DNA of 39,189 nucleotides from Oscillospiraceae bacterium. Lineage in GTDB: Bacteria > Bacillota > Clostridia > Oscillospirales > Ruminococcaceae. Positions 1-39,189 of the stretch are shown piece by piece. The notes beneath the pieces are model-generated. The model saw only the letters and a program-made list of their open reading frames with translations, did no database searches and had not been told where the DNA came from. The number at the start of each line of letters is the position of its first letter. The first letter of the stretch is position 1. The stretch lies in the NCBI GenBank assembly GCA_016281125.1, contig JAEEIA010000035.1:1-39189 (forward strand), given 5' to 3'. Both the position numbers and the translations under genes were made by a program.

Positions 1-38
1 GTTCATCTGTGCGTTTAGGCAATGATAGGAGATTCATA

Positions 39-737
39 ATGGAAGAGAAAAAATACAGTAATGCGAAAAGAGCAATAACCATAGTTTCAATGCTAACACT
101 ATTCACAGCCGGATTTGAACTGTTTATGGCATTCAGTCATTATCAGCCCGGAATGACAATATGCGATGTTGCAAGCCATGTTACACGAGATAACCGTATC
201 GTTTACCTATTTCTTCTTATAATTGCAAATCTTACTTTTTTACCTTCGGCACTGCTTCTCTATAAGGAGAACGGGATAAGTCTGAAAGACGAGATATATG
301 ATAAAAAAACACTTGGCAAAGACATACTCTATGGTGTGGTTGCTTTTGTGATTGCAGAAATTGCAGGTTTGCTTTCTGAAATACCTGATTTAATTCCGGG
401 AATCAAGGCAACAGAGCTGGCTTGCAGTCAAAAAGAGATGGGATTAAGCGTCACGATCATGGAAATAATCGCTATGGTGTTTGTCAGCGGTATTATCAAA
501 GAAATCTATTTCCGTGGTCTTGCAAAGAAATTCTGCGCTCCTGTATTCGGCGAAACAGCAGCTCTTCTTATATTCAATGTGCTGTTTGCTGTACTTGATT
601 GGCATAATCTCGGATACTCCCTTATCATAGGCTTAGTTTGGTCATTTGCATATAAAAAGACAGGTCACCTGATTACACCTATGATTTGCCATACCTTAGT
701 AGGATTGGGAGCCGTGATATCAGGACTTGTTGGATAA
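39..737 (+). CDS. CPBP-family intramembrane metalloprotease
   Basis: This 232-residue multi-span membrane protein belongs to the CPBP (Abi/Rce1-like) group, which cleaves peptides within the membrane and often serves bacteriocin immunity or surface-protein processing. Hydrophobic segments lie near residues 12-31, 54-75, 97-115, 137-154, 174-187 and 193-229. The motif region KEIYFRG (154-160) matches EExxxR with the first Glu replaced by Lys154, keeping Glu155 and Arg159. His189 (in FAVLDWH) and His218 are the likely remaining metal ligands. The start is ATG 39, six bases after AGGAGA (27-32); an upstream GTG at 9 has no ribosome site. It is A+T-rich compared with the genes after 5500 and converges on a phage-gene remnant, in keeping with accessory DNA. 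The family is fairly sure; the substrate is unknown, and the altered EE motif leaves activity open. Confidence 0.8.
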   Translation: MEEKKYSNAKRAITIVSMLTLFTAGFELFMAFSHYQPGMTICDVASHVTRDNRIVYLFLLIIANLTFLPSALLLYKENGISLKDEIYDKKTLGKDILYGVVAFVIAEIAGLLSEIPDLIPGIKATELACSQKEMGLSVTIMEIIAMVFVSGIIKEIYFRGLAKKFCAPVFGETAALLIFNVLFAVLDWHNLGYSLIIGLVWSFAYKKTGHLITPMICHTLVGLGAVISGLVG

Positions 738-744
738 AGAAATA

Positions 745-897
745 TCACACATTCAGCGCATTGCGCGTCATACGATAAATCTCCAGCCGTGACAGCGACT
801 TCGGACTATTATTGGTCTGATTCACTGTCCGGCTGTTGTCGTTATTGTAGTAGTTGTTTACCACACCGCCGCTGCCGCCGTTCATCATATCGAGGAA
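745..897 (-). pseudogene. C-terminal remnant of a phage tail tape-measure protein
   Basis: Reading the minus strand gives an open frame of about 50 codons that ends at a stop at 745-747. It contains a Gly-rich patch (MMNGGSGG), an Asn-rich patch (NNYYNNDN) and a tail reading NSPKSLSRLEIYRMTRNAL. Such an ending, with NSPK-x-LS-x-x-EIYRxTRNAL as the last helix, is typical of tape-measure proteins of phages infecting Firmicutes, which run to hundreds of residues. An in-frame stop at 898-900 closes the frame on its 5' side, so only the end survives. It starts a few bases after the stop of the lipoprotein gene (902), which marks a recombination junction. No other tail genes are visible. I judge it a non-functional fossil of a prophage. 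Confidence 0.7.
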
Positions 898-901
898 TCA
901 G

Positions 902-1591
902 TCATTGCAGCGTATCCGGTACCTGATATACCTTTTCAAAGGCTGTGATCTCATATCCCTGATCCAGACAAAACGCAGCAAGCTGTTCCTCCGTCAATTC
1001 CTGATTATCTACGGTCTTTCCGACTGTCACCGTGAATTCATCACCCGGATGCAGCGTATTCTGTTCTTTTACCATGAAATCCAGCCAGAACGGAATGTCA
1101 CCGGTCGGTTTGATGATTACCACCACTTCACCTTCATACTCCTGATAGTCGATCGTCACATAGTCAAACGGATCAAGCTGCTGCGTTTCCGGTAAGCCGT
1201 TCACAGGGAATTCCATGCTGTCAGTCCGCAGCCTGATCTTGTAAGCCTTCTCCAACGCCTTTACATTGTCAGTATTCCAGACGAATGTAACGGTATCACC
1301 GTTTGAAAGGCTCTCTGCACGATCAAACGCGCCATACAGATTATCGTTTACATCTGCGGCGGTTCGCTGAAACTCCGCCTGTGAAGCTGTTTCTTTCAGC
1401 TTGAACGCATCATGATTGTCTCGCACCATTGCATCGGAATTCAGCGCCCAGACGACGGAACCGTGTCCGTCCGTTCCGCTGGTCTCAGCCGAAAGGTAGT
1501 CATTGACATTGATCTCTGTTCTGCCGCAGGCTGTCAGCAGCATTGCGGCAACCGCAAATGTCAGTCCTGTCAGACTTCTTTTGATTTTCAT
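902..1591 (-). CDS. predicted lipoprotein of unknown function
   Basis: The 229-residue product opens with a lipoprotein signal: basic MKIKR, a hydrophobic core and the lipobox LTAC with Cys22, so it should be lipid-anchored on the outer face of the membrane. The rest is acidic and beta-rich, with no catalytic motif I recognise. The segment near residues 95-205 (phrases such as GDTVTFVWN and GDEFTVTVGK) reads like one or two immunoglobulin-like beta domains. ATG 1591 follows GGAGG at a good distance. It lies 17 bases downstream of the gene at 1609-2010 and probably shares its transcript. It sits in the accessory region with parA, parB and the integrase, so it may be element cargo; this is inference. 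Confidence 0.75.
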   Translation of the reverse strand: MKIKRSLTGLTFAVAAMLLTACGRTEINVNDYLSAETSGTDGHGSVVWALNSDAMVRDNHDAFKLKETASQAEFQRTAADVNDNLYGAFDRAESLSNGDTVTFVWNTDNVKALEKAYKIRLRTDSMEFPVNGLPETQQLDPFDYVTIDYQEYEGEVVVIIKPTGDIPFWLDFMVKEQNTLHPGDEFTVTVGKTVDNQELTEEQLAAFCLDQGYEITAFEKVYQVPDTLQ

Positions 1592-1608
1592 GTTTTCCTC
1601 CGTTTCTA

Positions 1609-2010
1609 TTACTGCCAGAATATCTCACCGTTTTCAATCAAGGCACCTTCGATGCCATCAGCATACAAGAGAAGAAACCAGCCGCTTTTATCAGAAAGTA
1701 CTACATCAATATGTAATCCTGACAGTTCCTGATGCGCTTCCCAATACAGACTGCTGAGCGGTTCATTCAGCTCTTCATGCTCATGCGGGGTGATGCCGTC
1801 ATGCAGGAGCGGATAGCCGATTTGCTCCCGATATTCCCGGCGGCAGGTATCATCATAATAAAAGGTTTCGCATGGGTCGTCCTTGCTTGCCTGCGAATAC
1901 GGCTTCGGAGTCCCGTCAGCACTCAGAATCTTTAGTGCATGAATCTCCAGTCCAAACAGCACGAGATGCATTTTCAGCTTCCCGGATAGTTCAGAAAACA
2001 TGGTATCCAA
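1609..2010 (-). CDS. hypothetical protein, TTG start
   Basis: The product is an acidic, probably cytosolic protein of 133 residues with no signal peptide or membrane segment. It has several aromatic and His residues (HDGITPHEHEEL near 69-80). I do not recognise the family. The start is taken as TTG 2010, because GGAGG (2020-2024) lies 9 bases before it, while the in-frame ATG three codons later would be 18 bases away. It begins 16 bases after the end of the ParB-like gene, whose last codons overlap its ribosome site, so it is probably translated from the parA-parB transcript. It may be element cargo or an accessory of the partition locus; nothing in the sequence decides. Confidence 0.65.
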   Translation of the reverse strand: MDTMFSELSGKLKMHLVLFGLEIHALKILSADGTPKPYSQASKDDPCETFYYDDTCRREYREQIGYPLLHDGITPHEHEELNEPLSSLYWEAHQELSGLHIDVVLSDKSGWFLLLYADGIEGALIENGEIFWQ

Positions 2011-2026
2011 TTTCAGCCACCTCCGT

Positions 2027-3301
2027 TCAGCTTTCTTTGTAGGCCTTTCGCGCCGCGGCGGAATTATACTTGTCGAAGATGCTGTTCATAGCTTTCTGCG
2101 CTGCCAGCACAGTACCTGACTGCATTCCCATAGCTTGCAGTGTCAGCGTCAGATAGCCGAGAGCGATTTCGTTGAAGCATCCGGAATCAAACAGTATATC
2201 GTCTTTATCATGCAGTGAGGAATGTATTGCTTCTGAGCATTTTCCCTGAGTATCAAATGTGACAGGTGTGTCAACTTTATCTGTTTTTCTTTTATCTGAT
2301 ACTGACTCCTTGATCCATGACTGCACATATTTACCGGCTGTACGCCATGCTAGCCAAATACTCCTGATATTTCGGAAATCTGCCGGATTGGAAAAAGAAA
2401 TAGTAATTCGGTCATAACCGCATTCAATTGCTATTCCTTCATCAACAGTCAAATAGTTATTTCTACACTTCCTGCGGAATTCATTGACAAAATCAACGCT
2501 GTTCTTATGCAGTGCAGCGTCACGCAATTCATCAGAAATAAGATACATGAGTTGATGTTTCATAGTTTCAAATAGGATTTCTCCATCCCAGCGCAAATCT
2601 TTCGGCGCAGAAGTAGCATCATCTACGGCTTTATCCCTTATTGTTTTGGGCGTTATTTCTCGTAAATCACCCTCTGCCAGTACTTGCTGTTGCTCTGGTT
2701 CCAGCTTTGCAATCTCATTCGCAGTATTGATAGAGATCCTACCGTCAGATACCGCTTCCTGTATTTCTGTTGAAGCACTGCTGCTGATATGCTGCAATTT
2801 ACTAACCTGTGAGCGAGATAAATGCAGCTGCCGTGCAAGTTCTTCACGCATACTGCCGAATTTTACCCCTTCCGCCTTTTGCTTTTTCAAATATTGATCT
2901 AATCGCTGATACGACTGCCAGATTTCGTTATCATTCAGCTGTCGGGCAGTGACATTCAGGAGAATCAGGTCTAATTCAAGGGTTTCCTGGCTGTTATAGT
3001 GTTGAACCAAACAGGGGAGAAGACGGGATATCGCTTCGCCGCGATCCAGCAATAGACGAACTGCTGCCTTCCGCCTGTGTCCGGAGACTATCATATAGCC
3101 CCCGCTTTCCATCGGTGTGACAACCAGATTGTCTTTTATTCCGCCCTGACCGAGAATTGCATCCGCAAGTTCCGCTATATTGTCCATGCGAAAGAAATTA
3201 CTTGGGGAATCGTGCAATTCATCAATGTCAATCATTCGGATATTCTCATTTTGCGTGTTCTGAGCAATTGCCGCCAGATTACTGAGCATCATCTTTGCCA
3301 T
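2027..3301 (-). CDS. parB: ParB/Spo0J-like partition protein
   Basis: ParB proteins bind a parS site and, with ParA, move or retain a replicon. This 424-residue protein shows the ParB N-terminal nuclease-like CTP-binding fold (residues about 20-120) with the arginine box GHRRKAA at 74-80. A helix-turn-helix follows near 150-175 (ELARQLHLSRSQVSKLQ) and then a long C-terminal part. It is longer than chromosomal Spo0J (about 280 residues), as plasmid and element ParBs often are. The start ATG lies 2 bases after the parA stop, and the ribosome site AAGGAG is inside the end of parA, so the two are translationally coupled. The codons for VDTPVTF near residue 343 lie in a 24-bp repeat shared with parA (see the repeat entries). 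That may make the gene carry its own binding site. Confidence 0.88.
   Translation of the reverse strand: MAKMMLSNLAAIAQNTQNENIRMIDIDELHDSPSNFFRMDNIAELADAILGQGGIKDNLVVTPMESGGYMIVSGHRRKAAVRLLLDRGEAISRLLPCLVQHYNSQETLELDLILLNVTARQLNDNEIWQSYQRLDQYLKKQKAEGVKFGSMREELARQLHLSRSQVSKLQHISSSASTEIQEAVSDGRISINTANEIAKLEPEQQQVLAEGDLREITPKTIRDKAVDDATSAPKDLRWDGEILFETMKHQLMYLISDELRDAALHKNSVDFVNEFRRKCRNNYLTVDEGIAIECGYDRITISFSNPADFRNIRSIWLAWRTAGKYVQSWIKESVSDKRKTDKVDTPVTFDTQGKCSEAIHSSLHDKDDILFDSGCFNEIALGYLTLTLQAMGMQSGTVLAAQKAMNSIFDKYNSAAARKAYKES
2255..2278. repeat. 24-bp direct repeat, copy 1 (candidate parS, inside parB)
   Basis: This stretch is identical over 24 bases to 3325-3348. Its core is the inverted repeat TGACAGGTGTGTCA (2260-2273), with 5-base arms TGACA and TGTCA around GGTG. 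In both copies it is read in the same frame and gives K/E-VDTPVTF. Identity through wobble positions in two otherwise unlike genes argues for selection on the DNA, and a ParB binding site is the obvious candidate. Confidence 0.6.
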
Positions 3302-3303
3302 GG

Positions 3304-4008
3304 TCAGACCACTCCTTTCGGCTGAAATGTGACAGGTGTGTCAACTTTTTCGAGACGCTCCATCATCTCCAATGCCAGATTGTCGTATGCATCAACGATT
3401 TTCCAACTGGTCGGAGAACGAGGAACCTTTTTATCAATAAAGTATGCTTCAATGGGTAAGCCTGCTTTCAGGCTCTCGCGCACCGTGCGGGAAAAGGGGA
3501 TAACAGTTCGCATCATCTGAGCATCCAGAACATTCTGAAATTCCGTAAGTATTGCCGCATCATTTTCTTTCTGATACATTGTGATAAAGATGCCACCAAG
3601 CCGCGCTTGCTGTTTTGATATCTCAACTGTTACTTTTTTCAAACCTGCAACCTCAAATTCTCCAAGCAAGGTCGGCACAAAGACAATTCCGCTGTGGTGA
3701 ATGATTCTTTTGACTTCATCTGTCATAGCCGGAGGCAAATCAAACACGATATAGTCGAATTGGTCTGTTTCACAAGCATCCAATTCAATATATCGTGTCC
3801 ATGTTGTATGCTTTATGTTCTCATAATCGCTGGGGAGGATTGGACTTGAATCCTTAGCGGTCATAAAGAACATAAAGCAGTTTTCCTGTTGATCGCAGTC
3901 TACGACCAGCACCTTCTTCCCTGCTTTTTGAAAGCAGTATGCAAGATTGATGACAGATGTTGACTTCGCAACACCGCCCTTATTGTTATACAATGCTATT
4001 CTTATCAT
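3304..4008 (-). CDS. parA: ParA-family partition ATPase
   Basis: This 234-residue cytosolic ATPase carries the deviant Walker A box KGGVAKST (residues 10-17) with the signature lysine, the A' motif VLVVDCDQQ (34-42) and the Walker B-like YIVFDLPP near 86-93. ParA proteins bind DNA without sequence preference as ATP dimers and are stimulated by ParB to position a replicon. The short N-terminus without a helix-turn-helix is of the type Ib/Soj kind, which does not itself repress the operon. ATG 4008 follows AGGAGA. The last 15 residues contain VDTPVTF, encoded by the 24-bp repeat at 3325-3348. parB follows after 2 bases. With the integrase upstream, the pair suggests an integrative element that stabilises its circular form. 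Confidence 0.92.
   Translation of the reverse strand: MIRIALYNNKGGVAKSTSVINLAYCFQKAGKKVLVVDCDQQENCFMFFMTAKDSSPILPSDYENIKHTTWTRYIELDACETDQFDYIVFDLPPAMTDEVKRIIHHSGIVFVPTLLGEFEVAGLKKVTVEISKQQARLGGIFITMYQKENDAAILTEFQNVLDAQMMRTVIPFSRTVRESLKAGLPIEAYFIDKKVPRSPTSWKIVDAYDNLALEMMERLEKVDTPVTFQPKGVV
3325..3348. repeat. 24-bp direct repeat, copy 2 (candidate parS, inside the 3' end of parA)
   Basis: This is the second exact copy of the repeat at 2255-2278, with the same TGACA/TGTCA inverted core at 3330-3343. It covers the third-from-last stretch of parA codons. I saw no further copy in the window. Confidence 0.6.
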
Positions 4009-4038
4009 GGCTATTCTCCTTTATGCTTTCGTTCAGGA

Positions 4039-5073
4039 TTATATGGAATCAAAGAGATTGTCAAAGAAAACATCCAGTCTTTCGGCTGCTTTTCGCTTCA
4101 TTTCGTCAATGCAATGACAGTAAACATCCAGCGTAAAAGCCGCCGAAAAGTGTCCGAGGTTGTATTGCAGAGTCTTCGGGTCCATTCCCGCTTGCAATGA
4201 CATGACTGCATATGTATGGCGCAGATCATGAAACCGCACTTTTTCACAACCAATCGAAGAGATAACCTTTTTGAAAGAGTCATAAACAGCGGGAGGGGTA
4301 AGATGTGTCCCGACTCTTGATGGAAATACAAAATCATCGGGATCATGTCGTATTTGTGCATCCAGTCTTATCAGAATGTCCATTGCATGACGATTGAGAG
4401 CCAACACTCTCGTCCTGCCGCCCTTGGGATCGCACCAATAGTATTCATTTGTATCTTTGTTGTACTGAATTTGCCGATAGATATTCATGGTCTGATTGGG
4501 TAGATCAAGAGCACTCCAGGTTAAACCAATGATTTCTCCCTGTCTCAGACCAGTATAGAGAGTGAAGAGAAAGAGGTCGCGTTTCGGATGGTTTTTCAGG
4601 CGTTTATAGAGTGCTTTCAGTTGTTCCTGATTCAAAGGGTGATAGGCATACTGCGGAATAGCCGGGAGCATAACCCCATCAGCAGGATTGGAAGTGATTA
4701 AACCCATCTTTTTGGCGGTTTCAAGCCCTACATGAAGCACTCCAAAGTAATTGTGGATCGTTTTCGGCTGCAACGGAGCTGATAATCCGCATCCGACCAT
4801 AAGGCTATTAACAAATAACTGGCAATCTTCAAATGAGAGTTCGTCCAGTCGCAGATGCCCTAGCACACGGATAATATGACAGTTAATCGACACACTATAT
4901 GTGTACCGAGTGGACTTTCCAAGATGGATAGTATGATTTCCATGCCATTCCCGGAACCATTCTGCAACAGTTGTAACATTCAGTACGATGTTTTCTTTAG
5001 GGTACAAACTGCGCATTTGCTCCAAGATCGTAGGATCATTAGGGACTTCACAAGCATTTTTCTTTTCAAACAT
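4039..5073 (-). CDS. int: tyrosine-family site-specific integrase
   Basis: This 344-residue phage-type integrase catalyses integration and excision through a 3'-phosphotyrosyl intermediate. A SAM-like core-binding domain spans about 32-125 and the catalytic domain about 145-325. All catalytic residues can be placed: Arg177 (TGLRQGE), Lys217 (DPKGGR), His282 and Arg285 (HDLRHTY), His308 (LGHFS) and the nucleophile Tyr318 (DVYCH). The usual N-terminal Arm-binding domain is short or missing. ATG 5073 is preceded by GGAGG. It lies 30 bases upstream of parA on the same strand. Upstream are two strong minus-strand hairpins (5184-5293), which would shield the gene from outside transcription, and then a candidate attachment site near 5402-5429. 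It appears intact, so the element may still be mobile if both ends are present. Confidence 0.93.
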   Translation of the reverse strand: MFEKKNACEVPNDPTILEQMRSLYPKENIVLNVTTVAEWFREWHGNHTIHLGKSTRYTYSVSINCHIIRVLGHLRLDELSFEDCQLFVNSLMVGCGLSAPLQPKTIHNYFGVLHVGLETAKKMGLITSNPADGVMLPAIPQYAYHPLNQEQLKALYKRLKNHPKRDLFLFTLYTGLRQGEIIGLTWSALDLPNQTMNIYRQIQYNKDTNEYYWCDPKGGRTRVLALNRHAMDILIRLDAQIRHDPDDFVFPSRVGTHLTPPAVYDSFKKVISSIGCEKVRFHDLRHTYAVMSLQAGMDPKTLQYNLGHFSAAFTLDVYCHCIDEMKRKAAERLDVFFDNLFDSI

Positions 5074-5183
5074 GATCTTTTCCTCCTTAATCTGGTCGTT
5101 TTAGATGTCTCCCCGAATTACAGACGTCGGGTAATCTAATTATATACTGTGCAAGCGGAAAAGTCATGCAAAAGAAAAAACGC

Positions 5184-5224
5184 ATACACACGAGCCCATA
5201 TTGATGGATTTCGTGTATATGCGT
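5184..5224 (-). terminator. hairpin, probable minus-strand terminator
   Basis: Arms CGCATACACACGA and TCGTGTATATGCG pair with one mismatch around a 15-17-base loop. On the minus strand the stem is followed by a T-rich run (TTTTTTCTTTT). It sits upstream of the integrase, not after a gene, so it may block read-through into it. Confidence 0.6.
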
Positions 5225-5234
5225 AATTTGAAAA

Positions 5235-5293
5235 ATAAAAAAACGCGTGCAGCAAGTTTTCTGAGTTAAACAGAAAACAAGCTACACGCGTTT
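5235..5293. terminator. long hairpin, probable two-way terminator
   Basis: Two 23-base arms, beginning AAACGCGTG and ending CACGCGTTT, pair at 20 of 23 positions around the loop AGTTAAA. T-rich flanks lie on both sides. Together with 5184-5224 it makes two stacked hairpins at the integrase end of the accessory region. An element terminus or a recombination-protein site are alternatives. Confidence 0.55.
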
Positions 5294-5304
5294 ATTATTA
5301 TAGG

Positions 5305-5333
5305 TTGACAAGAAGACCAAAATGTGCTATAAT
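5305..5333 (+). promoter_or_regulatory. strong sigma-A promoter reading rightward
   Basis: TTGACA (5305-5310) and TATAAT (5328-5333) are both perfect and 17 bases apart. The start would be near 5340. No protein-coding gene follows; the transcript would run into the tRNA-like fragment and the terminator at 5439-5467. Confidence 0.8.
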
Positions 5334-5339
5334 ATATAT

Positions 5340-5467
5340 AGTAAGATCACTTTTGAGCTGCTGGCTATGGGATTATCCGATAATTATGGACGTGGACTTA
5401 GAAAGTTCAAATCCTTCCACCCCAACCACAACAAAAATCGGACTGCTTATCTTGCAGTCCGTTTTTT
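5340..5467 (+). ncRNA. candidate small RNA or attachment-site transcript with tRNA 3'-end-like segment
   Basis: A perfect promoter and a strong terminator bracket about 128 bases without a credible reading frame. Inside, 5401-5427 looks like the end of a tRNA. GAAAG, loop TTCAAAT and CCTTC form a T-arm (4 of 5 pairs, G53-C61 kept), then come CACCCCA, a discriminator A and an encoded CCA. The matching 5' acceptor strand (TGGGGTG) is not upstream, so there is no whole tRNA. A GGACTT/AAGTTC hairpin with a G-U pair also fits, leaving the C-rich CCTTCCACCCC free, like seed regions of Gram-positive small RNAs that pair with ribosome sites. I favour a tRNA 3'-end att site left by the integrase; a true small RNA is the alternative. 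Confidence 0.5.
5439..5467 (+). terminator. intrinsic terminator
   Basis: CGGACTGC and GCAGTCCG pair perfectly around TTATCTT and are followed by TTTTTT. This may be the original terminator of the tRNA gene whose 3' end lies just upstream. Confidence 0.85.
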
Positions 5468-5501
5468 GTTTTTTCAAACGTCCATGAACCGCATCAGAAA
5501 C

Positions 5502-5531
5502 AAAGAAACCGGCACAGGAGCCGGTTTCTTT
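5502..5531. terminator. two-way terminator after the anti-sigma gene
   Basis: AAAGAAACCGGC and GCCGGTTTCTTT form 12 perfect pairs around ACAGGA. It lies 26 bases past the stop of the minus-strand gene at 5557. Confidence 0.8.
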
Positions 5532-5556
5532 CTGTTATAAGGGTATCAGCAGATGT

Positions 5557-7089
5557 TTACGGTTGCGGCGTCCCGGAATTTGACGGAGAAACGATACCGT
5601 CCGCTGCATCGTTTTGATCGGGATTGTTGACAATCGCCCATGCAGAATAATACTGGTTGTGCGGCAGTGCTGTTTCCTCCCGAAACGGGCCGTTCCAGTC
5701 TATTTTAGTGTTCGTCGCATTTGCAGACAGTGCGGAGGAACAGAGGATCGTCATGCGTGTTCCGGATTGAACGGTACCCTGGTATTTCAGTTCCGGGAAA
5801 ACCAGGCGACGCGGTGCATTGTCCTGCTCAGGATTTTCAAAAACCGCAATGTACGGCTCACATACGTACTGCACATCATTGAGGACGATGAAACAGTTTT
5901 CATTCAGCTGCGTCAGATTCGGCTCTGCGATTTCTGTTGCAAAGGAACGCAGCCGGTCAGGAAGAAATGTTTTCGTATCCAGATGATTGCCGAGAAAAGA
6001 TATCGTATCTGCATCAAAGGTTTCCGATGTATACAGCTCAAATGACGTTTCCGGGAAGATGTAATCTGCATCCAGAAAATCCAGGTGCTGAAGATACACG
6101 CCGTCCTCGAAATATCTGGTCATCTCATCTCTCAACGGATCCTGTACGCCCTCAGATACAGCGTCAGAAACATACAGCGTCTGCTGAACTGCGGAATCTG
6201 AAATCTGTGTCAGGCTACCCGGCACGGAGAGCATCAGATAGGAGTGCGTGAGGAAATCCGGAAGGCCGGGTTCTGTATTGTCATTCATATAGTATGCAAC
6301 ATTCGCATGGAGCACGCCGTCAGCTGTCACATATATCGAACGGAGAACCTCGTCATAGCTGTCCAGGACCCACTTTACCTTGATCAGCAGCACATTTCTG
6401 CCGCTTTCAAAGCAGAATTGTGCAACATCCGCGCCCTTGACCGGGAAATCCGTGTTTGTTGCGCGTTCCAGAACCGGACGCAGCTCGTCCATAGAGGTAA
6501 AGAGCAGAGCCCCGTTTTCCGGAATCTCCGGAATGCCGCCGGTTTCGGTATTGTCACCGAAGCAGGAATATATGGTGAAAACTCTGTTTTCATCGTCAAA
6601 AAGCTGCTCTTCTCCGAGTTCAGATTCCACATAGTCAGTATGCGTTTCACTGCCGTTTTCGTCTGTCAGTTCTGTCGAAATGTATGCCTCTTCACCCTCG
6701 CTTTGCTGCTCCTCTCCGTCGGACACAAGGCACGGTTCCGGAGAATCAGCGGGTTTCCTGCCGATGCCGTCCTTGCTGATAAATCCTGTGCCGAAGCCGA
6801 TGCCGATGACCGCACAGGCTGCGAGCGAGGCGAAAATAGCTGCTGTGACCGGTCTTAACTTTCTGACGGAAATACCGGCTTCTCTGTTCTTATCTGCTGT
6901 ATCTGTAACAGTATGCTTCATATGCAATCTCTCCTTCTGAGTAGAACGCGAATCCGGTTTCCTGCCGGTTCCGCTGCGATCCGTTCCGGAGGTCTTACCA
7001 TGATCAGCCTGAAACTGCGTCAGCTCGTCGATATAGGACTCCGGAATCTCTCCGAGCGCCCTGAAAAATGCTGTTTCCCTGCGTTTCAT
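5557..7089 (-). CDS. membrane-anchored anti-sigma-like protein
   Basis: The 510-residue protein has a cytoplasmic N-terminus of about 80 residues, one membrane span at about 81-104 and a large outer part. The first outer stretch is acidic and low-complexity (115-165); the rest appears as mixed alpha/beta folds with no catalytic motif I know. Its start overlaps the stop of the ECF-type sigma gene by 4 bases (ATGA), the normal arrangement for a sigma factor and its membrane anti-sigma. I therefore infer that the N-terminus binds the sigma factor and that the outer part senses a signal. The N-terminus (AFFRALGEIPESYIDE) resembles the short opening helix of Clostridia anti-sigma proteins; a zinc-type HxxxCxxC motif is absent. 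A terminator follows at 5502-5531. Confidence 0.65.
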   Translation of the reverse strand: MKRRETAFFRALGEIPESYIDELTQFQADHGKTSGTDRSGTGRKPDSRSTQKERLHMKHTVTDTADKNREAGISVRKLRPVTAAIFASLAACAVIGIGFGTGFISKDGIGRKPADSPEPCLVSDGEEQQSEGEEAYISTELTDENGSETHTDYVESELGEEQLFDDENRVFTIYSCFGDNTETGGIPEIPENGALLFTSMDELRPVLERATNTDFPVKGADVAQFCFESGRNVLLIKVKWVLDSYDEVLRSIYVTADGVLHANVAYYMNDNTEPGLPDFLTHSYLMLSVPGSLTQISDSAVQQTLYVSDAVSEGVQDPLRDEMTRYFEDGVYLQHLDFLDADYIFPETSFELYTSETFDADTISFLGNHLDTKTFLPDRLRSFATEIAEPNLTQLNENCFIVLNDVQYVCEPYIAVFENPEQDNAPRRLVFPELKYQGTVQSGTRMTILCSSALSANATNTKIDWNGPFREETALPHNQYYSAWAIVNNPDQNDAADGIVSPSNSGTPQP

Positions 7090-7733
7090 ATCAGCCCCTC
7101 CTTTTTAAGATGCTTTCTTAGTTTTTCCTTGGTGCGTTTGAGTGACATTTTGACGGCGCCGGTACTGATGCCGTGATCGGCCGCGATTTCTGCAATCGGC
7201 TGGAACGACCAGAACCTTGCGAGAAAAATCAGCCGGTTTTCAGTTGTCAGTGTCCCGAGGAACTGCGTCAGTGCATCCCGCAGCGCCGTTTCTGTAAGCC
7301 TGTCCTCAACGTCCTGATCCGGGTCGGCAAGATACGGGGAGATTTCATCCAGTGCAGCAGGGATCTGTCCGCCGCCGCGCTTGGCGGTTTTCCGCTCCTC
7401 ATAGCGATTCAGCGCATTGTTCCGTGTCAGTGCCGCGATATACGCGGGAAGAGAACGCGGGCGCTTTGGCGGAATCGAATTCCAAAGCTGCATCAGCATA
7501 TCGTTGGCACACTCCTCTGCATCCTGCCGATCGCCCAGAATGCGGAATGCGAGCCGTCTGCTCTGGTTGCCGTAGCGCGCCTCGGTATCCCGGAGCGCCT
7601 GCTCATCGCGTGCCGTAAACATGCGGATAATCTCCTCATCGGCAGATGTCTGCGGCTGTACGCATGGTTCACACACCTGCTCCTCCTGCATTTTCTGTAT
7701 ACCATTCAACGTTTGCTCGATTGCTGTGTACAT
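7086..7733 (-). CDS. ECF-type RNA polymerase sigma factor
   Basis: The 215-residue protein carries sigma-70 region 2 at about 40-105 (with RLAFRILGDRQDAEECANDML and the LWNSIPP end) and region 4 at about 145-205, with a helix-turn-helix near IAEIAADHGISTGAVKMSLKRT. Regions 1 and 3 are absent, as in ECF factors. The N-terminal extension of about 30 residues contains CEPC and is unusual. I chose ATG 7733, 7-8 bases after AAGGAGG; the GTG nine bases upstream lies inside that ribosome site. A perfect sigma-A-type promoter at 7853-7881 drives it, and the anti-sigma-like gene follows with a 4-base overlap. The regulon cannot be told from the window. Confidence 0.88.
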   Translation of the reverse strand: MYTAIEQTLNGIQKMQEEQVCEPCVQPQTSADEEIIRMFTARDEQALRDTEARYGNQSRRLAFRILGDRQDAEECANDMLMQLWNSIPPKRPRSLPAYIAALTRNNALNRYEERKTAKRGGGQIPAALDEISPYLADPDQDVEDRLTETALRDALTQFLGTLTTENRLIFLARFWSFQPIAEIAADHGISTGAVKMSLKRTKEKLRKHLKKEGLI

Positions 7734-7813
7734 CGCAAACACCTCCTTTTCAGACCGCCTGTTTTGCCGTCCCTGTAATGCTTGACAGGAAACGCAATGG
7801 AAAAGTAACGGAT

Positions 7814-7836
7814 TTCAGAAGAAAAATTTTTCTGAA
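7814..7836. promoter_or_regulatory. inverted repeat in the sigma operon leader
   Basis: TTCAGAA and TTCTGAA enclose a perfect 14-base palindrome AGAAAAATTTTTCT (7820-7833). It lies between the promoter and the sigma start and could be an operator or a weak hairpin in the leader. Confidence 0.35.
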
Positions 7837-7852
7837 GCATTTTTTCGGTTTT

Positions 7853-7881
7853 ATTATAGCACGGGGATGCACCCCTGTCAA
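7853..7881 (-). promoter_or_regulatory. sigma-A promoter of the sigma/anti-sigma operon
   Basis: On the minus strand TTGACA (7876-7881) and TATAAT (7853-7858) are 17 bases apart. The spacer carries the inverted repeat GGGGTGCATCCCC, a possible binding site within the promoter. A copy of the CCGGGCASTGCCCGG repeat abuts the -35 box. Confidence 0.85.
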
Positions 7882-7912
7882 CCGGGCAGTGCCCGGCTCT
7901 GTTTTGGCTCCC
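7882..7912 (+). repeat. intergenic hairpin repeat, copy 3 (inverted)
   Basis: CCGGGCAGTGCCCGG followed by CTCTGTTTTGGCTCCCATG matches, in the opposite direction, the two units at 10953-11144 (there CTCCGTTTTTGTACCCATG). The stem plus T-run resembles an intrinsic terminator. Confidence 0.6.
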
Positions 7913-7929
7913 ATGATAATAAACATGTG

Positions 7930-7966
7930 AAAACCTTCCCCTGCTGAGAATGCGGAGGAAGGTTTT
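7930..7966. terminator. terminator-like hairpin after the acyltransferase/CapA/SGNH gene
   Basis: AAAACCTTCC and GGAAGGTTTT pair perfectly around 17 bases. It lies 7 bases past the stop at 7973 (minus strand); the following T-run is short. Confidence 0.6.
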
Positions 7967-7972
7967 ATTCTG

Positions 7973-10912
7973 TCAGGCGGCACGCAGCACCGCTTCGGTA
8001 TACATCAGAACACCGGCCGAGGCATTCGGATGAATATGATCCAGTAGATACCGACGGTCAGGTTCCTTTTGCAGGATTGCGCTGATTTCATCGTTAGCAT
8101 TGATATATCCGAGGCCGTTCTTCTGACAGTAGGCCGAAAGTGCATCTGCATAGGATGCATTCAGGTTTGTCTTTTCTGCAAATGAAAGATTGCAGAACGG
8201 GTCACCGTCAACGGAATACCACGGGGCAATGAATACAAATTTCGCGTTTGGCGATTTTTCAAGCAGCTTCTTCCGCAGCGTATCCGACGCCGCTGCGAAG
8301 CTCTCCGCAGTCATCGCACAGATACTCTCATCGCGGTAGCGGACATCGTTTGTACCGAGCGCGATGACATACAGATCCGCCGCCGGAATGGAATCCGCCT
8401 GTCCGATCATATAGGACACCGTGCAGCCGCCCTTGGCATATCTCATGACCTTCTGTTCCGTCAGATATTCCTCCAGCGGCTCGTACCACGGACAGCCGCC
8501 GTTCTTTGTCCCCTCTGTGACGCTGTCCCCGACAAAGCAGATGCTGTCCGCTGCTTTCAGCGCCTGATACAGCGTGCCGTTCTTCATTTCAGCGGTCAGT
8601 TTGAGCCCTGTTGCTTTGCTGCGCAGGAATCCGGCATCATTGAAATAGTAGCGTTCTGTTGTCGCAGTAAGATCCATTTCATGACCGAACACCACATTCG
8701 TAACCGTTTTATTCGCGGCGGCCGCGCGTTCAATGTCGTCCGTCGTCATCTGCGCGCGGAGCGCATCGTTCGTCAGGAATTCGCATACCGGAACCGCACG
8801 GTAATTGCCGTCCGCAGGTGCATAGGTATACAGCGGCACGATGCTTCCGCCGATTACCTTTTTCGTACTGCGGTCAATATAAACTTCGGTCAGCATACTG
8901 ATATCGCCCTGATTTTCACGGTAAAGATTCGCAAAATTGCCCGGGCAATAGGCCGTGAATACATTTTTGCCGTTGATCTGCTCGATCATTGCAGGCTGAA
9001 CTGCGTGCGCATGATCCCCGAGAATGATATCCGCGCCGTTCTGCTTGAAAATCCCGAACCAGACCTTCTGCTGCTCATCCGGCTCATTGGAGAACTGCGT
9101 GCCCATATGCGGGAGTACCACAATCAGATCGGGATTCAGCGCTTTCGCATCAAGAAAATCCTGCTCAACGGCGGCTTTCATTTTCTCAAAGTCCTCCCCC
9201 TCCGTGCCGGACGCTACGGAGGTCAGATAAGCCATCCGACCGTCAATCAGCTGATCCAGGACAGTGTTATTTGTGCCGTAGGTGTAGGAGAGAACTGCCA
9301 TGCGGATGCCGCTGCATTCAATCAGCTTGATATGCTGACTTGCCTTTTCCGCAGCATCCCGGTACGATCCTGTATGCGCGAGCCCGGCCTGATCCAGCAC
9401 GTCAAGCGTCCTGCGCGCGCCGTCCTCACCCATATCGGTCAGATGGTTGTTTGCGGTCGTGACAAGATCAAAGCCTGCATCCCTGACAGCATCAGCAAAC
9501 GCATCCGGGAAATTCAGCCGCAGTGATTTACCGTCATCGAAATTGCCGTTTGTATATCCGGAAACAGAACCTGCCATCGGCCCCTCAAACACGCCGACTG
9601 CCAGATCCGCCGATTCTATATACGGCTTTGCATATGCAAACATCTCACTGAAATCGTATCCGCTGCCGGTTTCGGCGCGTTTCACCTGATCCTCCAGCAG
9701 AATCAGATCACCCGCAAACGTCAGACGAAATGCATTATCAAAGGCACGCTGCTGTGCTGCATTCATGACAGGATACAACACATCCGCAGAAGCATTGTTT
9801 TCAGAAAGCGATTCCTCATCGACATACTCGCCCCTGGCCAGCTTCAGCAGATCCTCAACGCGGACACCGCTGTACGATTCCAGCACGACAGAAACGATAA
9901 ACCAGAGCGCAACGCCCAGGGCTACGCCTTTTGCAAGATTGAATTTTCCGTCATCCTCTTCGGTAAAGATCGCGGCGCCCTTGTCCGCAAACCGGTTCAG
10001 ATACTTCGTAACCGGTTCATTGCCGACCAGCACGCTGAGCAGAATCGCAGCAGCAAAAGCAATCGCAATGACAACAGGAACAGGCATCTTTTCAATCCGG
10101 TCACTGAGCATCAGCGTAAACGGACGGTGCAGCAGGAAAATCCACAGGGAATTGCGCCCGATCACGGTCAGCAGCGGGAGCGGCCTGTCCGGAGAGAGGA
10201 GCCTGAGCGCGTAAATTGCACCGAAGGCAACCGCATAAATCGCAATCCGGCCGAACGCGTCAATCGGATGTCCGTAAGCCGCCATTATAAACGAATCATC
10301 CGTATAGTCAAAGAACCGATACGCTGCAAACGCAATGCACCCCGTCACCAAAGCCGACGCCAATCCGAGCGCGCATCGCCTGCCGTAAGCCTTCTGCACG
10401 AGCGCCCCAGCTTTTTCCGTGCTCAGCTGATAGCCGATCATATAGAACGGATAAAACCCGATGATCCGCGCAACGGCAAATGTATTGTCGATGCTGCCGT
10501 AAAAGCCCGCAAACAGCGCAAGCGCAAACAGAATCAGACGGATCTCCTTGAATTTTGCAATATGATGCGTTGTCAGGCGCCAGACAATCAAAGCAAGAAG
10601 ATACCAGAACGAGTACATCGGCGTAATCAGCGAATGGCACCCGTATATAAAGCCCATGATGCTGTTGCAAACAAAGTACAGAAATATCAGCCGGATCACA
10701 GCCAGAAAGCCGTGCGAGCGCTCGCTTTTGCCGAAAAAGCCTGACACAAACACAAACGCAGGCATATGGAACATGTAAATTCCATCAACGATGCCGTTCA
10801 GGATATCTGACTTGTCCTGAAGCTGATATAAAACATGTGCAAATACTGTCAGCAGCATCAGGATGCCCTTGATATTATCCCAGTAAGCACTTCTTGTTTT
10901 TGACTGATCCAT
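7973..10912 (-). CDS. three-part surface enzyme: acyltransferase-3, CapA-like and SGNH-hydrolase domains
   Basis: The 979-residue protein fuses three units. Residues about 8-300 are an acyltransferase-3 membrane domain with about ten spans, opening with YWDNIKGILMLLTVFAHVL and its catalytic-type His, as in O-acetylation of surface polymers; a further span lies near 325-345. Residues about 393-700 are a CapA/PgsA metallophosphatase-like domain with AGDLIL, NNHLTDMG, PHMGTQ and GDHAHAVQP. Residues about 788-979 are an SGNH hydrolase with GDSVTEG (Ser near 796), GTNDVR (Asn near 854) and DHIHPN (Asp/His near 956-959). The parts suggest one protein that adds and removes or transfers acyl groups on an envelope polymer; the substrate is unknown. 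ATG 10912 follows GGGAGGA. Promoter and terminator flank it, so it is transcribed alone. Confidence 0.88.
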   Translation of the reverse strand: MDQSKTRSAYWDNIKGILMLLTVFAHVLYQLQDKSDILNGIVDGIYMFHMPAFVFVSGFFGKSERSHGFLAVIRLIFLYFVCNSIMGFIYGCHSLITPMYSFWYLLALIVWRLTTHHIAKFKEIRLILFALALFAGFYGSIDNTFAVARIIGFYPFYMIGYQLSTEKAGALVQKAYGRRCALGLASALVTGCIAFAAYRFFDYTDDSFIMAAYGHPIDAFGRIAIYAVAFGAIYALRLLSPDRPLPLLTVIGRNSLWIFLLHRPFTLMLSDRIEKMPVPVVIAIAFAAAILLSVLVGNEPVTKYLNRFADKGAAIFTEEDDGKFNLAKGVALGVALWFIVSVVLESYSGVRVEDLLKLARGEYVDEESLSENNASADVLYPVMNAAQQRAFDNAFRLTFAGDLILLEDQVKRAETGSGYDFSEMFAYAKPYIESADLAVGVFEGPMAGSVSGYTNGNFDDGKSLRLNFPDAFADAVRDAGFDLVTTANNHLTDMGEDGARRTLDVLDQAGLAHTGSYRDAAEKASQHIKLIECSGIRMAVLSYTYGTNNTVLDQLIDGRMAYLTSVASGTEGEDFEKMKAAVEQDFLDAKALNPDLIVVLPHMGTQFSNEPDEQQKVWFGIFKQNGADIILGDHAHAVQPAMIEQINGKNVFTAYCPGNFANLYRENQGDISMLTEVYIDRSTKKVIGGSIVPLYTYAPADGNYRAVPVCEFLTNDALRAQMTTDDIERAAAANKTVTNVVFGHEMDLTATTERYYFNDAGFLRSKATGLKLTAEMKNGTLYQALKAADSICFVGDSVTEGTKNGGCPWYEPLEEYLTEQKVMRYAKGGCTVSYMIGQADSIPAADLYVIALGTNDVRYRDESICAMTAESFAAASDTLRKKLLEKSPNAKFVFIAPWYSVDGDPFCNLSFAEKTNLNASYADALSAYCQKNGLGYINANDEISAILQKEPDRRYLLDHIHPNASAGVLMYTEAVLRAA

Positions 10913-10952
10913 TGTATTCCTCCCGCATTCCGCGCACGGTTTTCTGTCATTG

Positions 10953-10981
10953 ATTATATCATAATATCATGAAAAGTGCAA
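10953..10981 (-). promoter_or_regulatory. promoter of the acyltransferase/CapA/SGNH gene
   Basis: On the minus strand TTGCAC (10976-10981) and TATAAT (10953-10958) are 17 bases apart. The promoter lies inside the first unit of a 96-bp tandem repeat; the second unit carries a weaker version (TTGCGT-N17-TATAAG). Confidence 0.7.
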
Positions 10982-11144
10982 TGGGAGAACGATAAAAAAC
11001 GGTGCAGGAAAACTGCATGGGTACAAAAACGGAGCCGGGCACTGCCCGCTTATATCATATTATACCGTAAAACGCAATAGGAGAATGATAAAAAACGGTG
11101 CAGGAAAACTGCACAGGTGCAAAAACGGAGCCGGGCACTGCCCG
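10953..11144. repeat. two tandem ~96-bp units with terminal hairpin
   Basis: Units 10953-11048 and 11049-11144 share most bases. The best-conserved parts are GATAAAAAACGGTGCAGG and CAAAAACGGAGCCGGGCACT. Each ends with the palindrome CCGGGCACTGCCCG(G). On the minus strand the palindrome plus CTCCGTTTTTG reads like a terminator, and the other end of unit 1 holds the promoter of the gene at 7973-10912. A third, inverted and shorter copy lies at 7882-7912. Confidence 0.8.
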
Positions 11145-11145
11145 G

Positions 11146-11192
11146 TGAAAAAAGAAAAGCTCAGAAATAACAGAACTGTCATTTCTGAGCTT
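11146..11192 (-). terminator. terminator of the tRNA-Met/tRNA-Glu transcript
   Basis: GCTCAGAAAT and ATTTCTGAGC pair perfectly around 12 bases (11159-11190). On the minus strand the stem is followed by CTTTTCTTTTTTC. Confidence 0.85.
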
Positions 11193-11200
11193 CTTTACTA

Positions 11201-11272
11201 TGACCCGTACGGGAATCGAACCCATGATTACGCCGTGAAAGGGCGTCGTCTTAACCTCTTGACCAACGGGCC
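11201..11272 (-). tRNA. tRNA-Glu (anticodon TTC)
   Basis: The 72-base minus-strand sequence starts GGCCCGT and ends ACGGGTC plus discriminator A, with one G-U pair in the acceptor stem. The anticodon arm is CGCCC-TTTCAC-GGCG with TTC in the loop, and the T-loop is GGGTTCGATTCCC. The CCA is not encoded. It lies 5 bases after tRNA-Met on the same transcript. Confidence 0.95.
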
Positions 11273-11277
11273 ATGGA

Positions 11278-11351
11278 TGGCTGCGACAGGATTTGAACCA
11301 GTGACCGATCGGGTATGAACCGATTGCTCTAGCCAGCTGAGCTACGCAGCC
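11278..11351 (-). tRNA. tRNA-Met (anticodon CAT, elongator type)
   Basis: The 74-base sequence starts GGCTGCG and ends CGCAGCC plus A. The anticodon loop reads TTCATAC, the D-arm AGCTCAGCTGGCTAGAGC and the T-loop GGTTCAAATCC. The loop context GGTTCATACCC is that of elongator tRNA-Met rather than tRNA-Ile2, although a lysidine-modified Ile tRNA also reads CAT. Confidence 0.93.
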
Positions 11352-11384
11352 ATTTTCGCTCACATCACTGTAAGCGACTTATAC

Positions 11385-11413
11385 AGTATAACGCAAAACA
11401 GACGAAAAGTCAA
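11385..11413 (-). promoter_or_regulatory. promoter of the tRNA pair
   Basis: On the minus strand TTGACT (11408-11413) and TATACT (11385-11390) are 17 bases apart, about 34 bases before tRNA-Met. Confidence 0.8.
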
Positions 11414-11485
11414 GCTGTTTCCGAAAATTTGTCGAATCAGACAGTTTTCATTCTTATCTTTGCGGAATTCATGGAGAAAACAACA

Positions 11486-11935
11486 TCATGCCGTAAACAG
11501 GAATACCCACAGCGTTTCATCCTCCGAGCAAGAAAACCCGAACTGCGTATATTCAGCGCAGACAAGCGGCTTTTGCTGCTGCTCACTGATGATCATAGCC
11601 GAAATTGCAGTGTTGATGTCCGCACGCCCGCGAATCACGGTTTCACAGGCGCATTCAGCCGCAAGCACAGCAGCATCTGCGCCGCCCTGATTCCCCGCCA
11701 GCTTCTGAACACGCTCCGCAGCCTTTTCCATGAGAGGCACGCTCTGTGTCAGCGGAGAAACACCGGCAGCCTCCCGCTGCACATTGATTACATCGCAAAG
11801 CGCACTGCCGGAGCCGATCTGCTTCGGCGGCACATGCACCACAATAAGATTGTCCTGTTCTGTTTCTGCAAATACCGGCAGCGCTGTCAGCATCAGAACA
11901 GCGGCAGCCGCGGTCAGCTTCGACAGTTTGTTCAT
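11486..11935 (-). CDS. small exported CAP-like protein, degenerate
   Basis: The 149-residue product has a signal peptide (MNKLSK, hydrophobic core, probable cut after PVFA near 23). The mature part resembles a shortened CAP/SCP-PR1 domain. ALCDVINVQREAAGVSPLT matches the usual first helix of bacterial CAP domains, and the end, YTQFGFSC then LWVFLF, matches the usual last strands. The His and Glu residues that line the CAP cavity are missing and the middle is about half the usual size, so it may bind but probably does not act as an enzyme. I chose ATG 11935, seven bases after AAGGGGAG; an ATG 54 bases upstream opens the same frame but lacks such a site. It is transcribed on its own. Confidence 0.6.
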   Translation of the reverse strand: MNKLSKLTAAAAVLMLTALPVFAETEQDNLIVVHVPPKQIGSGSALCDVINVQREAAGVSPLTQSVPLMEKAAERVQKLAGNQGGADAAVLAAECACETVIRGRADINTAISAMIISEQQQKPLVCAEYTQFGFSCSEDETLWVFLFTA

Positions 11936-12061
11936 ATGTTTCTCCCCTTTCCGCTGCATCCGCAGCAGGAACCGGATCCATCCCCTCAAGAGTTATTATA
12001 GCATACGGTTTTCCGATTGTCAATCGAAAAAAGCCGGATTCCGCCCTGCTCTGCAAAAAAC

Positions 12062-12098
12062 AAGGCAGGCTGCACAGCATATCTGCACAGCCTGCCTT
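12062..12098 (-). terminator. terminator of proS
   Basis: AAGGCAGGCTG and CAGCCTGCCTT pair perfectly, and a G then TTTTTT follows on the minus strand. It lies 16 bases after the proS stop. Confidence 0.85.
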
Positions 12099-12114
12099 TC
12101 TGATCTCATTCTGA

Positions 12115-13827
12115 TTATACTTTCAGCATTTCGACAATCTTATCGCGCAGCCAGATCGTGGCCTCTGCGACCGGAATGTTTTCCCGGAAGGACTTGTCGC
12201 GCGCGGAAATCTCAATGCAGCCGTTCGCAAGTGCCTTCGGGCTGACAACCGCACGCAGCGGGATACCGAACAGGTCGGCGTCTGCGAACATAGCACCCGG
12301 ACGGATGTCGCGGTCATCGTAGAGCACCTCGACACCGTAGGAAAGCAGCTCTGCGTAGAGTCTGTCAGCAGTTTCCTTGACCTCCGGGTCGTCCACACGG
12401 AGATTGCAGATCTCAACCTGCCACGGCGCAATGGTCATCGGCCAGATCGGACCGTAGTCGTCGTGGCTCTCCTGGCACACCGATGCGCACAGTCTGCCGA
12501 CACCGATGCCGTAGCAGCCCATGATCGGGGTCTGACGCTCGCCGTTCTCGTCCAGATAGGTCATGCCCATGGATTCCGTATACTTCTTGCCAAGCTGGAA
12601 GATGTTGCCAATCTCGATACCCTTTTCAATGCGGATATTCGGTCTGCCGCACTCCGGGCAGACAGCACCTGCAAAGGTCTTAGCAACATCGACATAATGC
12701 ACGTCACCGAGGTCGCGCTTGATGTTCAGGCCCTTCAGATGCGCGTCCGGCTTGTTTGCACCGCAGACCAGTGACTCAATACCCTTCAGGGAATTGTCGT
12801 ATACAACCGTGATATTCTTCGGCAGGCCGACCGGGCCGATGAAGCCCGCGACAATGCCGCTTTCTGCCGTGATTTCCACAGCCGGATGAATCTCATAGCC
12901 GAGGAAATTGCGCAGCTTGGTTTCATTGACCTCCAGATCGCCGCGGATAAACACGATCACGTAGCTGTCATCCTCATTCTTCTGATAGACAACCGCCTTG
13001 GCCAGCTGCTTTTCATCCATGTGCAGGAACTTTTTCAGATCTTCGATCGTCTTGGTGCCGGGCGTAGAAACCTCAGTCAGCGGCTCCTCGGTTCCGGGCT
13101 CATTCTGCACGGATACGACTGCTGCCTCCATGTTGGCGCGGTAGCCGCAGTCACAGATCGCCAGCGTGTCCTCACCGACCTCAGTCAGCAGCATGAACTC
13201 GTGGGAGATGCTGCCGCCCATCATGCCGGAATCAGACTGCACGGAGATGAAGTTCTTGCAGCCGCAGCGCTGGAAAATGCGGTTATATGCATCATACACG
13301 CGGGCATAGTACCGCTCCAGATCTGCCTGCGAGGTATGGAAGGAGTACGCGTCCTTCATCGTGAACTCGCGCACGCGGATCAGACCGCCTCTGGCACGCG
13401 GCTCATCGCGGAACTTGGTCTGGATCTGATAGATCATGAACGGGAAATCCGCATACGAGGAAGCGGTGTCGCGTGCCAGATGCACAGCGGCCTCCTCATG
13501 CGTCATACCGAGCACCATCGGATTGCCGGAGCGATCCTTCCAGCGCGCCATTTCACTGCCGATACTGGTATAGCGGCCGGACTCCTCCCAGAGCGAGGCC
13601 GGCATGACGACAGGGAACATAACCTCCTGTCCGTCCACAGCATCCATTTCCTCACGGATGATCTGTTCGATCTTGCGCATAATGCGCTTTGCCGGTGTGT
13701 AGAGCGAGAAAATGCCGTTTGCCATGTATTTCATATAGCCGCCGCGCATCATGAGCGCATGGCTTTCGATCACACAGTCCTTCGGTGCATTTTTGAAGCG
13801 CTCACCGAGCATGTTTGCAACCTTCAT
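12115..13827 (-). CDS. proS: prolyl-tRNA synthetase
   Basis: ProRS charges tRNA-Pro with proline in the cytosol. The 570-residue length and layout are those of the long bacterial type. A class II catalytic core holds motif 2 RDEPRARGGLIRVREF (near 140-156) and motif 3 GIGVGRL (near 447-453). An inserted YbaK-like editing domain (about 230-395) clears mischarged Ala-tRNA, and an anticodon-binding domain covers about 470-570 (VLYDDRDIRPGAMFADADL). I chose ATG 13827 (MKVANMLGERFK), because the core starts there and AAAGG lies 12 bases upstream. Longer in-frame starts up to 13878 would add 17 unlikely residues. A promoter at 13891-13919 and the terminator at 12062 make it a single-gene unit, and its leader is too short for a T-box. 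Confidence 0.97.
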   Translation of the reverse strand: MKVANMLGERFKNAPKDCVIESHALMMRGGYMKYMANGIFSLYTPAKRIMRKIEQIIREEMDAVDGQEVMFPVVMPASLWEESGRYTSIGSEMARWKDRSGNPMVLGMTHEEAAVHLARDTASSYADFPFMIYQIQTKFRDEPRARGGLIRVREFTMKDAYSFHTSQADLERYYARVYDAYNRIFQRCGCKNFISVQSDSGMMGGSISHEFMLLTEVGEDTLAICDCGYRANMEAAVVSVQNEPGTEEPLTEVSTPGTKTIEDLKKFLHMDEKQLAKAVVYQKNEDDSYVIVFIRGDLEVNETKLRNFLGYEIHPAVEITAESGIVAGFIGPVGLPKNITVVYDNSLKGIESLVCGANKPDAHLKGLNIKRDLGDVHYVDVAKTFAGAVCPECGRPNIRIEKGIEIGNIFQLGKKYTESMGMTYLDENGERQTPIMGCYGIGVGRLCASVCQESHDDYGPIWPMTIAPWQVEICNLRVDDPEVKETADRLYAELLSYGVEVLYDDRDIRPGAMFADADLFGIPLRAVVSPKALANGCIEISARDKSFRENIPVAEATIWLRDKIVEMLKV

Positions 13828-13890
13828 GTGTATTCGCATCCTTTCTGACGATTTCTGCCGCTTTTTCCCGCGGCACAACCAAACTATATT

Positions 13891-13919
13891 ATTTTAGCAT
13901 ACTTTTCCGAAAAAAGCAA
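13891..13919 (-). promoter_or_regulatory. promoter of proS
   Basis: On the minus strand TTGCTT (13914-13919) and TAAAAT (13891-13896) are 17 bases apart, giving a leader of about 57 bases. Confidence 0.65.
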
Positions 13920-13978
13920 GTCATTTCAGGACAATTCCGAATTTTTATGTATTCCCGCAGTACGGAACCCGGAAAGGG

Positions 13979-14007
13979 TTGACATCAGGCAGTTTCCGTG
14001 GTATAAT
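13979..14007 (+). promoter_or_regulatory. strong sigma-A promoter of the esterase leader
   Basis: TTGACA (13979-13984) and TATAAT (14002-14007), both perfect, are 17 bases apart. The start is expected near 14014. Confidence 0.88.
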
Positions 14008-14013
14008 ATCATT

Positions 14014-14166
14014 TAGATAAATATATGCAAGAAACGGCTGATTTTGCTTTTCCGGGGGAACATACCAAAACGCATGAATGTATGCGGTATGTCCTGAGCG
14101 CAGCAGATCAGCCTGTATTTTGTTCAGCGGCAGCCGCATCTTCACAAGGATGCGGCTGTTTTGTTT
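14014..14166 (+). ncRNA. structured leader RNA ending in an intrinsic terminator (candidate riboswitch or attenuator)
   Basis: About 150 bases of non-coding RNA lie between a perfect promoter and a terminator, 124 bases ahead of the esterase gene. A closing stem GGCTGAT (14036-14042) / ATCAGCC (14107-14113) encloses a two-part arm. In it ACATAC (14060-14065) pairs with GTATGT (14087-14092), and CGCAT (14071-14075) pairs with ATGCG (14082-14086). Unpaired purine- and C-rich sides (TTCCGGGGGA and CCTGAGCGCAGCAG) face each other inside, like a ligand-binding pocket. The terminator follows at 14131-14158. A downstream GGCTGCCGC (14184-14192) could pair with GCGGCAGCC just before the terminator as an alternative fold. 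I compared it from memory with c-di-AMP, c-di-GMP, SAM, TPP, M-box and ZTP classes and found no match. Confidence 0.55.
14131..14166 (+). terminator. leader terminator upstream of the esterase gene
   Basis: CAGCCGCATC and GATGCGGCTG form ten perfect pairs around TTCACAAG, followed by TTTTGTTTT. It would end transcription before the gene unless an alternative fold forms. Confidence 0.85.
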
Positions 14167-14289
14167 TCAGCCGCGGAAAGGAGGGCTGCCGCATTACAGA
14201 ATACGCAGGAACACTTGTGTTTCAGGGGTCAAAGAAGAAATAGGGATACACAGAGAAAACCCGACTGATGAATCAGGAGGTTACAGAAA

Positions 14290-16452
14290 ATGAAAATGCA
14301 GAAAAAGCTGACTGCGATCCTGTCAGCAATCACACTGGCGATGACCGCACTGCCGGGCAGCGGGCTCCGCGGACTGGCAGCGGACAGCAGTACCGTCAAA
14401 ATCATGCCGCTCGGTGATTCCATCACCTACGGTATGCAGGACGAAGGCGGTTACCGGAAATTCCTCTGGCGGATGCTGATAGACAAGGGCTACGACAACA
14501 TTGATTTTGTCGGCCCGGAAGGCAAGGACAGCGCCACATTCACCTACAAGGGTCAGCAGGTCACCTACGATGACAACCATGCCGGTTACAGCGGCTATAC
14601 GATCACAAATCTGCCCGGCGGGTGGATGGGACAGCTCAACGGCATTCTGGAAACGATGCAGGGCGGCGATTATATCACGAAATATGCGCCGGATATCATC
14701 CTGCTCCAGATCGGCACCAATGATATCAACAACGGCCATCTAGACGGCTCCGAGGAGCGCCTTCATCAGCTGCTTGATTATCTTCGGGAAAAGATGCCCG
14801 CAAGCGGCACGATCTTCCTGACGACGATTCCCGACCTCGGTAATATGATGTGGGGCGGAAGTTCCTCGGATACAAACAAGAATATCGCTTTGTATAATGA
14901 ACTGATCAAGAAGGTCGCGGAGGATTACAAGGACCAGCATGTGTTTTACGCTGACATTCACAGCGTCATCGACGCCTCGAAGGATCTGTCTGACGGCGTG
15001 CATCCGAATGCGGGAGGCTACGAAAAAATGGCTGCATACTGGACGGAACAGCTCGACACGTTCTTCAAAAACGGCGGGCAGTCCAATCCGGGACAGACAA
15101 CCGACCCCGGTCACGGAAGCGATCCGCAGCAGCAAGGCGAATTCATCCTCGGCGACGTCAATGCGGACGGCAAAGTGAATGCGTCTGACCTTGCTCTGCT
15201 CAAAAAGGGCGTAATCGGAAAGAATACGGACAAGGATTTCATCAAGCGGGCAGACGTCAACGAAAGCGGCGTCGTCAATCAGCTTGACGCGGATATGCTC
15301 CGCAGTTTCCTGACCTGTCAGAAGAACGCATTTGAAAAGGGCGCTTCGGAGATCACCGAGCCGCCGAAGGAAAACAAGTGGGACAAGTACGAGGAAACCG
15401 CCGATGCGCGTTATCTCCAGTTCTACAAGGATTCGATTTACAGCATGGGCAATACCTACCGGCTTGTGAAGAAGCTGGAGGCTGCCGAAAACGGCGAAAA
15501 GCTGACGATGGCATATCTCGGCGGCTCGATCACCGAAATGGGCAAATACACCACACCGTTCTCCTCGTATGTGAAATCCACCTTTGCAAAGGGCGGCTTT
15601 ACGGAGGTCAACGCAGGTCTTTCCGGCACTTCGTCCGTCGTCGGACTGGTGCGCAGCGAGCCGAACGTCATCTCCAAGAATCCGGACATTGTCTTTGTGG
15701 AGTTCTCGGTCAACGACCACGAGGATATCATGTACAAGAAATGCTTTGAAAGCGTCATCAAGCGTTTCCTCGATCTGCCGAATGAGCCCGCGGTCATCAT
15801 TCTGATTCACCGTGCAAAGAGCGGCTTTTCCAGTCAGAAGCAGATGGTGCCGGTCGGCGAGAATTTTGATATTCCGATTATTAGCATGGACAATGCACTG
15901 ACCAAGGCATTCCAGAGTGGTCTGCTCTCGCAGGGTGACTATTTCTCTGACGACTACCACCCGCATGACAAGGGCGGCAAGCTCGTTTCTGACTGCCTGA
16001 GCTACTTCTTCCGACAGGCCATGCGCACGGAGAACCGTGCAGACTCGTACACGGTTCCGTCAAAGACGGTCTACGGGACAGAATACGAAAACTGCAAGTA
16101 CGTGAACCCGAAGGATCTGGGCGGCTTTAACGCAGGCTCCTGGACGGCGGGCGGCGGCTATAACGGCGGACAGGTTCTGCCGTATTCCTACACACTGAAC
16201 GGAGGCAGCCCGATGAAGTTCAAGACCACGGGCAAGGGTCTGATTATCGTGTTCAAGGCGAACAGCTCCGGCATGGGCAGCATTGACGTGACGGTCAACG
16301 GCAAGACAACCAAGGTCAACGGCAACAAGCAGTATTGCTGGGGCGGTCCGGATGCGGAACTCGGCTATTATCAGGATACGGCCGGTGATCTGGATGTTTC
16401 AATCACAGGAAGCGGTCAGTTCACTATCTGGGGCATCGGTCTGATTGAGTAA
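14290..16452 (+). CDS. secreted double-SGNH esterase with an internal dockerin (CE3-like)
   Basis: The 720-residue protein has a signal peptide (residues 1 to about 30). The first SGNH domain (about 36-262) resembles acetyl-xylan esterases of family CE3: IMPLGDSITYG with Ser44, NHAGYSGYTI, IGTND with Asn144, and DGVHPN with Asp235 and His238. A type I dockerin follows at 286-345, with two calcium loops (DVNADGKVNASD and DVNESGVVNQLD). The second SGNH domain (about 370-580) has GGSITE (Ser413), FSVNDHE (Asn475) and DDYHPHD (Asp554, His557). Residues about 590-720 form a beta-rich tail, perhaps carbohydrate-binding. It should dock onto a scaffoldin and strip acetyl groups from hemicellulose. 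A dockerin between two catalytic domains is uncommon. AGGAGG lies 9 bases before the ATG, and a structured RNA leader precedes it. Confidence 0.9.
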   Translation: MKMQKKLTAILSAITLAMTALPGSGLRGLAADSSTVKIMPLGDSITYGMQDEGGYRKFLWRMLIDKGYDNIDFVGPEGKDSATFTYKGQQVTYDDNHAGYSGYTITNLPGGWMGQLNGILETMQGGDYITKYAPDIILLQIGTNDINNGHLDGSEERLHQLLDYLREKMPASGTIFLTTIPDLGNMMWGGSSSDTNKNIALYNELIKKVAEDYKDQHVFYADIHSVIDASKDLSDGVHPNAGGYEKMAAYWTEQLDTFFKNGGQSNPGQTTDPGHGSDPQQQGEFILGDVNADGKVNASDLALLKKGVIGKNTDKDFIKRADVNESGVVNQLDADMLRSFLTCQKNAFEKGASEITEPPKENKWDKYEETADARYLQFYKDSIYSMGNTYRLVKKLEAAENGEKLTMAYLGGSITEMGKYTTPFSSYVKSTFAKGGFTEVNAGLSGTSSVVGLVRSEPNVISKNPDIVFVEFSVNDHEDIMYKKCFESVIKRFLDLPNEPAVIILIHRAKSGFSSQKQMVPVGENFDIPIISMDNALTKAFQSGLLSQGDYFSDDYHPHDKGGKLVSDCLSYFFRQAMRTENRADSYTVPSKTVYGTEYENCKYVNPKDLGGFNAGSWTAGGGYNGGQVLPYSYTLNGGSPMKFKTTGKGLIIVFKANSSGMGSIDVTVNGKTTKVNGNKQYCWGGPDAELGYYQDTAGDLDVSITGSGQFTIWGIGLIE

Positions 16453-16465
16453 TTTCTTTCCATAT

Positions 16466-16502
16466 CAAAAAGCGCCGGCTGAACCCAGCCGGCGCTTCTC
16501 AG
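16466..16502. terminator. two-way terminator between convergent genes
   Basis: AAGCGCCGGCTG and CAGCCGGCGCTT pair perfectly around AACC. A-rich and T/C-rich flanks let it serve the esterase and the acyl-CoA synthetase gene. Confidence 0.85.
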
Positions 16503-16544
16503 TATCATATGTATTCTGATTGCTGATCCGTGAATAGAAACATC

Positions 16545-18221
16545 TCACTTCGCAGCATTTTCCTCGTCAGTGTGACGGATCTGCGCACGCTTGATCTTGC
16601 CGCCGAGCGTTTTCGGCAGCTCATCGACATACTCAATCACACGCGGATACTTATACGGCGCGGTTTCCTTCTTTACGTGGTTCTGGAGCTCTTTTGTCAG
16701 CTCCGGAGAAGGTGTATAGCCCTTTGCCAGTACGACAGTCGCTTTGACAACCTGTCCGCGGATCGGATCCGGCGCACCGGTAATCGCGGATTCCACAACC
16801 GCCGGATGCGTCAGCAGCGCGCTCTCGACCTCAAACGGTCCGATGCGGTAGCCTGAACATTTGATCACATCGTCGTTTCTGCCGACGAACCAGTAATAGC
16901 CCTTGGAATCACGCCATGCAACGTCGCCGGTATCATAATTCTGACCGCCGAGTACCGCCTTGGTCAGCTCGGGATTTTTATAGTATCCGCAGAACAAACC
17001 GGTCGGATGGTTCTTGTCGATGCCGCAGGCCATAATGCTGCCCTCTTCGCCGTCCTCGCATTCGGTGCCGTCCGGACGGAGCAGGTGGATATTATAGAGC
17101 GGCGACGGCTTTCCGGTGGAGCCCGGCTTCGGATCAATCCACGGGAAGTTCGCAATCAGCACCGTACCCTCGGTCTGTCCGAAGCCCTCGCGCATTTTCT
17201 TGCCGGTCAGCTCGTAAATGCGGTTAAAGACCTCCGGATTCAGCGGCTCGCCTGCGTTGCAGAAGTTTTGGATCGAAGAAAGGTCAAACTGCGTCATGTC
17301 CTCCTGGAGCATGAAGCGGTACATCGTCGGCGGTGCGCAGAAGGTCGTCAGCTGATATTTGCTGATGACGGACAGCATGTCCTTGGCATCGAATCTGCCG
17401 GTGAAGTCATAAACAAACTGAATCGCGCCGCAAATCCACTGGCCGTAGATCTTGCCCCAGCCGAACTTTGCCCAGCCGGAATCCGAAATGGACATATGCA
17501 GCTTGTTCTCCTGCACCTGATGCCAGTATTTTGCGGTGACGATGTGGCCGAGCGGATGCGCGAAATTATGACATACCATCTTCGGCATACCGGTGGAACC
17601 GGACGTGAAGTAGATCAGCATCGTATCAGTCGCTTTGGTTGCTTCGTCGCCGGTCGGACGCTCAAAGGTATCGGGATATTTCGCAATCTCGTCCTCAAAG
17701 AAGTCCCAGCCTTCACGCGGCTCTGCAACAGCGATCAGCTTGCGCAGCGTCTTGATCTGCGGTGCGGCGCCGTCGATCTGTCCGCGGATATACTCGTCAT
17801 CGCAGGCGATAATCGCAGAAATCTCCGCCATGTTGCCGCGGTAGGCAATATCATGTGTCGTAAACAGCAGGTTGCCCGGAATCAGGATGACACCGAGCTT
17901 ATGAAGCGCGGTCGCAATGACCCAGTATTCCCAGCGGCGCCGGAGAATCAGCAGGACAACATCGCCCTTTTTGAGCCCGAGGCTGCGGAAATAATGACAG
18001 GTCTGATTCGAGAGCTTGGAAATGTCGGTAAACGTAAAGGTACGCTCCTGCTTCTCGTGGCTGAGCCAGACGAGCGCTTTCTTTTCCGGTTCCTGCTTCG
18101 CCCATTCATCGACAATGTCCCAGCCGAAGTTGAAGTCCTCCGGCACGTTGACGCGGTAATTCTGGATGAAATCCTCATAGGAATCAAAGTCGATCCTGGG
18201 CAGATAACGGTCTAACAGCAT
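16545..18221 (-). CDS. AMP-forming acyl-CoA synthetase
   Basis: The 558-residue cytosolic enzyme is of the ANL adenylating family, joining a carboxylic acid to CoA through an acyl-AMP. The AMP loop YFTSGSTGMPK lies near 213-223, GFGQTEGT near 350-357, YDTGDVAWRDSKG near 438-450 and the C-terminal lysine motif TLGGKIKRAQIR near 535-546. The layout resembles medium-chain or aromatic acyl-CoA ligases (about 550 residues), but the substrate cannot be read. The ribosome site AAAGGAG is 11 bases before ATG 18221. It lies 67 bases downstream of an XRE-cupin regulator on the same strand, a pairing seen in many anaerobes, so that regulator probably controls it in response to an acyl compound. Confidence 0.92.
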   Translation of the reverse strand: MLLDRYLPRIDFDSYEDFIQNYRVNVPEDFNFGWDIVDEWAKQEPEKKALVWLSHEKQERTFTFTDISKLSNQTCHYFRSLGLKKGDVVLLILRRRWEYWVIATALHKLGVILIPGNLLFTTHDIAYRGNMAEISAIIACDDEYIRGQIDGAAPQIKTLRKLIAVAEPREGWDFFEDEIAKYPDTFERPTGDEATKATDTMLIYFTSGSTGMPKMVCHNFAHPLGHIVTAKYWHQVQENKLHMSISDSGWAKFGWGKIYGQWICGAIQFVYDFTGRFDAKDMLSVISKYQLTTFCAPPTMYRFMLQEDMTQFDLSSIQNFCNAGEPLNPEVFNRIYELTGKKMREGFGQTEGTVLIANFPWIDPKPGSTGKPSPLYNIHLLRPDGTECEDGEEGSIMACGIDKNHPTGLFCGYYKNPELTKAVLGGQNYDTGDVAWRDSKGYYWFVGRNDDVIKCSGYRIGPFEVESALLTHPAVVESAITGAPDPIRGQVVKATVVLAKGYTPSPELTKELQNHVKKETAPYKYPRVIEYVDELPKTLGGKIKRAQIRHTDEENAAK

Positions 18222-18288
18222 GATTGATCAGTTCTCCTTTATTATCATGTGTATCGCTGCTGCACCATACACAGTTTATTCTGATTGA

Positions 18289-18834
18289 TTACTCAGCGAT
18301 CATGGTCAGGAAACGCGCCTTGGTATCGCCGTGGCAGCGCTGACCGTGCTTATAGGTCGGATTGAAGTAGATCGAATCACCCTCATTCAGGATGATCTCC
18401 TGATCCTCAAACACAACCGCAATGCTCCCCTTCAGCACAAGGTTGAACTCCTGACCGGAGTGGGATACGAGCTTTGCGGGTTCATCGGACGGCTCCAGCG
18501 TGACAAGCAGCGGCTGCATGACCTTGTCCGCATAGCGGAATGCAAGATCCTTGAACCGGTACCCCGGGAAGCGGCTGATGCTTTTGCCGTGGCCGCGGCG
18601 CACGACCTGATAAGTGTCGATGCGGCTCGGCTCGCCGGTAACAAGCTCATTGAAATCGACCTTGAACTTGTTGGCAATCTCATAGATCACACTGATCGGA
18701 AAATCGCCGTTCTGCTCATAGCCGGCATACTGCTCCGCCGTCAGGCCGAGCTCCTCTGCAAGCTGTTCCTGCGTATAGTCGCATACCTCACGCAGTTCAC
18801 GGATGCGTGCAGCGATCTCACTGATGGTTTCCAT
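18289..18834 (-). CDS. XRE-family regulator with C-terminal cupin domain
   Basis: The 181-residue protein joins an N-terminal helix-turn-helix (about 8-65, with YTQEQLAEELGLTAEQYAGYEQ) to a C-terminal cupin barrel (about 105-181, with SHSGQEFNLVLKG, LNEGDSIYFNP and the final YKHGQRCHG). Such proteins bind DNA as dimers and sense small ligands or metal in the cupin. I chose ATG 18834 with GGAGG 8 bases upstream; the longer frame to 18981 runs through the promoter. The 14-base palindrome at 18979-18992, next to its -35 box, suggests self-control. The acyl-CoA synthetase follows in the same operon and is the likely target. Confidence 0.9.
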   Translation of the reverse strand: METISEIAARIRELREVCDYTQEQLAEELGLTAEQYAGYEQNGDFPISVIYEIANKFKVDFNELVTGEPSRIDTYQVVRRGHGKSISRFPGYRFKDLAFRYADKVMQPLLVTLEPSDEPAKLVSHSGQEFNLVLKGSIAVVFEDQEIILNEGDSIYFNPTYKHGQRCHGDTKARFLTMIAE

Positions 18835-18946
18835 ACTGTCAACCTCCGTTTTCTTCAATATCTCAAAAGAAGCGGCCTGCGCGGCGATACAGCTGTACGG
18901 CACGGCAGACGGCTCCGGTTTGTCCGATTTATGAATCGTACTTTTT

Positions 18947-18975
18947 ATTATATCTCTATTCTGCGTATTTGTCAA
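18947..18975 (-). promoter_or_regulatory. promoter of the XRE-cupin / acyl-CoA synthetase operon
   Basis: On the minus strand TTGACA (18970-18975) and TATAAT (18947-18952), both perfect, are 17 bases apart. Confidence 0.88.
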
Positions 18976-18978
18976 GTA

Positions 18979-18992
18979 CAAATCCGGATTTG
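18979..18992. promoter_or_regulatory. 14-base palindrome, candidate operator of the XRE-cupin regulator
   Basis: CAAATCCGGATTTG is a perfect palindrome 4 bases upstream of the -35 box. The half-like sequence TTTGTCCG occurs beside it (18990-18996) and again in the leader near 18919-18926. The spot suits control of the divergent or the own promoter. Confidence 0.5.
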
Positions 18993-19066
18993 TCCGGTAA
19001 ACAGAACAGCTTCCTGCATTTCATATAATTATATTGCATCCGCGGCGCACTATTTTATAGAATCTC

Positions 19067-19095
19067 TTGACCGCATCCGGAATTTGTGTTATAAT
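19067..19095 (+). promoter_or_regulatory. promoter of glmU
   Basis: TTGACC (19067-19072) and TATAAT (19090-19095) are 17 bases apart, giving a leader of about 52 bases. Confidence 0.85.
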
Positions 19096-19144
19096 AAAAC
19101 CGATGCGGAGATTCCGCAGGCTGAAAAAATACGGAAAGGACACA

Positions 19145-19156
19145 ATGATACTATGA
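19145..19156 (+). promoter_or_regulatory. three-codon leader frame overlapping the glmU start
   Basis: ATG ATA CTA TGA begins 5 bases after AAAGGA (19134-19139), a better distance than that to the glmU ATG (13 bases). Its stop overlaps the glmU start (tATGA), so ribosomes ending here could restart on glmU. Confidence 0.35.
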
Positions 19157-20550
19157 ATCAGGCTGTTATTCTCGCCGGAGGACAAGGCAAGCGCATGAAA
19201 GCGCCGATCCCGAAGCCGATGTTTCAGGTGCTCGGAGAACCGATGCTCGAATGGGTGCTCAGTGCATGCGAAAAGGGCGGTCTGGAGCGCATCTGCGTCG
19301 TGACCGGCTACGAATCAGAACAGATCTGCTCCTATCTCGGTGACCGCTGCGCAACTGCATATCAGGCAGAACGGCTCGGCACCGGACACGCCGTCATGCA
19401 GACGATCCCGTTCCTCAATGAAGGCGCAAACGGCAATACGCTTGTGCTCTGCGGCGATGCCCCGTTCATTGATGCTGCAACCATCAGCAAATCTCTGGAA
19501 CGCCATATCAAGGAAAACAACGCTGTCACGGTCATTACGGCTGAGGTCGCAGATCCGACCGGCTACGGCAGAATCCTGCGCACGGACAGCGGCATTGCCG
19601 GTATCGTTGAGGAAAAAGATGCGACGGACGAGCAGCGCGCAATCCGCGAGATCAACTCCGGCTGCTACTGGTTCCGCACCAGTGACCTGATCGGACTGCT
19701 CGGAAGAATCACAAACAACAACAAGCAGGGTGAATACTACCTGACCGATACGATTGCGATTGCACTGGAAAGCGGGCTCCGCGCGGGCGCATTCCGCTCC
19801 GACAATCCCGATGTCGTACTCGGTGCCAATGACAGAAAAGGTCTGCTCAGACTGAACGAAGCCGCCAGAATGCGAAAGCTCAACGATCTCATGGATGAGG
19901 GCATCGGCATCGTCTGCACGGACGGCATCATCATCGAGCGTCATGTGCAGATCGGCAAAGGCACAGAGATTCTCCCCAGCACAATCATCCGCGGCAATAC
20001 GGTCATCGGTGAAAACTGCAAAATCGGCCCGAATTGTGTGATTGAGAACACCGTGATCGGTGACAACGTCACGCTGAATACCGTTCAGGCCTACGATTCC
20101 ACGATCGACAGCGACGTCCGCATCGGACCGTATGTTCATATCCGGCCGAATTCGCATATCTGTACAAAAGCGAAGATCGGTGACTTTGTCGAGATCAAGA
20201 ACAGCGAAATCGGCGAAGGCACTATGATTGCACACCTTGCCTATCTCGGTGACAGCGACATCGGCAAGCATGTCAACATCGGCTGCGGCACCGTCACCGT
20301 CAATTTCGACGGTCTGAAAAAGTCCCGCTGCGAGATCGGCGATCACGCTTTCATCGGCTGCAACAATAATCTGATCGCGCCGGTATCTCTTGGCAAGGAC
20401 TGCTACACCGCTGCCGGTGCGACCATTACAACGGATGTCCCGGATTACGCGCTTGCCATCGACCGCGGCACGCTCCATATCAAGGAGGGCTATACGCTGC
20501 GGAAATTTGCAAAACGCCGTGACGAGAACAAGGACGAAACAAAGGAATAA
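19153..20550 (+). CDS. glmU: bifunctional GlmU: GlcN-1-P acetyltransferase / UDP-GlcNAc pyrophosphorylase
   Basis: GlmU makes UDP-N-acetylglucosamine, the precursor for peptidoglycan, in two steps in the cytosol. The 465-residue protein has the normal two-domain build. The N-terminal uridylyltransferase (1 to about 230) has AILAGGQGKRMK, LCGDAPF and DPTGYGRI. The C-terminal left-handed beta-helix acetyltransferase (about 255-460) shows hexapeptide repeats such as IGENCKIGPNCVI and the end motif GAGATIT-like AAGATITTDVPDYALAIDRG. The start is ATG 19153; a long in-frame opening upstream is unrelated to the family. Promoter at 19067-19095 and terminator at 20560-20595 frame it as a single gene. 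The first loop reads IPKPMFQVLG where many homologues read LPKVLH; the catalytic Arg and Lys are kept. Confidence 0.96.
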   Translation: MNQAVILAGGQGKRMKAPIPKPMFQVLGEPMLEWVLSACEKGGLERICVVTGYESEQICSYLGDRCATAYQAERLGTGHAVMQTIPFLNEGANGNTLVLCGDAPFIDAATISKSLERHIKENNAVTVITAEVADPTGYGRILRTDSGIAGIVEEKDATDEQRAIREINSGCYWFRTSDLIGLLGRITNNNKQGEYYLTDTIAIALESGLRAGAFRSDNPDVVLGANDRKGLLRLNEAARMRKLNDLMDEGIGIVCTDGIIIERHVQIGKGTEILPSTIIRGNTVIGENCKIGPNCVIENTVIGDNVTLNTVQAYDSTIDSDVRIGPYVHIRPNSHICTKAKIGDFVEIKNSEIGEGTMIAHLAYLGDSDIGKHVNIGCGTVTVNFDGLKKSRCEIGDHAFIGCNNNLIAPVSLGKDCYTAAGATITTDVPDYALAIDRGTLHIKEGYTLRKFAKRRDENKDETKE

Positions 20551-20559
20551 TATCGAGGG

Positions 20560-20595
20560 CGCAGCATCCGTGCTTTCCGGATGCTGCGTTTTTTT
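20560..20595 (+). terminator. terminator of glmU
   Basis: CGCAGCATCCG and CGGATGCTGCG pair perfectly around TGCTTTC and are followed by TTTTTTT. Confidence 0.9.
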
Positions 20596-20607
20596 GTAGA
20601 AGCATCC

Positions 20608-20636
20608 TTGACATTTTTGCGGAGTTGTGCTATAAT
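20608..20636 (+). promoter_or_regulatory. promoter of tRNA-Leu
   Basis: TTGACA (20608-20613) and TATAAT (20631-20636), both perfect, are 17 bases apart, ending 9 bases before the tRNA. Confidence 0.9.
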
Positions 20637-20645
20637 GTTGCATAT

Positions 20646-20729
20646 GCTGCTGTGGCGAAATCGGCAGACGCAAGAGACTTAAAATCTCTCGGTGGATACA
20701 CCGTACCGGTTCAAGTCCGGTCAGCAGCA
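20646..20729 (+). tRNA. tRNA-Leu (anticodon TAA)
   Basis: The 84-base sequence has acceptor arms GCTGCTG and CAGCAGC plus A, and anticodon arm GAGACTTAAAATCTC with TAA. The long variable arm CGGTGGATACACCG is typical of class II tRNAs, and the T-arm is CCGGTTCAAGTCCGG. The CCA is not encoded. Confidence 0.97.
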
Positions 20730-20756
20730 TCCGCGGGTGTCCCGCGCATGCATCAG

Positions 20757-20788
20757 AACTCCCATGCAGCATTGCATGGGAGTTTTTG
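20757..20788 (+). terminator. terminator of tRNA-Leu
   Basis: AACTCCCATGCA and TGCATGGGAGTT form 12 perfect pairs around GCAT, followed by TTT. Confidence 0.85.
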
Positions 20789-20870
20789 CATGATGTCCGC
20801 AAATGACATATAAGATTTCACACAGCGTGCTTTTTTCACGGATTTCAGCAGAAGAATTTTCTGATTTCTA

Positions 20871-20899
20871 TTGCAATTTCCGGATATTTCTGCTATAAT
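20871..20899 (+). promoter_or_regulatory. promoter of the 20965 gene
   Basis: TTGCAA (20871-20876) and TATAAT (20894-20899) are 17 bases apart. Confidence 0.75.
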
Positions 20900-20964
20900 A
20901 GTATCATGCGGCTGTATATCCTGCCGCACCTGATGATTCTTTGAAGAAAAAGGAGAACAATACA

Positions 20965-21930
20965 ATGGATGATCCGAAGAGCTTAGAAGCACAGCTGCTT
21001 GGTGATATGACATATTCCGATCCGCGCAGACAGAATGTTCAGCCGCAGTACCAGGAACTGTCGGACGAGCAGATTGCGATTTTGCAGCAGCAGCGCGCGG
21101 CAGCAGGTCAGCCGCCGTATACAGAAGAAGAAATCGCCGATCTGAAAGCAGAGTTCATCAACCGTCAGCGCATTCAGGCACAGGAGGCTGCAATCGCAGC
21201 ACAGGCCGCTGCTCAGCAGCAGGCGGCAGCTGCACTGCTCTCTGAACCGGAAACCTATCAGCAGCAGGAAAAGAAGCCGGTGCATGAAGCACTCCCGCAG
21301 GTCGATGCAAGTGCGCTGCTTGAGGAGCCTGCCCCGGAAGCACCCCGCTCTGCTGCCTTCAATCAGGAGGATCTTGAGGCCGCAAAGCGCGCCGCCGCAA
21401 AACGTGCAAGCGACAGCCTGAAGGATATTCCCGAGCGCACCGCTGAAGAGCAGAAGCGTGCCCGTGAGGATATGGCGCTGCTCCGCCTCCAGCAGCAGGA
21501 AGCACTTGCAGAAAAAGGCTTCGGTGTTTCCATCGCCATGACCGTGATCGGTGCGCTCTCCGGCGTCTGTACGTTCCTGTATTCAACGGGCGCATACAGC
21601 GACGCCAGCATGAAGAACGGCGCATTCGGATTCTTTGACAAGATCTACATGCTGCTCGGCGTTCTGCTGTTTATCCTCTCCTTCACAATCGTGACGCGTG
21701 TCAAGAAAATCAAAGGTCTGACTTCGGGTATTTTTATCCTGACATCCATCCTGCTGTTCATTCCCGGCATCGTTCAGCTGATTTCCGTTAAGGCCGGTGC
21801 CGAGGGCGGCGTCAGGTCGATTATCTTCTACATTCTCGCAATCATCGGATGTCTGACCGTCACATTTACGCTTTCTACCAGCGATAAGCTGAACGCATAC
21901 TACAAAAAGAGCGACATCATCTATGACTGA
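20965..21930 (+). CDS. Gln/Ala-rich protein with a four-span membrane domain
   Basis: I do not recognise the family. The 321-residue product has a cytoplasmic first half of about 180 residues that is Gln-, Ala- and Glu-rich, with likely coiled-coil stretches (for example 45-80 and 140-175). Four hydrophobic spans follow at about 189-212, 223-243, 250-273 and 286-305. No signal peptide is present. The start is ATG 20965, 9 bases after AAAGGAG; a TTG 24 bases upstream would overlap that site. It has its own promoter, and its stop overlaps the trmO start by 8 bases, so it heads the operon with trmO, the DtxR-like regulator, mreC and mreD. The company of mre genes hints at an envelope or division role, but this is only inference. 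Confidence 0.8.
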   Translation: MDDPKSLEAQLLGDMTYSDPRRQNVQPQYQELSDEQIAILQQQRAAAGQPPYTEEEIADLKAEFINRQRIQAQEAAIAAQAAAQQQAAAALLSEPETYQQQEKKPVHEALPQVDASALLEEPAPEAPRSAAFNQEDLEAAKRAAAKRASDSLKDIPERTAEEQKRAREDMALLRLQQQEALAEKGFGVSIAMTVIGALSGVCTFLYSTGAYSDASMKNGAFGFFDKIYMLLGVLLFILSFTIVTRVKKIKGLTSGIFILTSILLFIPGIVQLISVKAGAEGGVRSIIFYILAIIGCLTVTFTLSTSDKLNAYYKKSDIIYD

Positions 21931-22639
21931 TGACGGCATTCTGCGGATCGAACCGGTCGCTTATATCCGGACAGATTTTACGGACAAATTCGGACTGCCG
22001 CGGCAAAGCGGACTGATTCCGGCGCTGAAAGGAGAAATTGTGTTTCAGCCTGCGTACAGTCAGCCGGACGCCGTCCGCGGATTGGATGCGTTCTCACATA
22101 TCTGGCTGATCTGGGGCTTTCATGCCGCGGAAAAGCTGCCCGGAAAAGGCTGGTCTGCAACGGTTCGCCCGCCGCGGCTCGGCGGAAATACGCGTGTCGG
22201 CGTATTCGCATCACGCGCACCGTTCCGGCCGAACGGCCTCGGCATGTCCTGCGTCAGGCTGGAATCCGTGCTTGCGGATACACAGCCGGTGCGGCTGATT
22301 GTATCCGGCATTGATCTGCTTGACGGCACACCGATCTACGACATTAAACCGTATATCCCCGTTGCGGACTGCAAGCCGGAGGCCTCAGAGGGCTACACGG
22401 AACAGACACGGCAGTACGGGATACGCGTAGTATTCCCTGCTGAACTGCTTGCGCAGCTCCCCGCCGATAAGCAGGATGCTGCCATTGCCGTGCTGGAGCA
22501 GGATCCGCGCCCGGGCTACGCAGACGACCCTGCACGCATCTACGGCGTCAGCTTCGCCGGATACGATATCCGGTTCCGCGCCGCAGACGGTGTGCTGACA
22601 GTCTGTGCGGTCTGTGAAGCAAATCATAAAGGAGTATAA
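21923..22639 (+). CDS. trmO: tRNA m6t6A37 methyltransferase TrmO (TsaA-like)
   Basis: TrmO uses S-adenosylmethionine to methylate the N6 of threonylcarbamoyl-adenosine 37 in tRNA-Thr. The 238-residue protein shows the TsaA/VirR-like beta-barrel from about residue 8 to 150, with AYIRTDFTDKFGLPRQSGL, LDAFSHIWLIWGFH, VGVFASRAPFRPNGLGMSCV and the late GIDLLDGTPIYDIKPYIPVAD. A C-terminal part of about 80 residues, as in E. coli TrmO, ends the protein. The start overlaps the preceding stop (ATGACTGA), which suggests translational coupling. The ribosome site of the next gene (AAAGGAG) overlaps its end. Confidence 0.9.
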   Translation: MTDDGILRIEPVAYIRTDFTDKFGLPRQSGLIPALKGEIVFQPAYSQPDAVRGLDAFSHIWLIWGFHAAEKLPGKGWSATVRPPRLGGNTRVGVFASRAPFRPNGLGMSCVRLESVLADTQPVRLIVSGIDLLDGTPIYDIKPYIPVADCKPEASEGYTEQTRQYGIRVVFPAELLAQLPADKQDAAIAVLEQDPRPGYADDPARIYGVSFAGYDIRFRAADGVLTVCAVCEANHKGV

Positions 22640-22645
22640 GACGAA

Positions 22646-23050
22646 ATGGCAAAGCTGTACGAATCCGGAGAAAACTATCTGGAAACGATCTTCGTGCTTC
22701 ATCTGCGCGAAAACTATGTCCGGGCTGTGGATATTGCGCATGAGCTTGACGTTTCGAAGCCGAGCGTCAGCCGTGCAATGGGAATCCTGCGCGACGGTGG
22801 TTTCATCGCAATCGCGGCGGACGGCAACATCACGCTGACCGACAGCGGTACGGAAGTTGCGGAGCGTATCTACGAGCGGCACTGTATCCTGACGCAATGG
22901 CTTGTCGATCTCGGCGTCAGCGCGGAAACCGCTGCAGAAGATGCCTGCCGCATGGAGCATGTCATCAGTGCGGAATCCTTCAATGCACTCAAAGCGCATC
23001 TTCGTGAGGCGCACCCGAATGTTGAGCTCGGAGCCCACTGCAAACAGTAA
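22646..23050 (+). CDS. DtxR/MntR-family metal-dependent regulator
   Basis: The 134-residue protein has the winged helix of the DtxR/MntR family (ESGENYLETIFVL, VRAVDIAHELDVSKPSVSRAMGIL, then the wing with GNITLTDSG) and the metal-binding dimer domain (IYERHCILTQWLVDLGV, EDACRMEHVISAESF). It lacks the SH3-like third domain of DtxR, so it is of the short MntR type, which senses manganese or iron. Candidate ligands are Glu11, Cys102 or Glu99, and His77 in ERH and EH. It ends with HCKQ, an extra Cys-His pair. It lies 6 bases after trmO in the operon leading to mreC; a metal regulator there is unexpected, and its target is not visible. Confidence 0.9.
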   Translation: MAKLYESGENYLETIFVLHLRENYVRAVDIAHELDVSKPSVSRAMGILRDGGFIAIAADGNITLTDSGTEVAERIYERHCILTQWLVDLGVSAETAAEDACRMEHVISAESFNALKAHLREAHPNVELGAHCKQ

Positions 23051-23086
23051 CAGAGAAAACGAACAAAACCAAAGGAGCAGCATCCC

Positions 23087-23950
23087 ATGAATCTCAACGC
23101 ATTTTTCCGCAGCACAAAGTTCCGCGTGCTGCTTTGCGTACTGGCTGTGCTGACCGGCATCATGCTGTATTCGCTGAAATCCGGAGCCCGCACAGATCAT
23201 CTGACGCGCGCGCTCCGCGGCGTGACCGCTCCGGTACGCCGCTTTTCTGCGTCCGTGTCCGGAAGCGTCAACGAAAAGCTCGATACGTATTTTCAATCCA
23301 GAGCATACCGCGAGGAGAACGCACGGCTCCGGCAGGAAATCGCGGACCTCAACAGCCAGCTGATCGGCTATGACGATGCGATGCAGGAGCTTGAAGCATT
23401 GCGCGATCAGCTGTCCATCAAGGAAAAACACAGCGACTTTGTCCTTTCTGAGCCCTGCAAGGTACTCATGCCGCTGACCAATGATCTCGCGCACGGCTTT
23501 CTGATTGACCGCGGCGAGGAGGACGGCATTACACTGAACTCCCCTGTTGTCTGCGGTGACGGCCTGATCGGCGTTATCACGGAAATCAGCCCGCATTACT
23601 CCACTGTCACAACGATTCTCTCGCCGGAGCTGTCGGTCGGCGCCGTCGTGCTCCGCACCGGTGACAGCGGCATTGTCGAGGGCGATCTGCGCGCAGTTTC
23701 GGACAATCAGGCAAAAATGATGTACCTCGACGAAAAAAGCACCGCTGCAAACGGTGACCTGATTATCACGGCAGGCACCACCGGGCTGTTTCCCTACGGT
23801 CTGCCTGTCGGCAATATCACCGAAACCGGCATTGAGGATACCGGACTTGCAAAGTATGCAATTCTTGTGCCGTCCGTGGACTACGAAAAGCTGGAGGCCG
23901 TGACCGTTCTGCTTGATTTTGAAGGAAAGGGTGAGTCCTTCGGTGGGTAA
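23087..23950 (+). CDS. mreC: rod shape-determining protein MreC
   Basis: MreC is a membrane-anchored scaffold of the elongasome that links MreB and MreD to the peptidoglycan synthases. The 287-residue protein has a short cytoplasmic tail, one span at about 12-30 and a coiled coil at about 65-115 (YREENARLRQEIADLNSQL). The two-lobed beta domain at about 120-285 has the family phrases FLIDRGEEDGITLNSPVVCGDGLIG, VGAVVLRTGDSGIVEG and GDLIITAGTTGLFPYGLPVG. ATG 23087 follows AAAGGAG. It ends inside the start region of mreD. No mreB is in the window, so the shape genes are split here. Confidence 0.93.
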   Translation: MNLNAFFRSTKFRVLLCVLAVLTGIMLYSLKSGARTDHLTRALRGVTAPVRRFSASVSGSVNEKLDTYFQSRAYREENARLRQEIADLNSQLIGYDDAMQELEALRDQLSIKEKHSDFVLSEPCKVLMPLTNDLAHGFLIDRGEEDGITLNSPVVCGDGLIGVITEISPHYSTVTTILSPELSVGAVVLRTGDSGIVEGDLRAVSDNQAKMMYLDEKSTAANGDLIITAGTTGLFPYGLPVGNITETGIEDTGLAKYAILVPSVDYEKLEAVTVLLDFEGKGESFGG

Positions 23951-24518
23951 CAAAAAGCAGCAGCGGCAGCGCCGGACGCGCTCCGAACAGCGGACGATAC
24001 GCCGGAACGGTTTCCGGAAAGCACTGAGCATTCTGATTCTGCTGCTCTGTGCCGTGCCGATGCTCGGCGGCGGTACCCATGCACTGTGGGTCATTCCGGC
24101 CGCAATCTGCATCAGCATGAATGAAGATCTCTATTTCTGCATGGCGGGCGGCGTCATAGCCGGGCTCTGCATTGACCTCGCCTGCGGTTCGGCGCTCGGC
24201 ACAAACGCTATCTATATGGTATGCTTCTGCACGCTGGTCTGCCTGCTGTTTGAGCAGATTCTTCGCCGCAGCTTCCTGCATTATATGGTGATGACCGCAG
24301 CCTGTGCCTTTCTGCACAGTATCCTTCGGTGGTTTCTGACTGCGGGAATTTTCCGGACACCCGGTCGCGAACGCCTCTGGACGGATCTGCTGATTCCGGT
24401 CGCTGTACGCACCGTCATCGCCGCTGTCCCCGTCTATCTGCTGTTCTTCCCGCTCAGCAGACTGCTGACCAGGCATGTGCGCTCCATGGACGCAGCCGCA
24501 ATCCGGAGAGATTGGTAA
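23943..24518 (+). CDS. mreD: rod shape-determining protein MreD
   Basis: MreD is the membrane partner of MreC in the elongasome. The 191-residue product has a very basic start (KKQQRQRRTRSEQR) and five likely spans at about 26-45, 49-66, 68-86, 94-140 (two) and 157-178, with an Asn-Glu-Asp and GLCIDLACG pattern typical of MreD. The start is uncertain: GTG 23943 is 12 bases from GGAAAGG, and GTG 23931 is also possible but too close to the site. Either overlaps the end of mreC by 8-20 bases. The strong hairpin at 24544-24572 ends the operon. Confidence 0.85.
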   Translation: MGNKKQQRQRRTRSEQRTIRRNGFRKALSILILLLCAVPMLGGGTHALWVIPAAICISMNEDLYFCMAGGVIAGLCIDLACGSALGTNAIYMVCFCTLVCLLFEQILRRSFLHYMVMTAACAFLHSILRWFLTAGIFRTPGRERLWTDLLIPVAVRTVIAAVPVYLLFFPLSRLLTRHVRSMDAAAIRRDW

Positions 24519-24543
24519 TCCGATACTCCATATGACGTAAACG

Positions 24544-24572
24544 CCTGTTCCAATCGGTTCAGGCGTTTTTTG
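24544..24572 (+). terminator. terminator of the trmO-mreD operon
   Basis: AACGCCTG (from 24539) and CAGGCGTT pair around 12 bases and run into TTTTTT. Confidence 0.8.
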
Positions 24573-24580
24573 ACGAATAT

Positions 24581-24609
24581 TTGACTTTTCCTGCGAAATA
24601 TGGTAAGAT
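24581..24609 (+). promoter_or_regulatory. promoter of the SH3 lipoprotein gene
   Basis: TTGACT (24581-24586) and TAAGAT (24604-24609) are 17 bases apart. Confidence 0.7.
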
Positions 24610-24646
24610 AGAATCAATCATCCGTTTACAGAAAGAAGGCCGAATT

Positions 24647-25660
24647 ATGAAGAAACACTTTGCTCTGATTCCGGCAGCAGCCTGTCTGCTGCTGTTCGGA
24701 TGCGGCACCGATAAACCGGCTCCGGCGACGAATGTCAGTCCGGCAGAAACCACTGCTGCAGCTGCTGAAACAACGGACTCAGCCGTGGAAACAACTTCCG
24801 AGAATCCTGAAACTGCACCTGTGACAACCGACAGTTCTCAGGACGATTCTGCCGGTTCGCAGGCAGCCCTGGAATCCTCAGAAGCTGTACCGGAAAACGC
24901 CGTATCCAATTTTGATCTGGAACAGATCTATGACGAAAACTTTGCCGCACTCCGCTGCACCGGTCGCGTCATTGTGCGGGACGGGCTGAACTTCCGCACC
25001 GCCCCGGATGTCAATTCCGCAAGCCTCCAGACGCTGAACCCGGAAACCGAGGTGGACGTGCTCGGCTTTGTGCGGACAGGCAATGTATACAATTCCGACA
25101 GCCGCTGGCTCAAAATCAGCTTCAACGGACACGAGGGCTTTGCACTGGCCGAGTATATTGCCGTGGAATGCACGGCGCCCGCTTCTGCGCTCTCGGAACA
25201 GGAGCGCGGCACGCTCGGCCTGATCCTCTACTATCAGTCGCTGCATCTGTTTCCGGATTATCACCGGCACGGCGGGCCGCTCGGCACTTACACCGATCAG
25301 TTCAAGGACGGCTACTGCCGCGTGCTCTGGGACGCATCCGCACCGCTCTCGCTGGACACGCTGAAGCAGGAGTTTTACCGTTACTTCTCACACGATATGG
25401 AGAATTATCTGGATGAATGCTATCTTGAGGACAGCGGAAAGCTGTATGTGATGGTCGGTTACGGCGACAATGTCGCACTGGATTACGTTCTGCCGGACAT
25501 TATGACCGGGCAGTCGGACAATGCACTGGACTATCATGTCACCGTGCATCGTCGTCCGGAATTTGCAGATGCAGACTTCACGGAATGGGCAAATGACGAT
25601 TTCCGCATCGTATATGAAGACGGCGCCTGGAAAACCGCGCTGCTGAAAGAGGAATACTAA
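24647..25660 (+). CDS. lipoprotein with bacterial SH3 domain
   Basis: The 337-residue protein starts with a lipoprotein signal (MKKHFALIPAAACLLLFGC, Cys19 in the lipobox) and should be held on the outer membrane face. A Thr/Ala/Glu/Ser-rich spacer of about 70 residues follows. A bacterial SH3 (SH3_3-like) domain spans about 107-170, with VRDGLNFRTAPDVNSASLQTL, RWLKISFNGHEGFALAEYI; such domains bind cell-wall peptides. The last 150 residues are a mixed fold I do not recognise. ATG 24647 follows AGAAGG; an earlier in-frame ATG at 24581 lies in the promoter. It is probably a single gene; a weak hairpin (25665-25687) follows. Confidence 0.85.
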   Translation: MKKHFALIPAAACLLLFGCGTDKPAPATNVSPAETTAAAAETTDSAVETTSENPETAPVTTDSSQDDSAGSQAALESSEAVPENAVSNFDLEQIYDENFAALRCTGRVIVRDGLNFRTAPDVNSASLQTLNPETEVDVLGFVRTGNVYNSDSRWLKISFNGHEGFALAEYIAVECTAPASALSEQERGTLGLILYYQSLHLFPDYHRHGGPLGTYTDQFKDGYCRVLWDASAPLSLDTLKQEFYRYFSHDMENYLDECYLEDSGKLYVMVGYGDNVALDYVLPDIMTGQSDNALDYHVTVHRRPEFADADFTEWANDDFRIVYEDGAWKTALLKEEY

Positions 25661-25663
25661 TAC

Positions 25664-25690
25664 GGATGACCGCCTGTGTGCGGTCATTTC
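25664..25690 (+). terminator. weak terminator or attenuator hairpin before the ABC genes
   Basis: ATGACCGC and GCGGTCAT pair perfectly around CTGTGT, followed only by TTTCC. Some read-through into the ABC genes is likely, and I see no clear promoter for them. Confidence 0.5.
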
Positions 25691-25720
25691 CGTACAGAAT
25701 CTGTCATTCGGAGGCATACT

Positions 25721-27457
25721 ATGAAAAAGCTGCTGCGGTTGCTCGCAGATTACAAAAAGGAATGCGTCTTAGGGCCGCTGTTCAAAATGCTCGAGGCGAC
25801 CTTTGAGCTGTTCGTCCCGCTCGTTGTCAAGTCGATGATTGACCGCGGCATCGGGACGGGTGACAAGGGCTATATCGTCAGAATGTGCCTGCTGATGGCG
25901 CTGCTTGCCGCAGTCGGCCTGACCTGCACCATGTTTGCGCAGTATTTTGCCGCGAAGGCCGCGACCGGCTTTTCGGCAAAGCTCAGGCATGCGCTGATGC
26001 AGCATATCCAGCGAATGACTTATACCGATCTTGATACGCTCGGAACCTCTTCGCTGATTACGCGCATGACCAGCGACATCAACCAGATGCAGACCGGCGT
26101 CAATCTGACGATCCGCCTGCTGCTGCGCTCCCCGTTCATCGTGTTCGGTGCCATGATTATGGCATTCACTGTGGACGTCAAAACAGCACTCATTTTTGTG
26201 GCAGCGATTCCCCTGCTGTCTGTCGTCGTGTTCGGCATCATGCTGCTCACGATTCCGATGTACCGCAATGTACAGGGCGCACTGGACGTTCTGACAGAAA
26301 CCACACGCGAAAATCTGACCGGTGTCCGCGTCATCCGTGCATTCCGCAATGAGGAAGCTGAGGCAAATGAGTTCCGGCAGGAAAATGCAGCACTGGTCGC
26401 AATGCAGAAAAAGGTCGGGCGGCTCTCCGCGCTGATGAATCCGCTGACCTATGTCATTGTCAATCTGGCAGTCGTCGCGCTGATTCACACAGGCGCGATC
26501 CGCGTTCAGACCGGCGTTCTGACGCAGGGCGCAGTCATTGCGCTGTATAACTATATGTCGCAGATTCTTGTAGAGCTTATCAAGCTGGCAAATCTCATTA
26601 TATCCTTAACAAAAGCAGCGGCCTGCGGTGACCGCATTCAGGCTGTGCTGGAATCCGGCACGCCCGTTCCGGATGATGACACCGTACCGGAAATTGCTGA
26701 GAATCAGCGCGGTGTACTTTGCTTTGACCATGTGACCTTCACATATGCCAATGCCGCAGAGCCGTCGCTCTGTGATATTTCATTCACGGCAAAGCGCGGA
26801 GATGTCGTCGGGATTATCGGCGGTACGGGCGCAGGCAAATCGACACTTGTCAACCTGATTCCCCGCTTCTACGAACCAACCGAAGGAACCGTCACGGTAG
26901 ACGGCATTCCGGTGACGGACTTCCCGCATAAAGCACTGCGAAGCCGCATCGGCATCGTACCGCAAAAAGCGGTTCTCTTTCACGGAACCATCCGCCAGAA
27001 TCTGCTCTGGGGCAAAGCGGATGCATCCGACAATGCACTGTATGATGCCCTGAAAACGGCGCAGGCGCTCGACGTGGTCGCGTCGAAAGAAAACGGGCTC
27101 GACGAAATACTCTCAGAAAACGGACAGAATCTCTCCGGCGGACAGCGGCAGCGCCTGACGATAGCACGCGCACTTGTCCGGAAGCCGGAATTCCTGATTC
27201 TCGATGACAGTGCCTCGGCGCTGGACTTCGCAACCGATGCGGCACTCCGCAAGGCGCTGCGGGAGCTTCCCGACCGTCCGACCGTGCTGATTGTGTCCCA
27301 GCGCACGGCCTCCATTCAGCACGCGGATCAGATTCTGGTGCTCGATGACGGCAGACTGGCTGACATCGGCACCCATGAGGAGCTGCTCCGGCGCTGTGAT
27401 ATTTACCGTGAGATCCACGACTCGCAGTTCCCGAAGGAGGTGCAGACAGTTGGCTGA
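25721..27457 (+). CDS. ABC exporter half-transporter, subunit 1 (degenerate ATP site)
   Basis: The 578-residue protein has a six-span type IV exporter domain (about 15-310) and an ATPase domain (about 330-575). It has a good Walker A GGTGAGKST (near 366-374) and signature LSGGQRQR (near 470-477). The Walker B reads LILDDSASALD, with Asp in place of the catalytic Glu, and the switch position reads VSQRT, with Gln in place of His. These changes mark the non-hydrolysing half of heterodimeric exporters such as BmrC/BmrD. ATG 25721 follows CGGAGG. Its stop overlaps the start of subunit 2 by 8 bases. The cargo (drug, lipid or peptide) cannot be read. Confidence 0.93.
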   Translation: MKKLLRLLADYKKECVLGPLFKMLEATFELFVPLVVKSMIDRGIGTGDKGYIVRMCLLMALLAAVGLTCTMFAQYFAAKAATGFSAKLRHALMQHIQRMTYTDLDTLGTSSLITRMTSDINQMQTGVNLTIRLLLRSPFIVFGAMIMAFTVDVKTALIFVAAIPLLSVVVFGIMLLTIPMYRNVQGALDVLTETTRENLTGVRVIRAFRNEEAEANEFRQENAALVAMQKKVGRLSALMNPLTYVIVNLAVVALIHTGAIRVQTGVLTQGAVIALYNYMSQILVELIKLANLIISLTKAAACGDRIQAVLESGTPVPDDDTVPEIAENQRGVLCFDHVTFTYANAAEPSLCDISFTAKRGDVVGIIGGTGAGKSTLVNLIPRFYEPTEGTVTVDGIPVTDFPHKALRSRIGIVPQKAVLFHGTIRQNLLWGKADASDNALYDALKTAQALDVVASKENGLDEILSENGQNLSGGQRQRLTIARALVRKPEFLILDDSASALDFATDAALRKALRELPDRPTVLIVSQRTASIQHADQILVLDDGRLADIGTHEELLRRCDIYREIHDSQFPKEVQTVG

Positions 27458-29222
27458 GCAGAAAAACAGTGCTGAAAGACAGACGCTCCGCAGGGTGATG
27501 CAGGATCTCCGGCGTTATCAGGGCTGGCTGATTCTGACCGTCCTGCTGGCGGTCGTCACGGTTGCACTGACACTCTATGTTCCGATTTTGATCGGCCGTG
27601 CCATCGACAGAATTCAGGGCGCCGGACTTGTCGATTTCAGTGCCCTGACACGCATTCTGGTGACGGTCGGCACGTCAGTCGGCGTGACCGCACTCGCGCA
27701 GTGGGTCATGAGCATCATCCACAACAAAATTGCGTTTGAGGTTGTCGAGGATATCCGCAACCGCGCAATCAGCCGCATCGAGCAGCTGCCGCTTTCTTAC
27801 CTCGACCGGCAGCCGACCGGCGTCACGGTCAGCCGCATGATTTCCGATGTCGATCAGTTTGCGGACGGCCTGCTCATGGGCTTTACGCAGTTGTTCACCG
27901 GCATTCTGACCATTCTGGGCACACTGATCTTTATGCTGTCCATTCACCCCGGCATTACGCTGGTTGTATTTGTCATGACGCCGCTTTCCCTGTTCGCCGC
28001 GGCATTCATCGCCAAGCGGACGTATTCGATGTTCCGTTTGCAGGCGGAAACCAGAGCCGAACAGACCGCTGTCATCAACGAAACCATCACGAATCAGAAG
28101 GTCGTGCAGGCATTCGGGCATGAGCCGGAGGCCATGGCGCAGTTCGACGAAATCAATGACAGACTGACTGCGGCCTCGCTGAAAGCGACGTTTTATTCCT
28201 CACTGACGAATCCCTGCACCCGCTTTGTCAATGCGCTCGTATATGCGGCAGTCGGACTGACCGGCGCACTCGCGGCAATCCGCGGGACCATGACTGTCGG
28301 TCAGCTCAGCTGCTTCCTCAGCTACGCAAATCAGTATACCAAGCCATTCAATGAGATTTCCGGCGTCGTCACTGAGCTGCAAAATGCACTCGCCTGCGCA
28401 GACCGCGTCTTTGCACTGATTGATGAACCGACGGAACGCCCGGATGCGCCTGATGCTATTACGCTGGAACATGCTGCGGGTGCCGTCCGTTTTGACGATA
28501 TATCGTTCTCGTATACGAAAGACCGTCCGCTGATCTCACATTGCTCCGTTGACGTAACACCCGGTCAGCGCGTTGCAATCGTCGGGCCGACCGGCTGCGG
28601 CAAAACCACGCTGATCAACCTCATCATGCGCTTTTATGATGTCAATGACGGCGCGGTTCGCATTGACGGAACCGATCTGCGCGGCATCACCCGTCACAGT
28701 CTGCGCGGCCAGATCGGCATGGTCTTGCAGGATACCTGGCTCAAAGCAGCAACCGTCCGCGAGAATATCCGCATGGGCAAGCCCGATGCAACCGATGAGG
28801 AAATCATCACGGCAGCAAAGGCTGCGCATGCACACAGCTTTATCAAGCGGCTGCCGCAGGGCTATGACACAGTCATCAGCGACAGAAGCGGCGCTCTTTC
28901 TCAGGGACAGCGGCAGCTGCTCTGTATTGCAAGACTGATGCTCTGCCTCCCGCCGATGCTCATTCTCGATGAAGCGACCTCCTCCATTGATACGCGCACT
29001 GAGCAGAAAATTCAGTCCGCATTCCGGAAGATGATGCAGGGACGCACATCTTTCGTCGTCGCGCACCGGCTCTCCACCATCCGCGAAGCAGATCTGATAC
29101 TCGTCATGAAGGACGGACAAATCATCGAACAGGGCGATCATACGTCCCTGCTGGAACGGAACGGCTTTTATGCGGAGCTGTACCGCGCACAGTTTGCACA
29201 TACAACCGCTGCGGAGGCATAG
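27450..29222 (+). CDS. ABC exporter half-transporter, subunit 2 (catalytic ATP site)
   Basis: The 590-residue partner has a six-span domain (about 20-325) and an ATPase domain (about 345-585). Walker A GPTGCGKTT (near 378-386), Walker B LILDEATSSID with the catalytic Glu (near 503-513) and the switch VAHRLST are all normal. The signature reads LSQGQRQ instead of LSGGQ. That matches subunit 1: its good signature serves this ATP site, and this poor one serves the degenerate site. The start is TTG 27450 with AAGGAGG 9 bases upstream, overlapping the subunit 1 stop. It is followed after 2 bases by a small membrane-protein gene. Confidence 0.93.
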   Translation: MAEQKNSAERQTLRRVMQDLRRYQGWLILTVLLAVVTVALTLYVPILIGRAIDRIQGAGLVDFSALTRILVTVGTSVGVTALAQWVMSIIHNKIAFEVVEDIRNRAISRIEQLPLSYLDRQPTGVTVSRMISDVDQFADGLLMGFTQLFTGILTILGTLIFMLSIHPGITLVVFVMTPLSLFAAAFIAKRTYSMFRLQAETRAEQTAVINETITNQKVVQAFGHEPEAMAQFDEINDRLTAASLKATFYSSLTNPCTRFVNALVYAAVGLTGALAAIRGTMTVGQLSCFLSYANQYTKPFNEISGVVTELQNALACADRVFALIDEPTERPDAPDAITLEHAAGAVRFDDISFSYTKDRPLISHCSVDVTPGQRVAIVGPTGCGKTTLINLIMRFYDVNDGAVRIDGTDLRGITRHSLRGQIGMVLQDTWLKAATVRENIRMGKPDATDEEIITAAKAAHAHSFIKRLPQGYDTVISDRSGALSQGQRQLLCIARLMLCLPPMLILDEATSSIDTRTEQKIQSAFRKMMQGRTSFVVAHRLSTIREADLILVMKDGQIIEQGDHTSLLERNGFYAELYRAQFAHTTAAEA

Positions 29223-29224
29223 CA

Positions 29225-29989
29225 ATGATAATCATTCGCACTTCTGACATCCGCCTGATCCGGTACGGCATCCTTGCGGATATTCTGCTCGGACTGCTGT
29301 TTCCGTTCGGTCATGCGGTGTTCCACGGATTTCAGTTTTGCAGCATCCTGCATCCGGAATTCCTGCCGGGTATCACAGATGCTGTTCAATACACAATGCG
29401 TTCCGTGTTTACTGCACTCGGCGGACTGACGCTGCTCGGCAATCTGGTCATGCTGAACGGCCTGAACGAAACCGCTTCTGCCTCCGGGGATCTTCAGCGT
29501 GCAAAGCGGTGGTTCCTCTGTCAGGTCGCGCTCCAATTCTTCAATCTGCTCACGGAAGGACTGCGCGTGGCGCTCGCAAACAGATCGGAAACAGAAGCAA
29601 TCGCAGATTCCCTGAACATTTTATACGGCTACCTCTCGACTGCGCTCCTGTTCGTCTGCTTTTTTACGTTCCATCTGTTTTCCTATTTCTATCTCTATAA
29701 AGGACTGGAAGCGCTTTGGCGTGATTTCGGCGGTGCAGATGAAATGCTCCGTCATGTCCGGAACAATCAGCAGATCATGTGCATGAGCGGCGCTATGATC
29801 ATGCTGCTGTCGGTCATATCGGAGCTAATCGCCGGCTCCGACCGCACGGTCATCGCTGCTGCCGCACGCACCGGTTCGATCATGGCCGCGACCAATATCA
29901 TCATCATCACAATCCGGTTTATGATACAACACCGGATTGTTAGGCTGGCGAATCAAATCGAGAAATTGATCGACACGGCTTCTGAATGA
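29225..29989 (+). CDS. membrane protein of unknown function
   Basis: The 254-residue protein has about five or six spans (near 12-32, 60-80, 97-115, 140-162, 185-205 and 217-236) and ends in an amphipathic helix. I do not recognise it. It starts 2 bases after the ABC subunit 2 stop and ends 10 bases before the histidine kinase gene, so it sits in one operon with both. The topology, with helices ahead of a short cytoplasmic tail, is like the membrane half of the next gene (30000-31085) without its kinase part. A sensing or helper role for the kinase or the exporter is possible but unproven. Confidence 0.7.
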   Translation: MIIIRTSDIRLIRYGILADILLGLLFPFGHAVFHGFQFCSILHPEFLPGITDAVQYTMRSVFTALGGLTLLGNLVMLNGLNETASASGDLQRAKRWFLCQVALQFFNLLTEGLRVALANRSETEAIADSLNILYGYLSTALLFVCFFTFHLFSYFYLYKGLEALWRDFGGADEMLRHVRNNQQIMCMSGAMIMLLSVISELIAGSDRTVIAAAARTGSIMAATNIIIITIRFMIQHRIVRLANQIEKLIDTASE

Positions 29990-29999
29990 GGTATCTGCA

Positions 30000-31085
30000 A
30001 TGAATAACCAAATTGCTGCAAATATCACCCTTGACGCGGTCAGTACCATACTGCTTTTGCTGTTTATTCTGCCGCTGCTCCGCCGGAACGAAATCAACCG
30101 GCAGGTGTTTATGCTCACTGCCGCGGGAATCCTCCATCTGATTGCGCAGGAAGCAACGCTTGTCAGTACCGTGATCATCCTGCGTCATCCGGAATATGCG
30201 CGGCTGAATATGTATTCCCTGCTTTCCGTTGTACTCAACGTGATCGCCGCCACTGTTATCGTTCTCAAATATATCCTCAGTGACAAAGACGGAAAACCGC
30301 GGTTCATCAACCGGGAAGAGCCGATTCCCGTCCGTCTTGCGGCTGCCCTGCTGCTCCCGATCCTTGCTGCGCTCCTGCTGGAAAATTTATTTCACGGCGT
30401 CCGCCTGATCGGATTCAGCTTTACCGTCGGCATTCTGCTCTGCCGGGAAATCATGATCCGCGAGGAAGAGCAGACTCTGAATGAAAAAGAAAAGGTGCTT
30501 GATTTACGGCAGGCCAAACTGCTTTCCGAGCAGATGCAGCCGCATTTTATTTTCAACGCACTGATGAGCATTCAGGAGCTCTGCTATACCGACGGCGGAA
30601 AAGCCGCCAAATGCCTTGAGGACTTTTCCGGCTATCTGCGCGGCAATATCGACGCATTGACCTCTGAGGAACCGATTCCCTTTGAAGCAGAGCTGGAGCA
30701 TATTCAGCAGTATATCGCACTGGAACGCGCAGGCTCCGACCGAACATTTACCGTAAACTACGATCTGGAAATCACAGATTTCCTGCTCCCCGCACTGACG
30801 GTACAGCCCATCGTAGAGAACGCAGTCAAGCACGGCGCGCGATGCCGCAGGGACGGCTGCGGTATGGTATGCCTGAAGACTGAGCACATCGGAAAAATCA
30901 TCCGAATCACCGTTTCCGATAACGGAAACGGCAGTGAAATCACCGAGAAGCAGCGCAATCACCAGAGCGTCGGCCTGAAAAACGTCCGGACACGCCTGCA
31001 AACGCAATGCGGCGGTGAAATCAGTCTGACCCGCGGCAAGGATGGCTCCACCGCAATCATTACGATTCCGATGATGCACAAATAG
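30000..31085 (+). CDS. LytS/YehU-type sensor histidine kinase
   Basis: The 361-residue protein has four or five membrane spans (about 12-27, 36-60, 71-92, 112-130, 135-149). A short helical linker follows, and then the His_kinase domain of the LytS/YehU type: H-box QMQPHFIFNAL with the phospho-acceptor His182, N-box QPIVENAVKHG (Asn274) and G-box DNGNG with GLKNVRTRL. Such kinases normally signal to a LytTR response regulator. None follows: a terminator at 31094-31125 closes the operon and the next gene is spoVT on the other strand. Its partner must be elsewhere. Given its place it may sense the exporter's cargo or envelope stress. Confidence 0.88.
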   Translation: MNNQIAANITLDAVSTILLLLFILPLLRRNEINRQVFMLTAAGILHLIAQEATLVSTVIILRHPEYARLNMYSLLSVVLNVIAATVIVLKYILSDKDGKPRFINREEPIPVRLAAALLLPILAALLLENLFHGVRLIGFSFTVGILLCREIMIREEEQTLNEKEKVLDLRQAKLLSEQMQPHFIFNALMSIQELCYTDGGKAAKCLEDFSGYLRGNIDALTSEEPIPFEAELEHIQQYIALERAGSDRTFTVNYDLEITDFLLPALTVQPIVENAVKHGARCRRDGCGMVCLKTEHIGKIIRITVSDNGNGSEITEKQRNHQSVGLKNVRTRLQTQCGGEISLTRGKDGSTAIITIPMMHK

Positions 31086-31090
31086 GCAAA

Positions 31091-31126
31091 AGCAGCGCGG
31101 AGGTTCAATTCCGCGCTGCTTTTATC
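31091..31126. terminator. two-way terminator between the kinase and spoVT
   Basis: AAAAGCAGCGCGGA and TCCGCGCTGCTTTT pair perfectly around GGTTCAAT. Confidence 0.85.
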
Positions 31127-31670
31127 AGGTTTCCATCTGTTTGCCCAGGAACTGCGCCGCGGCACTGATCAGAGAAAGCTGCAAATCTGTCGGCAGATGC
31201 ATCTGATCCGCCGGATCCAGAAACGCGACCGCGCCTGTGACGTCGCCTGCCGTAATAACCGGCAAACAGCAGAACGCCGTCCGCGGCAATCCCTCCACCG
31301 GACGCAGATGCGTGCTGTCGCTTTCCTTGGCTCCGTAAATTCTGCGGTTCTCCATCAGATCTTCCAGCTCCGGCGAAACCCGGCGCTCGTAAAACTCCTT
31401 TTTCTGCGTGCCGGATACCGCAACAACATGGTCGCGGTCAAAGACCAGTACCGCACAGCCCGCAAGACGCTGCATGATGTCCGCGACCTGCACGGCGTTT
31501 TCACTCATTTCTCCCAGCACCGAATACTTCCGGAAGATAACCTCTCCGTCCGCACTCGTGTATATTTCAAGGGGGTCTCCTTCCCGGATTCTCATCGTTC
31601 TGCGGATTTCCTTCGGGATGACTACCCGCCCTAAATCGTCGATTCTGCGTACAATACCTGTTGCTTTCAT
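31125..31670 (-). CDS. spoVT: stage V sporulation regulator SpoVT (AbrB-GAF)
   Basis: SpoVT is a forespore transcription factor that tunes sigma-G-dependent genes. The 181-residue length fits the B. subtilis protein (178). The N-terminal AbrB swapped-hairpin (1-50) reads MKATGIVRRIDDLGRVVIPK and then EIRRTMRIREGDPLEIYT. The GAF-like part (about 55-178) has VQVADIMQRLAGCAVLVFDRD and ends AAQFLGKQMET. ATG 31670 follows AGGAGG. Upstream is GCATA-N14-GCAAACAATA, which fits a sigma-F/G promoter, as expected since B. subtilis spoVT is made by sigma-G. A decayed paralogue with the same promoter lies at 37035-37325. Confidence 0.93.
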   Translation of the reverse strand: MKATGIVRRIDDLGRVVIPKEIRRTMRIREGDPLEIYTSADGEVIFRKYSVLGEMSENAVQVADIMQRLAGCAVLVFDRDHVVAVSGTQKKEFYERRVSPELEDLMENRRIYGAKESDSTHLRPVEGLPRTAFCCLPVITAGDVTGAVAFLDPADQMHLPTDLQLSLISAAAQFLGKQMET

Positions 31671-31715
31671 GATATCCTCCTAGTTTCAATTTTGATGAAT
31701 TGGGAAGCATAGAGG

Positions 31716-31744
31716 TATTGTTTGCCGATTGCGGAAGAATATGC
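31716..31744 (-). promoter_or_regulatory. forespore-type (sigma-F/G) promoter of spoVT
   Basis: On the minus strand GCATA (31740-31744) is 14 bases from GCAAACAATA (31716-31725). The sigma-F/G consensus is roughly GHATA, then a -10 like GGnRAnAnTA or CATnnTA. The same two boxes with the same spacing precede the paralogue at 37035. Confidence 0.6.
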
Positions 31745-32033
31745 AGCTGACAGTTATTTCCGGCATTTCATGCCATCTGTCCCTATAATTTGCAGGATAC
31801 GGTATCATCTTTTCATGGCATAATCAAGCCTTTTGATATTTTTTCAGATTGATTTATAGCGGATTAGTTATATGATGCGACTATACTGTATGCGTCGCCA
31901 TTTTTGCTTTCAATTAAGAAAAAGCAACAATTTTGTGTAGTTTCCCATTGAAATATACGATATAATATGATATGATTAAGATAGACTTTTATCCGAATAG
32001 GCATTCGAGAATCAACAGCTTGGGAGGCGTATT
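31745..32033. other. A+T-rich divergent intergenic region before mgtA
   Basis: No reading frame or known riboswitch was found. There is a good -10 (TATAAT, 31961-31966) without a clear -35 at 17 bases (TAGTTT), which suggests an activator or a weak promoter for the ATPase. An imperfect hairpin GCGAC/GTCGC lies near 31877-31901. I looked for an M-box (Mg2+) element and did not see one. Confidence 0.5.
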
Positions 32034-34652
32034 ATGGCTGAAAACAAGAACGAAAAGAAACGGGCAGCTGAAAAAGAGCTTGCCGAAATCGCAAAACTCT
32101 CCGACGAAGAACTGTTTCAAAGGCTTGACACAGACCCCGAGGGCCTGAATCAGGTCGAGGCAGCAGACCGTCTGGAAGAATACGGCAGGAATATCATCGA
32201 CACGGGAAACGAAAACAGTCTTGCCAAGCGTATCCGGGAAGCGATCATCAATCCGTTTAATATCGTGCTGCTGATTGTTGCGGCTGTTACGCTAGTGACG
32301 GATGTGATCATTGCTGATAAACCCAGCTGGGCAACATTCCTGATGCTGATTTTTGTGGTCGCGGTGTCCGGCGTCATCTCCTTTGTGCAGGAGGAAAAAT
32401 CGAACAGTGCTGCACAGAAGCTGCAAAACATGATCACGAACAAGATCGACGTGATCCGGAACGGCAGCACAATGGAAATCAGCATCGAAGAGGTCGTGCC
32501 CGGCGATGTGGTCAGGCTTGCGTCCGGTGACATGCTCCCCGGCGATGTGCGTTTTATCGAAACGAAAGACCTGTTCACCGACCAGTCGCAGCTGACCGGC
32601 GAAAGTCAGCCGGTCGAGAAGTTTGCAGGCCCCGATCCGGAAGGCGACGACATCACGGAGCTGGACAACATCGGCTTCATGGGCAGCAACATCATCTCCG
32701 GCAGCGCAAAGGCGGTCATCCTGACAACGGGCAACAACACCTATCTCGGCAGCATGGCGAAAAGCCTGAACACCTATCAGGACAAGAGCAGCTTTGAACG
32801 CAATATCAACTCGATCAGCAGCCTGCTCATCAAGTTCATGGTCGTGATGGTGCCGATCATCTTTATTGCAAACTTTATCACGAAGGGCAGCTGGCTCGAT
32901 TCGCTGATGTTCGGCATCACGATTGCGGTCGGACTGATGCCGGAGATGCTTCCGGTCATCATGACTTCGTCGCTTGCAAAGGGCGCTGTCAATATGTCGA
33001 AGAAGCAGACGATTGTAAAACGCCTCGGCGCGATCCAGACATTCGGCGAAATGGACATTCTCTGCACCGACAAAACCGGCACATTGACACAGGATGAGAT
33101 CGTGCTGGAAAAATATATGGATGTGCTCGGCCGAGAGGACAAGCGTGTGCTGCGTCATGCGTTCCTGAACAGCTACTTCCAGACCGGACTGAAAAATCTC
33201 ATGGATGTGGCGATCATCAACCGCGCCGAAAAGGAAGAACTGTCCTATTTGAAGGAAACCTATGTCCGCGAAGACGAGATTCCGTTTGATTTCAGCCGCC
33301 GCCGCATGAGCGTGGTGCTGCACGATAAAAACGGCAAGCGTCAGCTTGTGACAAAGGGCGCGGTCGAGGAAATTCTGTCGATTTGCAGCCATATTGAGAT
33401 TGAGGGCGAGGTCAAACCGATCACGCAGGAATTGATCGACAATGCGCAGAAGATTGCAACGGAAAACAATCTTGAGGGTATCCGCGTGATTGCAGTTGCG
33501 CAGAAAAATCAGCTCCGCGATGCAGGTGATTTCGGCGTAGAGGATGAAAGCGATATGGTGCTGATCGGCTTTGTCGGATTCCTTGATCCGCCGAAGCCCT
33601 CTGCGGAATCCGCAGTCAAGGCGCTGCAAAAGAACGGCGTGCGCACCGTTGTCCTGACCGGTGATGCCGAGGGTGTTGCAATCAACATCTGCGGGCGGCT
33701 CGGCATCCCGACGGAATATACACTGACCGGCGCAAAGGTCGAGGCAATGACCGATGAAGAACTGCTCGCCGCCTGCGAAAAATGTCACATCTATTCCAAG
33801 CTGTCGCCATATCAGAAGCAGCGCGTGGTCAAGGCGTTCCAGACGAACGGTCATACGGTCGGCTATATGGGCGACGGCATCAACGACAGCCTGCCGCTGA
33901 AACAGGCGGATGTCGGCATTTCCGTCGATACGGCAGTCGATATTGCAAAGGAAGTCGCGGACATTATTCTGCTTGAAAAAGACCTGAATGTTCTGGATGA
34001 AGGCGTGATTGAGGGACGGCGCACCTTTGCCAATATGTCGAAGTACCTGAAAATGTCGGTCAGCGGCAACTTCGGCAATATGTTCTCCGTACTGATCGCA
34101 AGTATTTTCCTGCCGTTCCTGCCGCTGCTGCCGATTCACATTCTCGTGCAGAATATCCTCAATGACTTCGCGCAGCTCGGTATGCCGTTTGACCATGTGG
34201 AGGATGAGAGCATCCGTCTGCCGAAGAAATGGAACATCCCCGGCATCAAGAAGTTCATGGTAATCTTCGGCCTGCTCAGCACTGTGCTGGATGTACTCTG
34301 CTTCCTGGTGCTGTGGTTCGTGTACCGCTTCAACCATGAGAGCCTCGCAGGATTCTTCCAGAACGGCTGGTTCATGTTCGGCGTCATATCGCAGACAATA
34401 GTCATTCATACGATCCGTACCCCGAAAATGCCGTTTCTCAAAGACCGGGCATCCGCGCAGCTCAGTCTGTCAACGCTGCTGGTCGTGATCGCAACTTTGC
34501 TGATCGGCTTCACCGGCATTGCAAAGCTGTTTGATCTGCCGGTCATGGTGCCGTCCTATCTGCTCTGGCTTGCCGGACTGATGATCGTTTACACGGTTCT
34601 CGCGCAGATTCTCAAGCGCATCTATATGAAATTCAACCATGAATGGGTATAA
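32034..34652 (+). CDS. mgtA: MgtA-type Mg2+-importing P-type ATPase (P3B)
   Basis: The 872-residue ion pump has the P-type order: actuator loop with LTGES (187-191), phosphorylation site CTDKTGT with Asp346, nucleotide domain with KGA and MVLIGFVGFLDPPKP, and hinge MGDGINDS (near 617-624). Ten spans are expected. The membrane segment VGLMPEMLPVIMTSSLAKGA (near 299-318) is the MgtA/MgtB signature and separates it from Ca2+ and Na+ pumps, so Mg2+ uptake is likely. The N-terminus has a charged extension (MAENKNEKKRAAEKE) as in MgtA. GGGAGG lies before ATG 32034. The usual Mg2+-sensing leader was not found. Confidence 0.93.
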   Translation: MAENKNEKKRAAEKELAEIAKLSDEELFQRLDTDPEGLNQVEAADRLEEYGRNIIDTGNENSLAKRIREAIINPFNIVLLIVAAVTLVTDVIIADKPSWATFLMLIFVVAVSGVISFVQEEKSNSAAQKLQNMITNKIDVIRNGSTMEISIEEVVPGDVVRLASGDMLPGDVRFIETKDLFTDQSQLTGESQPVEKFAGPDPEGDDITELDNIGFMGSNIISGSAKAVILTTGNNTYLGSMAKSLNTYQDKSSFERNINSISSLLIKFMVVMVPIIFIANFITKGSWLDSLMFGITIAVGLMPEMLPVIMTSSLAKGAVNMSKKQTIVKRLGAIQTFGEMDILCTDKTGTLTQDEIVLEKYMDVLGREDKRVLRHAFLNSYFQTGLKNLMDVAIINRAEKEELSYLKETYVREDEIPFDFSRRRMSVVLHDKNGKRQLVTKGAVEEILSICSHIEIEGEVKPITQELIDNAQKIATENNLEGIRVIAVAQKNQLRDAGDFGVEDESDMVLIGFVGFLDPPKPSAESAVKALQKNGVRTVVLTGDAEGVAINICGRLGIPTEYTLTGAKVEAMTDEELLAACEKCHIYSKLSPYQKQRVVKAFQTNGHTVGYMGDGINDSLPLKQADVGISVDTAVDIAKEVADIILLEKDLNVLDEGVIEGRRTFANMSKYLKMSVSGNFGNMFSVLIASIFLPFLPLLPIHILVQNILNDFAQLGMPFDHVEDESIRLPKKWNIPGIKKFMVIFGLLSTVLDVLCFLVLWFVYRFNHESLAGFFQNGWFMFGVISQTIVIHTIRTPKMPFLKDRASAQLSLSTLLVVIATLLIGFTGIAKLFDLPVMVPSYLLWLAGLMIVYTVLAQILKRIYMKFNHEWV

Positions 34653-34714
34653 CCGATCTTTTCCAAATTGCGAAGGGATACCGCAATGATCTGCCATAAA
34701 AATCCGATCTATAC

Positions 34715-34743
34715 TTGACTATTCATTTAAAAATTGATATAAT
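34715..34743 (+). promoter_or_regulatory. promoter of the 34803 gene
   Basis: TTGACT (34715-34720) and TATAAT (34738-34743) are 17 bases apart. Confidence 0.8.
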
Positions 34744-34802
34744 ATTTATAATTCCATGTTATCCTCTGCGGAAATATGGAAAATCTATCAGGAATCAGGT
34801 GA

Positions 34803-35723
34803 ATGAGTATGATTCGTACAAATGTTGTGACTCTGACTGTGATCCATGCGATCGCCTATCGTCAGAAACTCCCGTCCGGAGGCTCCGGTATCACGATCTA
34901 TCGTTATGATACCGTTCAGCCTGGTATCGCATCCATCAGCAAGTCTTCCGGCAAGGCTATTCCTGCTGCAAACACTTCCAGAAAGCTGTTTCCGCAGGCG
35001 GCATTCAGTGAAGCAATCGAGCTGACAGCCGGTATGCCGTACAAAAAGCAGAAGGGTGTCCGTGTTGCCGAAGAAAAAGTCGTGGAGACCGAGGAGCCTG
35101 CTGAGGAAGCTGTTGCAAAAGAGGATGCGGCTGTCATCGACAGTGCCGATTATCAGAAAATCGTTGCCAAGTTCACTGACAAGAAAGGCAAGCTCTCCTA
35201 CGATCTGCTCAACCGTGAGCTGATTAAGTATGCCAAGAAAAGTGCTCAGGTGCGCAGCCTGATCGAAAGCAAGGCAACAGCTGATGAAATCTGCTTTGAG
35301 ATTGCAAAAGCCAAGTTCAAGGAGATTACCGGAAATGCAATGCTTTCGGACGATCAGATCAGAAAGGCGATCGAGCTACTGGATGAGGTCAGTCCCAAAG
35401 GCGTTTTCAAGGAGCTGAACAGCGAGATTCGTCTGATGCTCAAGAGACCGACCGCAGCGAAAGCTGCCGCAAAGAAGCCTGCACCGAAAGCAGCGGCATC
35501 CGTAAAGTCTGCCACGAAAGCAACAACTGCACCGAAGGAAACTGTCAAGATTCAGTTTGGTGCTGATGAGTATGACTTTGCCGAGATCAAAAAGGCTGTC
35601 GAAGCTGACTGCAAGAGCAAGGTTCAGGGCAAGATCAAAGCCATCGAGATCTACATCAAACCGGAGGATAAAGCTGTCTACTATGTTGTCAACGGCGACT
35701 TCTCCGATAAGATTGACCTGTAA
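34803..35723 (+). CDS. DUF6465-like protein with Ala/Lys-rich linker
   Basis: The 306-residue protein shows three parts. Residues 1 to about 90 are basic and Ser/Ala-rich, residues about 110-215 are helical, and an Ala/Lys/Pro-rich linker (about 218-245) is like those of histone-like proteins. The last 60 residues (VKIQFGADEYDFAEIKKAVEA, then IYIKPEDKAVYYVVNGDFSDKIDL) match what I remember of the DUF6465 family of Clostridia, whose members also carry Ala/Lys linkers. Function is unknown; the basic linker suggests nucleic-acid contact. The start ATG 34803 is 9 bases after AGGA. It has its own promoter and a terminator at 35737-35772. The family call is from memory. Confidence 0.65.
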   Translation: MSMIRTNVVTLTVIHAIAYRQKLPSGGSGITIYRYDTVQPGIASISKSSGKAIPAANTSRKLFPQAAFSEAIELTAGMPYKKQKGVRVAEEKVVETEEPAEEAVAKEDAAVIDSADYQKIVAKFTDKKGKLSYDLLNRELIKYAKKSAQVRSLIESKATADEICFEIAKAKFKEITGNAMLSDDQIRKAIELLDEVSPKGVFKELNSEIRLMLKRPTAAKAAAKKPAPKAAASVKSATKATTAPKETVKIQFGADEYDFAEIKKAVEADCKSKVQGKIKAIEIYIKPEDKAVYYVVNGDFSDKIDL

Positions 35724-35733
35724 GAGTATATAG

Positions 35734-35772
35734 AAAGTGCGTGAGGTCAGCATTGACTTCGCGCACTTTTTG
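35734..35772 (+). terminator. terminator of the DUF6465-like gene
   Basis: AAAGTGCG-GAGGTCA and TGAC-TTC-CGCGCACTTTTT form a long stem with small bulges around GCAT, followed by TTTTT. Confidence 0.75.
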
Positions 35773-35784
35773 GCAATAATAGAA

Positions 35785-35817
35785 GAGCAGCTGCCCGCGG
35801 GCGGCTGCTCCTCTTCA
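35785..35817. terminator. G+C-rich hairpin after the Spo0A_C gene
   Basis: GAGCAGC-GCCC and GGGC-GCTGCTC pair with one mismatch around GC. It lies 42 bases past the stop of the minus-strand gene at 35859; the T-run on that side is poor. Confidence 0.55.
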
Positions 35818-35858
35818 TTCGGCTGTTATGCAGAGGAAATTCAGATTCATTTTTGAAA

Positions 35859-36335
35859 TTACAAGGCAGATGAAGATACAGCTGCCGTTTGCTTGTCTGA
35901 TGAAGGCTCATGAACGGAGACATCACCTATTTCCTGATCAAGAAGAAGTGTCTCCATCGCCACAGCAAGTACTTCAGAAATATATGGTTTTCTTGTATGA
36001 TAATAGAAAACTGATTGCAGTTGTTCCGGATCATTTCGCGCAGCTGATTCGATTGCAGATCGGATATTTCGTTCAACAGCATTCGGCGTTGTATGATATA
36101 TTTCTGCAACTGCCGGATAAAGCAGATTTGTCAGTGAGGAAAGCAGGTATGGTTCTTTCTTTCCGAGGACAATCGCAGTAATCAGATACGAATAGCCTCT
36201 CAGATGTGAACGGATGCACATTTTTCGGACAAACTGCTTAGCAGCTAATACTGTGCGTTCGATCGGCAGTCCGTTGTTTTGCGGGAACAGTACTTCTGTA
36301 CGCTGTTCAGCAGAAAATAAAGTGATTGGTGACAT
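35859..36335 (-). CDS. stand-alone Spo0A C-terminal DNA-binding domain protein
   Basis: Spo0A is the master switch of sporulation. Its C-terminal domain binds 0A boxes. This 158-residue protein carries the Spo0A_C fold at about 32-135, with HLRGYSYLITAIVLG, TNLLYPAVAEIYHTTPNAVERNIRSAIE (the recognition helices, with the expected VERxIRxAIE) and ends with KPYISEVLAVAMETLL. The receiver domain with the phospho-Asp is absent; in its place are about 30 unrelated residues. A Ser/Ala-rich acidic tail follows. It might compete for or share 0A boxes without needing phosphorylation; that is inference. ATG 36335 follows AAGGAG. A promoter like that of spoVT precedes it. Confidence 0.82.
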   Translation of the reverse strand: MSPITLFSAEQRTEVLFPQNNGLPIERTVLAAKQFVRKMCIRSHLRGYSYLITAIVLGKKEPYLLSSLTNLLYPAVAEIYHTTPNAVERNIRSAIESAARNDPEQLQSVFYYHTRKPYISEVLAVAMETLLLDQEIGDVSVHEPSSDKQTAAVSSSAL

Positions 36336-36353
36336 TGAATTCTCCTTGTATTT

Positions 36354-36382
36354 TATTATATGAGCACACAGATTCTGTATGC
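36354..36382 (-). promoter_or_regulatory. candidate forespore-type promoter of the Spo0A_C gene
   Basis: On the minus strand GCATA (36378-36382) is 14 bases from TCATATAATA (36354-36363). The -10 shares CA-A-AATA with the two spoVT-type promoters and also resembles the sigma-G CATnnTA. TATAAT within it could also serve sigma-A, though then the -35 (CGCATA) is poor. Confidence 0.45.
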
Positions 36383-36426
36383 GGCATACCTTTTTCCGTT
36401 GTCTTCAGCAGACACACAATTACCGA

Positions 36427-36455
36427 TTGACTTTTTTCGTCTTATATGCTATAAT
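36427..36455 (+). promoter_or_regulatory. promoter of the 36589 gene
   Basis: TTGACT (36427-36432) and TATAAT (36450-36455) are 17 bases apart. Confidence 0.8.
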
Positions 36456-36497
36456 ATACATTGGCTTTATAGGCTTTCTAAGATATTCTCCTTATGC

Positions 36498-36510
36498 TAG
36501 TATTATACTA
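36498..36510. promoter_or_regulatory. 13-base palindrome in the leader, candidate operator
   Basis: TAGTATTATACTA is a perfect palindrome about an odd base. It lies 43 bases after the -10 and 79 before the start codon, where a bound regulator could block transcription. Confidence 0.4.
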
Positions 36511-36588
36511 AGTAATGCAGAAAATAGCAAGCTCAAAAAAGTGTCGTAAACGTATCTTAAAATGAACCGGAAAGGAGATTTTCGTACC

Positions 36589-37080
36589 ATGGAAATCGAA
36601 AAAATGAAACGCAAAACAATCAAAAGACTAAAAGAGATTAAATCAGAGCAGGGACTGACGATACCAAAAATCATGGATCTTCTGGAAGAACGCGGACAGT
36701 TCGTATCAGAATCCACGATTAAGCGTGTGTTTGCAGACGGCTCAGAGGAGCAGAGTTTTCGGTATCAGGATAGTATAGCACCAATCGCAGATGTCTTGCT
36801 GGATATCTACGGTGATACCAGCAATCTCGAAGATGCAGACTCTTTGCGTCATATTATTCGAGAAAAGAATAAACTGATTGAATTTCTGATGATAAAACTG
36901 GATGAGAAAGAATCAGAATTCGAGTCACGCAAAACAATGTATGAAGAGCGAAAAAATATATATGACAAGAACATTGCCAGACTTGAACAGCAGATTGAAA
37001 GAAAAGATGATCTGATTGAACAATTACTGAATGCCTATCTGCCTCTGTCAGCATCCCTCCGTTCCGAAATGAAAACCTGA
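36589..37080 (+). CDS. HTH protein with C-terminal coiled coil
   Basis: The 163-residue protein starts with a helix-turn-helix-like region (about 8-65: IKRLKEIKSEQGLTIPKIM, then VSESTIKRVFADGSEEQSFRY), like XRE-type regulators with a short wing. A long charged coiled coil follows (about 85-148), with heptads such as LIEFLMIKLDEKESEF and IARLEQQIERKDDLIEQLL. It is probably a dimeric DNA-binding protein; related forms turn up on Clostridia mobile elements. I chose ATG 36589, with AAAGGAG 11 bases before it; the ATG at 36562 overlaps this site. Its last 46 bases overlap the end of the spoVT-like pseudogene on the other strand. Confidence 0.72.
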   Translation: MEIEKMKRKTIKRLKEIKSEQGLTIPKIMDLLEERGQFVSESTIKRVFADGSEEQSFRYQDSIAPIADVLLDIYGDTSNLEDADSLRHIIREKNKLIEFLMIKLDEKESEFESRKTMYEERKNIYDKNIARLEQQIERKDDLIEQLLNAYLPLSASLRSEMKT

Positions 37081-37325
37081 CATCCCCGATTATACAGTAT
37101 GAACGAACCGCCGTATGCAACACAATGCAGACGGCGGATCTGTTTTTTCAGTTCCCGATGTACCGTTTTTTCGCAGATTCCACCCCCTATGCAGAACATC
37201 AGATCTTGCGTCAATGTTTTCAGTAAGGGGGCGCCCTCCCGGATTCTCGTGGTTCTGCGGATTTCCTTCGGAAAGACGACTCTCCCGAGATCGTCTAATC
37301 TGCGTACAATACCTGTTGCTTTCAT
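37035..37325 (-). pseudogene. decayed, shortened SpoVT paralogue (AbrB domain kept)
   Basis: The first 34 residues differ from SpoVT at only a few places (MKATGIVRRLDDLGRVVFPK, then EIRRTTRIREGAPL). After that the frame breaks: one base is missing before the CCCCC run. Reading the alternative frame gives ENIDARSDVLHR, which lines up with EIYTSADGEVIFR of SpoVT. Further on, the original frame resumes with GGICEKTVH against GEMSENAVQ. The GAF part then ends early, at 96 residues instead of 181. So small indels have scrambled residues about 35-50 and the tail is lost. The ribosome site (AGGAGG) and the forespore-type promoter are intact, so a short AbrB-domain peptide could still be made. It overlaps the convergent gene by 46 bases. 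Confidence 0.72.
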
Positions 37326-37347
37326 TTTGTGCCTCCTGTTTGGTTTG

Positions 37348-37521
37348 TTATTGAGATAGCTTATCGGTATTGTTTGCCGCAGATGGGGATTTATGCATTG
37401 ACAGATAATCCTGATATGCAGACTGCCATTTCCAATCCCTTGCCCGTATCTTCCCTTTCTTCAAACGACTGTCATCCTCCGGAATCTGCGCGGTCAGTTC
37501 TTTCAGGTCTAACGTCTGCAT
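37348..37521 (-). CDS. short reading frame, possibly a gene remnant
   Basis: A 57-residue frame begins MQTLDLKELTAQIPEDDSRL and continues KKGKIRARDWKWQSAYQDYL. Its make-up is protein-like, with no signal or membrane segment, and I do not recognise it. There is no ribosome site before the ATG; the frame stays open upstream to a TTG at 37557. The -35 box of the spoVT-like paralogue lies inside its end. It is either a fragment of a lost gene or a small unknown protein. Confidence 0.3.
   Translation of the reverse strand: MQTLDLKELTAQIPEDDSRLKKGKIRARDWKWQSAYQDYLSMHKSPSAANNTDKLSQ
37368..37396 (-). promoter_or_regulatory. forespore-type (sigma-F/G) promoter of the spoVT paralogue
   Basis: On the minus strand GCATA (37392-37396) is 14 bases from GCAAACAATA (37368-37377), identical in both boxes and spacing to the spoVT promoter, while the spacers differ. 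Confidence 0.6.
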
Positions 37522-37529
37522 ATTCCCGC

Positions 37530-37558
37530 TTGCATTTTTGAATGAAGTATGATACAAT
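37530..37558 (+). promoter_or_regulatory. promoter of fbp
   Basis: TTGCAT (37530-37535) and TACAAT (37553-37558) are 17 bases apart, giving a leader of about 50 bases. Confidence 0.65.
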
Positions 37559-37614
37559 TACATAAGAAAAAAACTGCATTGCCTGTTTTCACAAGGTTTT
37601 GAACGGAGAAAAAC

Positions 37615-39189
37615 ATGGATCTGAAATATCTGAAGCTTCTTGCAAAGGAATACCCGACAATCGAAAGTGCTGCAAGCGAAATCATCAATCTTTCGGCGAT
37701 TAAAAGTCTGCCGAAAGGAACCGAATACTTTTTCAGCGATATTCACGGAGAAGCAGGCGCGTTCCTGCATATGCTCCGGAGTGCTTCCGGCATGATCAAG
37801 CGCAAGATTGACCTTGTGCTCGGCAAAACGGTTTCGGCTGCCGACCGTGAAATGCTCGCCGAGCTGATCTATTATCCGAAAAAGATCATGACGCAGCTGA
37901 CGAACAGCGGCGAGCTGTCAAATGAATGGATCCGGCTGACCATCTATCGCCTGATCCTGGTATGTGAAACGGTTTCTGCCAAGTATACCCGCTCCCGTAT
38001 CCGCAAGCGTGTACCGGAGGATCTGGTCTACATTCTGGATGAACTGCTCAACGTGACGGATGATGTCAACAAGGACTATTATTACGATGAGATTATCAGC
38101 GCAATCATCAGCACGGGCATTGCCGAAACCTTCATCATCTCCCTCTGCAAGCTCATTCAGTCGGTCTGCATTGACAGGCTGCATATCATCGGTGATATCT
38201 TCGACAGAGGACCGCGTGCAGATGTCATTCTGGATGAGCTGATGAAAATGCATGATGTGGATATTCAATGGGGCAACCACGACATCTCATGGATGGGCGC
38301 TGCTGCCGGAAATCCTGTGCTGATCGCCAATGTCATCCGCATTGCCATGCGGTACAACAATTTCGATGTTCTGGAAGACGGCTACGGGCTGAATCTCCGC
38401 GCATTGGCAGTATTCGCGGCAGAAACTTATTCGGATGATGACTGTGCGCTGTATATGCCGAATGCGCTGGATGATAATGTCTATGATCCCGTTGATCTAA
38501 AGCTGGCTGCAAAAATGCACAAGGCAATCACGGTAATCCAGATGAAGCTGGAAGGTCAGCTGATTGCCAAGCATCCGGAATGGGAAATGACTGACCGCGA
38601 CCTGTTCGGCAGAACCGACTTCAACTGCGGCACCGTTTGCATTGACGGCAAAATGCATGAGCTTCTTGACAAATGCTTCCCGACCGTTGATCCTTCCGCA
38701 CCGCTGGTGCTCTCAGATGGCGAAGCGGAACTGATGAAAGTACTGCGGGCATCCTTCCGGCACAGCGAAAAATTGCAGCGGCATATCCGCTTTATCTATG
38801 CAAAGGGCGCGATGTATCAGACCTGCAACAACAATCTGCTGTTCCACGGCTGTATCCCGATGGATAAAAACGGCGCACTCCAGAGCGTCAGCATCCGCGG
38901 GCAGCAGTATGCCGGAAAGGCGCTTCTGGACAAGCTCGGCGAACTGGTCAATCAGGCGTATTTCAGCAAAGGGGAAGAAAAGGAATATGCAGGCGATTTC
39001 ATGTGGTATCTCTGGTGCGGCGCAAAATCCCCGCTGTACGGCAAAGATAAAATGGCATTCTTTGAGCGTGCGCTGCTTTCAGACAAATCACTGCATACCG
39101 AAAACTATAATGCGTATTATACGTTCTCGGAAGATGCCGAAGTCTGCGTTTCTTTGCTGGAGCATTTCGGTCTTGACGCGCAGAAGGGA
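37615..39189 (+). CDS. fbp: class III fructose-1,6-bisphosphatase, cut by the window end
   Basis: This enzyme removes the 1-phosphate of fructose 1,6-bisphosphate in gluconeogenesis. The visible 525 codons stay open to the last base. Full-length class III enzymes have roughly 640-670 residues, so perhaps 120-140 are missing. Metallophosphatase motifs are clear: FFSDIHGE (near 39-46), IIGDIFDRGP (near 191-200) and WGNHDISWMGAAAGN (near 223-237). Class III FBPases (B. subtilis Fbp type) are found in Firmicutes. ATG 37615 follows AACGGAG at 6 bases. A promoter lies at 37530-37558. Confidence 0.93.
   Translation, partial: MDLKYLKLLAKEYPTIESAASEIINLSAIKSLPKGTEYFFSDIHGEAGAFLHMLRSASGMIKRKIDLVLGKTVSAADREMLAELIYYPKKIMTQLTNSGELSNEWIRLTIYRLILVCETVSAKYTRSRIRKRVPEDLVYILDELLNVTDDVNKDYYYDEIISAIISTGIAETFIISLCKLIQSVCIDRLHIIGDIFDRGPRADVILDELMKMHDVDIQWGNHDISWMGAAAGNPVLIANVIRIAMRYNNFDVLEDGYGLNLRALAVFAAETYSDDDCALYMPNALDDNVYDPVDLKLAAKMHKAITVIQMKLEGQLIAKHPEWEMTDRDLFGRTDFNCGTVCIDGKMHELLDKCFPTVDPSAPLVLSDGEAELMKVLRASFRHSEKLQRHIRFIYAKGAMYQTCNNNLLFHGCIPMDKNGALQSVSIRGQQYAGKALLDKLGELVNQAYFSKGEEKEYAGDFMWYLWCGAKSPLYGKDKMAFFERALLSDKSLHTENYNAYYTFSEDAEVCVSLLEHFGLDAQKG

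What the first reader, a model, noticed from the sequence alone, without database searches (positions are those of the whole stretch)
31716..37396. Three genes share a GCATA-N14-xCAxAxAATA promoter: a small forespore regulon
spoVT, its decayed paralogue and the Spo0A-domain gene each have GCATA exactly 14 bases before a -10 of the type GCAAACAATA or TCATATAATA, all on the minus strand within 5.7 kb. For the first two the boxes are identical while the spacers differ, so selection rather than recent copying may hold them. B. subtilis spoVT is sigma-G-dependent, which supports the reading. It also suggests the organism sporulates, which is not general among Ruminococcus.
Basis: partly seen in the sequence, partly recalled or inferred. 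Interest (0 to 1): 0.7.

Follow-up and report, generated by a model that had tools for sequence, protein, structure and literature searches.

The report
Mobile element splitting sporulation gene spoVT
What looked like three co-regulated genes is an intact sporulation regulator (spoVT) beside the scar of a mobile DNA element that, in many related gut and rumen bacteria, cuts this same gene in two at one fixed point.

Summary
The three motif hits are real and the only ones in the 3.9-Mb genome. In 30 genus genomes the 14-base spacer is nearly fixed (42 of 45 hits). But there is no three-gene regulon.

The "decayed paralogue" is an attachment-site scar: spoVT promoter and codons 1-33, then a conserved tail. 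In 14 of 30 genus genomes spoVT is cut at that codon: its 3' part is fused in frame to a large serine recombinase, and its promoter-bearing 5' part lies apart. Fourteen others, this one included, have an intact spoVT; two have neither, none both. Where both parts share a contig, the 5' part is upstream on the same strand (7 of 7). The junction arms form inverted repeats around a common core (15-19 of 19 bases), as expected of a serine-recombinase attP; one relative's contig shows the joined state.

Both severed parts stay under purifying selection, so spoVT is probably rejoined regularly, as sigK is by skin excision. I found no paper on an element in spoVT, a forespore gene. Intact 5' ends have other histories than their 3' ends, so promoters are swapped. 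Excision during sporulation is inferred, not shown. The third motif hit is probably chance.

The parts
31125..31670 (-). intact spoVT (181 aa), the uncut target gene
   Evidence: SpoVT_C 118.6 bits (cut-off 27.5); TIGR02851 over its whole length, 183.6 bits, below its cut-off 235.9
31716..31744 (-). spoVT promoter GCATA-N14-GCAAACAATA
31572..31580 (-). codons 31-33 of spoVT, GGAGACCCC: the attB core, where relatives are cut
   Evidence: junction position
37035..37325 (-). open frame of the truncated copy ('decayed paralogue'); spoVT codons 1-33 at 37227-37325
37106..37396 (-). whole scar (left-junction relic): promoter, leader, codons 1-33, attP arm and recombinase tail (frameshifted, read by eye), hairpin
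   Evidence: profile match 1-293 of 295, E 8e-69
37368..37396 (-). second copy of the spoVT promoter
37227..37235 (-). core of the scar, GGCGCCCCC, one base off the common GGCGACCCC
31745..37105 (.). cargo between intact spoVT and the scar: P-type ATPase 32034-34652 (+), DUF6465 gene 34803-35723 (+), Spo0A_C-only gene 35859-36335 (-), coiled-coil gene 36562-37080 (+)
36354..36382 (-). third motif hit, before the Spo0A_C gene; judged not part of the system
   Evidence: GCATA absent and TATAAT kept in the G025 homologue

Best explanation
spoVT is the integration target of a family of mobile elements with a large serine recombinase and, in the two read in full, a Mob-type relaxase. SHOWN by sequence: spoVT is cut at codons 31-33 (core GGCGACCC). 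The left junction is spoVT promoter, codons 1-33, then the last ~25 codons of the recombinase gene; the right junction is the recombinase fused in frame to SpoVT from residue 33 on. So attP lies inside the 3' end of the recombinase gene, and insertion swaps the C-termini of both proteins. INFERRED: the recombinase also excises the element, often enough in the lasting cell line to keep both parts of spoVT under selection, and so rejoins spoVT behind its forespore promoter. INFERRED, less sure: where several left junctions stand in a row, recombination using different ones strands cargo, swaps promoters and leaves scars. The window would be such a state: an outer scar (37106-37396), 5.4 kb of cargo and an intact spoVT whose 5' end has another history than its 3' end.
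For: Split in 14 of 30 genus genomes, intact in 14, neither in 2; recombinases of 76% identity or more occur in the same 14 split genomes, all others are at 33% or less. Of 49 loci in named genomes, 43 are fused in frame to SpoVT. Both parts on one contig: same strand, 5' part upstream, in 7 of 7 genomes. Arms of the two junctions complementary over 15-19 of 19 bases in the 8 genomes scored (shuffled mean 5.4), with 19 of 19 and the same core in G018. One contig in the attP state (L273), with the same core variant as that genome's left junction (L371). 5' parts in distant split genomes: pN/pS 0.069, intact genes 0.066. 3' parts: dN/dS 0.150 fused, 0.148 intact. 5' and 3' histories of 13 intact genes unrelated (rho -0.04, Mantel p 0.55; windows inside the 3' part 0.38-0.64). 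Relaxase: Mob_Pre.
Against: No excision or circle was observed beyond L273, which ends some tens of bases past the core. pN/pS over all pairs is higher in fused (0.407) than in intact 3' parts (0.258), and synonymous sites are near saturation. Recombinase promoters look sigma-A-like, not sporulation-specific (read by eye). The left junction nearest the recombinase in G022 has core GGCGCCCC, one base off its right junction, and so may be dead. The split could be tolerated loss in lines that do not sporulate. No directionality factor was identified. Own genome has no such recombinase (best 29%), so its past insertion rests on the scar alone. Most genomes are MAGs.
Confidence: 0.75

Rival explanations
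1. The insertion is permanent: the host has given up spoVT, and the recombinase-SpoVT fusion is kept because the fused protein works, for instance the SpoVT sensor domain gating the recombinase.
For: 43 of 49 loci keep the fusion in frame and open; 3' parts are under purifying selection.
Against: The separate 33-codon 5' parts, which the fusion does not use, are as constrained as in intact genes, and 10 of 11 read keep a promoter of the same form. The frame follows from attP lying inside the recombinase gene.
Confidence: 0.15
2. On the rows of junctions only: they grow by homologous recombination between the ~250-bp repeats (duplication, circles, transfer), not by the recombinase choosing among left junctions. 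This can be true together with the main explanation.
For: Mosaic 5' pieces with switches inside codons 14-33 (L056 and L094).
Against: Abrupt switches at the core: L046 and L071 share the 5' part with the intact L052 up to GACCCC, then differ.
Confidence: 0.45
3. One reading: three genes share a forespore promoter and form a small regulon.
For: Shared boxes and spacing; SigG and SASP present.
Against: The second unit recurs as a junction with a recombinase tail; the third site is not conserved.
Confidence: 0.05

Closest known systems
skin elements in sigK (B. subtilis, C. difficile; PMC5025042, passages)
   Same: Element inside a sporulation regulator gene, with a serine recombinase; in C. difficile the recombinase is made constitutively from a sigma-A-type promoter
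   Different: sigK acts in the mother cell, spoVT in the forespore; skin is prophage-like; here attP lies inside the recombinase gene and rows of left junctions exist
gin in gerE of B. cereus (PMC5595907, passages)
   Same: Non-phage element splitting a small sporulation regulator; 9-base overlap at the junctions; serine recombinases; rejoining during sporulation
   Different: gerE works in the mother cell; three recombinases, none described as fused to the target in the passages seen
yin in yabG of C. botulinum (PMC10747680, passages); SP-beta in spsM (PMC4191935, listing and abstract start); vfbin in spoVFB (named in PMC10747680)
   Same: Elements in sporulation genes that leave and come back
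   Different: Prophage or prophage-like; single strains or species, whereas this one spans Ruminococcus and some Lachnospiraceae
SpyCI islands at the 5' end of mutL in S. pyogenes (PMC4129442, abstract start)
   Same: Island at the 5' end of a gene that acts as a switch for it
   Different: Phage-like, mutL is not developmental
SCCmec rows at rlmH (recalled)
   Same: Serine recombinases, one anchor gene, rows of elements with repeated junctions
   Different: SCC spares the anchor gene; here the gene is cut and its 5' end with promoter is what repeats
Integron cassette arrays (recalled)
   Same: Directly repeated sites with cargo between, beside one anchor
   Different: Tyrosine integrase and attC sites; here a serine recombinase, and each repeat carries a promoter and gene start

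Membership tests
Gene-intervening element of a sporulation gene (skin type) | Splits the coding sequence of a sporulation gene, both parts in one orientation | tested here: met
   14 of 30 genus genomes; 7 of 7 same-contig pairs
Gene-intervening element of a sporulation gene (skin type) | Encodes its own site-specific recombinase | tested here: met
   Resolvase, Recombinase, Zn_ribbon_recom domains
Gene-intervening element of a sporulation gene (skin type) | Short common core at both junctions and in the intact gene | tested here: met
   GGCGACCC at right junctions; same or one base off at left junctions
Gene-intervening element of a sporulation gene (skin type) | Excised during sporulation, gene rejoined | not testable with these tools
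   Inferred from selection and one attP contig
Integrative mobilizable element | Integrase plus relaxase on one element | tested here: met
   G025: recombinase and Mob_Pre (PF01076, 56.1 bits, cut-off 25.5). G022 and G004 show the same first residues of that protein (not scanned). Not checked in the other elements
Integrative mobilizable element | No conjugation machinery of its own | not tested
   10 proteins from two elements scanned, none of that kind; others not
SpoVT (TIGR02851) | Curated score 235.9 | tested here: not met
   183.6 bits; 0 of 30 genus genomes reach it. Whole-length match and SpoVT_C over its cut-off
Integron array | Tyrosine integrase in or beside the array | tested here: inconclusive
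Sigma-F/sigma-G regulon | Transcription from the motif by a forespore sigma factor | not testable with these tools
   Motif form, SigG and SASP only

The most novel reading that the evidence does not exclude
Ruminococcus and some Lachnospiraceae assemble a forespore regulator by DNA recombination in the cell line that becomes the spore. A mobile element's recombinase joins the spoVT 3' part to one of several alternative promoter-bearing 5' ends standing in a row, so sporulation both rewires spoVT and deletes or mobilises the DNA between. That would be a heritable, V(D)J- or integron-like choice, unlike skin excision in the mother cell, which is not passed on.
Probability: 0.2. Interest if true: 0.92.

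Novelty: new variant of a known kind. Interest (0 to 1): 0.76.

Why it matters
The intervening elements whose target compartment I could read (sigK, gerE) sit in mother-cell genes, where excision is not inherited. This one sits in a gene that C. difficile transcribes in the forespore and needs for heat-resistant spores (PMC3789822, passages). It makes testable whether a mobile element can gate spore formation in the lasting cell line and be shed at each round. The recombinase-SpoVT fusion, the promoter swapping and the rows of 5' ends suggest a way in which mobile DNA rewires a developmental switch. It bears on whether cellulose-degrading Ruminococcus spread as spores, and it warns that spoVT may be called broken or absent in such genomes.

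Tried and rejected
Three-gene regulon: rejected. Dispersed MITE or small-RNA gene: considered, dropped when recombinase-SpoVT fusions appeared. Tyrosine recombinase as agent: one Xer-like enzyme in most genus genomes (capped list), also in genomes without copies; seven stretches read; dropped. Screen by expression for recombinases in 47 array loci: four weak flags, none convincing. IMG/VR: no relative found, by a method that finds close relatives only. Plasmids: 105 records, all under 60% identity. Phage records: two at 56-58%, the listed rest under 28%; MT836658 carries the fusion beside ordinary chromosomal genes, MT839487 ends before the junction. SASP promoters: first script printed nothing (faulty expression); the second, on 21 of 26 matches, was inconclusive, and the own genome's scored like shuffles (74 of 100). 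Tail frame test: first script faulty, redone. In one search one of two arm counts returned 0 (faulty expression); redone, where 2 of 10 genomes gave no arm. SigF left open.

Papers, passages only: PMC5595907, PMC10747680, PMC3789822, PMC7438776, PMC10294663, PMC10083194, PMC5025042; the rest only in listings. 'No paper on an element in spoVT' rests on searches, 77 of an open-licence library. The supplement of PMC10083194 (6,207 serine recombinases with sites) was not seen and may hold it.

It is set right here, with the best explanation at 0.75 rather than the rival's 0.45; the interest and the odds of the novel case are unchanged.
Full report
OBSERVATION. GCATA-N14-NCANANAATA occurs three times in the window at the stated places, 0.01 expected, and nowhere else in the 3.9-Mb genome. 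With the spacer free from 9 to 19, GCATA...GCAAACAATA has 45 hits in 30 genus genomes: 42 with N14, one N15, two N13; two for the pattern read backwards. It is a two-box element with a nearly fixed spacer. Outside the genus the looser pattern's hits look like chance: mixed boxes, forward and backward controls also ring.

WHAT FOLLOWS THE MOTIF. Sorting these hits again leaves 43 distinct ones: 7 precede an intact spoVT; 28 precede a spoVT 5' piece followed by a conserved tail, 3 of them with most of the 33 codons deleted; L071, missed by the expression, is a 29th by eye; 1 has the tail without the 5' codons; 4 run into contig ends; the 2 N13 hits precede neither. The common unit is codons 1-33 ending in G-D-P plus about 25 codons, typically SLKTLTQDMVFCMSVESAAERYIGK. 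Many copies end in a terminator-like hairpin (by eye). A DNA search with one copy matches 26 of 30 genus genomes, with up to 14 matches per genome; some matches are fragments, and some are only the 5' end of an intact spoVT. Of the loci with two or more separate matches, 28 of 28 have them on one strand (some loci overlap). One contig, G020:C35, has a further match on the other strand 65 kb away. The window's 'decayed paralogue' is such a copy with a frameshift in its tail (by eye).

THE SPLIT GENE. A SpoVT profile search over the 30 genomes shows intact genes in G000, G001, G002, G003, G005, G008, G009, G013, G014, G016, G020, G024, G029 and, partial at a contig edge, G021. It shows split genes in G004, G006, G007, G010, G011, G012, G018, G019, G022, G023, G025, G027, G028 and, cut by a contig end, G026. 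G015 and G017 have neither. In the split genomes SpoVT from residue 33 on is fused in frame to a large serine recombinase with Resolvase, Recombinase, Zn_ribbon_recom and SpoVT_C domains (L208). Recombinases of 76% identity or more occur in the same 14 genomes; all other matches are at 33% or less, the own genome's best at 29%. A clear 5' piece (residues 1-32 or more) is seen in 10 of these 14; not in G004, G006, G010, and only part of one in G027. Assemblies often break at these repeats.

BEYOND THE GENUS SAMPLE. In named genomes 49 loci were found, among them R. flavefaciens ATCC 19208 and 007c and, at 59-61%, Lachnospiraceae MAGs. 43 are fused in frame to SpoVT; L273 shows the attP state; L283 is unfused; L284, L294 and L298 are cut before the junction; L301 is unrelated. 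All 18 genomes followed are split, and 13 also show a 5' piece. Of 14 more ten show the fusion, G079, G081 and G091 are partial, and G080 has an intact spoVT and its recombinase elsewhere. These 32 genomes were chosen because they hold the recombinase. Where both parts lie on one contig (G012, G022, G061, G062, G071, G072, G073) the 5' part is upstream on the same strand, 11 to 57 kb away.

ATTACHMENT SITE. In G018 the right junction's arm and the left junctions' arm (TCACTGAAAACATTGACAC and its complement) match over 19 of 19 bases around the same core GGCGACCC. Eight of the ten genomes tried could be scored: 15-19 of 19, against a shuffled mean of 5.4. In G022 the arms also match 19 of 19, but that left junction's core is GGCGCCCC, one base off; the window's scar has the same variant. 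The tail is the native end of the recombinase gene: its frame is open in 53 of 55 distinct tails, the other frames in 4 and 38, and in L273 recombinase, core and tail read on in one frame to the contig end. That genome's left junction (L371) has the same core variant, G-D-T.

THE ELEMENT. In G025 the stretch before the recombinase holds a Mob_Pre relaxase, an AAA_25 ATPase, and an AAA and a DUF2357/PDDEXK_7 gene, which look McrBC-like (inference). G022 and G004 show proteins with the same starts for the relaxase and the ATPase. I read it as an integrative mobilizable element, not a prophage.

IS spoVT STILL USED? Median dN/dS of 3' parts is 0.150 for fused (39 sequences, 57 usable pairs) and 0.148 for intact (14, 32 pairs). 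Over all pairs pN/pS is 0.407 and 0.258, so the fused ones may be somewhat less constrained, or just more diverged. 5' parts of distant split genomes (16 sequences) have pN/pS 0.069, intact ones (14) 0.066, genus copies with relics (35) 0.102. That script took only copies with a kept start and no stop, so decayed ones are left out, and synonymous sites are near saturation. A 33-residue fragment is unlikely to work alone, so selection most likely sees the rejoined gene. 10 of 11 5' pieces read in distant genomes keep a promoter of the same form.

PROMOTER SWAPPING. Among 13 intact genes, identity over the first 99 bases does not follow identity over the rest (rho -0.04, Mantel p 0.55; third positions alone 0.20, p 0.07), while 99-base windows inside the rest do (0.38-0.64). 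The window's gene is 85% identical to G020 and G024 in the 3' part but 71% and 73% in the 5' part; with G008 it is 67% and 91%. G003's intact gene shares promoter and first 33 codons, nearly identical, with truncated copies of G025 and G011 and then switches.

THE WINDOW. Outer scar (37106-37396), cargo, intact spoVT with its own promoter. The cargo ATPase is 90% and 85% identical in DNA to G028 and G022, the Xer gene 77% in both pairs; that suggests transfer, but ATPases may simply be more conserved. The Spo0A_C/coiled-coil pair stands beside a left junction in G025 too, only 75% identical. How rows form is open.

SPORULATION. Own genome: SigG and SigE over a curated cut-off each; one SASP gene, as in 24 of 30 genus genomes. 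In C. difficile spoVT depends on sigma-F and sigma-G and is needed for heat-resistant spores (PMC3789822, passages); the two promoter types overlap there (PMC7438776, passages). A paper on sporulation of R. bromii exists (PMC5814915, listing only).

KNOWN OR NEW. Elements are known in sigK, spsM, spoVFB, gerE and yabG (PMC5595907, PMC10747680, passages; spoVT is not mentioned in either). I found none in spoVT. New variant of a known kind.

Noticed in passing
window 2027-5073 (-): ParA-like, ParB-like and tyrosine recombinase genes side by side near the contig's left end; perhaps another integrated element.
   Followed up: no
own genome G000: 64 matches to the sigma-70 family profile, 53 over its cut-off, and two RpoD-like genes side by side on contig C28.
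   Followed up: partly
L208 11150-11310, L332, L341 and others: Upstream of the recombinase gene an AACATTG stretch like the attP arm stands near the ribosome site, which may mean self-regulation (by eye).
   Followed up: no
L208 124-4978: AAA and DUF2357/PDDEXK_7 genes (McrBC-like, perhaps defence) carried by the element in G025.
   Followed up: no
L349 (MT836658.1): A record deposited as Bacteriophage sp. carries the recombinase-SpoVT fusion beside what look like NAD kinase, ArgR and RecN genes; probably a chromosomal piece.
   Followed up: partly
L047, L054, L084: Copies in which the stretch between ATGAAAGCAA and CCCC is deleted; the deleted form occurs in G020 and more than once in G022.
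   Followed up: no
G080 (L283, L350): Intact spoVT with an unfused, differently ending recombinase elsewhere in the genome.
   Followed up: no
window 35859-36335 (-) and 36562-37080 (+): Spo0A_C-only gene (no receiver domain) divergent from a coiled-coil gene; the pair recurs in G025.
   Followed up: partly
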